In this document: positions 1-64,000 of the stretch, piece by piece
Layout: the number at the start of each line of letters is the position of its first letter
Numbering within the stretch: the stretch's first letter is position 1
Assembly: GCA_011800155.1 (NCBI GenBank)
Contig: CM022370.1
Location: forward strand, 2,356,001-2,420,000
Direction of reading: 5' to 3'
Length of the DNA: 64,000 nt
Source: Flammulina velutipes
Lineage: Eukaryota > Basidiomycota > Agaricomycetes > Agaricales > Physalacriaceae
Notes under the pieces: generated by a model
Databases searched by the model: none
What the model was told of the DNA's origin: nothing
The model's input: the letters and a program-made list of their open reading frames with translations, nothing else
Translations under genes and position numbers: made by a program

Positions 1-621
1 TACATCCATCGCATCGTCGTCTTTTCCTTGGTCTTTCTTGTCTTCTACGTCCTCTTCGACTTCCTCGACTTGCGGTCGTGGGAGTGGTCGATACAGCACA
101 AGGGCCTGTTGCGTTTCCAGGTTAGGGATGGGGGAAACAAGGCTTTGGGACCGTATGCGGTCGAGGAGCACGGGGGATATACATACAGGCGACGTCGCGT
201 CCTCCTCCTCCTCTTCGTCGGACGATTCGAGTTCGGTTACTACGATCCCTGCAGCCGAGTTAGCTCTCGGCGCATGAGAATGTAAAGGAGACCCACTGTC
301 TGGCTCGGGTTCATACCACGAGAACGACTTCATTTTCACTTCGGGTATCTCGACGACGGCGGTGGGTTGGATCATGGGTATGTCGTCTCTTGGGACGCCG
401 AGCTCAGAGATGGACGGTGTCGATGATGATGAACTGCCTCGAAAGCGCGAAGTGGAGGCTGAGGTGTTAGGGTTGTTGTTCGACAGAGAGAGGTTCGACA
501 TCGTCCGTTCGAGGTGGCTGAACCTCCGTCTTTTCGCGCGGTGAGATGTCGAGGAGGAGCCGGAGGATTCGTCGCTGGCGTCTGAGCTGGATGGTGTAGA
601 AGAGGCATGCTTGCGTTTCAT
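1..621 (-). CDS. Ser-rich acidic hypothetical protein (3' end outside window)
   Basis: An open frame of 207 codons runs from an ATG at 621 to the left edge without a stop, so the protein is cut by the window. It begins MKRKHASSTPSSSDASDESS and contains a basic KRRRF patch that could be a nuclear localisation signal. Long Ser runs, a conserved-looking stretch around VEIPEVKMKSFSWYEPEPDS, and an acidic run of SDEEEEED follow. No intron is needed to keep the frame open. I do not recognise a domain. The composition (Ser, Asp, Glu, Lys) suggests a disordered, phosphorylated nuclear protein, but that is inference. Confidence 0.6.
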   Translation of the reverse strand, partial: MKRKHASSTPSSSDASDESSGSSSTSHRAKRRRFSHLERTMSNLSLSNNNPNTSASTSRFRGSSSSSTPSISELGVPRDDIPMIQPTAVVEIPEVKMKSFSWYEPEPDSGSPLHSHAPRANSAAGIVVTELESSDEEEEEDATSPVCISPVLLDRIRSQSLVSPIPNLETQQALVLYRPLPRPQVEEVEEDVEDKKDQGKDDDAMDV

Positions 622-913
622 GGTGTGGTTGGAGAACCAGGGATGGCTGGCTGGCCAGGCAGATACGCAGCTCGACATTTGTTCGTTAAATAGTTCGAGA
701 CAAAGCTGCAAATCAACCTTTAAATCGCGGTGTACACTCACGTGACCATGATACGTTACTTGTCACGAACCCTCGCGAACATTCAGGAATATTCTCAGAT
801 GGAAGTGAAACGTCTTTTCAACTCCAGCTGAACATAGATTGCATGTATCATAGCATGGCGTACACACAGACCACAGCTCGTAATGTATAGAAAAATCCAC
901 CACAACAAGTGAT

Positions 914-1540
914 CTACTTCTTCTTGGACACACCAACGGTCTTACCGCGACGGCCTATCAATAATATCAGTACACGCCACACGCAGATCTCACAAATAAA
1001 CATACCAGTCGTCTTGGTGTGTTGACCACGCACACGCAGTCCCCAGTAATGCCTGAGACCACGGTGGGCACGGATCTTCTTCAGCCTCTCCAAATCATCA
1101 CGCAATTTTGAGTCAACACCGTTAGACAGAATCTGCGAGTGCTTTCCATCGACAATGTCCTTTTGCCTGTTCAGGAACCATGACGGGATCTTGAACTGGA
1201 GGGGGTTTTGGATGATGGTCACCAGGCGCTCGAGCTCGTCGGAGTTCAGGTCTCCGGCGCTACGTAGAGTTTTAGAATGTGGCGCATATTCCTGAAGTGA
1301 GAGGCGACGTACCGCTTGTTGAGATCCACATCAGCCTTCTTGCACACCAAGTTAGAGTATCGGCGTCCGACACCCTTGATCTCAGTCAGAGCGTACATGA
1401 TTTTACGCTTTCCGTCAACATTGGTGTTGAGGAGACGCAGAATGTGCTACAAGTCATAGATTTAGCGATGCGTTGTTGTGTGAGGAATGGGGATAACGCA
1501 CTTGGAATTGCTGGTGGGCTTCGGGAACGACGAGCGACAT
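914..1540 (-). CDS. RPS18: 40S ribosomal protein S18 (uS13)
   Basis: The protein is about 155 residues and is near-identical in pattern to eukaryotic S18/uS13, a small-subunit head protein that contacts the P-site tRNA and the inter-subunit bridge. I reconstruct four exons. The first encodes [13 protein letters not shown], the second [20 protein letters not shown] through ADVDLNKR, the third [20 protein letters not shown] through GQHTKTT, and the last [13 protein letters not shown]. The helix-two-turn-helix core and basic C-terminus are complete. Introns start GTGCGT, GTACGT and GTATGT. The ATG at 1538-1540 is chosen because its 13-residue first exon matches the family N-terminus. Confidence 0.95.
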
Positions 1541-1903
1541 GGTGTAGGATTGTCTGTTCGAAAATCAGTCATCGTTCATCCAAGTACATCCGCCGCCAAA
1601 ATTGTCCATCCAGCCCAAATTCCTTCGTTCTCCTTCGTTCGAGCGCGTGAATTCGTGGATATGGCGGATGGACAGCGATTGGACATGAAGGATGGCGCTC
1701 ACCTGGACGTACCCTCGAGGATTTTGCGCGGTCGCTGGTCGGATAACTTGAGTTTCTCTCTTGGTATCGGTATTTGCCGCTGTTGTCCATCAGACTTGAT
1801 TGATTGCGATTATTTGGCAGCGCCATCTGGGACTGTTCTTTCCAACATCTGAGAGGGCGGGCGAAGAAAACTCTATAGAATACATCGATATACAGAGAAA
1901 CAT
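1541..1903. other. Intergenic: RPS18 leader and promoter
   Basis: This is the space between the RPS18 start codon and the stop of alanyl-tRNA synthetase, both on the minus strand. It should hold the RPS18 promoter and leader. Short open frames occur here on both strands, but none shows a domain or a sensible exon structure. A GTACGT on the minus strand near 1712 could start a leader intron, which is common in ribosomal protein genes. I see no other feature. Confidence 0.4.
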
Positions 1904-4900
1904 TTAAATATATGACGACAGATACTCCTTAGCGATGGAAACAGCCTCCTCGATCCTCTCCAGATTTGTACCCACTCCTTGGCTAGACTCTTCTTTGCCA
2001 CCAGCCTACACCTCAAGTAAGTCTATGCAGCGTGATGAAGAGATCACAACTTACCTTCCCGCCCAATATTTCGCTAACCTTGGCAGCCCACTCCTTCGCG
2101 TCAGCTCCCTTCTCTCGTAATGAAGGCGGAACATTGTTGACATGAGCAACCTTGCCTGCTTCCTCGTCGACGCTGAAAATGTACACAGGCTTTCCGAGTT
2201 TGCGACCTTGAAGGACAACATTCTGCAGGATCTGATATTTCCGCCAATGCAGTTTAGCGAAATAACACAACGCTCAGGTAGATCGCTGACCTTTGCATTC
2301 CCCTTAACGTCCAAAATAGCAATGTACGACTTTTCATCACCCTTGAAGTGTTGCTGTATCTTGTCGACGGCCTCCTTGTTCAATGCACTCTCCTTCTCCT
2401 TCACCTGCTTATCGAAAGCTTTCCTCATGGCCCCAAGGCGATCCTTCAGCTCAACCTTCTTGATTGCGGAAATGTCGGCTTGACCAAGTTCCTACAGAGG
2501 ATGGGTGAGTACCAGCGAAGCGAGGGACACGACAGCACTTACAACTCCGAGCGCTTTCATACCAGCATCCTTCGCCTTGCCCTCAGCCGCCTCTAACAGA
2601 TCAAGTCTTGCCTTGAACTCCGCTGCAACGCGAGTCACTTCGTGCGCTTCATTACCAGTCACAGCAATGATGCGGCGAATGCCTTTGGCGATACCCGATT
2701 CCTCAAGGATGACAAAGTCCTTGATATCACCCGTTTTCGCGACGTGTCTAAGAAACCGGGGTCATTAAAAGCCATATAAGTTAAAAGAAAACTTACGTTC
2801 CACCACAAAACTCGACGCTCGTACTCCTCCATTTGGGATTCTCGAGGTCCTTCGCAATCTCGTCAACATCAAACTCCAAGGTGACCAGCCTAACGGGATC
2901 TGGGTACTTCTCGCCAAAGACTGCGCGCAGACCCGGGATCTTGTACGCAGCGGGAAGTGATATATCCTTGCTGTAGACCTTGACGTTCTTCTTGATCCAA
3001 TCTTTCGATATCGTTTCAATCTTCTCCAGCTCTGCCGTAGTGATTGCTGATTTATGAGAGAAATCGAATCGAAGTTTTGTAGGCGCAACCAGAGATCCCT
3101 TCTGGTCGATATGGTCACCCAAGACCTCCCGGAGACCGAAGTTGAGAATATGGGTTCCAGTGTGGTTGTTTCTGAGAGGCCAACGACGGAGCTGTAAGAA
3201 TCGAGGTTAGAAATCTTCGTGGTTTCAAAGAAGTCGAAAAGTCATTGTACCTCGTCATAGGACGACACGACGTTGTCGCCGACCTTCAACTGCCCGTACT
3301 TCAGTCGTCCAGTGTGGAGAACATAGCCACTGTACACTTGGACGTCAGATACGTCGAAGTGCGCAACACCATCAATAACGATGCTTCCAGCATCAGCTTC
3401 CTGTCCGCCAGACTCGGCATAAAAACTGGTCTTGTCCAGTAGGATGCCAAAGCTGGTACCCTCCGGTATCTCTGACGTTGATTTCGGGAAGTTCTTATCG
3501 TAGTAGATGGCGATAACAGATGCGTCGATGTTACCCGTGTCTAGCAACGAATTAGTTTAGGGAAGACAATCACTTTTGAGAGAAAAGATAACCACGTACT
3601 GAATTTGGCGGAATCGTCGGTTTCTGGTGTTCCCGTTTTCTTGAGAGTGGACAAGTCGTGCACATCGAGTTTCACGATATCGGTATTGCCCGTCTTGCCT
3701 TGCGCACGACTGGCTTCCTTTGATTGCGCTTGGGCCTCAACGAACTCCTTGTCATTGATACCAAGGCCAATCTCTTCCGCCATCAGGCGAGTCAAGTCTT
3801 CCGGGAAACCAAAGGTGTCGTACAGCCGCCATACGTCTTTTCCATTGAGCTCCTTCAGGCCTTGTTCCTGTGCACGAGCAGCGTATTGCTCGAACAACTT
3901 CTCGCCGCGATCAAGAGTACGGGAAAACGATTCCTCTTCCTCGTCTAGTATCTCTTTGATTTCATCGACACGCTTCGTCAATTCGGGGAAGGCGTGTCCC
4001 TATTTGTCGCGTAAGGATAGACGATTTCTTGAATGTGTACAATGAACCCACCATAGTTTCGACGACAACAGGCATCAGAGAGGAGAAGAATGATCCAATG
4101 GTGACTCCCAGCTTCTTGCGGGCGAAACGGGCACCTCGACGGAGAATCCGTCGTAGGACATATCCTCGGCCAATATTGTTTGGAACGCCGCCATCGCTGA
4201 GCGCAAAGGTGAGCGTCCTAACGTGATCAGCAACCACTCGGTAGGCCGTGTCGATACCGTCTTTATCCTCTGCTCCAAATCTACCTTCATATGGACGTAC
4301 ACCTGTGATTTCCTGTACTCGGGCAAATATAGGCGTGAAGACATCTGTGTCGTAGTTGGAAAGCTTGTCCTGAACGACAGAGACGAGACGTTCGAATCCC
4401 ATTCCAGTGTCAACATGCTTCGAAGGTAGAGATTTCAGAGATCCATCGTCTTCGCGGTTGAATTGGATGAACACGTTATTCCATATCTCGAGCACATTCG
4501 GGTCGTCTTGATTGACAAGGTGAGCTGCATTTCGACCTCCAATGCGGTCATAGTGTATTTCACTGGAAGAGTGGTTAGCTGTGCCATTGCGGATATGGAT
4601 GTACTAACCTGCAAGGACCACAAGGACCAGTTGCTCCCATTTCTGTAGCAAAATCAATATAAGAAAGTCGATAAAACGAGGAAACATACCCCAGAAGTTA
4701 TCTTTCGCATTTCCAGGAATGATATGATCTTCCGCGACACCTTGGTCAAGCCAGAACTGCTTAGCTTCGAGGTCGGGTTCAAGTCCATTCTTGGGATCTC
4801 CTTCGAAGTAGCTAACATATAGCCTGTCTTTTGGAAGCTTGAAAACTTCAGTCAAGAGTTCCCATGAGTACGCGATGGCTTCTTTCTAGGTCGAATAAGC

Positions 4901-5516
4901 AGAGGGCGATGGAATGCAAACGGAGGAGGTACTTTGAAATAATCTCCAAATGACCAATTTCCTAGCATTTCAAAGAAGGTGTGGTGGTAGGAGTCTTTTC
5001 CGACGTCTTCAAGATCTATCGGAGGCTGTGAGGAAGGTACTGGAGCGAAGAGTGTGGCGCGAACCGTTATGTTTGCCTCCTGCGCGAATACACTAGAGGA
5101 TGGTTACAACATGGTATGATCTGGGAGGCTGTACTTACCTTTTGAGAGTTGTAGGCGCGCTTTAGCTTTGCCATATCAGAATGAGGGTCTACTGTGCCCA
5201 AGAAGATAGATTTATACTGCACTTAACCATTAGCGCCGCGAGTAGTGACACGCAAATCACTTGCCTGGTTCATTCCTGCATTGGCAAAGAGCAATGTGGG
5301 ATCCTCGAATGGAATTGTGGGCGACGATGCGACAAAGGTATGGTCTTTCGAGCGGAAGAAGTTGAAGTACTCTTCGCGGACTCTGGCTGCAGACCATGGG
5401 CCATTTGGAGTAGTCGTCGACATTAGCCTCGTCGTCGTTGTCGTCGGCAGCTTGCAGATACGGCAGGGATGGTGGACGTTGAATCTGAAGATGCGAATCG
5501 ATGAACGGAGTGACAT
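1904..5516 (-). CDS. ALA1: Alanyl-tRNA synthetase, probably cytosolic and mitochondrial forms
   Basis: This class II synthetase charges tRNA-Ala. The order of segments fits the family: a catalytic core ([20 protein letters not shown], then [19 protein letters not shown]), a tRNA-binding domain, an editing domain with the HxxxH zinc site ([18 protein letters not shown]) and the distal cysteine motif SVEFCGGTH, and a C-Ala domain. The last exon ends [15 protein letters not shown]. The gene has many short introns; total length is about 1,000 residues, as usual. The first Met gives an N-terminus rich in Arg, Ser and hydrophobics and free of acidic residues (a mitochondrial presequence), while Met32 ([10 protein letters not shown]) would give the cytosolic enzyme. 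It faces the bL34m gene across 73 bases. Confidence 0.93.
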
Positions 5517-5589
5517 TGACTCGGAGGTATCACGTGGGAGAAGGAAGAAGAGGGGGGTTAGGGTTGCAACGAGTTTTCTTTAGACCACC
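5517..5589. promoter_or_regulatory. Bidirectional promoter, ALA1 / bL34m
   Basis: Only 73 bases separate the start codons of alanyl-tRNA synthetase (minus) and mitochondrial ribosomal protein bL34m (plus). Both genes must therefore be driven from this gap and from overlapping 5' ends. The stretch contains a TCACGTGGG E-box-like palindrome (CACGTG near 5531) followed by a purine-rich GGAAGAAGAGG segment. I see no TATA box. The role of the CACGTG is inference. Confidence 0.55.
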
Positions 5590-5928
5590 ATGCCTCGTTT
5601 GCCGACTGCCTTGCTCCAGGCAATACTCAGACCGCCAACTCTGGCGCGCGCTCTGCCGTTGGCCCGTCGCGCCTTTGCGCCACCAACAATCCCCAACTTT
5701 GCGCCAACGTCCTTCTTGTCTTCGCTCTTGTCCCCCACCATTCTACCCCCATCATCTATCCTTGGCTCTATACAGCAGCTCAGATTCAGGACTTTCGGAA
5801 CAGAATATCAGCCGTCACAGAGGAAACGCAAGCGCAGACACGGTTTTCTCGCGCGTCTGAAGAGTAGGACGGGCAGGAAGATACTGGAACGGCGCAAGGC
5901 TAAGGGCCGCAAATACCTTTCTCATTGA
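5590..5928 (+). CDS. MRPL34: Mitochondrial large-subunit ribosomal protein bL34m
   Basis: A single-exon gene of 112 residues. The N-terminal 65 residues are rich in Arg, Ala, Leu, Pro and Ser with no acidic residues, as expected of a mitochondrial targeting sequence. The C-terminal 45 residues carry the bL34 signature: [20 protein letters not shown], then [19 protein letters not shown]. bL34 binds 23S-type rRNA in the large subunit. Its neighbour across the shared promoter also has a mitochondrial job, so co-regulation is plausible. Confidence 0.93.
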
Positions 5929-6081
5929 ATGACTCAGTGCGTACCGCTTTCCTTATCATTTGAACCTACACCAAAATTCAACCAGATTTATCTATCCATA
6001 ATAAAGATATCGTTCAATGGACCACATGAGCACTAAATAAGTCGTAAAGCCTGGACGTCCCTCTCTAGCGCAATAAATAAA

Positions 6082-8500
6082 TCACTTCGACAATGCATTC
6101 TCTCCTCCACCGAATAGAAAAGTGGCCGAATCCTTCGTTGCCATCTTTTTGCTCTCCAAATCCAAAACGGGGACGGGCGCACCGAAATTTGTCGTGTCGT
6201 TAATACCCCGGTTGAGGTACGAAGCAGGCGGCGACAAAGGTGACGATGGCGTGAACATGAAGCCCTGCTCAATAGATGCAAGCAGAGATGTGATGGGCGT
6301 CTTCTCCAACAACTTCATCTCCCATGCTTTTCTCTCTGCGTCAGCGCTAGGCGTCATAGGCCGTGGCGAGGCAGCAGCAATCATAATCTGAATGTTGTTT
6401 GCTTGCTCTGCACTGACCGTAACCTCCTTATCTTGCTCCCCTTCATCCTTGGGCGCTTCTCCAAGAGTCTCAACCTCGACACTTTCCGTAACCACGACGG
6501 GTTCCGACGACTCCACTTCTTCAGAAGCCTGCACCTCTGGCACCGATTCGACTGGGCTCGACGCAGGGCGTTCGTCGCTCTCCGCGGGAGAGTCAGCGGT
6601 AGCAGAACTAGACGCAGGTGTCGGAACCCGGCTCTCAGGTTTCGAGCGAACGCTTTCGACGCGACTGGTAGGCCTTGAGCGAACACTTTCCACGCGACTG
6701 GCTGGTCTTATGCTCTCGACTCGACTAACTGGCCTTGTGCTCTCGACGCGACTAACGGGCCGTGTACTCTCGACGCGGCTGACGGGTCTTGAGCGACTGC
6801 TCTCCACTCGACTCTCCGGTCTTGGGCGAACAACCTTCTTGGGCTCCGGTTTCTTCGCCCCAGAACCCCACAAGGGTTTGGAGGGTGCTTTCTCCACCCG
6901 CTTGGTCGCTCCCGCCTTAGTAGCAGCTGACTCGGATTTCTTCCCGGCGAGTTCAGGAGCAGACTTGCTGGGGATGAAGCTGCCAGCGGCAGCTGGGCGA
7001 GGTCGACTAGTGGGCTTGGTGGTAGTAGAGCTTGAGTTGACTTTCTCGGGTCGTGTCTTCGCAATAACTGGCTTCGCAGGAACCACTTTGGGCTTGGGTT
7101 CCGGCCTCTTGCCCAGCTGCGGGGGCTCGGGCTTTTGGCCAAAGAGACTTCGCGTGCGAGTATGTTCGGGCACAGCGCGCACGAGATTCGGGTGGGCAGG
7201 ATGGGATTTCGTGTTGTCCACTTTGTCATCCGCATCTGCACCAGTCGGGAATGAAATGCCTGTCGGAGAAGGTGGCTTTGGCGCTCGGATGGGCGGTCTC
7301 TGGGGCGCGCTGGAAGTCGTAGATGTGGGTTTGGGATCTGGTCGCTCGATACGCATCGGTGGTCTGGACGGAGCAGTGGTACCTCTATCCACATTGCGGA
7401 GATTGGACAGAGACGCGGTAACGCTTTTGGCGGGTAGTGTGGGACGGACGGGAAGAGAGGGAGGTGGCATGGCCTTGGTGGAATTTGAAGATGATATCGG
7501 TTTGGGAGGTCTAGAAGCAGGATCCCGTGTTGGTGGACGCGTAGTTGGCAAAGCGGAAGATGCGGATTTTGTCAACACGCGCGCTGGGTTGCTGGTGGTT
7601 GAAGACGCGAGAGTGGGTGCCATGCTTTTGACTGCCGATGTTGAAGCAGCTAGGACCTTTTTCTGTAAGGGGATGGCTGCTGCTGCTGGTCGGTTGTTGT
7701 TCGTTACATTGAGATACTTTTTAATTGTGGGTGTTAGCGGGGCTGTAAAGCTGTGGATATGATGAGCAACGGGCGACAAGAGATTGGAAGAACACACACC
7801 TGTCCACTCTGTGAGGTAACAACAACTTGTACGCTTCAAAGATCTTTTTGCCCAACTTCCTCACATCTGCGTTGGCATCCCTTGAAGTCGCCTTGACTAA
7901 GGTTTCAATGTCCTTCGCCCTGGATTCCTTTTCCAAGTCTGGGGGATTGAAGCAGTTCAAACAAGCGAGGGCCCCTTCGGCCGCGACAATGCGAAGCGAT
8001 GCTGACTTGTCTTTAATAGACTGCACAAATAGTGGGAGAATGGCGGGGAGCTGGGTAGTTTCGATAATGGATAGGATGCAGGCGCGAGTGCGGCTGATGA
8101 CCACCTTGTTTGGCCTGGCGCATAAGGACAAAAGGACGGGGAAGAACGTGTTCAAAAAAGGTTCGAATGCCCTCCCGAGGCCGGCGACGAGTTCTGATAC
8201 AAAGTCGACTGCAATTCCCGATAGTCGAGTGCGCTCCGATCTCATGGCGCTGGTGATAGGATTGGACAGTGGGCGTAGGCCAGCGATGAGGGCATCGGGA
8301 TAGTCGCAAGCACCGTTTTTGCAGAGCGTTGTGAGCTGGACGATGGCAGAGGATATTCTATCCCATGTATCTTCGGTTTCGGCGAGACATAGGTGCGTGT
8401 TGAGAGCATGGATGTGGTAGTTGACGTCGTGAGCAGAGGAGCACTGTTCAAATTTAGCATTGGATTGAAGATGGTAGAGGGAACTGACCTTGAGCGCCAT
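6082..8500 (-). CDS. CLASP-type microtubule-associated protein (CLASP_N plus disordered tail)
   Basis: I reconstruct three exons. A tiny first exon encodes MALK, the second the folded region (from CSSAHDVNYHIHALNTHL to KLLLPHRVD), and the third a long Pro/Ser/Arg-rich tail. The folded part of about 210 residues reads as HEAT/TOG-like helices, with SNPITSAMRSERTRLSGIAV, then GLGRAFEPFLNTFFPVLLSL, and matches the CLASP N-terminal domain, which binds tubulin and promotes microtubule rescue. The tail of about 540 residues holds basic SxIP-poor sequence, a tandem repeat and an acidic segment. The protein, about 750 residues, is shorter than classical CLASPs, which have several TOG domains. The upstream neighbour on the same strand is also a microtubule gene (dynein tail). 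Confidence 0.75.
6631..6830 (-). repeat. Coding tandem repeat, SRPVSRVEST-type
   Basis: Inside the tail of the CLASP-type gene, a unit of about 8-11 residues (SRPVSRVEST and variants such as RPASRVESVRS and RPTSRVESVRS) recurs roughly seven times. At DNA level the units are imperfect copies of a 24-33 base minisatellite (ACTCGACTAACTGGCC-like on the plus strand). The repeats keep Arg, Ser and Glu in register. Such Ser/Arg arrays often bind microtubule acidic tails or are phosphorylated; that is inference. Confidence 0.75.
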
Positions 8501-8789
8501 TAGCAAAAAATGGTAGATAGTGAAAGTAGCAGGGCAAGAGAGCGACTCGGCTATATAAATCAGTCGGCCTCGCAAGTGACCAACAATGGCTCACGTGCGC
8601 GCGTCGTCACACGATTGTTCGTCACACTAGCTTCGCGGCGGACGATTGTTCAAATTTCAGATTCAAATTATTTGCATTATATAGGTCGTCAAATTAGAAT
8701 CCACAGAAGGTACAATGGGAACCAACATAAGTAAGATGCATGAAAACCAAGGGAATGTGTGAGTGATATGCGAATAAGGAAAAGAGCGA

Positions 8790-11700
8790 CTAAAATCTTC
8801 GAAGGCTCGGTCCACCACCAACGATGCCCTCTATTGAATGATGCTCCAAATCATTCCGTGCCTTCAGAATCGATGCATGCATCTCCCGCATTACAATGCC
8901 CAACTTGGCACCGAATCTGTTCAGGATATCCTTCTGCCACGAATCGTACTTGGCGTTGACACGCGACTGTACTTGTTCGTAGTCCACAACACACGCCCCA
9001 AAAGATTTTTGCGTGTCCGAGGTGTCAAATGTCGAACGAGCCTTCTTGATCTCCGTGAGAAGCTGCTGCCAGTGCGCAAGGGAGTCACCGAGCTTGTTAA
9101 AAACATACTCGGCTTCCAGATCCCAAAGAGATTGGAATTGAAGCCACTTCGCGACGTATTCCTTCAGCTGCTGGACTTTCGCTTCGATGAGCATGAATGG
9201 TCTTTGGAGTGACTCGGAATCAAGTTGCGTCAACTGCCAGACAATGAGTATCTAACGCGCCAGCAGAAGACAACAATCACGGACCAAAGACGTATATGTC
9301 ACTTCACCGAAAACGGTGCTCTGCATTTGCAAACCAATCTCGTAACGAGAGCTCTGTATCCTTCGTAGGCGACAGACAACACCTGGTATACACCATCAAC
9401 CAACGAAAACAACTGAGCATGAAAATGTATACCTAGCCATTCATGCAATTGATGTACCCACGACGCTCTTGCGTGCTCGATCGGTGGGTCCAAGAAGATA
9501 ACCTGATTCTGTATGCGAATCTCGTGAACGAGGGGTTTGAGCGTCATGTTACCCTCGAGGAACTAGAGGATTGGAATCAATAAAGGGATATAAGCGGTAG
9601 GATGTTTTCGTTCACCTTCTCTTCTTTCATCCGTTTGTCACCTCTCCGTTTGTTCATGATGTCCCTCATGGGCATGTCCCGTCTCATGTCGCCATCATCA
9701 GTCTTGTCGAACTCTTGACACCAGACTTGAATGACTTGTTTAAGCCGCTGTAGGAGAATCGCTTCGATTGACTTGTCAAGTTCGGACACCCAGTGTTCCA
9801 GGTTTGCGTATCCTTCAAGATTCAGTCGATCGATCTGAGAGGTAAAAAGTAAGAACACAGCTAGCAAAACAGAGGTGTTTACTTACAGCAGCTTGGATCT
9901 TGCTTAGTAACTCGGTGAAGGCCACGAAGGTATACGAACAAGTGCCCAAGTCCTCAATGGCACGCTGGATGTCTTTGTAGAGGTCGATTACATTATTTGT
10001 CTTGTCCTTAAATCGGATGTTAGATACACCCGCAGTGAAATACACCTACACACCTGGAGAACGGAAACGATGCTGGCAAACTCCCGCACGAACTGGATAT
10101 GACGGTTGTCCCGGCCATCGGCGCCTGCTACATATCTTCCAGTGTCGTACTGGTTGACGAAGTAGTCCCAACGAATGTTCATGCCTGTTTGAGCTTAGTA
10201 CATGTACATGACGAGTTCAATGGCGACAAAACTGACCTTTCGTGATCATCCTTTGCGACTCGTTCCGGTATTCCGCAACCAGCCATTCGATGCCCTTGTT
10301 GTTCTCGACAAGGTCCAAGGTCTGTCCATATGTCCTAACTGTCTCCATTAGACTGACAGCGTGTGGATAGACCCTTTTCGCATCCTTGGCCATGTTCGTA
10401 ATGGCGTGCGGCACTTGGAAATTCAACCAAAGCAAGTTGCGGACCTCCTTGAATAGCGTTATAATCTGGGGATCAAAGTTGACTGCCAGCTGGAATCCTC
10501 CGCCCCGTAGCCGAACGATTTCGAACAGCCGTCCGTCGACTCCCATGTTGCGTCGATTGATATCGTGAAGCCATGCCTCGTACACAGGACGAGTATCCAA
10601 CTTCTTCCGGAAAGCGTTGCTCTCCGTCTGTAGTTTCTGACCTTCAGCGTAGAGTTCCCAACCTTTACCCAACACATCCTCGACGCGTTTCATATAGGTT
10701 AGAAGTTGTCGGTCTATTTGGCGAGCCCATATGATGGCGCCTGCTATTGGTGGAAGATCGCGCATTTGTGACATGTGATAAGCTTCTGAATATCGATATT
10801 GCGTTTTGAACTGAAAACTCATAAGCGAGAGGGTCTAATAATATCTGGGAAGCGCAAACCTTGTCATGAAGATGTTTGATATCTTCTTTCACTGAATCGA
10901 TGAGCTGTGTTTGATATTCTTGGATAGCGCCACGAATCTAGGGTAAGGTAAGTTATGAGTTCCACATCTTGTTCCAAGCGGACTTGCCTTTGGTCGAACA
11001 AATAGGGCATTGAATTTGGAGAAGACGCGGAACATTTCATTGGCATTGCGAGCGGTACCCAATTTGTCGCGTAAGCGAGCGATGATTTGGTTCTCCACCC
11101 TTGACACCCGTTCATTGTACGCGTTTTCGGCAGCTACCCAGATTTCTGTTCCCTCTATAGCGCAAGATGAGATGAAATTGGGTCGATAGTGTTTGAGTAC
11201 GCACCAGTTGAGACATCTAGGACGTCAATCCTCTTGACTACTTCATAAGCCTCCTTGACTTCCTCCTCCATATCCATTCCGCCAACCTCCATCCCCACAG
11301 ATCCAAGACCTTTGGTGGGGCCAGTCATGACCGCTAACTGCTCGTGTTGCTTTCTCCAATCTCGAAGGTATCGCGTCCGTTCCTGCAGTTTCGCATGCGC
11401 CGGCACCACTTTGATAGGAATGAACCTCTCCGCACGCTTCCTCGTCACCTCACGAGCCACATTCGTAAACTCCTTCATCAAGTCATCCCAGGTTCTGAAG
11501 ATATTTTGAGTCTGGGAGAGAAGACGGTCGAACGTTTCGTAAGGAGTGTAGGGAAGGCGATGTGATGTTAAAATCCGTAAAAGTTGGTCGTTGAAATCTC
11601 GTGAAATGGCTTCGACGAGGGGAAGGGCACGGCGGATGGGGTATGGAGAGAGTCGGAGCTTCCTATTTATGTGGCCGAAAATGAGTACAAGGGATTCCTG

Positions 11701-12791
11701 GATCTTGTCCAAGTCGGTTGCGGATAGAAGCTCGTTGAGCGGAAAGTCTTTCATGAGCTGATTGTATTTGTGAACGAGGTCCGTCGCGTCTTTGAGACCA
11801 GTATCGGCTATAAAGCTGACGGTGGCTCGGAAACGTTTCGCGTTTCTCAGGCAGTCCATGACCATATTGACCTCTTCGCTCCGCAGTTGGTTCTCTATCC
11901 CTTCCAGCTCCCGCTCCAAACTGAGCCAGAAGTTAATTTCCTGGGACGCCGTTCCCGAAGTAACGTCTCGATTGAGTTTCGTAACGGCTTGAATGGCCTT
12001 GATCCAAGAGTTGACGTGGCTGTGGAGGGCGTTTAGGAAGTTACTGTCGTTCAACAGCTTTGGGGGTATGAAGGATATATTGGGACGTGAGTTGGCCTGC
12101 TGCGCCGCTTCGACCGCACGCTGGATGACTGGATGGATGATGAGGTGTGTCTCTGGGATTTCGACGTTTTGCTGTAGATGAAGAAGAGAGAGCTCCAGTT
12201 CTGCGAACTTTTTCTTGGTCATTGGAATACCCATCCTGGCGTCTCCTCCTTCTTTACCGCCGCCTCTTGAGCCGACAAAGGCGTCAAACCAGGGTTTGAC
12301 ACCATTGCTGACTACCGCGTGTAAGCTCTCGTAGGGGGTATCGTCGCCACCGAATAGGTTGAGAAAGTGGAGCTGGCTTGCGAGGGGAATGGTGGGATCT
12401 AGAGTTGGACTTCGTTTTATGAGTGCGAGAGTCATTACATGTGAAGGACGGTAGGCCAGATGGGGAGTGAGCTGGTAGCTGTACGTCGGTGGCGCCGTCT
12501 CATCTGAATAAAATTGAGGATTAATACGCGCCAGATGATTCGCGACTCACCTTCAGCTTCGTCTTTGGCTTTGACTACGTATACGACTCCTCCGCCTTCT
12601 GAAGCAAATCGGACGACGCGGTCGTGGAATTCATCGTCGAAAAGCGACTCGAGCTCCGGTAGTGATGCGCCTAAAACTGGAGGCAGCAACGCCTGGAGGT
12701 ACGAGCGGAAGATGGCAGAATCGAAGGACGAAGATGGTTCGGCTGGTGGTTCAGTTGAGTGTCCATTTGTAGGAGTTAAAGGCTGGTCCAT
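8790..12791 (-). CDS. Cytoplasmic dynein heavy chain, tail-only gene
   Basis: The protein of roughly 1,150-1,200 residues covers the dynein heavy-chain N-terminal tail (DHC_N1 and the start of DHC_N2). It begins [20 protein letters not shown]; the first intron follows KAKDEAEG. Recognisable segments include [20 protein letters not shown], the long helical repeats in 10217-10822, [40 protein letters not shown], and [20 protein letters not shown]. The frame then stops at 8790 after [17 protein letters not shown], just before the linker and the AAA+ ring. Only 289 bases separate this stop from the next gene, so no motor is encoded here. The tail binds intermediate and light-intermediate chains and dimerises. 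The motor must come from another locus, or the gene is broken. Confidence 0.88.
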
Positions 12792-13089
12792 CACTCGGAG
12801 TGCAGACCGAAGGAAAATGTAGACCTGCTAGCGCTGTGGGAACGTGTCGTTGGCCAGATGGCGATGAGGAGGTAAACCAGTGGTAAGTCGTGAACTAGGA
12901 CTGCAAAAGCATATTTGGCATTGGGAATAATATCGTATGCGCCACAGAAAGCTCACATACAAAGAACGCGCAGAGGCGCGATACGCTTGAGGTTACCGCG
13001 AAGGCTGGTTGCTGTCCGCGTCGTCGAGTAAACCAAGATTGGAACGTGTTGTCCAACAGCTTGCCTATCTTACTTTGCACAGCCACCAT
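12791..13089 (-). CDS. Hypothetical 58-residue spliced ORF with one hydrophobic segment
   Basis: Two introns with good consensus ends (13073-13012 starting GTAAGA, and 12960-12901 starting GTATGT) join three small exons into 59 codons. The product begins MVAVQTTSLRGNLKRIAPLR and contains a single hydrophobic stretch, LVYLLIAIW, near residue 32. Its TGA (12793-12791) overlaps the ATG of the dynein tail gene (12791-12789) as TGATG. I recognise no family. It could be a small membrane protein, a spliced upstream ORF of the dynein transcript, or chance. The clean splice sites are the main argument for it. Confidence 0.35.
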
Positions 13090-13395
13090 TCAACGCTTTG
13101 TCTCGTAACATTCAATCCTTCAGTCTGAGAGATATCCTTCTTGCTGTAACGTTTGACAGCAACATACGTCGAAGCTGCATACAAATATACCCTTCATAGC
13201 TTTTTCTCAAGCTGGTGGCTGAGCGGGTCCTGGCGGCTAACTCCGAGTCGACATACGACAACAAGCTCAACTGTCTCTCTCAACGCCCTGCGCCCAGTTT
13301 TGTATACTCTACAGCTATCAAGCTACCGCCCTTCGCCCTACCCCTTCGCCCAGTGTTGTATAAATTCCTAGCCCACACTATCGCCATACTTGGAC
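13090..13395. promoter_or_regulatory. Divergent promoter region with TATA box
   Basis: This gap separates the small minus-strand ORF (or dynein transcript) from the PP2C gene. TATAAA lies at 13359-13364, about 32-37 bases before the PP2C ATG, preceded by a pyrimidine-rich stretch. That spacing puts transcription start very close to the start codon. Nothing else stands out. Confidence 0.5.
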
Positions 13396-14775
13396 ATGGC
13401 TACCTTCCGTACGACAACTCTCGGCTGCACATACCTCGAAGCATCTTCCAAAAACTATACCTTCATTGCTGAGCCTCAGCTTTCTGAGAAGCTAGTCAAA
13501 CTTTCTGCACCTCGTTCCATCAGTGGGATCGACGCCGTGTCTTTTCAACCCGCCACTAATCCCAACGAGGCTAGCCAAGATCGGTACGTCGTTCAGGAGT
13601 GGACCATTGGCAATAGGACATGGAAGTTTTCTGCGATCTTTGACGGTAGACTATCACTATCTCTTCTCCTTGTTTTTGGAGCTGATTCTTTCGCGTCCAG
13701 GGCATGCAGGTCACGAAATTGCCGATTACGCTGTCGAAGCTATCGCGCCTTCCATAAAGCATGCTTTAGTCAAGGAAACGCTCGATAAAGTTGTGTACGA
13801 CGCAGAATTGGTGTCCAAAATGCTTGTGGATGCCATCGCGTCAGTTGACGATGCTTTGGCCGATGCATTATACGCTCTGTTCCCCAATCAAGACGTCTTG
13901 GAAAAGCTATCTGACAAGGAAATCCGGGAGATAATCAACGACTCTGACCGCGGTGGTGTCAATCATCGGACTGTCATTCGCTGTATGAGAGGCTCGACTA
14001 TCTTGATCTCTTTACTGGACACTGAAAAGCGCGGATTATGGGTTGCCAGCCTCGGAGACTGTCATGCAGGTATGGCTCACCTCGTGTACAGTCATGTTAC
14101 CATCTGAATATTGTGAATTTCAAGTCTTGGGAACGAAGAAAACCGACGGACGATGGGACGTTGCGGTTGTCAGCTCCAACCATAATGGAGCCGATTCAAT
14201 TGAAACGGAAAGGATCAGGAACGAACATCCTCATGAAGAGGAATGTATCAAGTCAAACCGTGTTCTAGGTGCTATTGCAGTGACGCGTGGTTTGTTTGCA
14301 TATTCATCCCAATGCGCGTCATTTACTCAACCATATCTTAGCGCTTGGTGATCACACCTTTAAGCTACCCAGGGCGTACACAGATCGTGTCTTTCTCAAT
14401 GCTGTACCAGGATATCGCGTTCACAGCTCCGTCGAAGCGGCTTCAGCGCGGAATTTTACTCCGCCTTACCTTTCCAACATCGCTGATGTTTCTTACATTT
14501 CATTACAGCCATCAGAAGAGCATTTATTGATCATGGCCTCGGATGGATTGTCAGATTTATTCTGTGAGGATGTTGCCGAGCTCGATATGCTTACAACGGG
14601 CCGAGAGTGGGTGAAGGCTTTAAGTGATAGCGCAGAAGGCGGGAACGCAGCGCTTCGACTTTTGCGATATGCTCTTGGGGGAGGTGACGAGGACAAGGTG
14701 TGCCAATGGCTCAATGTGGAGTCCGAGAGCCGATGGATGGATGACACTACAATTCTCGTTCAATCATTGCGGTGA
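13396..14775 (+). CDS. PP2C-family protein phosphatase
   Basis: A metal-dependent Ser/Thr phosphatase of about 400 residues in four exons. The family motifs appear in order: QDRYVV near the N-terminus, DGHAGHEIADYAV (the DGHGG-type metal site, formed across the first intron), GLWVASLGDCHA (the GDSRA-type motif), TRALGDHTFKLP, MASDGLSDLF and finally DDTTILV near the C-terminus. The Asp residues for metal binding are present. The second motif reads DGHAGHE rather than DGHGG. The spacing between motifs resembles the pyruvate dehydrogenase phosphatase/Ptc-like group, but no clear mitochondrial presequence is visible. The start ATG at 13396 sits just downstream of a TATA box. Confidence 0.85.
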
Positions 14776-15463
14776 ATCGAATGGAGGCAACCTTGTACTT
14801 ACATTTTTGCTGTTGTTAGGGTACTGCACGGTAACAAGACCATGGGGCGGTGATTTGGGTCCGCCTTTCCCGACAGAGAACAAAGGCATATGTATGAGGC
14901 AAGTGGACGAACGCCCCTGGCATCGGGCAAACGCGATACCTTCTTGATCATACAATGATCGACTCGGAATCTTCCCCAAATCGAACCTGCATTAACAGAG
15001 TCCCCGATTTGGTTGGGAAGCAGGGTCTAGTAGGGTGCGCCCTGGTACGTCGACTGTGAGCTTCAGAACTTTAAATGCGTGGGTGAGAGTATTTACTCTA
15101 TTCTATTCATTGCATTCGGAGGGATTTACCGACGGGTACAGTTACTTGCGCACAGCGGTTTGACGACCGACAAGTAGTACAAGAACAACTGCCCAAGATG
15201 AATGTGTGTTTGTTAGTTGCTTAGTGCGAGTACAAGGACATCCAATAGCAGCTACATGTCCTTCAAGGGCCAGACACATGAGTCGTAGTGAGTCCGCCAT
15301 CCTAGTTCCCGTTTTGTCGAAGCGTTTGTGAACACGTCCCAAATGGGATCACCTCGATCACAATCATTGTTCTCGATATGTCGTCGCAAGGCTATATAGA
15401 CACTGCTAAAGTTCCCTAATTACTTACCACCAGCAGCGCCCCTTCTTCCTTGTTCTCTCTAAA
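14776..15463. other. Intergenic, 688 bases, PP2C 3' flank and Clp1-like promoter
   Basis: No gene is recognisable here. TATATA at 15393-15398 lies about 70 bases before the Clp1-like ATG and is the likely core promoter. The remainder is unremarkable in composition. I looked for a homeodomain-type operator of the form GATG-N9-ACA on both strands and did not find one. Confidence 0.4.
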
Positions 15464-16360
15464 ATGTTCCAAGTCGCTTCCCATCCTTCTTCGTTCAACC
15501 AGGGACCTAGCCGCTCACACCACTACGCACCGCCTCCATCCAATACAAACCTACAGCTCCCGCGCCAGCTAGATAGACCACCTTTTGCTGATATTTCTCG
15601 CGACAACATCCTTGCCGTGGCCCCAGAACTCGCCAATGTACCGGCCGAGTATATCAGACGCGGTCTTACACCAAAATCCCAAGAGTACGTGTTTACCATC
15701 GCGGTGCTCGCAATTCGCTCATGCTTCACCTTCAGGATGCTTGCTGGAATACAAGCATTAGCGCCTTCGCACCTCCCAAAATACCTTTCGAAAAACCGCC
15801 TGCCGGAATCATTGAGCATTCCGATCATTCATCCCTCCGCGTCCTTACCTACGCACATCCTGGCCGTGACCTCTGCCCGCTCCAGCTCAGACCAGGCATT
15901 GATATTCGCAGTCCACGGAGTAGTCGTCGCCTCGCACTGCGCGCAGATGCGCCTCCCCCAGTCCTATCAGCCCTCCCACAGCACGGCACGCCTTCCGGTC
16001 CTTCATATTTCGCCCCCTTCAGCTCCCGCATTCGCTATTCTCTATGACTACATGTACACCCACCGTATCGATAATGTCCTCAAGGCACTTCTCCCCCTTC
16101 CAGCCTCCTTCGTACACCACATCAGCCATAACGCCGTTGTCCACACTTGCCAATCCCGGTCCTCCGTCTACCAACTCGCACTGCACGTTTACAACCATGA
16201 AAACGGGGATGTACAGGCGATGATGAAGCATGTCTCCCATTGCAAGGATCTCTGGCAGGATATGGTCGCTCTCGGCGTCTTCTTGCCAGAGCTGTGGGAC
16301 ACGCTGGACCTCTCTTGGAAGATTGTCCTCGGCGCCCTCAATTTAGTGACTGGCAAGTAG
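15464..16360 (+). CDS. Clp1 (clampless)-like regulator of sexual development
   Basis: The protein resembles the basidiomycete Clp1 family, needed for clamp-cell formation and dikaryotic growth downstream of the A/b mating-type homeodomain factors. Visible family-like segments are FADISRDNILAVAPELANVP, YIRRGLTPKSQ, LPTHILAVTSARSSS, FAVHGVVVASHCAQM and YDYMYTHRIDNVLKALLP. One intron (15685-15735, 51 bases) sits after the codons for TPKSQ. It keeps the frame open even if retained. Removal gives SQEMLAGIQALAPSHLPKYL, which reads as the family does. The spliced product is about 281 residues. No catalytic domain is known for Clp1. I am fairly but not fully sure of the assignment, since it rests on remembered pattern. 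Confidence 0.6.
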   Translation: MFQVASHPSSFNQGPSRSHHYAPPPSNTNLQLPRQLDRPPFADISRDNILAVAPELANVPAEYIRRGLTPKSQEYVFTIAVLAIRSCFTFRMLAGIQALAPSHLPKYLSKNRLPESLSIPIIHPSASLPTHILAVTSARSSSDQALIFAVHGVVVASHCAQMRLPQSYQPSHSTARLPVLHISPPSAPAFAILYDYMYTHRIDNVLKALLPLPASFVHHISHNAVVHTCQSRSSVYQLALHVYNHENGDVQAMMKHVSHCKDLWQDMVALGVFLPELWDTLDLSWKIVLGALNLVTGK

Positions 16361-16630
16361 AACAAAACACTTTAATCAGCTTCGAATCTGCATTCTTCCT
16401 GGGCCACTAGTCCTCACTGTATCCATTACTACGTTTCTCCTTCGCTTTTCACTACATCACTTATACCCCGACTGGTATCATACTTTTTACCTATTTCCTG
16501 TGCACACTGCGCACCTTGTAGCCTTAGCCTCAATTAACAAACAGTTTCTGCTTCCCCATTGGTTACACATTGAACTCTTATATTATTCATTCGAGACAAA
16601 CAGACTTTAAATACAACCCCAGTGAAATTA

Positions 16631-19006
16631 CTAGTAAGATCGACCAAACATCGTCCAGCGTTTCGCGTCCTTTCCACATGCCGGACACTTGGTCTTGCCA
16701 GGCTCAATCGGCGTCCAACGGGACTGGTCAAAGGGAATGGCGAGAGATTTGGCTCCTGCGGAGGGAGCACGCTCGTCCTGTGGTTCGTTCCTAGAAGTAA
16801 ATATTCAGCAAAAAGCACACGACATGTCCTCTCGAAAACGTACGAATTAGCGTTTGCACTACGCTCCTTGATGTCATCTTCGCATGCTTCCACCTCGCAC
16901 CATGGGATAACAGCAACACATTTGTTGTCCAGAGCAGGGACAATATCCTCCCATTTCGTGACCTCACGAAGACTGCTCATGAAGCTATCCTGCGCCTTTT
17001 TGAACATATCCTCCTGGATCGTCTCAAGAAGCTCGGAGACAGTGACAGAGATGTTGGCCAAAGGAATGGGGTTCTTTGCACCATTGTCCCGACGCACAGT
17101 CAGCGTCTGTTGCTTGGCAAGGTCGTTGGGACCAATCTCCAAACGAAGGGGAACACCCTTCTGTTCCCAGTCGTTGAACTTATACCCTGGGGTGTAGCCT
17201 TCCCGAAGATCGGCCCTCGCTCGAATGCCACTCTTCTTCAACGTCTTTGCGAGTGCGTCACACTCAGCGTTGATGGCAGTGCGCGTCTCGTCCGAGGTCT
17301 TTGCAGTGATACCACACGGGACGACGACAGCCTGGATACTCGCAACTCGAGGGGGGAGAACAAGACCTTGGTTGTCACCGTGAACCATGACCATGACGCC
17401 AATGGAGCGAGTCGACAGACCCCATGAATTTTGCCACGCGTAGATCTTCTTCTGACCAGTAGAATCGCTGGGATCTTCGACCGCGATGTTGAACATTTCG
17501 GGGCGCGAGAAGTTTTGGCCAAGACAGTGAGAAGTAGCGCCTTGTATGCCGCGTCCCGTGGTGGGAATGAAGCCCTCAACGGTCGTAGTGTACAGTCCAC
17601 CAGCAAACTTTTCCTTCTCTGATTTGACACCAGGGATGACGGGAACCGCAAGAAGCTCTTCGTAGACTCTGCGATACAGGTCCAGGATTTGTCGCACTTC
17701 CACGTCGGCCTCTGCTTTTGTCAAGAAGGCGGTATGGCCCTCTTGCCACAAGAACTCGCGGGTACGGAGGAACGGTTGCGGGTTCTTGAACTCCCAGCGA
17801 ACGACGCTGTTCCATTGGTTGAGTTTGAGCGGAAGATCACGATGGCTCTTGATCCACTTGGAGTAATACGGGTACATGGACGTCTCGGAAGTTGGGCGGA
17901 TGGCGATGTGCTCTTCGAGTTCAGAGTTTCCTCTATGGAGATATTGAGTGCGAGCACGAGACAACAGATGGTTACACTTACGCCCTTGTCACCCAAGCAA
18001 CTTCCGGAGAAAAGCCTTCAATATGGTCTTTTTCTCGTTCGAGGACCTTTCCGGAGATGAACATGGGGAAGTAGGAATTCTGAACGCCAAGCTCCTTGAT
18101 TTCGGCGTCGAACCAGCCTGTTTTGATGTTAATGGCGCGTAAATGCATGTTGGGTTGTTGAATGGCCTACGCTGAATTGTTTCCCAGATACTGTACGACC
18201 ACGGCTTCAGGATGTAACATCCACTGACGCTGTAGTAGTCCAGCATGTCGGACTTGATAAGAACCTAGCCAGCTCATCAGACGCCGCGAAGATTTCAGTA
18301 CGGTATGAAAACTCACATTGGTATACCAGTTGGGAAAATCCACCTCTTTCTTGTATCCGATAGCGATTTTTAATGCTCCTTCAATTTTACCATCCTCCTT
18401 CTCCTTTGCAGCTGGTTTCGATGCAGCTGGGGCAGCACCATCCGCGAGATCTATCTCTTGCAATTTAGTGTCGTCCGTTTCTAGGCTCTTGAGGTACGCG
18501 AAAACTTCTTTTCCGGTCAAGAATGCGGTAGAGCTGGATGAGAGGGCGTGTAGGGCGAAGAATGAGGATGAAGATGCGATCGATGGGTCAACGACCGTGA
18601 CAACCTTGGAGAAATTTGAGGCGTTCAAAGCCAATGGGGAGACTGTAGTGCTGTTAGAGCAATTCAAAGGATGGATGGGTTAGAACATACGCGAATCCTT
18701 GTCGAGAGAAAAGAACTCTTTGAGCAAGTCCTCGTTTGCCAATCGCAATTCCTTGAGATTCAACTTCTTGCCAATGGCGGCAGAGCTTGGATTGCTAGAT
18801 TCCGGGGCGATGACAACGACGGGGACGGCTGTGGCTGTTTTTGCGGTCTTTGGCTTGTAGACGAGGGTTTTTACAAGTTGAAATGGTTCCGGTGCGGGCG
18901 TCGTTGCCAGAGCTGCGCGCCATGACGCTGGAGAGTCCGTCGCTACGTGCGCGACTGTCGAAGGCTTGAGCGACAGCGCCGACAAGGCCTGAGTAACGGA
19001 TTCCAT
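16631..19006 (-). CDS. Prolyl-tRNA synthetase, cytosolic, with N-terminal editing-like domain
   Basis: This class II synthetase charges tRNA-Pro. The N-terminal part ([20 protein letters not shown] to about residue 165) looks like the YbaK/INS-type editing domain that fungal ProRS carries as a fusion. It is followed by a Lys/Ala-rich linker and the catalytic core: [76 protein letters not shown]. The anticodon-binding domain and the zinc-binding ProRS C-terminal domain follow, ending [19 protein letters not shown]. The terminal GRSY is a hallmark of the eukaryotic/archaeal type. Introns separate DKDS from SPLALN, WYTN from VLIK, and WETIQ from RWFDAEI. Confidence 0.93.
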
Positions 19007-19374
19007 GGTGAAAGTGCGCAGAAGAGATGGACGTTTAAAGCAGGTTCGAGTCACTCTGACCGTTATCAGATGTGCCAGGCATCTGTTGCGAGTTAATTGC
19101 CATCCAAGCATGCGCAACTCTTTTCTTCAACGACTCTCAGGCTGGCCGTGGTCGTGGTCCAGTTACAACCTCGTTGATGACCCTCAGAATTCAAGTAAAA
19201 CGTGCTCAACATTAATCTCTCAGAACGTCAATTATCACAGGTGTAAAAAAAAGCAAGGTGTATAAACCAATGGATGATATAGATATGCGAGCCTAGCAAA
19301 GTAAAAGGTGAAAGAAAAATCGTATCAACGAGGGTATAGTGCTGTCAGTATATAAAATTCACAGTTAAAGCTAT
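19007..19374. other. Intergenic, ProRS promoter and Msb1/Mug8 3' flank
   Basis: Both flanking genes lie on the minus strand, so this holds the ProRS promoter and the downstream end of the Msb1/Mug8 gene. No TATA box is obvious. I see no additional gene. Confidence 0.35.
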
Positions 19375-22300
19375 TTACTCCTCCTCTTCCTCTTCAAGGA
19401 CGTTGTGTAAAGGAGCGCCGTGTACATAGCGTGCAGGACTCGCCCTGCCCTCTTCGATTGCGACAATAGTTGGTGGTATGACTTCAGGTGGGGCCAGCGC
19501 AGGACTCGGTGACTTGGCCGGTGAAGAAGATGCAGCAGCAGCAGCGAGGATGGGGATCTTGGAAGGCGCAACAGGACTGGTAGTACCCTTCTCCTTCTCC
19601 CGGTACATTTCGATTAGAGAAGCAGTCTTGCTCTTTGTCTCGCCGGTCGGTGGTGTTGTTATTGGCGTCACGATAGCGGGCACCGTAGGTAAGGCTCGGA
19701 CTGTAACGTCCCGAATCACCACCTCGTCGTCCTCGCTATCCGAATCAGCGTGGAATCGCTCCCGTGGGTCATCGTTATCATCATGTTGTGAAGTGAGGGA
19801 GGGAGGGGGGCGGCGTTCAGGATGCAAGTCAAAGTAGCCCAACTTCTTGGGTCTTTGAGATTCGCGGTCCTCTTCGTCGTCCGTCCCCAGGTCAATCTCG
19901 TCCCGACGATAAGACTTCTCAGTGTGCGAGGAGTGACTAGATTGTGGCCGCCGGGGAACTGTTTCAATCTCGACCGATTCGTCCTCTTCTCCATATCCGT
20001 CGTCCTGGATAGATTGGAAGACGGTTCGAGGAGGAGGCGCTATCTCAGCCACCTCGGGACTTGCGCTCATGTCCCTCGGAACACCTTTCATCGCCTCCTC
20101 GACATCCATACTCACAAGGTCTGGATCCCCTCCATACCCTCTCGCGCCGGCGCCACGCTTTCCGTTTACCACAAACTGCTGGTTGGCCATCCTCCGCTCC
20201 TGGCTTCCGACGAGAATGTCTACCCACGAATCGTCATCCTGCTGCTGGCTTATACCACCAACAACGGGATATTCCTCGTAGGCGTCACTGTCCAACGAGG
20301 CGAGGCGAGTCTCAAAGTCCACGGTCGTAGCTTCACTGGGAATACCTGATATTATGCTTTTTCGGGGAGTTGATAGTGGTGTGTTGATTCGAAACCGACG
20401 CCTGCTGTCGGTGGAAGATGAAGATTTCGAAGGAGTTATGGGTGTCGATTGAGGTTTGGAAGATGAAGCGGGACTAATAGTCTTGCTCAGAGGAAAGCTT
20501 GGGGCGGGTGAGGTTACAATTTCGGGAGTCCCACCAAGCCGAATCACCTTCGTCTTGCGGCCTCCGTCTCCTCGGAGTAGACCTTCAAATTCAACTTCTG
20601 CTGCGGCATTTCTGGATATTCGTGAGCCAACACTAGCAGCGCTGGAGGCTACCGCTAGGTTCTTCTTACTGCTCTTCTTGTTCATGCTCTTTGTAGACGG
20701 GCTCCCTGGGGAAGAGGATGAAAAGAGGGAGGGAAGTCGTTTGCGACCATTGGACGGTCCCGAGATGAGTTGTTGACGATATTCCAAGGGAACGAACTCT
20801 TCAAAGAGAAGAAGAGTCGACGGGCTAAATTCAATCTGGATACGCTTAATTGAGGTATCATACGGCAATGGATGAAGCATACCATCGCCCAATTGCATTC
20901 CCGTTCCTCTTCCGGTTCTGTATTTGGCCAGCTGCACAGGACATCGCAGAAGACGTCGAGAAAGGCTTCTTCGACCACCTCTTCCTGCCCGACGACAGGA
21001 GTAGTGTCCCATTGGAATACTGGCAATTTAGCGGATTTCTTGAGTTTCTTTCCATGTATAATTTCTGAAGCAGTAGAATTCGGGGAGGTTGGACTTGGCG
21101 TGAATTGCATGAGTGGCGCGATGTCGGTACGGGTGAAACCACTTGAAGAGAAGTCGTTCCACGAGAGTGTTTGCCGCTTAACATTGCGTTGCTAGAGCGA
21201 TGTCAATGGAGGAATATTCACACAAGGAACAAAAAACGTACACTTCGCGCTGATTCGGTGAGATCAAATTGCAGCTTCTTATCGTCGCCCCCTAGACCCC
21301 CAAAACCCAATTCCTCGAACTCTCCCCATTTGAAATCAGTCAGACTGCGAAAGCGCTGGTCGGCGGCTCCTGGTGTCATGGTTGAGCCCACGGCTTCGGG
21401 CTCGAAGGAGGGAGGCATATCCATCCGTTTACGATACGTGTCCGAGTAGCGGACGGGAGATCGCAAGAGCTCGGATTCCCACGTCGAAGCGCTGCGAATA
21501 AGATCGCGGGAGTACATGCGAACGTTGCGGCGCACGCTGACGAGACGCACTGTGCGAGCGCCTTTACGGGGCTCTGGACGCGATGACTGCGATGCGAGCA
21601 TGACTGGATAGCCCTTGATCCATTCCTTGAGGCGAGTGGGGACGCCGAGTTTGGCCGTATCCTGGAAACGAATAAAGGAGAGTATGATGTGTTCCATGGC
21701 GTTAGTGGCACGAAGGTAATAGACATAGGTGTGGTGGAATGGGGCACCCTGCACGCCCAGTCCAAAGAAGAGACCACCAAAGAGAGGAGACAACGTTGGG
21801 GGAGTGTGGCCAGATGAAGTGGAGTTGGCAGTTAGACGCGCGAGGACCGATAGGACAGTGAGAACGGTATGGCGGACTGGAGGGAGCAGGGAGGGCAGAA
21901 AGGTGCTAAAGTGTTGGGGAGGGAAATTGGCAGCGACCTCGCTATCACGGAAAGCGGTATAGTGTTCCCAGGGTACCAGACCGCGCTCCTCCCTGCCGTC
22001 AACGACGCGAATGATTCGAGCGAGTGCCCAGCGCATGAACATGGCCAGATTGTGGGGACTGGCGAACTTTGCCTCCTCGCGCCAGCTGTGGTCTGCAGCG
22101 GGGGTCCTGGATATCTGTGCGTCGAGAAAGGTGCGAATAAGACGCTTGACGCCACTTGACGAGGTATCGAGGGCTGAGGAAGAGAAGATGAAGGGGGCCG
22201 TTATGCCGCCGCGTGCGCCCAGCTCTGCAGAGACGGTGTCGACGAGTACCGAGACCTGCTCGGGATGCAGCACTATGTGGCGCTCGTAGGACATGTAACC

Positions 22301-22594
22301 GTAGGCTGCGTCCCCCACGTCGACTGGACGATCGGTGGTGAATGGGAGAAAGCCATCGCTGTACTGGGCCGGCTCGAGGTGGCTGACGACCCTCCCAAAG
22401 TCGTCTGTCGAACCGTAGTTTGCAGCATTATTGGACTTTGTCCTTGAAAAGATGCTGTGCATCGCAAACTGAGACGAGGGAGCCTTTTTTCGCAGGTTGG
22501 CCTGGTAGATCAAGGGAAGGGCATGCCGGCCTTTGCCGATGGCGACAGGCACCTGGGTCTCCTTTGGGCCTGCCGACTCCGAGCTCCCCTTCAT
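19375..22594 (-). CDS. Msb1/Mug8-domain protein (polarity / meiosis family)
   Basis: The protein of about 950-1,000 residues belongs to the fungal Msb1/Mug8 (DUF1708) family, linked to Rho/Cdc42 polarity and, in fission yeast, to meiosis. The domain occupies the first 600 residues: MHSIFSRTKSNNAANYGSTD, GYMSYERHIVLHPEQVSVLV, a RhoGAP-like helical region, FPVFQWDTTPVV-type segments near 21040, ECNWA, and LLLFEEFVPLEYRQQL. The rest is Ser/Pro-rich and disordered, ending with SPARYVHGAPLHNVLEEEEE. An intron at 20882-20836 (47 bases) restores CNWAM-IEFSPS, which fits the family better than reading through. An in-frame ATG at 22462 (MHSIFSR) is an alternative and perhaps more likely start. Confidence 0.8.
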
Positions 22595-22740
22595 TTAGCA
22601 CTTCATGAAAGTCTAGTTCCCACAGATCGACACCACGTAGATCCACGTATCATAATGCGCCACACTTGCGCCACATTTCATTGTCTAATCGTGTCACACG
22701 TCACACAAAACGTGACTACGCGTCTTGACCACCCGCCATC
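22595..22740. promoter_or_regulatory. Bidirectional promoter, Msb1/Mug8 / rap1
   Basis: The two genes diverge with fewer than 150 bases between their furthest start codons. The stretch contains GTGTCACACGTCACAC, with repeated TCACAC/CACGT elements. I infer a shared promoter; no TATA box is visible. Confidence 0.4.
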
Positions 22741-24528
22741 ATGTAAGTCGTCCATCCCGCCTCTGCCATCCTTTCTAACGAACGCAGGGCCAGAAACCCC
22801 TTTAGCGCGCGCGAAGACAAACATCTTGCTGAGTACATCGCGACGCACAATCCCCGACCAGAAGGCCGGCGAGGCAAAAAGTTGTACCAAGATCTGGTCA
22901 AAGTATGTCCAATTTCTCGCGCTATCTGCACTCGCACTGACTAACGCCAGGATGTCACAACGCATTCATGGTCCAAAACTCACTCGTGGCAGTCCTGGCG
23001 CGACCGATACGTAAAGAACAACGACGGCAGCCTTGACCGTGCCATCAATCGCTATTTAATAGCAGCAAAGGCCAAACCCAACCAGAGCCCCTCCAGCTCC
23101 CCATCACGCGTCGCCAATGATCCCGCTAACATTCAAGCCGGTCCTTCGAAGACAGAGCCCGATGTCAAACATACAGCTGCTAACGCCTCTTCGTTCGTCA
23201 TTTCTCGAATCGGTCTAAATCACTTTTTGACAGATCCATTCAGCTCTGAAACAGCCCATTTACCTCCCCCAAAGCAACCCTCTCTATACCCCGACCTGTC
23301 TGGTCTTGCAGGTCCCTCCAATGCAGTACACGCGCCAGCTCAGCCTAAGCCTAAGTTACGGAAGCGCCAGCCTACGCCTGATAGGGATTCTGGCTTCTTC
23401 GAGTCCTCGCCATCCGCGCCACAATCACCTGCTGCTCCCCCACGCAAGCTACCTCGGATAGAGAAAGGCACGTTCAGGACGACACTGGCATCCTCCCGTA
23501 AACGCGCCGCTAGCTCTGATGGCGAGAGTGAAAACGTCTGGCCTCCGGTTCGTCGACGGAAACGCTCACGAGAAGCAGCAGAGTCCAATACCAGCCCTAT
23601 TGTTCAAGACCCTCCGCCGCGCACTGACAATATCAGAATTGAGAGAACGGTCTCCGTCTCGCCACCAAAACCGATGCCTCATATATCAGATTTCACGTCG
23701 GCTACACCGACTCCAGCACCTTTCACGATGTATCCTTTGGCAGACAATAACAAACCAGGACAGTCTTCCAAAAGCACTCCCAGCTTACCTACCCACAAAC
23801 GCTCCTCCTCCGCCTACTCCGACCCCGATGATCCCTTCCAAACTCACCACCGTCATCGACGATACACTCTCGGTGCAGCCCCAATACCATCCTCCGAACT
23901 ACCTCACATTGATCTAAAAGCCGAACGCCGCAAATCGAGATCATCCATGCCTGCGCCAGAGAAGATGATCGAACGCGGAATTTCAGTATGGGTATCCGAG
24001 ATGGCGGAGAAGTATACGCTATCAAAGGCTTTTGTGCGCCGCACTTGGGATACGTTGGCGGATGAGGAGGAGGCAGAGAAAGTTTTTGTGGCTTCACGGG
24101 ATAATCAAGAGAGGGCGCTCAGTACGAGTGCTATGGGTTCTCGGAGGCGTTCGTCGGCGAGCTCGAAGGCTTCGAGACTGGAGATTAGTCCTCTCAAGAA
24201 TGGGGTGGAGGTGGAGGGTGAATATCAGCCTCCTTCAGAATCCCGGGCAGCGCAGATGGTTCGGCGGTCTAGGAAGGGGAAAGAGCGCGACGTCTCTTAT
24301 TCACGGCAGAGCTTGAAGGGGCTCAATCGATCTCCGAGTATTATGTTGGAGACCCCAAGTCCTCCTCAGCGATTTCAACGCAAATGGGGAGATGCCGAGG
24401 ACGATGTGTTGAGGCGATTGGGTCCGGGCGATATGGCTGAAGCTCGTGCTTTGGAGGTTGAGTTTGGATATGATTTTATCTCCGACAGAGTAGAGGAAAT
24501 TCTGTTGGCGTCTTTGGGCCCATCTTGA
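22741..24528 (+). CDS. Rap1-like telomere protein with N-terminal Myb domain
   Basis: The start codon is split by the first intron: AT at 22741-22742, intron 22743-22787 (GTAAGT..CAG), then G. The product begins MARNPFSAREDKHLAEYIAT, followed by GRRGKKLYQDLVK, a second intron, and HSWSKTHSWQSWRDRYVKNN. This matches the Rap1 Myb domain, with the typical HSWQSWRDRY end. A Pro/Ser-rich middle follows. The last 150 residues contain ERGISVWVSEMAEKYTLSKA and a terminal ALEVEFGYDFISDRVEEIL, which may be the Rap1 C-terminal protein-binding module. No BRCT domain precedes the Myb, unlike human and fission-yeast Rap1. In other fungi Rap1 works in the telomere cap through Taz1/TRF-type partners. Confidence 0.68.
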
Positions 24529-24915
24529 CGGCTTCCATGTGTCTTTAACTTCTCGCCTTGTCACTTAATAACGAGACATTCTTGTTCGACACCTCCAATG
24601 ACAGATTGAGTCGTTCGCTGTCAGTGTCACCTCGGTAAGAGCGTTCACCGGTATAGCATTGTCAAGATGAACACCAATAAGTATGTGAATCCCGTAAGTT
24701 GCTGGCAAGTGAGTTGAGTCACAAGCGCAGAAGGTGGTATGTGTATTATAGTAATGTCAGTAGCGGCGATAGCAGGTGGATGAGGGAAGCTATAAGTACA
24801 AATGGTTCTGCGAGTTGAGTTGCAGATGATGGTAGGGATACAGATGATTGCACAGAGATGATGGAGACGGGAAAGAGAAAGCAAGAAAGCGTGAAAAGAA
24901 TGTGGGAGACATCAA
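24529..24915. other. Intergenic between convergent genes
   Basis: The rap1 and EMG1 genes converge here. The gap should carry both 3' ends. I see no gene and no strong hairpin. Confidence 0.35.
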
Positions 24916-26187
24916 TTAGATGATGTCCCAAAGATCCTCTAGGGCGCAGCAGAACTGCGTGTCTTGTGAGTAATTGAGGGTGGAAGAGAACGGATTGAGA
25001 CGGACCTTGCCACAGGCAACGCTGGCGCTGAGAGGATAGTTGCTGATGCCGATTTTTTCGTCAACGTAGGCATCGGCAAAGTCATCTCGGCCACGAGCCA
25101 TGGCGCCGACAAAGACCGCGATGTTGTGGGTTGCAGGTAGTGTCGGCAAATACTTTGAGAGACGCATGACCGGGGCATCTCCAGACAGTGCTATATCCAC
25201 GGTTCATCAAATTGAAGGTTAGCGAGAAGCTGGAACGTACTCAGTTTAATTGTGTTGGGAGGGAAATGATCAACGACTGGATTCTAATTTTTTTTCCGAT
25301 CAGGTCAGATGAGATTTCGTTGTAGTAAGAGAATTGACGTACTTTGACAACTTTTAGCAGGCGCTCTGGTCCGTTCACACCGCGAATAGATAGCTTGTGA
25401 AGAAGTTGGACTGGGAACAAATGAGCATTGGAACATGTGGGTACAGAGCAGAAGATTTACCCATGAGACCACTGAAGCGCTTGAATGTCCTGGGTATCCT
25501 GACGTGCGGGTTGACTTCAATAAGCACGCCTTTTGCGGTGTGTATGTAGACCTGGAGAAGGCCGGCTTTGTTCAAAGGAGAGTCAAGGAGAGTGAGAAGA
25601 CACTGGGAGCATGTGAGAAGTAGTGGTGAGAAGGATTGGGACGATCTTACTTGGTGAGTGATGTCTGGGCGCGCGTCTGCTATGTCCCGGCCCGTCTTTG
25701 CCAGTATGCCCTGGTGGTCGTCGCAATTGAGCAGCGTATACTTGACCTCGCCCTCCTTGCCGTTTTTTCCATGCTTTGCGCTCCCGCTCGATATGCGGTA
25801 TGCCTCGAGACATGCCTGCTCAAGGACGACAAAGAGACGGCGCTGAGAGGCTGCTGCGATGCCCTTGGGAACATGCGCCTGAACGGGCAGCATGGACGGA
25901 TTTGTCGACGGAGTTTTGCGCGCCTTGGAGGCAGGGAGCGGTTTAGTGGGTCTGTCCACGTTTTTAAGGATAGTGACGGCGGCAGGCTCTGTGTCCATCT
26001 CGCTTGAAGAAGTCTCTGAATCTGAGGACAAAGTCTGTTTGCGACGCTGGGAAGGACGTTCTCCAGGCGTAGACTTTGGGCGTTCTGGCGGGCTGAGTTC
26101 GTCTGGATTGAGCAGATGCGATAAATCGCGGTGTTCAGCGACAGACAACGAGCCAGAGTGGCGTCGACGGGCGGGCACAGTGGTCAT
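24916..26187 (-). CDS. EMG1: EMG1/NEP1, 18S rRNA pseudouridine N1-methyltransferase
   Basis: EMG1 is the SPOUT-fold enzyme that methylates a hypermodified pseudouridine in 18S rRNA and helps 40S assembly in the nucleolus. The first 100 residues are a Ser/Pro/Lys-rich extension. The enzyme core then reads [100 protein letters not shown], and [18 protein letters not shown], ending in [12 protein letters not shown]. Five or so introns interrupt it. The ATG at 26187 ([12 protein letters not shown]) is the first in frame. It diverges from malate dehydrogenase, with 100 bases between start codons. Confidence 0.93.
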
Positions 26188-26287
26188 GGTACGAGTCAAG
26201 ATAATCAATTATTTATTTTTGCGATAAATTCGGTAAACTTCGGGCGTCCGTACCCGACTCCGAACCGTTCCTTGTCCTCTCTCCATC
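26188..26287. promoter_or_regulatory. Bidirectional promoter, EMG1 / malate dehydrogenase
   Basis: A 100-base gap separates the start codons of these divergent housekeeping genes. It contains an AT-rich core (ATTATTTATTTTTGCGATAA) and no canonical TATA box at a fixed distance. Shared use is inferred from the distance alone. Confidence 0.45.
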
Positions 26288-27552
26288 ATGTTCGCTCGCT
26301 CTATCCTTCGCTCTGCTGCACCGGCTGTTAGGTCTTTCTCGACGACGCCGTCCTGCCTGACCAAGGTCGCTGTTCTCGGCGCTGGTGGAGGCATCGGACA
26401 GCCTCTCTCTCTCTTGCTCAAGAACGACCCCCTCGTTACTTCCTTGAGCTTGTACGATATTCGTGGCGCGCCTGGTGTCGCTGCCGATGTTAGCCACGTT
26501 GATACCGCCAGTGAGGTGAGTTACTCCCAGTATTCACGCGTTCAATTCACTAACGACGTGTTTAGGTCAGAGGTTACGAGGCAGACAAGCTCGACGAGGC
26601 TCTAGATGGTGTCGAGGTCGTCGTCATCCCTGCCGGTGTCCCCCGCAAAGTGCGTTATTAATTTTCTTGACTGACATTGCATACTCATTCTACTTTTAGC
26701 CTGGAGTAAGTTGCGCATTCAGTTTCCATCACCCCCGTACTAATTCCGCTTGCTAGATGACCCGTGATGATCTCTTCAACGTATGTGTTTGCATCTCTCT
26801 TTGCGCGTGCGAAAACTTACCCAATTCCTAGACGAACGCGTCTATTGTCCGCGACCTTGCTACGGCCGTTGCGCGTGTCGCACCCAAGGCACACATCCTC
26901 GTCATCTCCAACCCCGTCAACTCTACCGTTCCCATTGTTGCCGCTACTCTCGAAAAGGCTGGTGTCTTTGACCCCAAGCGCGTCTTTGGTGTAACCACCC
27001 TCGATGTTGTCCGTGCTGCTCGTTTCCTCTCTGGTGTTGCCGGCGCGACTCCTTCAGAGACCGGTGTGACTGTTATTGGTGGACACAGTGGTGCCACCAT
27101 CGTCCCTCTGTTGTCGCAATCCTCCTATGGCAAGGCCGTCAAGGGAGAGGTGTACGACAAGTTGGTGAACCGTATCCAGTTCGGAGGTGACGAGGTCGTC
27201 AAGGCTAAGGATGGTGCTGGAAGCGCCACGCTCTCCATGGCCTACGCCGGTGCCAAATTCACCCACCAGCTTCTCCGTGGCTTGAATGGCGAGAAAGATG
27301 TTATCACCCCCACCTTTGTCAAGAGCCCTCTGTTCGAAGACCAGGGCGTAGACTTCTTCTCTTCCAATGTGACTCTCGGCGTACGTTCTTCGTTATATTT
27401 AGGTTGTAAAGAGACTGACTCTGTTTTAGCCTAACGGCGTGGAGACGATCCACCCTATTGGACCTCTTTCTGCGGAGGAGGAGACTCTTTTGGCCGCTTG
27501 CTTGCCTGAACTCAAGAAGAACATTGAAAAGGGCAAGGCATTTGTCGCCTAG
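26288..27552 (+). CDS. MDH1: Malate dehydrogenase, mitochondrial
   Basis: This NAD-dependent enzyme interconverts malate and oxaloacetate in the TCA cycle. The first 24 residues ([20 protein letters not shown]) form a classic presequence. The Rossmann motif is [18 protein letters not shown]. Substrate-binding arginines appear in [18 protein letters not shown], then [11 protein letters not shown], and the catalytic His in [15 protein letters not shown]. The C-terminus is [19 protein letters not shown]. Two very short exons lie in the middle: 26700-26705 (CCTGGA, coding Pro-Gly) and 26757-26780 (24 nt, MTRDDLFN). Both are required to keep the conserved loop that closes on substrate. Length is close to the usual 335-340 residues. 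Confidence 0.96.
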
Positions 27553-27657
27553 ACGTACCCATAGAACTATCACTATCCTTTGATCGTTCAATACACTCTT
27601 AAAATGTAAAACCAACTGTGTGAGATGTTTGAGCGATAAATTAGCATATACATATTG

Positions 27658-28697
27658 TTATGAGTCCTGTGGCGTGTCAACTACGGATTCAGTTGCATCA
27701 CTTCCGTACCATACAGACTTCCATCTCTGCTCTAGACGAGACGCTTCCGCTTCGACAGCCAACACGACCGCACGCCGCCTCTCACGAACACTACGCTCTC
27801 CCCAGCTCTCCACTGAATCGAGGTTAACCAGAAGCCTATTGAGCATCTCGTTATACGCATGCACAGCATTATTATTCGTCGTAAACGCCAATTTGGGCGT
27901 GCCTTCTGCAGGAGGCGGAGATGAATTATCGATGGGCAGGGTATAGGTCTGGTCGCATTGAAAGTCGAGGTGAGAAGGCCAGACGAAGTCTTTCTGTAGC
28001 TGTTGGAACTGGGTTTCTATGGATGCGATGGAGGCGAGGGATTGTTCGACGTGGTGTTCGTGGGTGTCGAGTTTGGGAGGGGGTGTTGGGGCGGGGGAGG
28101 GGAGGGATTGGGAGGGGAGAGGTGGGACTGGCGCTGGCGCTGGAGACGGGGATGGACGGCGCGAGTGAGAGCGTGACTGGGAGGATGAACGCGAGGGCGA
28201 TTTCCTGTATGATCGGTATATCGGAGTGTACGCATCGTCTGGATACAGCTGTGGTGGTATGGGTGGCTGATGCGATGTATTCTGCCCGTACTGATTCTCC
28301 GGCATTGGCATTCGTGGTGGAGAAGAGGACCGTATGGGAATCTGAGTCCTCGTCCGAGGTCTTGACTGTGAGCACATGTCAGATTTTGAGCGGGAAGAGG
28401 CGGGAGGGGACGTACTCTTTCCCATGTATCGGCGTCGTCGTAGACATCGTAGTCATTGGGCACCGGGGGCGGCACGTCGTATTCATCTGGCAAGTATTGC
28501 CGGGCGCGTTCGAGCTTCTCCCGCTCTATCCTCTGCTGCTCTAGGTGTCGTTCGTGCCGCGCGCGTTCAGTAGCGTGGTTAGACAAGCCGTGGAATGGGT
28601 CGGGATATTGGATTGGAGTTGGTTGGGTCTGGTGTCCGTAGGGGTAGTAACCAGAACCGTAGGGTGTGCTGCGATAGAAGGGATTTCCACCAAACAT
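27658..28697 (-). CDS. BAG-domain protein (Hsp70 co-chaperone type)
   Basis: Two exons encode about 330 residues. The N-terminal third is Tyr/Pro/Gly-rich (MFGGNPFYRSTPYGSGYYPY), then helical and charged (ERARHERHLEQQRIEREKLE). The middle is a Ser/Arg/Pro-rich disordered segment. The C-terminal 120 residues look like a three-helix BAG domain: SLASIASIETQFQQLQKDF, AVHAYNEMLNRLLVNLDSVE, and RRRAVVLAVEAEASRLEQRW. BAG domains bind the Hsp70 ATPase domain and speed nucleotide exchange. The intron joins TWER to SRPRTRTQ. Family assignment is by helix pattern and remembered fungal relatives. Confidence 0.7.
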
Positions 28698-29175
28698 GAT
28701 TCAAGTTGAAGGCTGTTTACAATGGTTGACTGAGCAAATAGGAATTTATAGATATCCTTTGGAGGTCCAGAGGCTGGTGGAAGGCAGGAGAAAGTGCGAG
28801 ATTGCCAAGCCGATCACTTGTCTTGATGACATCAATAAGCAATTGAGACGTTCATGTTCTGTCAGTGGTCGCTGTACTGTACAGGTGAATACAGGATATT
28901 CGTTGAGAGGGAGATATATAATAATGTAACAACTGCCCTATTTAACTGTCCCTCTATACGCAGCTGCCAGCTTCATGGCTTCCCGTCAACCTCCTGCGAT
29001 CGCCATCGACTACAACCAGCCTTAATGAGCACTGGCGGAGACATCTTGTCGAGCTCTTTGCCTAGAAGACAATCCTATCGGGTTTCCAAGCCTCGGTCGA
29101 CGGCCGCGGTGCTCCTGAACAATACTAGACAATCGCTCCATACAACTCATGTATGGAGTCGAAACTTGAAATATG
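28698..29175. other. Intergenic, 478 bases
   Basis: This is the promoter side of the BAG gene and the 3' flank of the Smr gene, both on the minus strand. Short open frames occur, but none is convincing. No repeat or element is visible. Confidence 0.35.
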
Positions 29176-31521
29176 TTATGGGATGACCCAAGACGAGGTA
29201 AGGATGAGAATGCCCGCATTCTGGGGATCAATCGCGGTGAAAATTCCGTGCCTTCAACATAACGATCAGCCAATTGACCACAGAGAAACAAACAAAAACG
29301 ACATACTGAGCCATGGCGCTCTCAATCGCAGGTTTGAGCTTCGCCCTCCCATCCTTGGAATGCAAGCCTTTCCCGACGACAACGAGAAGGGTGTTCCGTT
29401 TCTCAGCCAAAACTTGTCGAAAAGCCTTCTCGGTGTGGCTAACAGCTTCCGGTACCAGGAGACCATGTACATCTATCTTAGACACGCCGACGAGCTCGTT
29501 CCCGTGCGATACATTGCGAGCTAGATATGACACCGTGAATTCCAGTTTTATAGCCGTCCAAGAACATGAACCTTACCATGGTAGTGCCGTTTTTCAGCTC
29601 GCTCATGCAACTTCTTGATCTTCTCACTTGATGACTCGATCTCTCCGAGAAGCATAAATGCTCTCCCCTGGTCCCCATTCTTCAATGCCTGCGCCCGGTC
29701 CTGATGAAGCGTCCGCCTCCGTGCCTCCTCATCCCACGCATCACGTCGCAGCTGTTGTGCATGGTTGCTCAACCCGGGAGAATCGGGGGATGTGATGGCG
29801 CTGGTGACCGTCGGCGTCGAAGCAGCGGTTTCTTCCTGTATAGTGGTAGGTACGCGCGAAGACGAGGGTAATGGTATGGGAATTGGAATCGCGGAGGCGT
29901 TCTCATCTGCGAACATCCGAGATGCAATGGAGGGAAACTGGGCACCCTCTTCGTCGGAGGATAATGAGGCCTCTGAGGACCTTGGTGTCATTAGAGGATC
30001 GTCGTCGATCTGTCGAGACCTCCTAGAGCTAGAGGGGAGTCTGATGTTGTCGCCGAATGGTGTTTGCAGTGGATCACTCTCGTCTGGTAGGTAGACTGGT
30101 GAGTCTGGAGGAGTAGTTCGGATGGGCGAAGGGGGAAGGACCTCTTCCACGCTGGCTTCGATGATGGTTGGAGGACGGAATAGCATTGGCTGTGCCGATG
30201 GAGGTCTCGTTTCAACCTCGCCAGCTCCGGGAAATGGAAAGAAGCCTTCAATGGCACTGAGAGGCGGTATGGAGCCAGTTCGTTCGGGTATGGCGTGGGG
30301 ATGGGGCATCATGAGAGGAAGTGGAAGCTCATCCTGCTCCTCTTCAACGATGGGAGGAGGAGGAGGAGGATGAGTTGCTGGCTGAACAGAAGGAGGTCGT
30401 TGGTAGGGCATGCTAGGCGGCAATACAACTGGAGGAGTGCTGAAAGCAGACGAGGGAGGGATTGAAGTTGGCCTTGACTGCGTAAAGCGAGGATGAATAG
30501 CTACGGGAGATCCGAGGACCATTGGTTGGACAGATGGTGGCCGTTGGTCGGACGTGGATCGTGATATGGGTGGAGGGGCAGAGGAGGGAGGGATTGACGG
30601 AGGCCTGGGCTGGCTGTAACGAGGATATTGAAGGAAGGATGGCACAGATACGCTGTACTCTGGGGCGGGAGTTGAGATATTGTCGGCGGCATGGGAGAAG
30701 CTGAGAGATATCGGAGACAACGGCGCGCCGTAGTCTGCAAGCTCTGCGTCATGGCTCGACGGAGAATCGCGGTCGGAAATATGAGAATAACCTGCTTTGG
30801 ATGTGTGGAGAAGAGGTGGTTCTGGTAATACAGGTGAAGCGGGATGATTGGAAGGTTCTGAAGGAGGATATGCATGGGATATGACGGATGAGATGGTGGA
30901 TGCGTTGTGTTGAGGAGTAGGAAGGATGGGCCGTAGAGTGTTCCGTCTTATCCTTGGTACGTCTATGGGTTCTTCTGCCTGATTTATTCGAGGTGGCGCA
31001 ATAACGATATTGATTGGCGGCGGGGTTGGAGGTGATCGAACTACGTGTCGAGTTCGTGGCACCGGGGGCGCAGTTTTGGGAACCACGTCCGCTGGTCGAT
31101 GATGAGGTCGTGAAACCCTATGCCGTTCCACAACTTCCACTCGTTCCTCCTGGGGCTCCTCCGAGGGATAATCGACATGTACTGTCCTTCTCCGGCCCTT
31201 CTTCTTCTCCTTGGTCGTGTCATACCAATGTTTTCGACTTAAAGCCTCCGAAAATAGGATCCCGAGGGCGGTCCACAGGACCATTAAGCCGACCCCGATA
31301 GCGTCCTCGGAGAGATGGAAGTAAAGCAGGAGGCGAAGACCGTACACCATATAAGGCAGCGCAGATTGGAAGGTAGGCTCCGTATGTGCAACATAGTACA
31401 TTGAAGCACCCTCCCATGCGCCTAGTAAAATGGGCCCAAGAGCGGATCGTTGGGGTTCGTCGACAAATTGGACTGCTGCGTAGATACAGAGGCTGGAGAG
31501 AGATTGAACTAGGCTTTCCAT
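29176..31521 (-). CDS. Membrane-anchored DUF1771-Smr protein
   Basis: The N-terminal 110 residues hold two or three hydrophobic segments (LSSLCIYAAVQFV, ALGPILLGAWEGASMYYVA, IGVGLMVLWTALGILFSEAL). A Pro/Ser-rich disordered region of about 430 residues follows, with repeated RPPSIPPSSAPPP-like units. The C-terminus carries a helical DUF1771 segment (LRRDAWDEEARRRTLHQDRA) and an Smr domain, KIDVHGLLVPEAVSHTEKAF and VVVGKGLHSKDGRAKLKPA. Smr domains bind or nick nucleic acid, and the LDLHGL and TGRGxHS-like motifs are visible as IDVHGL and GKGLHS. Two introns near the 3' end give a final exon ending LTSSWVIP. I take the ATG at 31521 (MESLVQSL). Confidence 0.75.
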
Positions 31522-31752
31522 GATGGTGAAAGGCAGAGAAACATGTTGCAGCCGCGCAAGCTCATCGACGCCTTGAGGCAAACAGCGTGTGTGACATAAC
31601 GCCCACGTGACGCACGCGTCTTGAATGCAGGGCTAAGCGTTGATTCGTCCTGAACACCGACCATCTCTCCCGCCATTTCCGCTGTCGCTCAGCTTTGGAC
31701 GCAAAGTGCGCTATCTCAAAGCATTCTGACTCGTTACTGATAGATATCTAGC

Positions 31753-34700
31753 ATGAACCGCTATCCAACCTACGAAAATGTAGAATACGACGAAAGCGCA
31801 AACTCCAGCGAGGACGAGTCGGAGATTACAGACTATCTATCGTCCTACCCCCAGTCGCAGTACCCATCTCAGTATCAGTACTCACCGATGGAGTCTCAGT
31901 CATCGACGCAGTTCCAACGATATCAGCCTGGTCGCGTCTTGGAGCCAATACACACCGGAGAGACACTAGACCTTCACGGAAACACAACCTCCTATCCCTC
32001 CTCCGCCGGCCACACACGCTACGATGAAGAGGACTACGTTCCTCCGTCCATGTACTCCGGCAGCACCACCAGCCACGACGAGCCCGAGTTTGACCACTTC
32101 AGCTACGACCCAGAGGGCTTCACCTCCGGCTTTCATCCTGACGCGCGGCCGCCTTTCCGATCGCGCTCGCCCACTCCCCGCGTCGACGACGAGGATTACC
32201 TTGTTGATGGCGACCGCAGCTTCCACTACACTGGCCCCGAGCCTGAAAAGGACCAAGAGCCCGAGGGCTACTTCCCCAGCGATCCCTCCTTCTGGCCTAC
32301 GACTATGGCTAAACACCCTTCCATTGCCTCGCAGTCAGAGCCCGAAACTCCCAACGGCATGATGCATTTTGGTCGAGCACCCGTCGGAAAAACAGAACGT
32401 CGGCATCGCAAGAAGAGGGTCAAGCTCACCAATGGTAATCTCATATACGAGGAGGTAATCCCGAGCATGTTGGTTCTACCGCGGAGGGCAAATCCGGAGA
32501 CTAGCCAGTTTTCATACAGTACAGTTTTCGGTGATCCAGACGAATTCGCTGCGCGTCAATACAGCCTGAGGCAGGTCAAGTACAAGAGGATCACCGAAAT
32601 CTTTGTCGTCATCACGATGTACAATGTGAGTCAATGTGCGTGGCGTACATGACAGCCAATATTAACGCACCGATAGGAAGACGAGATTCTTTTCTGTCGG
32701 ACACTCTACGGAGTGATGCGTAACATAGCTCAGCTTTGCACTCGGAAGAATTCAAAGACCTGGGGAAAGAATGGATGGCAAAAGGTACATCATTTTGCAG
32801 TGAATCGTTTGATATCCTTACGTGTCCCAGGTTGTCGTTTGTATAGTGGCGGATGGGAAGACAAAGATCCACCCCAGAGTCCTAGACTGCCTAACGTTAT
32901 TAGGCGTATACATGGATCCCCAGAAAGTAGCCAAGACCCAGGGCTTCAACAAAAGCCGGCCAGCAGGACATCTTTACGAATATACGACTTCTTTCGGGCT
33001 GGACGCCAACCTTCACTTCAAGTACCCGGACAAGGGTATTGTGCCGACGCAGATCATATTTCTATTAAAGGAGAAGAACCAGAAGAAAATCAATAGTCAT
33101 CGCTGGTTCTTCAACGCCTTTGCCCCATTACTCCAGGTCAGTTCATTTGGCCTTATTGTGACTGTATACTCATATTCTGATAGCCAAAAGTCTGTATATT
33201 ACTTGACGTAGGAACCTGTCCGGGCAGCAACAGCTTTTACAAGCTTTGGAAGACATTCGATCTCAATTCCAACGTTGGCGGTGCATGCGGTGAGATCGCC
33301 GCGTTCAAAGGAAAATGGTGGCGCCTATTACTGAATCCACTGGGTATGATAGTCTATTGCTGTGCGGTTTACATGTTGCTAATCGAGTCATATAGTCGCC
33401 TCTCAAAATTTCGAGTACAAGATTAGTTCTGTCTTGGATAAACCAACGGAGTCGTTGTTTGGGTATATCAGCGTGTTGGTACGTGGATGATACCACATTT
33501 TGCCGGTCTTTCACTGATATAAAGTGAAGCCTGGCGCGTTTTCCGCATATCGGTATGCTCTTTATTCATTGGGACCTTTATGTAATAACCTGACGCGTGT
33601 AGATATTTCGCTTTGCAAAACGACGAGAACGGCGTTGGACCTCTGGCCTCTTATTTCAAGGGTGAGGTGTTGCACGGACGCGACACTGACATCTTCACCT
33701 CGAACATGTGTAAGTGCATCCGACGTCTGTTACCAATCCAGCCATCTGACAATACCTGTAGACCTCGCTGAGGATGTAAGCCATTCGTGATCACCCCCTT
33801 CGTCCAATCAAACTCATCATCTGCAGCGTATCCTGTGCTTTGAGCTTGTTGCCAAAGCAAACTCCAATTGGTGAGTCGTAACGGTACTCTCTCTCCATTC
33901 TTCGTTTTTGACAACTGTGAACAGGGTCCTTCGATATGTCAGAGGAGCTGTTGGCGAAACTGATGTTCCAGACGCTCTGCATGAGTTTATAAGCCAACGG
34001 CGCCGTTGGTTGAATGGCTCGTTCTTCGCTGCTACGTATGCCATCGCGCATACACCTCAGATATGGCGATCTGGCCACAGTTTGTCTCGCAAGGTCTTTC
34101 TAACGATAGAGACGGTGTACAACATTATGAACTTGTGCTTCTCTTGGTTCAGCATTGTACGTGTTTGATTGTCATTTTCAGATGGTAGTAGATTGACCAT
34201 ACTCAAGGGAAACTTCTTCATATTCTTCGTAAGCGAGTGTGTAGATGGACTACAATATGGTTACTGACGCCGTGCAGGTCGTGTTAACTTCGTCTCTGGA
34301 AGATGCGTCATTTGGGCTTTGGGGCGGTATCAAATTCTTCAACTGGGCTGCACAGGTATGACCTCTGTCGAATAAACAAAGACCAGTGAAACTTATGCGT
34401 TTTCTAGTACGCATTGGCATCTATCATGATAGCATTATTCTTCATCTCTATGAGCATAAAGCCCAAGACGTAGGTCTTATGTGTCCATTCGCCTTGGCCA
34501 CGCTGACGGGACGAATAGAGGAAGAACAAAGTACAAGATCATCTCGATAGTGCTTGCACTTTTCATGGTCTACATGCTCGCGGCTGTGATTGTTTCTGCT
34601 GTGAAATCTGGCTCTGAAGGTGGGGCCTCAAGGAAGATCATGCTGTTCAGTTTGATCATCACGTATGGAGGTGAGTTTGTTAGGTCCTACGCATGCACTG

Positions 34701-35582
34701 TATCGCTCAAGCTGTTGTAGTGTATCTTTTCTCGAGCGTGTTCGCTATAGATCCGGCGCATATGGTTACGAGCTTCATCCCATATATGCTTCTCTCGCCG
34801 ACGTACATCAACATCCTCAACATGTGAGTCACCGACATCCGATAGTGAACCATTAATAGTGCTAATGCAACGACAGTTACGCTTACTCTAACCTTGACGA
34901 TGTATGTCGCAACCCTGTTGCTCTTTGCTTGCTTTGATTCAGCCCTCATAGATTTCCTGGGGGACAAAACAAGATGCAGAAGAACCCGAGGAACCAGAAG
35001 AGGACGGACGCGCGGAAGTGGTCTTGCGTACCAACGGGACATCTAAGGACGAAGTGATCGAGGTGCCAGACTTGTCGCCGGATGAAAAGAACGAGATGTA
35101 TGGGGATGCGATTTACAATCTCAAGAACCGTGTTCCTATTCACAAGTCGGAGGAGCGGCCGCTTACGGATGCTGAGCGGGAGGCCAATGCGAAGGAGTAC
35201 TATGCGAGTATCCGGACGAATGTAAGATCTTTAACTAAGGTGGAAGGGGTGTCATGCTCACTGGAAACTTAATTCTAGGTTCTTTTGGTCTGGGTATTGT
35301 CCAATGTGAGTTGGTTCTCACTGAGTCAAGTAGGGTTGTATGCTGACATTCCTTAGGGGATCCTGTTAGCTCTCATCCTAGGTAGTGGGAGCAACACGAC
35401 AGACACATTCACGCGCTCGACGCGTGCTCAAACATATCTAGTCTTCATTCTCGCTTTCACTGCCATCTCCAATATAATAGTAAGACGCTTTGTTCTTCTC
35501 ATATAGCTCGAAAGCTGACTTGTGTGTACAGCGCTTTCTGGCGTCTACATGCTACCTCATAATGACACTCATAACGGGCTAG
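31753..35582 (+). CDS. Chitin synthase, division 1 (class I/II-like)
   Basis: This plasma-membrane processive glycosyltransferase makes cell-wall chitin from UDP-GlcNAc. A 200-residue Ser/Tyr/Pro-rich N-terminus leads into [20 protein letters not shown] and [20 protein letters not shown]. The conserved core continues [78 protein letters not shown], the catalytic Asp region YLAEDRILCFEL, and [19 protein letters not shown]. Several transmembrane helices fill the C-terminal third. More than a dozen short introns cut the gene; one exon is only 14 nt (33762-33775). DVGTCPG replaces the commoner DVGTKPG-type sequence. The stop is TAG at 35580. Confidence 0.92.
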
Positions 35583-35676
35583 AGTGTATGTTTTATGTTT
35601 AATTTATGTTTATGGACACGAGTCACGACAGACTACTACTACTACATACTATATACAGATTAGGTAGCGTACGATG

Positions 35677-36939
35677 CTATGAGAAGAGATATTCGAAGAA
35701 CGACTTGGGTTTTGGTTTGGCAAGGCCGAACACAGGTTGAAATGGAATACGGGCTGGGGACCGTGATGGGGAAGACACTGAGCGGACTTGCGAAACGACG
35801 CGCGCGCGCAACTGGCGTGGTGTGCGATGAGAGTCTGCGATGGAGAGTCCTTGTATAGCAGGCGATAGTTGTTCGTTGTCCGCTTCCAGGTCGGTGTCAC
35901 CGCTGATCGACCAAGCCTCTAGTGATTCTGGCAGCGACTCCTGCGAAGAAGCGGGGATGGAGACGATCTCTTCTATATCTGACATTCCCGAGAGGGAGTC
36001 GATATCTGTAAAATCTGATTCGGGGTCAAACTGAGAGGAGCTGTCGACGTCTGTTACGGGAGGGGTGGCAATGGCCGAGGGGGCAAAGAAATCTGGACGT
36101 GCGACATTGGGACGAAGAAGGTAGGTGAGGCGAGCACCGGAGACCTCTTTACCTGGGAGCAATTGTTAGCGAATGATAGCAAATAAGTATGTTAAAAGGC
36201 TGAACACATACTGTAGCTGACGACTTCATGATAACGCGCACAACAATGCACAACGTAGCGTGCGAAGGCATCGTCAGTGATTCTCCATACCAACTGGAAC
36301 GGCGTCCTTGAAACCTCGAATATCGTCTCCGTCTCTCCTACCATACAATCCGCGTCGTCATCTGCACGCTGCTGGAAATCGGGAGACAAGACAGAGCCGG
36401 CTTTGGTGAGCCAGTCCGTGATAGCGAGCTCGACGTCGCGCACTAGGAATTGGGCGCGTCGGCCAGATCTGCGCAGTTCGCGTCGCATGCCTTTGAGGCT
36501 GAGCGAGAAGCGGCCGGCGTTGGCTGAGCTGGGGTCGAACGCAGGGGGTTCGGGTGTGGGAAGCTTGGCTGAGCGGGGCAGGTAGATAGGAAGAGGCTCA
36601 GGAAAGGTGGATTTGACGGAGTGGAAGTCAATGTTGTAGTCTCTCTTGCTGGCGAATACGATGTGCGGATTGCCTACGAAACGTTCTGGGAACACGTTAA
36701 GAACAGAGTGATATATTGCAAGGTGGTGTCTGACCGTTATCTTTGCGTCGCATCCATCGTTTGCCGTCGTTCTCGTCTCTCCTGCGAGCCTTCCGGGATG
36801 GTGCAGATGGTGGTGCAGAACGCGTAGCTTTGAGGTGGCCGAACCTGTCTTGAAGACCAGGATTTCGTAGGATGGCGGGGAAAGATAAGGGAATCGCGGT
36901 CGTCACCATGAGTGTGTCAACGTTAGAATCGTCCTGCAT
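35677..36939 (-). CDS. R3H-associated N-terminal domain protein
   Basis: The N-terminus reads IPLSFPAILRNPGLQDRFGH and then RRRDENDGKRWMRRKDN, a pattern I associate with the R3H-associated N-terminal domain of fungal proteins. After an intron it continues NPHIVFASKRDYNIDFHSVK, ANAGRFSLSLKGMRRELRRS and an R3H-like helical region (FARYVVHCCARYHEVVSYS). The last exon is Ser/Glu-rich, ending PKPKSFFEYLFS. R3H domains bind single-stranded nucleic acid. The function of this family is not established to my knowledge. Two in-frame ATGs (36939 and 36909) could serve as start. Confidence 0.68.
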
Positions 36940-37845
36940 TGCGAAGAAATGCGCAGCAAAGGGGTAAAGCTAGAGTGTGGACAGTGAAGGTTGCTGTCAG
37001 AGTTATGTAGTTGCCTTATCGGAGTCACCATGAATCCTATGATCGTACACATTCAGCCGGTCCCGACTACCGAGCTCGGTCTCACTCATGGACGCCCACG
37101 ACCACCATCTGTGCTTACACCTATTAGGCCCTCAGTAGCCTCGTTTCTTACTATTTGTCAGCTGGTATGCCATCTATATTAAAGCTTCTCCTATTTCTCT
37201 GAAATCTGTCCCATAGCTATGTGTAACAAAATAATATGTAACATACAATTGTTATGGTCTTCAAATGAGTACGCGACGAATCCTCTTCTGACGTGCTGCT
37301 AGCAGTACCTTCCTTCCAGCCCATCGACACGGGTAACGGGTCTAGCTACATAGGATGATGCGGTAAGTCACTGTGGGCGGGAAGGTTTCGACTTTCAAAA
37401 AGGTACTCCTTTGTGCTGAGCGCTCAAGCACGACGCCGAGGTCAAGACGGACTATATGGCAGTCATTGAAGGTCCTATGGCCCAAGTCACGTATGTACAC
37501 AACCCGGAAAGGACTTGACGCGTACGGGCACGCACGGAGCAACGGTATATGTTTGCTCGCATTGTTCGCCTCGCCGTTCTCACCGCCCAAGTTCCCAACA
37601 GCCGATCTTCAACGCGTGGTTTGTGGCTTACTGCAGTCAGAGGATCGTCAACAGCCAATCACAGTCAAAAATCACATTCCTTAAATCACGGAAGCTCAAC
37701 ATGAGGCTCATGTGGTCGGCGCTTCAGCAAAAATAGATCACTGAAAGTGCACTAAGTAGGTGCTTAACTTGTACCGGACATCCAGACTCGTGCGCCACCA
37801 TGGTATAAATGCAACCATCTAGCGCACTTCAGGTTCCCCAGCAAG
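36940..37845. other. Intergenic, 906 bases
   Basis: One of the longest gene-free stretches in the window. Short open frames exist on both strands (for example 37373-37684 plus), but none shows a domain, a signal peptide or supporting introns. TATAAAT at 37804-37810 lies 36-42 bases before the ATG of the secreted protein gene and is a good core promoter. Confidence 0.4.
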
Positions 37846-40800
37846 ATGAAGAGCTCTAACTATTTCTTTCTGGTCTTTCTGGGCATACTTCAGCTGGCGC
37901 GACCTGCTGTCGCTGCCAATGGGACTTGTATCTCTTCACCGGAGAGCTCATGCACTACCCTTGTCGCGCTCTGTGTGAACAAAGTTGCCAGTGGACAGGT
38001 ATTATCTTTGTAGTTGCTCTCGACCGATCTTGATTTTTGGCAGGTCGCTTCAAACAATTTTTGGTCTGTTCCAGAATGCTTCACAGGCGCAACTTGTGCT
38101 GGCGTATGTCACTTCTCGAACCCTTCTCGTGTATACATGTCTGACGAATGTGGTTGCGGTTTAACAGTCTGCGGCTGTATTAGATGCTGCATGTTGTGCA
38201 GGTACTTGCACGACTCTCCGCCAGCTGAACAGTCTCAACTACAACAAGGTTCATTCTTTGTCGATTTCATCTCGTGATTGAGACCTGATTATTATTTCTT
38301 CAGGTTTATGCACCGATGGTTGGCTCCTGCGCTTCTGACCCCAATGGCTGCCCGGTTACATGGAGTGAGTCAAGTGGCAGTACAATCAATACCTGCCGTC
38401 TCATATGTCTCTTTAGCTGATTTCGTGAACTACTTTTACAACACCGTTCAAGGCACCTTAGCCATGGATTGGCCTACGTCTGGTGATGCTGTACTGGCTT
38501 GGTGGGCTGAGATCGCAACCTGGACTGGGGTCAGTGAACGTACTATCGTCATTGGCGTTGTGTACTCATTCCCCGATCCTTGTTAGTTTTGTTCTGGGAC
38601 AAACTGCGTGAACGGTCAAATCCCTTACACCAATCTTGACGACTGGCTGCGGTACTCTTCCGAAGTGCTCGTCACTACGCCGGGCAGCCCTCCGATTAGG
38701 GACCCGTTGAGCCCAATTCGCGATGAGAACGAGGATGATTGGGACCCTGTTACAAATGGGCCATGTCCGTATGACGATTCGACTCTTTGTGGTTACGATG
38801 ACGGGCCCCAGGAGCCACCAGACACCGACAGTGCGTCGTTCGCCACCAACAGTGCTAGCCCAAAGCCCAACTTCGCTACTTTATCCCTTACTTCTCGCGG
38901 TGATACCCCATCTTCCTTGGTGTCATCGTCTATCGCAGACGACTTCCTTCCCCGTAATGTGCCACCCCCGGTTTATATCACTAACGGGACCGACCGCGTC
39001 GCCGTCGATCTAAATCTAGATGGAGGTTCCCCGCCAGAGCGCCGATCGTTCTCCATTGTCGAACGTGTAATCGAAAACATGAATACTCATCCCCTTCAAA
39101 ATCGTGCCCCTACACCGTCGAAGGATACATGCTCAGGCAGAATAGACACTCCCTCCCCCCTCCCTATCCTCACGTACTATTGTGACTATCTACCGAAAAT
39201 CTGCGCCAACATTCGCAGCTCAGGACTCCTCCTCAATGACGAAGTGGTCTTGACCTACGATCCTTTTGGGACCGGAAAACGAAGGAGCAGTGTCTGTTCG
39301 GGTGTCGATATCAAGAAAAAATTGCGATCCGCTGGATGCGATAGAGCTCAACATGATCCTGCCTATTGGAATGTATGTTTCTGTGAAAGATACCCCTTGT
39401 TTTGTGCTGAAGTTGTGATAGGTATCTTGCGACGAATTTCCATTCAACTCAGCACTGGAAGGTGGCAAGAAAAACGGGGCAGTTGTAGCTGGTGTCCCCG
39501 AGCGGGAGCAAAACTATCAGGGAACACTACAGAGCGCTGTAGCCGCGCTGTATCGCATAAAGGGCGATAATCGTTCGATATGGTCAAGGCCCCGGAACCT
39601 CAAAGGGGCATACGCCGGAATGTGCCACGAGTACATTGTCAAACTCGTCGATACTCCCCCAGACGACACCCCTTTGACAGCAGTAGGAACCCTCTACTCT
39701 GGAGGAGCCTTCATCGGTGGTAACGTTGCAGGCTATACCAAAACGATTACGCACAGCGAAGCGAAGCTCCCTCCTGCCCCGCGCGCACCGTATGACTATC
39801 CCACAAGCGCTTCAGCACTAAAACCGGCTGCAAAATACAATCCGTGGAACTGCAGTCCGTGCAATAAAGGCGCCCCTCTAGTACCATTCCAGGAGTTCAG
39901 CAACGACACAATCTCGACTCCTACTACAGCTCCCGCCTTTGAGGCTGCAGCTGAACCATCGACATGCACGGAAACTACTACACGACCAACAAGCACTCCG
40001 ACTCCGACCAGCGATGCTGCGGCGAATGCTGCTGAAGCTGCCACCGCCGCAAACGCTGCTGAAGCTGGTTCGTCTTGCTCTTGCTTTCCAGATGAAGCCT
40101 GATCAATATTTGGTTCACAGCTCTTGCAAGCGCTAACGAACCTGCTGCTACCATGGCTGCAGCTAAAGCGGTTGTGAATGCTGCCAAGGCTGCAGCTGCC
40201 GCCGCCGCCGTAGCAGCAGCAGCGGTAAGTAGTTACATCTAGCCTACTTTCAGTATTGCTGAACACATTCATCAGGCCGTCGCAAACAATCCAGCAGCCA
40301 TGGCGTCCGCAATTGCTTCTGCATCATATACACAGCAGGCCCTTGAATCTGCTCTTGCGTTCCTCACTGACATTTTCGGTACTGGGACAATTCCAGCTTC
40401 GATCGCTTCAGTTATCGAAAAGGTAAGAGTCAAGCTCTCCATTGTATTTACGCTCACTCATATTCAATAGGCCAGCATAGTCGGGACGGATACTGCTTCT
40501 ACCATTGTCGATACATGGAATACGAAACCACCTCAATCCGACCCAGTGCCACCTCCCAGTGACCCAGCTCACGATCCTTCGACTAATTCTGGCGGAGGCG
40601 CGAATCTTCCGCCTGCTGCATGCTTCGGCGCCGGATCGTCAGGTCAACTCACAGTGTCTGGCGGCTTCGTATGGTCCACCGGCTCTTCGACGCAAGGCGC
40701 GCGACTGACCGATGCTGGAAATCCGGCGTACTTTGGTGTGAACTTGGCTTCGGACGGAGGGTTTTATCTTGGAAGCCTATGCGCTGGGGTGTATAGTTGG

Positions 40801-41016
40801 TCCAGCGGAGGAGCGCAGCCGAGCTTTCAAGTTGGGTGCTCGAACCATGAATTCGGATCGTATTGGAATACGGTGAAGCAGCCGTGTTATTTGTTTCCGG
40901 GCACTGAAGGCGGGTATAATGTTGTTTGTGGGAACAGTCCTGGGACGATATATAGCTGTCTGCAGAGTAAAGGGTACACTCCTCAGTTGAAGCCCATTTC
41001 GTTCGCTTGGTCATGA
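37846..41016 (+). CDS. Secreted modular protein with NucA/NucB-type nuclease domain
   Basis: A signal peptide of about 23 residues opens the protein (MKSSNYFFLVFLGILQLARP, cleavage near AVAA-NG). A Cys-rich region follows, then DFVNYFYNTVQG and AVLAWWAEIATWTGFCSGTN, a 300-residue Pro/Ser/Asp-rich linker, and at about 39360-39720 a segment that looks like the NucA/NucB extracellular DNase domain: CDEFPFNSALEGG, VPEREQNYQGTLQ and YRIKGDN. The Asp/Glu of CDEFPF and the Glu of EGG fit the catalytic pattern. An Ala-rich helical stretch (near 39920-40400) and a C-terminal Cys domain (CFGAGSSGQLTVSG to PISFAWS) end it. I infer at least ten exons. A TATA box sits 36 bases upstream. Role unknown; a secreted DNase acting on competitors or on extracellular DNA is plausible. 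Confidence 0.65.
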
Positions 41017-41310
41017 ATCTTCTTGTTTACATATCTGTATTTACCTTTCATTGAGATGTTTCTTGTATAAGTACATTTTCAATATAACCTTTTTGTCTTA
41101 CTTAAACGTGAATGTGGTGCTAAATGAGCTTCGTTAATTCAATCATGAAGAATACACGCAGAACATTCGCACAGTAACGTTGACCCAGAACAGTTGAGTA
41201 GCGCCACACTGGTTGGACTCATATTACATCAAGCCTTCCCACATTGACCGACAGCAGTGTTCGCCAACAGACAATGTTCATTATGAACAACTGTATTATT
41301 ATTATTATTT

Positions 41311-44067
41311 CTATTCAATCCTACCCCTCAGCCAACTCAGCAAACCCTTTGTACCCTCCCGTTCCCAAATCCTCCTAGCAGGAACGCGGAATCTGAAAAT
41401 CATCTAGTCAGATACCATACACGCAAGAAAACGTTCTAACACTCACATATTACCGTCAACCAGGAAGACATCCAACGGCAGCAAGCCCAACTCGGGCGGG
41501 ATCCTCCCAATCTCATTATCTCTCAAATCCAGTTCCTCTAACTTCCATCCCGGAACGTCCCTATGACCTTTAAACCCATCCGCGAGTCCTTTGAATCCTT
41601 CCAGCTCAGTAATCTTGTTGCCTCTCAACCCAAGTCGTTTGAGCCCCTTCCTCTGCGACGTGCATAAAATCAACGACGACAACACTCCGGTCGTCAGACA
41701 ATCACCCGACAAGCCGTTGAAAGAGAGGTTTAGCGCCTGTAGGCTCGGGAAAAGTCTCGCGATGAGCGGTAGGAGTGATTCCGTCGTACGGGTAGGCGTA
41801 GCACTGCCCGACGCACTATCAGACCGAACGATTGGAACATGTTCAGTCAGATCGCATGCCTCGAGATCGAGCTCTTCGAGGTTGGGAAGATACGGTCCGT
41901 CCTCCAGGGGTAGGCTGAAGCATCGGTCCATGCGTCTATTGGTCAACACAAGTGTACGGAGGGTATCAGCAAAGGGCTGCGCGAGAATCGGGGTCAGAGG
42001 GAGTGTTGGTGTCGGTAAGGCGATATCTGAAGGCGGTGACGACGAACGAGGGGCAGACGGCGACAGCGCGAGAGAAAAGGCACGGAAATGACCAGCTTTG
42101 GGAGGAGGTGCGGATGGTGGGAGAGTGAGTGAATGCGAAGTTGCGTCGTAGTATTGCGAGTTTGACAAGGAGAAGGCGTGGGGTAGTGGGCTCGTCCCTC
42201 TAGAAGGGTCATCTCGCTGCTGCTGTTGCTCTTCCTGAGCCTTGAGTGCTGCTTGGGCACGCGCTCGTCGCTTGCCACCTTCAGTCAGAAGACCCTGCTC
42301 TGCGTCAATCTCCCAAGACTCCTTCACAATTTCCTTGGGTTTGGATATCTCAACCTTCTTTTCGGAAGCAAACGCAGAGGACGAAGCGGCGGCAGCTGCT
42401 TGAGCTCTCATGCGCCGTTTTGCACCCTCAGTCAACAAGCCCTGCTCCGCTTCAATCTCCCAAGATTCCTTCGTGGCCACTGGAATAAACCTCTTTGGAG
42501 TTTCCACGATAGGTGTGCCGTTCCATTCCTCCTGAGTCTCTGCTTGGATAGCCCGTCGCGCTTTCAGCCGGTTCTCGGCTTCAATCTCCCAAGCTTCCTT
42601 CACGATTACTTTACCAACACCCACACGAAGAGTACCCTCTGGTGGCATCTCAGTCGTTATTTCGTAGGTAACGACCTGCTGCAGACCCTGCAGAGCGGCT
42701 TTCATGGCAGCTGGGGTAACAGCAGTATCCTCGACTTGGAAGGCGCGCAATGCAGGGAAAATCGACGAAGACGAGAGATCTGAAGGGAACGCGTCGTCGC
42801 CTATTTCGCTATGATGAAGGTGCAGCTCCTGAAGTTCATAAAGGTCTCCAAGGGAACGCACAAGTGTTCTGGTTGCTGGATTGCGTATGCCGAGTGGATT
42901 GTGGGAGATGTCGAGTTTTAATAAATGGACCGGGATATGGGATATATCAATAGCTTCAGCACGTAACTTGTTGTGGGAAATGTCGAGGTTGACAAGACGA
43001 GGAAGAGGGGAAATTGAACGATTAATGGCTGGGGCGAAAAAGTCGTCAGAGGCATATTCGTTGCGCGAACTCGGATTCGCAAAGTATGCGCCAAACGGTA
43101 TGGATGTGAGGGAGTTGTGAGAGAGGTTCAGAACTGTAAGTTCGGGAAGGGCAAAGATGACATCCGGTAGAGATGACAGGTTGTTCCAGGAGAGGTCCAA
43201 GGACGAAAGGAAGGGCAGATCCGCTATTGTTGATGGAATGGATGTCAACTTGTTTTTGTGCATCTACAGAAGGCGAGTAAGCATTGAGATAAAGCAGGAA
43301 GGTAGCACTGACATCCAAGATTCTTAGAGACCCGAACATGGATATCTCAGGCTGGATTTCAATGACCTCGTTGTTGCCCATCCGAAGGGTTTTCAAGTCC
43401 TCGCCATCGTACCACGCGCCTTGCTTGTGGTCGGAACCATAGGGAGGTTCAGTCGGTACAGACTGCAACGGCTCCGGCTTGACGCTAAGATGAATCTCGA
43501 AGAGTATCGAGGGTATGCATGGCAAGTTTCGAGTTGCGAGATTGAGATTACCTTGATAAGAATCCTTTATTGTTGAGTTGAGCCAGACACATGAGAGAGC
43601 GCTGTTCGTTCACCTGTACTCCGTGCTTTCTGTATGGTTTCCCTCACCGACTGTCTTCCGTATAAATCCTCTTCTGCGCCGGGGTCGTTCGACGGTGGAG
43701 CTTCATCCTCGGGAGAAGCGGTTGCCAATCCAGAGCCTGGTCTCTTGGTTTTCTTGGCCTCTGCGCGCTTCAAAGCAATTGCCTCTTTAATACTGAGGGC
43801 AGCGGGGGATGGCACTGGTGGTGGTGACTCGGCTTTGGGACGAGACGGTGTTGCAGGCTTTGTCGTTGACTTTGTACGCGTTCTAACCGGCATAGGAGTC
43901 GGCGTCGTCGTACGCGGCTTGACAGGCGTTGCAGCACTCTTGGTGCGTGTCCTGACCGGTGTCGAAGTGGGTGGGGCAAGCGTGGCGCCCGACTTTGACG
44001 GTGTCGAAGGAGACTTTGTAGACGTGCGCGACGTTGCTCGGGAAGTCGGGATTGGAACGCGAGACAT
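41311..44067 (-). CDS. Leucine-rich-repeat protein, LRRC40-like
   Basis: The N-terminus is a Ser/Thr/Pro-rich basic segment (MSRVPIPTSRATSRTSTKSP). A short motif, DLYGRQSVRETIQKARSTG, precedes the repeats. LRRs of the typical LxxLxLxxNxL form run from LATRNLPCIP through MHKNKLTSIPSTIADLPFL, LDLSWNNLSSLPDVIFALPE and LDISHNKLR. A non-LRR insert of about 250 residues contains three copies of a KESWEIEAE unit. LRRs resume with LRTLVLTNRRMD and end GNIFRVPARRIWEREGTKGL, where the last intron restores the frame. The final residues LLSWLRGRIE match what I remember of LRRC40-type proteins. Cellular role is unknown to me. It diverges from Aurora kinase. Confidence 0.78.
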
Positions 44068-44244
44068 GGTTGTCGTGTGAATGACAGGAACAATAATTCC
44101 AAGCGGTTCGGAGGAAGTGCAGCCAAACAATGGGAAACAATCCCGCGTCCACGTGACAAATCGAACCGACTCCCACGCGAGGGCCGGGGTTGATTTCAGC
44201 GTGGCTCTTGCCTTGACTGCACGCATCCGGCGCACCTCTTCACC

Positions 44245-45601
44245 ATGTCTTCTGTCGCTGCCGTTACTCGCCAAATCGCTGCGCTCGAGATTTCTGGCAA
44301 AAACAAGACAACTTCGACTTCAGCGAGACCTCCCCTTCACAGCAAGCAGCCCAGCCAAACTAACGTCGCAAAGCTACTCACAAAGTTCTCTGCTCCCAAT
44401 GCGCCATCCAAGATAACGAAAACAACATCCTCATCCACTCTGCGAACACAAACTCCCTCCGGCGACGAGAAAGCACCAGCGAAGCAAGCAAGCGCTCAGA
44501 TAGACATCGGCAGCTACGATGGCGGTCTGGAGCTCGACAATGAAAAGCGGGGAGAGGCTGTCACCGGTGAAGCTGCAAAGGAGCTAGCTCTTGACTCGAG
44601 CTCAGCTAGGTGAGTACTTGTAACAGGCTATCTGACCATCATTGATCGTTCGTTAGGCAACACCCAACGCGCGAATGGAACCTTCACTGCTTTGACATGG
44701 GCCGACCATTGGGCAAAGGCAAATTCGGTCGTGTCTACATGGTTCGGACAAAGACCGAACCCAACTACATCATCGCCCTCAAAACCCTCTACAAGTCGGA
44801 AATAGTCCAGAACCGCGTCGAGAAACAGACTCGGCGTGAAATCGAAATCCAACAGAATCTGCGCCACCCCAACGTCCTCCGCCTCTACGGTTACTTCCAT
44901 GATGAGAAGCGTATCTTCCTCATGCTCGAGTTCGCCGGCAAGGGAGAGCTTTACCGACAGCTGAGCAAGTTCGGCAAGTTCAGTGAGAAGCGGAGCTCGC
45001 GCTACATCGACCAGATGGCCGACGCGTTGATGTACCTCCATAGCAAGCACGTTATCCATCGCGATATCAAGCCCGAGAACTTGCTCCTCGGTATAAACGG
45101 GGAACTCAAGATTGCTGACTTTGGCTGGAGTGTTCACGCACCGGGAAACCGAAGGAAGACAATGTGCGGAACTCTGGATTATCTTCCTCCAGAAATGGTT
45201 GAAGGAAAGGAACACACCGAATGCGTTGACCACTGGGCTTTGGGCGTCTTGACGTACGAGTTCTTGAATGGATGTCCTCCGTTCGAAGTGCCGGGTAGCG
45301 TTCATGGTAAGCCGAATTCACCAGGACATTTTTGCCATTATAATAACCTCTTTTTGTAGATACATACAAGCGTATATCCCGAGTGGATCTCCGCTTTCCT
45401 CCTGGTATGTCCGCCGAATCGAAGGATCTTGTTGGAAAGGTACACAGTCCACTCTTCGTTCCAATGATGCAAACTGATATTTGGCTGTAGCTCCTGAAGC
45501 ATGAACCTCACCAACGTTTACCTCTGGCAGACGTCCTCCGTCACCCATGGGTTGTGCGATATCGATCGAAGAGTAGCACTCGCGGTAGCGAGCTTTCTTG
45601 A
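44245..45601 (+). CDS. Aurora kinase (Ipl1/Ark1 type)
   Basis: This mitotic Ser/Thr kinase is the enzymatic subunit of the chromosomal passenger complex, correcting kinetochore-microtubule attachments. A 130-residue Ser/Thr/Lys-rich N-terminus precedes the kinase domain: [19 protein letters not shown] (glycine loop), IALKTLYK (catalytic Lys), [14 protein letters not shown] (HRD loop), [12 protein letters not shown] (DFG), [15 protein letters not shown] (activation loop with the Aurora-type phosphosite Thr), and [18 protein letters not shown]. The last exons give [17 protein letters not shown] and [15 protein letters not shown]. The DFGWSV activation segment is diagnostic of Aurora. The stop is TGA at 45599. 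Confidence 0.93.
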
Positions 45602-45732
45602 TACGTTGCACTTTCACTTCAGTATTTATGCCAGGACGTATGTCCCACTACAGATCAGCATTCCAATATGGTTATTAGGCTATGTTTCACAAGAGTTGCG
45701 CTATAAACAACCCCTTCCGCATATCTTCTCTT

Positions 45733-47093
45733 CTACTTTGCATGAACCGCCAAAAACTCTTCCTCGATACTGGCCAAGAAGTCCTGTGTGGTCTTCGTCG
45801 GTTTCCAGCCAAGGGCCTTGCTACGGTCCGACGTACACCTTGAGTTGGCTCCCATACATGTGAAGACGATAAGCGGGTTTTCTTCAAGCTCCTTGTCTGT
45901 GAAAGGTGTTGGCTCTGCCGTGCCAATGCCTCTGTTGTTCATAATACTCGCTAACTGCTTGGAAAGATCGAGCATGCGATGTTCGTCGTTCGAACCATAG
46001 TAAAAGCCGTGTCGGCCATGCTGGAACTCTGGAGATGCTTTGATGGAAGGAGTCCAGGTAGCGCTGAAGATATTTTCGAATAAGATGATGTACAGATCCG
46101 TCACTTGTGTAGAAGTTGGTTAGCCTGCGGGAACTTGCAAAGCCAAATGGAGACTCACGTTCATCAATGTCTACATTCGCCCATATGTTTGCGCCTGCTC
46201 CGACGATACCAGCTTGTCCTCGAGCGATACTTGTTTTGACTAGGAGAGGCACGTGGATGGACATCGGTCGTTGGATTCCGAGCTCTACGAGGGGTCCTGT
46301 GGCGCGACCGTAGATGCAAGATGGGGCCACGATGTACGTCTTGACATATCCTGCGGAAAGTGTCAACAACAGACGATACGTTGGCAACATAGTGATCCTT
46401 ACCTTGTTGGTCAGCTTCTACAATAGCGATGTCAACTGGACGGTGAGGTTGGCTTAATGGCAGTGTCTCAATCAGAGGGATGTTCATATCGGAGTACACG
46501 GTCTCCGAGTCTTTCATGCCTTGCGTTTGAACCGAAAGGACACCTGAAATAGATGAGCATTGAACAAAGTAGTTGCAGCGTGATGGAGGTACCAGTTCCC
46601 GACTGATATAACAGTTAGCGCTTTAGTCTACCCACTAGGAGATGAGAGGTATCTCACAGTGTGAACCAAGCTAGGAGCGACACCCGTTCGTTCGAATCTC
46701 GCCTTCAGCCCAGCAAGAATAGCCTTGTTGGCTTCGACGTCGTCGCAATCGGTCTATACCACAACAACCGTAAGCATCCGACACAATACAGAGGATGCAT
46801 GACCTACGCAGGCAAACACAATATCAGCTTCGGCTGCCAGAGAAGCAAGCAGCGCTCCATCCGAAGTAAAGCCGAAGACTGCCTTCAAGCCCAGGGAACG
46901 AAGTTTTTCAGCCTTCTCCTCAGATCTAACAAGGGCAGTAATATCCAACACCCGTCGAAGAGGGTGGGACAACAGTCTGGTAAGAATAGAGCCACCAACG
47001 TAGCCTGACAGACCGTGAGAAAACGATGTGATCAGATCAAGATGAGAAAAACGCACCGGTGGCGCCGGTAAAGAATATCTTGGTGTAGACCAT
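45733..47093 (-). CDS. Rossmann-fold NAD(P)-binding epimerase/reductase-like protein
   Basis: The N-terminus MVYTKIFFTGATGYVGGSIL is the GxxGxxG nucleotide-binding motif of the NmrA/extended SDR group, restored by removing the first intron. The following segment (HPLRRVLDITALVRSEEKAE) fits the second strand and helix. Later exons give IVAPSCIYGRATGPLVELGI, IVGAGANIWANVDIDE, and a C-terminal helical region ending LASIEEEFLAVHAK. The total is about 365 residues in six or so exons. The YxxxK dyad of SDRs is not clearly present. Substrate unknown. Confidence 0.7.
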
Positions 47094-47631
47094 CTTGTGC
47101 TTGGGAATGTAGTGGGTGAAGAATTGGTGTGTGTGTGGCTTCCACTGGGGCTTTTATCGTCTACTATCTTTCGGCCTTACTCATAAAGTCCAGCCCCCTA
47201 TGATACTTCTGCTGACCTGCAAGCTGACCAACACGCCTCAGGTTCAAGAAGTGAATCATCAGCTTCGCAAATGAGTGGGTCTCTTGAGTGGGTCTTCGCG
47301 GCTATATGCCGCTCATGCAGTCAGAGACTGACAGCGCAGAGGTAGGCGAGTCATCAGCGGTACCGCTGAAAGATGATAAGGAACTCGGCGCCACCATGAA
47401 GGTTTTGACTAGAGTACTCTTCTGCTATTCATCGATCACCTCGTTATAGATACCGAGCGATTGGTACTCGAGAGCATAGATAGAATCATCACTGCACGTA
47501 TCTAGGCTGGTCTATCTCACCAGAATCAAGATGTCCCCACAGCACGAGACACATACAATTGAAAAGAAGTTCGTATCGGCCAATGATTCGAACAGTGAGT
47601 GTGCTGTGAATATGCCACGGACTGTACATCC
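47094..47631. other. Intergenic, 538 bases
   Basis: It lies upstream of the Rossmann-fold gene and downstream of the DUF6533 gene, both on the minus strand. I see no gene, repeat or element beyond a probable promoter. Confidence 0.35.
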
Positions 47632-49183
47632 CTATGCTACAACATGAACGGAATATATCTCAACGCTGGGCCGTCGTTCCTCCACCTTAGCTTTATGCGC
47701 CACTAATTTGCGAAGATTAAGAATAAGACGTGTGACGGCGAGCGTTGTCGAACACCAAATGAAGCTATATGGAAACAGATAAGCTTGAGAAAGAACGAAG
47801 AAAGCTGGATGTCTTACAAAACCCCCAAGTACAATAACGACAACTTAGGAATATTGTGATTAGAGTTGTGCGCTGGAAGGATAAGGAAAGGGATCTCGTA
47901 CAGGTGCAATATATGAGATGCAGACATTCAAGAGGCGAAGAACTACTTGGATGTAAGGATATTGGATCCAAATGCTAAATCAACAGACTCACGGAACAAG
48001 ATCTAAGAAAGGAAAATTAGAGAAGATCTGCAGTACTTGGAACCCCACGCACCAAAAAATACAGAAATCCATCCCTATACAAGACCTTAGAAAACGCCTG
48101 GTCCTCGTATCTCGGTCTTTGAAGTGCGTTCCAGACGACCGTTAGAAACATGATCACCTCGAAAGCGACCTAGTAGTATACGTGAGATCCAGAACCGCAA
48201 ATAGACAGTATTGATATCTTACGCCTGGGATCCACACCAGGCCAAAGTTCCTCTTGTCATGCATCGCACATACATTCAACCCTGGTAGAAAATACGCTGT
48301 CTCTGTGTTGAGGTCAACCACCAGCTAACAGATCTTGGGGTAGTGGGTTTACCTGTCATGCCAATGAGAACTACTATGCCACATGCCAAGCTTGCTATTT
48401 GCGTTACAGCAAATAGCACCAGCGTCCAGGTGATAAGTCGTGTATTTCGGTCCCACAAATTCCATAGATGAAGAAGAACGAGAACTGAGACGCGCATGTT
48501 AGACAAGATGGATGATAATCTCCGCGGGTCTTACAGTTTCCACAGCCCAGAGTCACAATTCCCATGAAGACCTGGTTATAATTAGATTTGAAAATCGACG
48601 ATGTTATGTGGGGGGAGTGCATACCGACAAGTCGAGCCAAACTTTGCAACTGGGAGAGGGGGGAGGGGAGATGAACGTATGCAACGTCTGTCGAACTATA
48701 CTACTCACAACTGTGGAAACAATTAGAAATGGCGGGAGAAGTTCAGAGAGACAACATACTGTATCAGATAACACTGCTGTTCCAGATATTTCTACGGCAT
48801 TTCAGTCGTAGTAGAAGAGATGGAAGACGTAGGCTGCTCACGAAAAAGATGTACAAAGACAAAGATTGGCACCATATATCGCATGATTATGAACAAGATT
48901 TTGGGCGTACTCCATGCCGCTTTCCATATGAAGCGTACTTCGTCGTCGAGCGTCAACAGGTGGTCATAAACCAGCATCTAGAACATGAAAATGATGTCCA
49001 ATCAAGGGGACGAATGACATACACAGAGACCCGCCACTGAGAACCCCAATTATTGAGAATGCGCCAGACGAAGCTGAGAGGCTGCTTACCACTGAGATAT
49101 CTCGAGGGATTGAGGTCTTGCATGATATGAACGACGCTTTTGAGGAGCGCATCCTGAGCCGTCAGAGAGGAAGTCATACTCAT
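47632..49183 (-). CDS. DUF6533 multi-pass membrane protein
   Basis: This family is greatly expanded in Agaricomycetes and has no known function. The signature block RYLSVAGLCMLVYDHLLTLD, then EVRFIWKAAWSTPKILFIIM, is assembled across two introns. Later helices include VFMGIVTLGCGN, LVLLHLWNLWDRNTRLITWT and the pair FGLVWIPGVAFEVIMFLTVV and LYRDGFLYFL. The end reads RLLNVCISYIAPLSLLYLGV, then TTLAVTRLILNLRKL and a short cytoplasmic tail stopping at 47632. About seven TM helices are implied. Exons between about 48600 and 48850 could not be joined with certainty. The start ATG at 49183 gives MSMTSSLTAQDALL. Confidence 0.75.
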
Positions 49184-49580
49184 GGTGGGCCGACGGACAG
49201 CGGCAGGAGAGCCGTGTATGAAGGAAGAAAACACACAGCCAGTGGTCGAGCACAATCAAGGTTGCTGGCAAGACGGAACCGCCATAAAGAGAAGGTGACA
49301 AGCTAGATCATGGCAGGGTCGCGACGAAGTTGAATTTCATCAGCTTTGACGCAGAGGCGGAGGCGCATGACTGGGAGTACGCCACACATGTTTCCAAGGC
49401 GAATGACTTAACGAGGGGTGATAACTGAAGCGTATTCCTTGTATTCGAACGCGCAATTACAATCCAATCTTCCCCATACCTTGGAGGCAAAGACAGGAGG
49501 CGATCGTGCGATCGTAACGGAAGGAGAAAGAGATCGACTTGATCGGCCCGGATCCCGGACATTGCTCAAATTTTCCTTTC
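49184..49580. other. Intergenic between divergent genes, 397 bases
   Basis: The DUF6533 gene (minus) and the Myb-domain gene (plus) diverge here. No TATA box or further gene stands out. Confidence 0.3.
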
Positions 49581-50514
49581 ATGAGCCAAGCAGAAACGTA
49601 GGAACGTATTATCCACCGTTGAACTTGGTCTGACGCGTTTGTTTCATAGGATCGCCTTGCTCGACGAATGGATAAAATCACAACGCCTACTCCTCGAACA
49701 GACCAATGCTGATCTCGAACAGCTACGGCGCCTGCAACGAGATCCCCTCAATACCACTGTAGCTCTGAATCCTCTGCCTAAATCCCCTCCTGAACTTCCC
49801 TGGGACTGGGCAGCATTTGATGGCCGCGATTCAGCTCCATTCCTTGCCTTTCATCACAAACCATTTACCACTGGTCCACGCCCTCTGTCACAGTTCGTAC
49901 ACAATGCTAAAGCTGCTCTTCTAAACCCTCTATTTGAGAAGTGGGATATGGACTGGGACCCCCCTCCCCTTCCATCGAGGAAGGATCCGATAGCGAAGAA
50001 AACAGCCCAGGGACTAGGCCGCAGCGTCGTATCGTACTTGACCCAGGATCACGCTGCTGAGGCTGTCGACGTCGATATCGACATGGACATGGACATTCCC
50101 CAGCCGTTACCACTACCGCCTACACCTACACCTACGTATCCTACCAAGTCCATCACAGAAGCAATCAAGCCTCCCGAACCGAAACCACGGGCAAAGAAAA
50201 AACGCAAGCGCGAGCCCTCCAGATCACCATCGCCCTCACAGGATTCCGTACTACGCTCCCCTCATCCAACTCATGCTACCAAAGAGGTTCATTCTTCTTC
50301 CAAACCTCCCAAGGCGCGTTCCGACACATTCAAACAATCATGGTCCGAATCGGAGCAGAACCTTCTGGAGCGCTTACTCGACCAGTTCCCGGAGGGAGAG
50401 AAGAACAGGTGGAAAAAGATTTCGTTGGCTATGGACAATCGACGGACTCCGAGGCAGGTTGCCAGTCGAGTACAAAAGTACTTTGCTAAACTGAAGAAGT
50501 TTGGTTTGGGATGA
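49581..50514 (+). CDS. Myb/SANT-domain protein, ZZZ3-like
   Basis: A 16-base first coding exon (MSQAET) is joined by an intron starting GTAGGA to the main exon (IALLDEWIKSQRLLLEQTNA). The total is about 293 residues. An N-terminal coiled-coil-like helix is followed by a segment with PWDWAAFDGRD and FEKWDMDWDPPPLPS, an acidic/Pro-rich stretch, and a basic KKKRKREPSRSPSPS linker. The C-terminal 60 residues form a Myb/SANT domain: SWSESEQNLLERLLDQFPEG, RWKKISLAMDNRR, and QVASRVQKYFAKLKKFGLG. The QVASRVQKYF end matches ZZZ3-type Myb domains of histone acetyltransferase (ATAC) complexes. The protein stops here, so no ZZ zinc finger is present. Confidence 0.72.
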
Positions 50515-50858
50515 AGCTCGAGAAGACGGACTGGCGTTCATGTTTCTGGTACTATCGTATACTCCTGGACATCCATGGCTGTCGGGAAATTTTGACGCGT
50601 CGCTCAACTTATCGTTGTAACATTGTATATGATACTTATTCTTATAAGGTTTTAGCATGGCACGATGATGACTTGGCCTGTGCTCGTCCCAACGATGCGC
50701 TCTGTATTAATTGCCGCGCATGCACACTATTGAACTTGAACGTTCGAACTCTTCATACCTTCAAGCATTAAGTGTGTCTATATGCAGAGTACACGTACAT
50801 GCGTCCATTCAAACACAACGATAACAAAAAGTCACAATTCCTCCATGGACAATCAAGC
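50515..50858. other. Intergenic between convergent genes, 344 bases
   Basis: This holds the 3' ends of the Myb-domain gene and of the ELL gene. I see nothing else in it. Confidence 0.3.
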
Positions 50859-52998
50859 TCAAGAGCCATTCTTGATCGCCTTCTCCAACTTTTCCAGTTC
50901 TGACTGATACCCATCATGCTCCGCCAGTGCTCTCTCAAGCTCATCCTCGTCCATAAGCCGCACGTCACCATCATCGTCTGATACCGTCACAGAACTATGA
51001 CTATCCTCGATGTCGTTCAGCAACTCCGCCACTCGCGCACGGTGCGCCACGAGCCGCCCGTGTATGTTCAAGTATTTGCCCCACAGTTTCCTGTACTGCC
51101 GTCGTTGTGAATGCCCATCACGGGGCACGATACTCCGTTTCGTCCTGCTGCTGGCCGAGCCTGAAGATGCGATCGTAGTTGGAGGAGAAGGGAGCGGGGG
51201 CGGTGAATGTCGGTTGGTACTAGGCGGACTATCGCCTTCGTCTTCGGAGGATGTGTAGTTCGTGAAATCTCTACGTCGTGCACGCACGTCAGCCACCTTC
51301 GACGATGAAGTTTTGGAATATAGTTGTGGACTTGCAGATGGCCGTGGCGGCTTTTTGGGAAGACCAGCTACCGGTGGAGGCGCGGGCGATTCCTCTTTGA
51401 TTGCCTTGACGCGTGCATGGGAAGGACCATCTCTTCGATCAGATACATGCATCCCTTCAGCAGTCTTCCGGCGCTTCTGCTTCGACAGAGGTTCGTCATC
51501 GTCCTCTTCGTCCTTGACTACCTTCTTCCTCTTGAGAGTACCTTCCCTAACACTCTCCCTATCGCTGCCAGATTCTCGTTTTGGTTTATTTCGTTCGATA
51601 TCCGAGCCAGCCGACTCTTTCAATTTGGTAACACGCTGAGCAGTTGCCCGATCTCGAGATGAACTGGCATGTCTTGACAACTCTGGCGATTCTCTTTCCG
51701 ATTTTACGCGACCGGAACCAGGATCTTCGTTTTTGGGTAGCTTGAATCCAGATCCTGGTGGTTTGCGTGCAGATGTACTCGATGAACTTCGAATGGGTGA
51801 CGGTATCGGAGAGGCATGAGCCTCCTCCTTGAGTGCAGTGGTCTTTGTTTTTGGCTTCGTCTCCGGCTTCGGCTTCTTTTCTTTCGCCTCGATTGCCGAT
51901 GTGGGTCGCTTTGCGGTCGAAGATGAGGAAGATGCAGTGGAAAGCGCCTGAGGGGCCTGATCTGGGGCAGTGAACGCGACATACTTCCAAGCGGGGTCTG
52001 ATTCCTTATAGCCCATTTCACTAAGAGCGCGTCTGCCAGCGCGAGCGATAGCGTGGCGATCCTTCTCTGGTACGCCTGACCATTCGTAGGGACGGACTTC
52101 GAGGTACATTTCCTTGCGTAACCTGTACAAGGATGGGGCCGATGTCTTCTTTGCCGTTGCGACCGGCTCGCAGATCTTACGAGGAAATAAATTAGGCAAG
52201 AGGGAACTCGATAGACAATGAAAGGCTGTACCTCATTTGTGATCATGTTTCGGACTTGTTGTTTGTACGATGCATCAGTGTTTGGGACAACGGCGCTGAG
52301 CGCCTCTTCGATAGTGCGTTCTTTCTTTGCAAAGAATCGAATAAGGCGACCTTTGGCTGAAGCCAGATTCGCGATTCGCTCAGCATTTGGCGGCGGCTGC
52401 GGTGGCGGCGGGGCTGAAGTTGACGATGAAGGCTGCGGACGCGGGGGTAGATCTGAAGGACGTGACGGTGTCGACTTCATGAACATCGAATTGGGTAGAG
52501 GCTGCGCTTTCTTCTTGGCCTGCTTTGTGGGTGCTATGACGGGCGGAGTGTCGATGAACTTTGTACCGCGACCATGCTTCTCGTTGTGAGCTGCAAGTGT
52601 AGACTGTTGTACACGATCTGTAAGCTGGGTGTCCAGAACAGGTTCTACAGTGAGCTTTCCGGAGATTGTCGCAGATGACTTGAGATGATGTGGCTTGTTG
52701 GCGTTGCGCGAATACAATTCGTGACGAACGGGTTCTGGCTGGGAGCTGAATGGGAAGAAGGCGCCGTTGATATAGAGACCCTACACTATGCTCAGTCGAA
52801 TTACTGGGGCTGGGCATGGATACACACTGGCTGGGTGTCAAAGTCGACTTCGACTGTCGGTGCTGGCTGTACGTCGAGTGCATCGAGGGCCTGACGCGAC
52901 AGGCGCAGTACAAGGGCCTGTCTTTCTCCAGCTAATGGGTCGCCAGGCTTTGCCTTTGGTTGACCTAGCAGCGAATAGGTCGAGTCTGGCGGTAGCAT
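50859..52998 (-). CDS. ELL: RNA polymerase II elongation factor ELL
   Basis: ELL raises the catalytic rate of RNA polymerase II and joins super-elongation-type complexes. The N-terminal domain begins MLPPDSTYSLLGQPKAKPGD, then RQALVLRLSRQALDALD, GRLIRFFAKKERTIEEALSA and YRLRKEMYLEVRPYEWSGVP, all expected of the ELL N-terminal region. A middle of about 250 residues is Ser/Lys/Pro-rich with KRKKVVKDEEDDDEPLSKQK. The C-terminal 90 residues form an occludin/ELL-type coiled coil: YRKLWGKYLNIHGRLVAHRA and DELERALAEHDGYQSELEKL. An upstream in-frame ATG at 53049 could extend it by 17 residues. Confidence 0.85.
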
Positions 52999-53087
52999 GA
53001 TGATGGATGGGCAGAGTGAACCAGTGCCGACGCAAACCCGATCAAACATGCCATTGTTCTCGGATCGGCCATCAACCTATGTAACTA

Positions 53088-55301
53088 CTAAATAACAGGT
53101 CTTTTTTCCTCTTCAAATCCTTTCACCGCTTTTCCTTCCAGACGCACTCGCTTCAGTAACAAACATAACAAGAACTGCAGCCCAGCCACTCCAATCAAAA
53201 CATAGAACGAGTCTGAAAATGCATGGCCATAAGCCGTAGAAAGAATGCTCCTGCTCACACCCTCGTTCAAAAGGGAGGCTGGATCAGAATAGTTAGGCTA
53301 CTCTCTATTGTCAGTACTTGACATATATCGAATGATCGAACTCCACCTTGGTTCGAAACGCCACAATTCCTTCTAGCTTCCTCCTCAGTCCGTCTGTGAG
53401 AATCGATCCAACCAGAGTCACTCCAATAACTCCACCAAGAGGAGTCGTTGTCGACATTAAAGCGGTCACAGTAGGCAAGTTCTCCATGTCTTGTCCTTCT
53501 TGTGCGACTACGAATGAGATTTGGGTACCCTATGGCCGATCAATCGTCATAATACTCAAGACAAATAAATTACTCACCGCACCGAAACCAAGCCCACATA
53601 CTATAGAGTATCCAATAAGAAGCCCCAAGGAGCTTCCCCCATCCAAAGTTGTCATTAATGACAAACCCACCAATAGGACGACCAATGAACAAAGCAAAAT
53701 TGGACGAACAATACCTGCGCGCGCAGAGACCGCGCTGCATATCCCGCTACTAACAGAGGCAGTCGCGAGGAAGGGTATGACGAGTAATGCAGAGACCAGT
53801 ATCGACATCTCGAGCACAATGTGCAAGAAGATAGGGATGTAAAACGTCTGTTCCGCTAACATAAATCACCGGGATTATCCTTTTGATATCAAACTACTCA
53901 CCAGCGCAAAGAGGTGGAAGAAAAGCAGAGTTCGTACCACCAACATGAGGGGAAGATTTCTCCCCTTCCATAAAGTGAAAAGTCCAATTGGCGCCAAAGG
54001 TTTCTCCGCCCACCATTTTTCAACTGCTACAAAAGCCAAAAAACTAGCTCCGGATCCGACGAGCAATCCAATAACGGTCGAGGAGCTCCACGGACGTGAT
54101 TGGCCACCCACATTGAGTGCAATAACCAGAAGCGCCAAACTCGTGGTTATCGTCAACATTCCGCCGACGTCTAACTCCGTTGCCATCTGCCTGATCGAGA
54201 TAGCAACACGTTGGGAAGACGGCGGGAGACGGAGAGTAAAGAATAGGACAATTGTGACTGCCAAAGCAGTAATGAGGATGTGATCATGGGTGCAGACGAA
54301 TGAAACTCACTGAATGCACCGCAAGGAGCGTTGAACAAGAAAATCCATCTCCACGACGCTTCCAATGCGAAAGCTGATCCAAGAACTGGTCCTATCGCGT
54401 CCGCGACGATAAAGATGATGTTCACCAGGTTCATGTATAGACTTCTTTCTCGCTCGTCTGTCAACTCTGGAGAAGAAAATCGAAATTTTAGCTCCGTCTA
54501 AATCTGGAGGAGTACATACTCACCGGTGATAATTATACACGCCAATGTCAACAGGCCTGCGCCTAGTACGAAACCCGTCAAAATCAATGATATGCTTAGA
54601 AATTGTATTGCTTACCTCCTACCCCGCTGACCAGCTGGCCTGCGACCAGCTGCGTGAGGTTTTTAGCAGTACCAGCGATTATGTTACCGACCATGAAGAC
54701 CCAAAGTTCGGTGATGAGTAAATTCTTTTGACCAGAAACTGCCTACGCAAAAAAGCTTGTAGGAACCCATAGTCAAAATGACAGCGCACAATGCGTACCG
54801 CCAATCTGCCCATTATGGGCATGAACGCCGTGGACGTCAAAAGATAGGAGCTAGTAATCCACTAAAACGCAGATAACACTCAATCCATTTCCAAGTGGCC
54901 TAGGGAAATGCTTACAGTAATTGATCCCTCGATATGCAACTTCGACGCGATCACTGTCGCACTGGTGGCCACGATGGTGTTCGCTGAATGATAGCAGTAG
55001 TCAGGTTAGTCATTCGATCCATGTGTAGTACGGTGCACGTACCAATAGCATATAGAAAAGAACAAATTCCAAGACTAGGTACATCATTGAGTGCCTCTCG
55101 TGTGTGAAGAATTCGTCCGACTGACCTGCTCAGCAGAAGCACAACGCGCCCGCGAGACATCGATTTGAATCCCATCTGAATGGTGGCTTCCTCGGCGGAC
55201 GAACTACCTTGGAGCCCATTCGTAGGAAGCTCGCCTAGCTCCGGTTGAGAGAAAGAACAATGTTCGTCGACAGTAGGCGGGTCGTTCCTCTTCGAGCCCA
55301 T
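53088..55301 (-). CDS. MFS exporter, DHA2-type drug:H+ antiporter
   Basis: This is a major facilitator of about 570 residues, probably with 14 TM helices. A 60-residue hydrophilic N-terminus leads into the helices. Antiporter motif C is visible as DAIGPVLGSAFALEASWRW, followed by IFLFNAPCGA. Further helices include LLTITTSLALLVIALNVGG-like sequence, VIGLLVGSGASFLAFVAVE, LLCSLVVLLVGLSLMTTLDG, LLIGYSIVCGLGFGAGTQIS and a last helix VLIGVAGLQFLLCLLLKRV. Substrate cannot be told from sequence. It is the first member of the run MFS, RNR small subunit, SAMHD1-like, all on the minus strand, so it could export a product of that group; that is inference. Confidence 0.88.
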
Positions 55302-55576
55302 TGTCGTAAGATCCGTCGCAAGGGAATAAAGAGAGAGAGCGGCAGACGTCCTGAGGCCATCTTGATTCTTAAGTAAAAAGTAACTGGATCTGATCGGAGG
55401 TGGCTCATGAGGCAGGCAATCACAAGGAGTCGGACATACGCTTGCTCGTCCATCAAACAGCGCAAGTAGCTACACCATGGGGTCGCTCCCATGGCCGGTT
55501 ACATTCAATTACGGGTACATGCCAAACTTGTTCGTACATTGATGATACATTGTCGATGAGTCGAGACTGCCCTCGC

Positions 55577-56881
55577 TCAAAAGTCTTCGTCCAAAGCACT
55601 ATTGTTCTAGTACGTTAGCATCGGAAGCGTGGATCACGGATTATCACCAACCTAGACACAGAAAACGTGGCAATCTCCTCCTTTTTGCTGTCCTTCCCTC
55701 CAAATCCTGCACGCGAGTACTCACTTACTCGGCGTTCGAAGAAGTTCGTTTTTCCTTGGAGAGAGATCATGTCCATGAAATCAAACTGCCGTGCCGATGA
55801 GTCATCTGTAATACACTCTGGCAAAGGCGACGTACGGGATTTTGGACATTGTAGACCTTTTCCTGTCCAAGCTCACTGAGGAGACGGTCAGCGACGAATT
55901 CGATGTATTGCTTCATCAATTCTGCGTTCATTCCAATCAACGCCACTGGGAGGGCGTCTAAGCGTAGTTCAATCAATAATATCGCTAAGGAATCGGAGAT
56001 GCTTACCAGTCAGAAATTCCTGCTCAATCTGAACGGCCTCCGTGATGATTCGCTTCACAATATCCGGATGGGGCCGCCTAAGCAGATGTCTGAAGAGAAC
56101 ACACGCAAAATCAGTGTGCAGCCCCTCGTCCCGGCTAATGAGCTCGTTCGAAAAGGTAAGTCCAGGCATGAGACCCCTCTTTTTCATCCAGAAGATACTG
56201 GCGAATGCGCCAGAGAAGAAGATGCCTTCAACGGCTGCGAAGGCGACGAGACGTTCAGCGAATGTCGATTCCTTGTCGCTGATCCATTTCCTCGCCCAGT
56301 CAGCCTTTTTCTTGATGCACGGGATGCGCTCGATGGCGCTAAAGAGATGGTCGCGCTGCGCCTCGTCGCGAATGTACGTGTCGATGAGGAGTGAGTACGT
56401 CTCGGAGTGAATGTTCTCCATCATAATCTGGAAACCATAGAAGCAGCGCGCCTCCGCAGCCTGCACTTCACTGCTGAAGCGCTCGACGAGGTTCTCGTTG
56501 ACAACGCCGTCAGATGCAGCAAAGAACGCGAGGATGTGCGATAGGAAATGATGTTCGTTGGGCGTCAGAGTAAGCCAGTCCGCGAGGTCTTTGGTGAGGT
56601 CCATCTCTTCAGCAGTCCAAAAGGATGCCTCCGCTATGAACAATATTCAGTAGACGTGCATGGTACGACCTGGTCGTACATCTACCTTTCTTGTACATAT
56701 CCCATATCTGATAAAGATAGTGAGTATGGAGCAAAGCACGGAGTACGGAATGATTTACCTCTGGAAACTGGATTGGAAAGAGAACGAATCTTCTGACAGA
56801 CTCCTTCAGCAGGGGTTCGTCCTGCTCTTCGCAGTGGATGTCGCCTGCGAAACGGTCTTCAAGTCGTTGTTCGATAGCCAT
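55577..56881 (-). CDS. Ribonucleotide reductase small subunit (R2)
   Basis: This is the diiron/tyrosyl-radical subunit of class Ia ribonucleotide reductase. It starts [20 protein letters not shown] and [20 protein letters not shown], a shorter N-terminus than usual in fungi. Metal ligands and the radical Tyr are all present: the Asp of AEEMDLTKD, Glu and His of MENIHSETY with its terminal Tyr, Glu of VEGIFFSG, and Glu/His of [29 protein letters not shown] and the radical-path Tyr of VSEYSRAGF follow. The last intron lies just before ALDEDF, an acidic C-terminal peptide ending in Phe that docks on the large subunit. The short first exons (IWDMYKK) are intact. It lies 276 bases downstream of the MFS start codon. 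Confidence 0.93.
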
Positions 56882-58278
56882 ACTACAGTCGGGTAAATTC
56901 GAGTTGGTTCTTGCTTAAACTCCCGCGGAGATTCGAAAGCATTTGAAGGCTTGAGCCAAATCAGGCCGGCGGTATTGTTGGTGCGGTACATATCATGGAC
57001 AACGTCATACTAGCAAGGACCATGCCATCGTGGACTCCGTTCGTCGGGGGTAGTCGGCAAACCGGTGGAGGTAGGAAAGGTGGTGAGGTAAAGCCGCGCT
57101 CTCGTCTGCATATTGTAATGGGGAAATGGCATGCATCATGGTACTTAGAACATTTCTGGATATCGCAGCACCAGCACCCTCTTCCGGGCTCATATTCGCC
57201 ACGAGACCAGTACCGAGAAGTGCCTTTCGGTGTTCCTTCGTGAGAATAGTAAGGTTTCATTGTTGAAGCGCCACTCACGGCCCCAATGGCGTTTTTAGTG
57301 AATAGCGATGCGTGTCAACGAGAATCTAGCTATTCCTAGCTCCCCAAGTCATGCTTGGCCGAGTGCGAGTAAAAAATAGCATCGTTAGCCGCGCCAGTAA
57401 ACTTGAGTCCGGAGCAATCCAGTCGTTTTTTGTGAGAAAGCAGTCGACTGTAGCCGATCGTGGTCGCTCAAGTCAGAAATCACAGAAGCGTTCTATGATT
57501 ACATAATGACGGGTTTCCCACGCTTTGCGTTTCGAGCCACCTTCGATGAAGGCATTCAATTCAGACGCTGCAGATCCTTAGGCCGTAAAATAAGTCTTTC
57601 TGTGATCCAGAACCAGGTATTCAAACCTTGAGATTGACGTTGATACAGACAATTATCATGAGCGATGGCGACGGATGATGACGGATGAATGTACGCAATG
57701 AGCTGCTTTGACTCGATATTTGGCCAGGATAGACACGGCGAAGATAGTCCTGATTTTTCGGCCTTTGATTATGAATATCAAAATTGATCTATGGAGGGCC
57801 AGGGTTGGTCATTAATGCTCGCGATAAAAAGCGACTGTAAACGAGTACAACACATCGAGCACAGGTTCAGATCTCGGTGATAATTCTCGCTTAAAGAAGG
57901 TCTTTTACCCACGTACTTCCAGGACCCCGTCTTGAAGATACCCATGGAGAAACAATGCTTGGGTGCGGTGCCTCAGTGTGAGGTCTCAATCAGCGCACGA
58001 CAATGTTTTCGGGGTGAGAACTCGTAAAAACTGTGACGTTCTAAGAGAACTCCCGACAACCGTGTCGCCTTCCTTTCCGCGACAGACCTGGGAAATCTCC
58101 GGTACGGAGATTGGTTTGACTTTTCCTATCTGGAGGTTGAGAAGAGCCTAAGCAGTAGCATGCTCCACAGATGTGGCATTACTACGTCTTATACCAAGTT
58201 AGCCTAGTTACAATTTCCGGAACATTTTGCTCGACTATTTCAAACTTCTTTACAATCGCTATGGTACATACTAATTTG
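56882..58278. other. Intergenic, 1.4 kb, RNR small-subunit promoter region
   Basis: This is the longest gap in the window, between the start of the small subunit and the stop of the SAMHD1-like gene. A minus-strand open frame at 56961-57278 encodes a Cys-containing 105-residue peptide, but I recognise no family and see no supporting introns. The rest is gene-free. It may hold a long promoter or a small gene or non-coding RNA I cannot see. Confidence 0.35.
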
Positions 58279-59928
58279 TCAAGTCGCCTTCATTGACTGA
58301 TTCAGAAGAATATTGAAAGCAGCACGTATGACCTCTGTGTACCTGCGAGGGCTTTAATACTCAACAACTCAAGACACAGAGCAAGGTACTCACTTCTTGT
58401 CCCTCGTGTACGGGCGCACCATGACCTCAGCAAAAACTTTCGGGAAAATGAGCGTCATGTCCTGAGGAGTGAGACGAAATGATTCTGTAGGACGATTAAA
58501 AGCGATCAAAAAGAGGTCATACTAAGCACTTACTGTTGTTACTCTCGCCTTTACCGCGATAGAACTTGATGGTTTCGAAGGGATTCTTGTCCTTCATGCC
58601 CCAGTGTAGAGGCGTCACGTCGATCAGAACATGATCTTCGCGAAGCTCGCCAACGAGTGAGTATGCGGGATGAGACTCACTCAGACTCTGGGCCGCCTTA
58701 ACGACATTCTGAGGTGTAAGAACAGACTTGATCGTTGGTCGTATAGACCAAGGAAGATGGACCGTATCAACGATAGAATAGAGATCGCGAATTCGAATGC
58801 GTCTCAGAATTGCCTGAGCAGTGGCTAGTTCGGGAGCCGAAGAACGCTCGATCTCGAGGACGATTTCATCGGTGAGATACAAATACTGCTTGGGATCTTC
58901 TATGCGCTTGGAGATTCCAAGGTGGGAATCGGCAGCAAGAAGGGCGTCCACGACCATACACTCGATGGCTTTTCCTGCTACACTATGAGTACACCATCTG
59001 ACAGTTGTAACAGAATACTCACGGGTCTTATGGTTATAGATACCATACATCTTGTAACGCGTCTGGTAAAGGTTAAAGACTGTGTGTACATCTCTCTGGT
59101 TGTAACAGATCTCGCCATCTATCACGCGTGCAGAATGGATGAGACGTAGGGCAGCCCAGTCTCCTCGGTCTCCTGTAGCGAGAAGATCTCGCGCGATGTA
59201 GTCCCATTTGTCGACGTCAAGGCCGTTACGCTTATTAGCGACGATGTCGAACAAGTACGACTTTTCCGGAGGAGAGTAAGACTTTGTGTGCTTCGCCTCT
59301 CCGGTGATGAGATCCTTGACGAACGCAACATCCTGAGGAGCGAGTGGGACATTGTTCTCAGCGACGAGAACATCAAGCATGATTTCCGACTGGTCTTCAT
59401 GAGTCCAATTCCCTTTGGGCCTAGGGACTGTAAATAATCAGAAAACTTTGAGGTCAAAAAAGCACGTACTGAGAGAGCGGCATAAAGTGATTGTCCCAGA
59501 CGTGACTAAATGGACCATGTCCCAAGTCATGACAGAGTCTACGAAATTAGGATTTAATTGACAAATATTCATAATCAACTCACCCAGCGATTTTGACACA
59601 GGCAACGTCTCTTGGGGTGATACCGAGATCGGGTTGCTGTTTTTGTAGGCTCTCAACCATGAGACCAGCCAAGTGGGCAGTACCAAGACTGTGCTCAAAA
59701 CGATTGTGCGATGCGCCAGGCCAAACGAAGTATGCCAGGCCCATCTGCTTGACGTATCTCAGACGCTGGAATTGAGGACTAGAGAAGGAATTAGTTAGAC
59801 AAAGTAGGATAATGAAAGACGGACGTGTCCACGATAGCGGTCATCAGAGGAGAGAGTTCGATGTAGTCAAAGACGTTGTCGTTGAAGATGCGCATGTCGC
59901 CTGAAGGACCGTAGATAGCGTTGGCCAT
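58279..59928 (-). CDS. SAMHD1-like HD-domain dNTP triphosphohydrolase
   Basis: SAMHD1 enzymes cleave dNTPs to deoxynucleoside and triphosphate. This copy, about 450 residues, begins [20 protein letters not shown] without a SAM domain. The HD metal site is complete: His of [11 protein letters not shown], His-Asp of [12 protein letters not shown] and the distal Asp of [13 protein letters not shown]. The sequence [15 protein letters not shown] matches the helix that holds the allosteric guanine contacts of human SAMHD1 (Asp, Gln and Arg). C-terminal segments [38 protein letters not shown] and [20 protein letters not shown] also follow human SAMHD1. The last exon ends [11 protein letters not shown]. 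It diverges from the large subunit of ribonucleotide reductase, the enzyme whose products it would destroy. Confidence 0.9.
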
Positions 59929-60742
59929 AGTAGAACGTACGCAAGAGAGGAAGGGGAAGCTGGGGCAATTTCTTTTGAGAACAAAGGCAAGTGGTGTTCA
60001 AAGGACATGCCAAGTGCTTCACTTCGGCGGTTCGCATCGCAAGGCAACTGAATAGGAAGGGACACGAGTGGATAAACGGAGATGGAGCTAGATGAAGGTA
60101 TAGAATTACGGAACGGACACCCCAGAACCGGCAGAAACTTGTCGAACAAATAACGACAAACGGTCGATCGTGTTGGAAAGTTCAAACCTGATCGACTCCC
60201 ACACTCGCCTCCAGCTTTGCCATGGCCCTTTGCTCCATATCACCTCTTCCGCAGTGTTCTCGACAGCACAATACAGTCACTCTTACTGTCAACTATGGAC
60301 CTCAAGCCTCATGACTAGATCTGCGGCCAGTCCGCTTCCCAAGGAATTCGTCCCTTTACAACTACAACTCTGCCCCCAATATCATTCCTTACGGAGAGGC
60401 CTTCTTTCCTTCGACTGACTCGACGCATTCATACGGAGAAACGGGCCCCGCTGCTCTCCATCCTTGCGATCATGTGTATTGATATTGAGCGCTTACCCGT
60501 TCTGAAGTTGCTGTTCGTAACACCTGCTCCATCGACTTTTCTGACGCCAAGATGAAATCATCGAATTGAAAGGAACTCGCACAAAAGGAACTATCTTATT
60601 CTCCCGTATTCTCCATTACACCATCCGAGCTTCCGCGCACTAAGAACAGACGACTATAAAGGACATGTCCTTGTCTACCAGATTCTCCCCCCTCCCGCAG
60701 CTTACCTCCCCCATATACGACAGTTTACAGTCTTTTAGCATT
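59929..60742. promoter_or_regulatory. Bidirectional promoter, SAMHD1-like / RNR large subunit
   Basis: The two genes diverge across 814 bases. TATAAA at 60655-60660 lies 83 bases before the large-subunit ATG. No gene is visible; short open frames show no domain. Opposing enzymes of dNTP metabolism share this region, which may allow joint or alternate control. The gap itself contains no ACGCGT MCB box, though two occur just inside the large-subunit gene. Confidence 0.5.
60655..60660 (+). promoter_or_regulatory. TATA box of RNR large-subunit gene
   Basis: TATAAA in CGACTATAAAGGACATG, 83 bases upstream of the ATG. The position suits a leader of roughly 50 bases. Confidence 0.5.
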
Positions 60743-63700
60743 ATGCCCGCTCTACTTTTGAAGCGCGATGGGTACGTTCTCCCTTTTAAGGCAGTTGTAC
60801 TAGTAACTCATTTTCGTTCTTAGACGCGTGAGTTATTGCGACGCGTCAATGCTATAGCCGTACTCATACATCCTCTATATACAGGAGGAGAATGTCGACA
60901 TTGACAAAGTAAGTTCAACGAAATTCTTGGACCTTCAACTAATGTCGGACCACAGCTTAGAGCAAGAGTAGTCAAGGTCTGCAGTTCATCGCGCACCTCG
61001 TACATTTACTAATCTCGTCAAAGGCTTGCCATGGTCTTGATGTCAATCATGTCAATCCGAACGAGTACGTGGATTGATGAGACATATTTGCCGTTTATTG
61101 ACTATAATTTTCGCAGAATAGTTGAGAAAACCATCGCTGGTGTATATCCCGGTATCACCTCTATTGAGCTCGATGTTAGTTTCCAATCTTTTTAAGTTCT
61201 TGGATGACTCCTGACACAAAATGTGTAGAACCTGGCGGCAGAGACAGCTGCATACTTGACCACTCGTCATCCAGATTACGCCACACTTGCTGCCCGTATT
61301 GCAGTCTCAAGGCTGCATAAGGAAACGAAAGAGCGCTTCAGCGATGTCGTTCAAGATCTACATGCATATGGTATATTCTATAATTGTCTATTGATGCATA
61401 CCTGATTCTCTGCGAAGTTCAACCAAACACGGGCGGAAAGCGAGCACCCATGGTCTCAGATGAGTTCCACAGAATCGTCATGCATCACAAAGACGCATTC
61501 GATAGCGCCATCAATCATGAGCGGGATTTGGGCTATCAATAGTCAGTTTCTTCCAAACTCACACTGTCTTCCGCGCTAACTGGGACTTAGTTTTGGCTTC
61601 AAAACCCTTGAGCACTCTTATCTCCTTCGCATGAACGGTAGAGTTGCCGAGCGTCCTCAGCACCTTCTTATGAGGGTTGCAGTCGGCATCCACGGCGATG
61701 ACATCGAGCGGGCCATCGAATCCTACGAACTCATGAGCCAAAAGTTCTTCACTCACGCGTCTGCAACGCTGTTCAACTCTGGCACCACGAGACCCCAAGT
61801 CTGCTCATGCTATCTCACTTGCATGCGAGACGACTCTGTCGAAGGTGTCTTTGAGGCTCTTACCACATGTGCTCGTATCTCTCGCCACACTTCGGGCGTC
61901 GCAGTCAGCATTTCTAATCATCGCGCGAAGGGGTACGACTATAATTGTCGCTGTGGTTATTTGTCCTGACATTATATATAGCTCTTACGTTCCCGAGACG
62001 AATGGCCGTGCTGCGGGGCTAGTTCCAATGCTCCGTACTTTCGAGGCGGCGTCCCGATATGTCGACCAAGGAGCTGGGAAACGCCCCGGAACTTTTAACA
62101 TGTTCCTTGAGCCCTGGCACGCAGATGTCTTCGACTTTTTAGACATCCGCAAGAATAGCGGCAAGGAAGAATTGCGCGCACGCCATCTCTTCTGTGCGCT
62201 TTGGATCCCAGACCTCTTGTGAGTGCAACGCTGTAGTGATTCATACTTCCATCCTGACGACACACAAGTATGAAACGCGTTGAGGCGAATGCGGACTGGA
62301 GTTTGTTCTGCCCTAGCGAGGCTCCTGGCCTGAACATGGTATACGGGAATGAATTCGTGGAATTATACGAACGTTACGAACGAGAGGGGCGCGCTAGGAC
62401 CACAATCCCCTCTGCAAAGTTGTGGCAGGCCATAATCACGGCCCAAATCGAGAGTGGTGGCCCTTTCATGCTTTACAAGGATCACGCAAATGGTAGGTCG
62501 ACATTCACCTCCCAGTTATCTCGTAACTGACACTTCAACTTCCTAGCCAAGTCCAACCAAATGAACCTGGGGACCATTCGTGGGAGCAACCTGTGCGTTG
62601 AGATTATCCAGTTCACCTCTCCCGAAGAGGTCGCAGTATGCAGTGTGGCATCCCTTGCCCTCCCAGCCTTTGTCCGTGACGGGCGATTTGACTTCGAACA
62701 GTTGCACTACGTTGCAAAGGTCCTCACCAGGAACCTCGACCGCATTGTCGACATCAACTATTATCCCGTTCCCTCTGCACGCACAGGAAACCTCCGCCAC
62801 CGGCCCCTCGGCGTTGGTGTGCAAGGTCTTGCAGACGCGTTCATGCGCTTGAGAATCCCGTTCGACTCGGACGAAGCGCGCACACTGAACAAGCAGATCT
62901 TCGAGACCATCTACCACGGGGCTTTGGAAGCAAGTGTCGAGCTCGCTGAGCGATATGGACCGTACGAGACCTGGAACGGTAGTCCTGCCCAGCAGGGAAA
63001 GTTGCAGTATGATCTGTGGGGCGTGACTCCCAGCGACCTATGGGATTGGCAAAGTCTCAAGGTGCGCATCGCGGAGAAAGGCTTGAGGAACTCGCTGCTT
63101 GTAGCTTTGATGCCTACTGCTACGACCAGCCACATTTTGGGTAACAACGAGTGTTTTGAGCCTTACACGAGGTTGGTGGATTACCCTTCTGAAGTGAGCG
63201 TCGGCTAACTGTCATGCTAGTAACGTCTACACGCGCCGCGTAACTGCCGGAGAGTTCCAAGTCGTTTGTCCTTGGTTGCTCCGAGAACTCGTCGACCTAG
63301 GCCTTTGGAACGAGCGCATGAAGAACCAACTCATTTCCCATGGCGGCTCTATTCAGAACATCCCGGGAATCCCGGACGACATGAAAGCAATCTACAAGAC
63401 GGTCTGGGAGATTTCGCAGCGACGCATCATCGATATGGCTGCTGATCGCGGTGCATTCATCTGTCAGAGCCAGTCGTTGAACATCTTCATCGCTAAACCA
63501 TCGGTGAAGCAATTGGTAAGTCTTCTGTTCTACTGGAATGATCGTCTGAATCGTAACAAACTTTCTTGTAGACTGCGATGCATTTCCATGGCTGGAAGAG
63601 AGGTTTGAAGACGGGACTTTAGTGAGTAATATGTTCACATGATGATCAAGACCTGACGGCGCTGCCTCAGCTATCTGCGCACACGTCCTGCCGTTGAAGC

Positions 63701-63797
63701 CATTCAGTTTACTGTCGACAAGGCCATGTTGGCAAAGGACACTGACGAACAGAAGAAGACGGCTGGGGGAACGGTGAACGGCTTGAGTACCAAATGA
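60743..63797 (+). CDS. Ribonucleotide reductase large subunit (R1), divergent, lacking C-terminal redox Cys pair
   Basis: The large subunit carries the active site that turns NDPs into dNDPs. It starts [20 protein letters not shown], an ATP-cone, joined through a 4-nt exon. The core continues [39 protein letters not shown] (first redox Cys), [19 protein letters not shown] (radical Cys and Glu), [12 protein letters not shown] (second redox Cys) and [13 protein letters not shown] (radical-path Tyr pair). Specificity loops deviate: [17 protein letters not shown] and [19 protein letters not shown], where the family usually has GTNG(T/N)SNG and GG(G/N)KRPGAFA. The protein ends [16 protein letters not shown]; the C-terminal CxxC-type tail that re-reduces the active site is missing, and I find none in the next 200 bases. 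About 800 residues, some 90 fewer than usual. About a dozen introns. Confidence 0.93.
60824..60829. promoter_or_regulatory. ACGCGT, MCB-type (MBF) box
   Basis: A palindromic ACGCGT that overlaps the 4-nt exon and the next 5' splice site. In yeasts ACGCGT boxes bound by MBF drive G1/S transcription of ribonucleotide reductase genes. Function here is inference; half of it is fixed by coding and splice needs. Confidence 0.3.
60841..60846. promoter_or_regulatory. ACGCGT, second MCB-type (MBF) box
   Basis: A second ACGCGT, 17 bases after the first and inside an intron. Paired MCB boxes at this spacing are typical of MBF-regulated genes in yeasts, but those usually lie upstream of the ATG. Confidence 0.3.
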
Positions 63798-64000
63798 GTG
63801 AAGTTGAAGGCGTAAGAACAAAAACTGTACAATATGTGTAACTTGAGCAATTGGCTCTGTATTTGTATCACATTGTCAATGTCATACTTCCGAGGGCAAA
63901 TACGTCGTCATTTCGCGCTAGCGGAGGATCGCTATATTTAACATTGAGCATTCACTTCCTCCTTACTAGGAATCGTACCCGTCTGCTAAATAGCGCTATA
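63798..64000. other. 3' flank of RNR large-subunit gene
   Basis: The last 203 bases contain no recognisable gene. I searched all three forward frames for a spliced-on tail with paired cysteines and found none. Confidence 0.4.

Follow-up and report, generated by a model that had tools for sequence, protein, structure and literature searches.

Flammulina velutipes carries, close together, genes for both subunits of a ribonucleotide reductase (RNR) that stand apart from the canonical copies elsewhere in its genome. We call them RNR1' (large subunit) and RNR2' (small subunit). The evidence leans toward a dedicated, neofunctionalized RNR of class Ia type, encoded by a linked gene pair and acting outside S phase. 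Beside the pair lie SAMHD1', which encodes an HD-domain protein of SAMHD1 type, and a gene for an MFS transporter.

Layout of the cluster

The window is the whole stretch of DNA analyzed, 64,000 nucleotides long (C3:2356001-2420000, in an assembly of 38.1 Mb and 23 contigs); positions are counted within it. The gene row runs MFS, RNR2', SAMHD1', RNR1', as spliced models that for the last three are free of stops. A preliminary description of this DNA had claimed four adjacent genes with no unrelated recognizable gene between them, and the spliced models and Pfam searches bear this out. The MFS gene, which is TRI12-like (about 53100..55302, minus strand), consists of several short exons with approximate limits. 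Its single open frames matched MFS_1 (E values of 9e-9 and 3e-5) and TRI12 (3e-7) in Pfam, and the pieces joined by eye matched MFS_1 with an E value of 3e-25. RNR2' (55577..56881, minus strand) encodes a class Ia small subunit (PF00268; E value, 6e-118) that aligns with mammalian R2.

The 1.5-kb gap between RNR2' and SAMHD1' (56882..58389) holds no recognized gene; its two open frames had no Pfam match. A DNA match search of the genome returned the region's own copy and no second one, and a repeated element in the gap was rejected because the region is single copy. SAMHD1' (58390..59928, minus strand) and RNR1' (60743..63797, plus strand; 15 exons, 780 amino acids) are divergent, their start codons lying 814 nt apart across the intergenic region 59929..60742. 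Just beyond the window end on the RNR1' side lies a gene for a Gfo/Idh/MocA oxidoreductase, followed by a U1-zinc-finger gene. The gene on the other flank of the cluster, which had no Pfam match, we take to be ELL-like.

Canonical copies lie elsewhere in the genome

Searches of the 38.1-Mb genome located a full RNR1 with a normal tail (CSLENPDACVMCSG) on C5 and a second SAMHD1 on C1; canonical-type RNR2 genes lie on both C6 and C2. An RNR1 fragment was found on C13, and a diverged RNR2-like match on C7 fell under the Pfam cut-off. Since canonical-type RNR1, RNR2, and SAMHD1 genes are present on other contigs, the set in the window is a second set. The preliminary description had proposed a specialized second set and called for a search for canonical RNR1 and RNR2 genes, which the copies on C5, C6, and C2 answer. 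For the two RNR subunits the proposal is well supported by these copies, by separate clades, by apparent linkage in three other species, and by clade-wide changes near the active site.

RNR1' and the C5 RNR1 share 66% identity. Eight of 12 C5 exon lengths, as modeled, recur in RNR1', including that of a 4-nt micro-exon (60824-60827 in RNR1') that is also present in the C5 gene; near its end RNR1' has two introns more than C5 RNR1. A retrocopy was rejected because introns are retained. Viral origin was considered unlikely, because RNR1' and RNR2' group within the Agaricomycete RNRs and RNR1' shares the micro-exon and the eight exon lengths with C5.

RNR1' and RNR2' form separate clades and appear to travel together

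We searched 5.8 billion proteins with three queries and kept the best 120 of 7998, 7985, and 7999 scored candidates, namely, those sharing most words. Trees were built from 42 of 120 RNR1, 37 of 120 RNR2, and 39 of 120 SAMHD1 matches together with the genome's own genes. C5 RNR1 grouped with Cylindrobasidium (support, 86) and both then with Hymenopellis (99), while C1 SAMHD1 grouped with Mucidula (95); we take these three genera to belong to Physalacriaceae, which makes this family the most likely one for the window's genome as well. Among the best 120 matches listed, Hymenopellis and Cylindrobasidium have canonical RNR1 only, and Mucidula has canonical RNR2 only.

Close relatives of RNR1' number four among the best 120 matches, all presumably Omphalotaceae: Gymnopus androsaceus has two, and Lentinula aciculospora and Rhodocollybia butyracea have a single one apiece. 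They are 73 to 80% identical to RNR1', compared with 65 to 69% for the remaining listed matches and 54% for one. RNR2' has three close relatives among its best 120 matches, from the same three species, at 80 to 85% identity. Both clades are fast-evolving, with an SH-aLRT value of 100 and long stems (1.3 substitutions per site for RNR1' and 1.27 for RNR2', the latter from a tree that carried a long-branch warning).

In all three relative species, an RNR1' copy and RNR2' lie on contigs of equal size (274665, 102573, and 1488590). Among 26 strains found by eye in both best-120 lists, none had its canonical RNR1 and RNR2 on equal-sized contigs (0/26 versus 3/3; Fisher P = 2.7e-4). Because of this difference, the RNR1'-RNR2' linkage, as judged from contig sizes, is likely old, or kept.

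RNR1' keeps its catalytic residues and appears to have lost the redox arm

RNR1' has the ATP cone, all-alpha, and barrel domains (PF03477, PF00317, and PF02867). By eye, the ATP cone looks eroded in two clade members, P0002 and P0004, a state as compatible with relaxed constraint as with a new function. Residues C432, N430, E434, C221, and C447 of RNR1' correspond to yeast C428, N426, E430, C218, and C443, which we take to be the thiyl Cys, the Asn, the Glu, and the active-site redox Cys pair. The catalytic Cys, Asn, and Glu are present throughout the five-member clade, as are the Tyr pair and the second redox Cys. Four of five members also have the first redox Cys; the model of P0004 is without this segment, perhaps through a splice error. 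The window RNR1' and its four relatives share the motif YYLRTR, whose Tyr pair is presumably the C-terminal radical-transfer pair.

The C-terminal CxxC is absent from the window RNR1' model and from all four relatives and present in 114 of 116 other listed matches, the exceptions being P0018 and P0080. The gene models of all five, the window RNR1' included, have no Cys in their last 45 residues. An alternative 43-nt GT..AG intron (63774..63816, plus strand) could give the window gene a CxxC, in a possible tail ending in NKNCTICVT; we judged it unlikely and discounted it, as a tail Cys is missing from all four relatives. As read from gene models, then, RNR1' appears to have lost the CxxC arm. 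In class I RNRs this arm supplies the active site with reducing power (PMC3483043), reaching in from the adjacent subunit (PMC3618301).

Changes in RNR1' concentrate around the specificity site

Columns at least 95% constant among 39 canonical rows (38 matches plus the C5 gene) were treated as eligible, and a column was counted as changed when every RNR1'-clade member with a letter there differed. Of 433 eligible columns, 41 were changed, and 20 of these fell among the 74 eligible columns of RNR1' residues 206 to 303 (61763..62105, plus strand; P = 6e-7). This stretch was picked after the data were seen; in a permutation that scanned all stretches of the same width, 0 of 300 runs reached its count. 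With loop limits taken from PMC3483043, it spans both loop 1 and loop 2 as well as the specificity site and the first redox Cys. The window gene and P0001 to P0003 have a CxC at this Cys (residues 219 and 221). In loop 2, DQGGNKRPGAFAIY is replaced by an altered 14-residue sequence in which the Gln and Arg named for substrate choice (PMC3483043) are retained.

Clustering of changes at nucleotide-binding places would also be expected of a self-resistance or tolerance set, in which an altered duplicate RNR withstands an inhibitor or nucleoside analogue, SAMHD1' hydrolyzes the analogue triphosphate, and the transporter, which is of efflux type, pumps the analogue out. The patchy distribution among listed matches fits this as well. 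However, no core biosynthetic gene was recognized among the adjoining genes, and loss of the arm should reduce RNR activity; we consider this explanation quite unlikely. A literature search yielded no paper tying RNR to self-resistance in a nucleoside biosynthetic gene cluster, which counts neither for nor against this explanation.

Drift of duplicates under weak constraint, with chance neighbors and without new function, would account for the long RNR1' and RNR2' branches, for the eroded-looking ATP cones of P0002 and P0004, and for a SAMHD1' linkage not seen in other genomes among the best 120 matches. Five RNR1'-clade genes in four species nevertheless have full-length models, 246 of 372 canonical-invariant columns are identical in all five, the RNR1' changes are placed nonrandomly, and equal-sized contigs recur in 3/3 species versus 0/26 strains. 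We therefore hold drift to be very unlikely.

RNR2' looks active and has an altered docking tail

RNR2' is modeled as 349 amino acids in six exons (56759-56881, 56686-56707, 56007-56633, 55836-55957, 55652-55785, and 55577-55598, minus strand) with a tail ending in ATFSVSSALDEDF; the tail intron was selected among several for likeness to P0241 to P0243. The protein has a Ribonuc_red_sm domain and is co-linear with mouse and human R2 throughout the core (PDB alignment). It carries the radical-Tyr motif EARCFYGFQ, with Tyr at position 114. Single diiron ligands were judged by eye, and the roles of these ligands and of the radical Tyr are assumed here. From its sequence, RNR2' looks active.

The models suggest that RNR2' is without the canonical N-terminal region: 21 residues precede EPLL in the window protein and 15, 15, and 33 in the relatives, versus 116 others whose median is 81, one of them having 35. 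The C-terminal docking tail reads FSVSSALDEDF where the C6 protein has FVLDEDF, and it is altered in the whole clade. RNR2' ends in ALDEDF and, as in its relatives, its first Phe lies farther from the end than in the FTLDADF type, the docking heptapeptide of class Ia small subunits (PMC3483043).

These features of RNR2' bear on a different explanation, that RNR1' is a poor enzyme which would form mixed assemblies with canonical RNR1 and thereby damp or retune it, comparable to the C-terminal domain of Neurospora UN-24, which interferes with RNR during nonself recognition. Retention of the RNR1' domains with loss of the redox arm fits such a regulatory partner, as does the finding that the UN-24 PA domain and yeast Rnr1p form a nonreducible complex (PMC3618301). 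Against it, RNR2' is retained, keeps the radical motif, has an altered docking tail, and apparently travels with RNR1', and UN-24 incompatibility requires the extreme C terminus, a part that RNR1' is without. A role of RNR1' as regulatory partner seems distinctly improbable.

SAMHD1' appears to have a different history from the RNR pair

SAMHD1' is modeled as 434 amino acids in six exons (59825-59928, 59584-59778, 59470-59538, 59023-59420, 58534-58977, and 58390-58484, minus strand). It has a Pfam HD domain (E value, 3e-10) and no SAM domain; residues 8 to 431 align with human SAMHD1, and by eye both the metal site of the HD motif and the strictly conserved Arg are kept. In the tree it belongs to a clade with Gymnopus, Cylindrobasidium, four Mycena species, and a metagenome fragment (93% identity over 62% of the query). 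The Gymnopus androsaceus SAMHD1' copy lies on a contig of 405,382, while the RNR1' copies of that species lie on contigs of 274,665 and 171,611; Rhodocollybia and Lentinula aciculospora are absent from the best 120 SAMHD1 matches. A more careful tree of 16 matches plus the window protein gave a short path from the Gymnopus line to the window (0.41). Horizontal transfer between the two is unsupported, since a single clade of the window and Cylindrobasidium proteins was not rejected (AU P = 0.23).

The linked pair of synthesis and hydrolysis enzymes noted in the preliminary description is thus supported for this genome and was not seen in relatives among the matches listed. Because the clade of SAMHD1' is another and broader one, and because the Gymnopus copy sits on a contig of its own, a conserved synthesis and hydrolysis module is not shown, and as far as can be seen the location of SAMHD1' amid the RNR genes is particular to this lineage.

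These data weigh on the idea that the cluster is a deoxynucleoside factory, in which RNR1'/RNR2' would make dNDPs, these would be phosphorylated, SAMHD1' would cut the dNTPs to deoxynucleosides, and the MFS transporter would export these, or something derived from them, to act as signal or toxin. Gene content and the divergent arrangement of SAMHD1' and RNR1' agree with it. Two studies offer precedent of a kind: plant root cell death is driven by fungal-derived dAdo (PMC12671557), and the authors of a fungal SAMHD1 study speculate on dG affecting plant immunity (PMC12042053). That dAdo, however, is described as deriving from extracellular DNA and not from RNR (PMC12671557), and the SAMHD1' placements in the Omphalotaceae species, on a contig other than either RNR1' contig in G. 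androsaceus and absent from the best 120 matches in the other two, argue against a standing module. The transporter, moreover, shows no sign of nucleoside specificity, and the only tailoring gene recognized among the neighbors is that for the Gfo/Idh/MocA oxidoreductase. MFS transporters of drug-efflux type, as in this cluster, are common in fungi. We regard such a factory as unlikely.

The cluster's intergenic DNA lacks MCB cores

In 2,612 nt of cluster intergenic DNA, the region between the SAMHD1' and RNR1' start codons included, the MCB core (ACGCG/CGCGT) occurred 0 times against 5.5 expected; this post hoc result is modest, since counts as low occurred in 18 of 603 overlapping background windows. 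Full ACGCGT, SCB, and E2F-like motifs were also absent from cluster intergenic DNA, which says little because so few are expected. Upstream of the canonical genes, 1 kb at the C6 RNR2 held four ACGCGT sites versus 0.3 expected (P = 2e-4), and 1 kb at the C5 RNR1 held five MCB cores and no full ACGCGT. The C2 RNR2 had one full ACGCGT in 1.3 kb, which is no clear enrichment. Seven MCM upstream stretches held 23 full sites versus about 7 expected, two of the genes being near-identical duplicates and the stretches including coding DNA; PCNA and thymidylate synthase showed no clear MCB enrichment upstream. The absence of MCB cores from the cluster's intergenic DNA, set against MCB sites at some S-phase genes, suggests from promoter sequence that the RNR1'/RNR2' pair is outside G1/S control. 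In the basidiomycete Cryptococcus, the MBF-like Mbs1 is reported to control RNR1 induction under replication stress (PMC9431586).

Discussion

If RNR1' and RNR2' form a dedicated RNR, a radical formed in RNR2' would pass to RNR1' and support ribonucleotide reduction under altered allosteric control. In a mixed oligomer, the tail of canonical RNR1 might reset the active-site disulfide of RNR1'; alternatively, thiols might do so by way of the additional Cys that the CxC places at the active site. Expression of the pair would not be driven at G1/S by MBF. The weakest step concerns SAMHD1' and the transporter: because both adjoin the pair in this lineage, SAMHD1' divergently, products of the pair may be broken down to deoxynucleosides that then leave the cell, or dNTPs may be restrained. 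Deoxynucleoside export by the cluster is speculation. A bolder form of this reading, in which an arm-less eukaryotic RNR clade resets through the CxC (residues 219 and 221) or a borrowed RNR1 tail, has rewired specificity loops, and catalyzes the committed step of a pathway toward a deoxynucleoside metabolite or signal, strikes us as rather doubtful.

Compared with canonical eukaryotic class Ia RNR (Rnr1/Rnr2, and the genome's own C5 and C6 genes), the pair is alike in domains, in catalytic, redox-pair, and radical-transfer residues, and in eight of 12 C5 exon lengths. It differs in that RNR1' is modeled without the CxxC arm and has a changed specificity site and loops 1 and 2, RNR2' is modeled without the N-terminal region and its tail is altered, and the window genes are linked in a cluster without an MCB core. 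Mammalian p53R2, yeast RNR3, and Cryptococcus RNR22 are likewise second RNR subunits that are nonessential or differently expressed (PMC3267527, PMC9431586), but here both subunits are duplicated, linked, and co-diverged, and the large subunit appears to have no redox arm. Neurospora UN-24 is likewise a large subunit with a second role (PMC3618301); unlike RNR1', it is the organism's essential RNR (PMC9431586), and its second role requires the C terminus that is missing in RNR1'.

Among gene clusters, the Cordyceps cordycepin cluster likewise has an oxidoreductase, a transporter, and an HD-family phosphohydrolase near one another (roles of Cns1 to Cns4 from PMC6632035). In the window the transporter is MFS and not ABC, an RNR pair is present, and the HD enzyme is of SAMHD1 type. 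No Cns3-like gene was recognized among the neighboring frames looked at. The HD-family membership of the Cordyceps phosphohydrolase is our assumption. Rhizophagus irregularis SAMHD1 (PDB 9MR6), which was among the structure-alignment matches of SAMHD1', is similarly a SAMHD1-type HD protein without a SAM domain (PMC12042053), whereas SAMHD1' falls in a short Agaricales clade apart from the genome's own C1 copy. Literature searches found no work bringing RNR and SAMHD1 together in a fungal gene cluster, and none of the best-matching papers on Gymnopus, Rhodocollybia, Omphalotaceae, or Physalacriaceae mentions RNR.

Rereduction of RNR and the tuning of substrate choice by its specificity loops have been studied mainly in essential enzymes. 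A natural, linked, and possibly dispensable RNR pair that appears to be arm-less would offer a direct test of whether the arm is bypassed or supplied in trans. With both loops changed, the RNR1'/RNR2' pair would also offer a test of deoxynucleotide uses outside replication in mushrooms.

Additional RNR genes in the genome

Besides the canonical-type RNR2 gene and RNR2′, a third RNR2 paralogue lies on contig C2 (L023, about 4520-5597). Its radical-Tyr motif is present, its branch in the tree is long (1.11), and its C-terminal end is ambiguous in our reading. A strongly diverged RNR2-like gene was found on C7 (L027, about 4799-5578), where the match falls below the Pfam cut-off and the radical-Tyr motif is absent from the spliced reading. 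An RNR1 fragment on C13 (L025, match at G000:C13:112599-112888) closely resembles the RNR1 gene of C5 and is seemingly a decayed copy.

Two MCM genes about 407 kb apart on C3 (L036 and L037) are 96% identical across 2.2 kb, and their likeness extends upstream; either an MCM gene was duplicated recently, or one of the two is a duplicate produced by the assembly.

Relatives and neighbors of RNR1′

Gymnopus holds a second RNR1′ copy, P0001, on a contig of 171611 bases, and the tree places it as sister of the RNR1′ gene of Lentinula aciculospora. P0001, P0003, and P0004, all Omphalotaceae relatives of RNR1′, carry an additional Cys (VAVCTC) close to the second redox Cys.

About 19 kb past RNR1′, at roughly 8738-9028 of L029 (82738-83028 in virtual window coordinates), is an open frame whose motif resembles that of a cytochrome P450, of which it may be a piece. 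Directly downstream of RNR1′, just outside the window end, a Gfo/Idh/MocA-type oxidoreductase gene (L028:355-1614, − strand) is arranged tail to tail with it and could be a member of the RNR1′ gene group.
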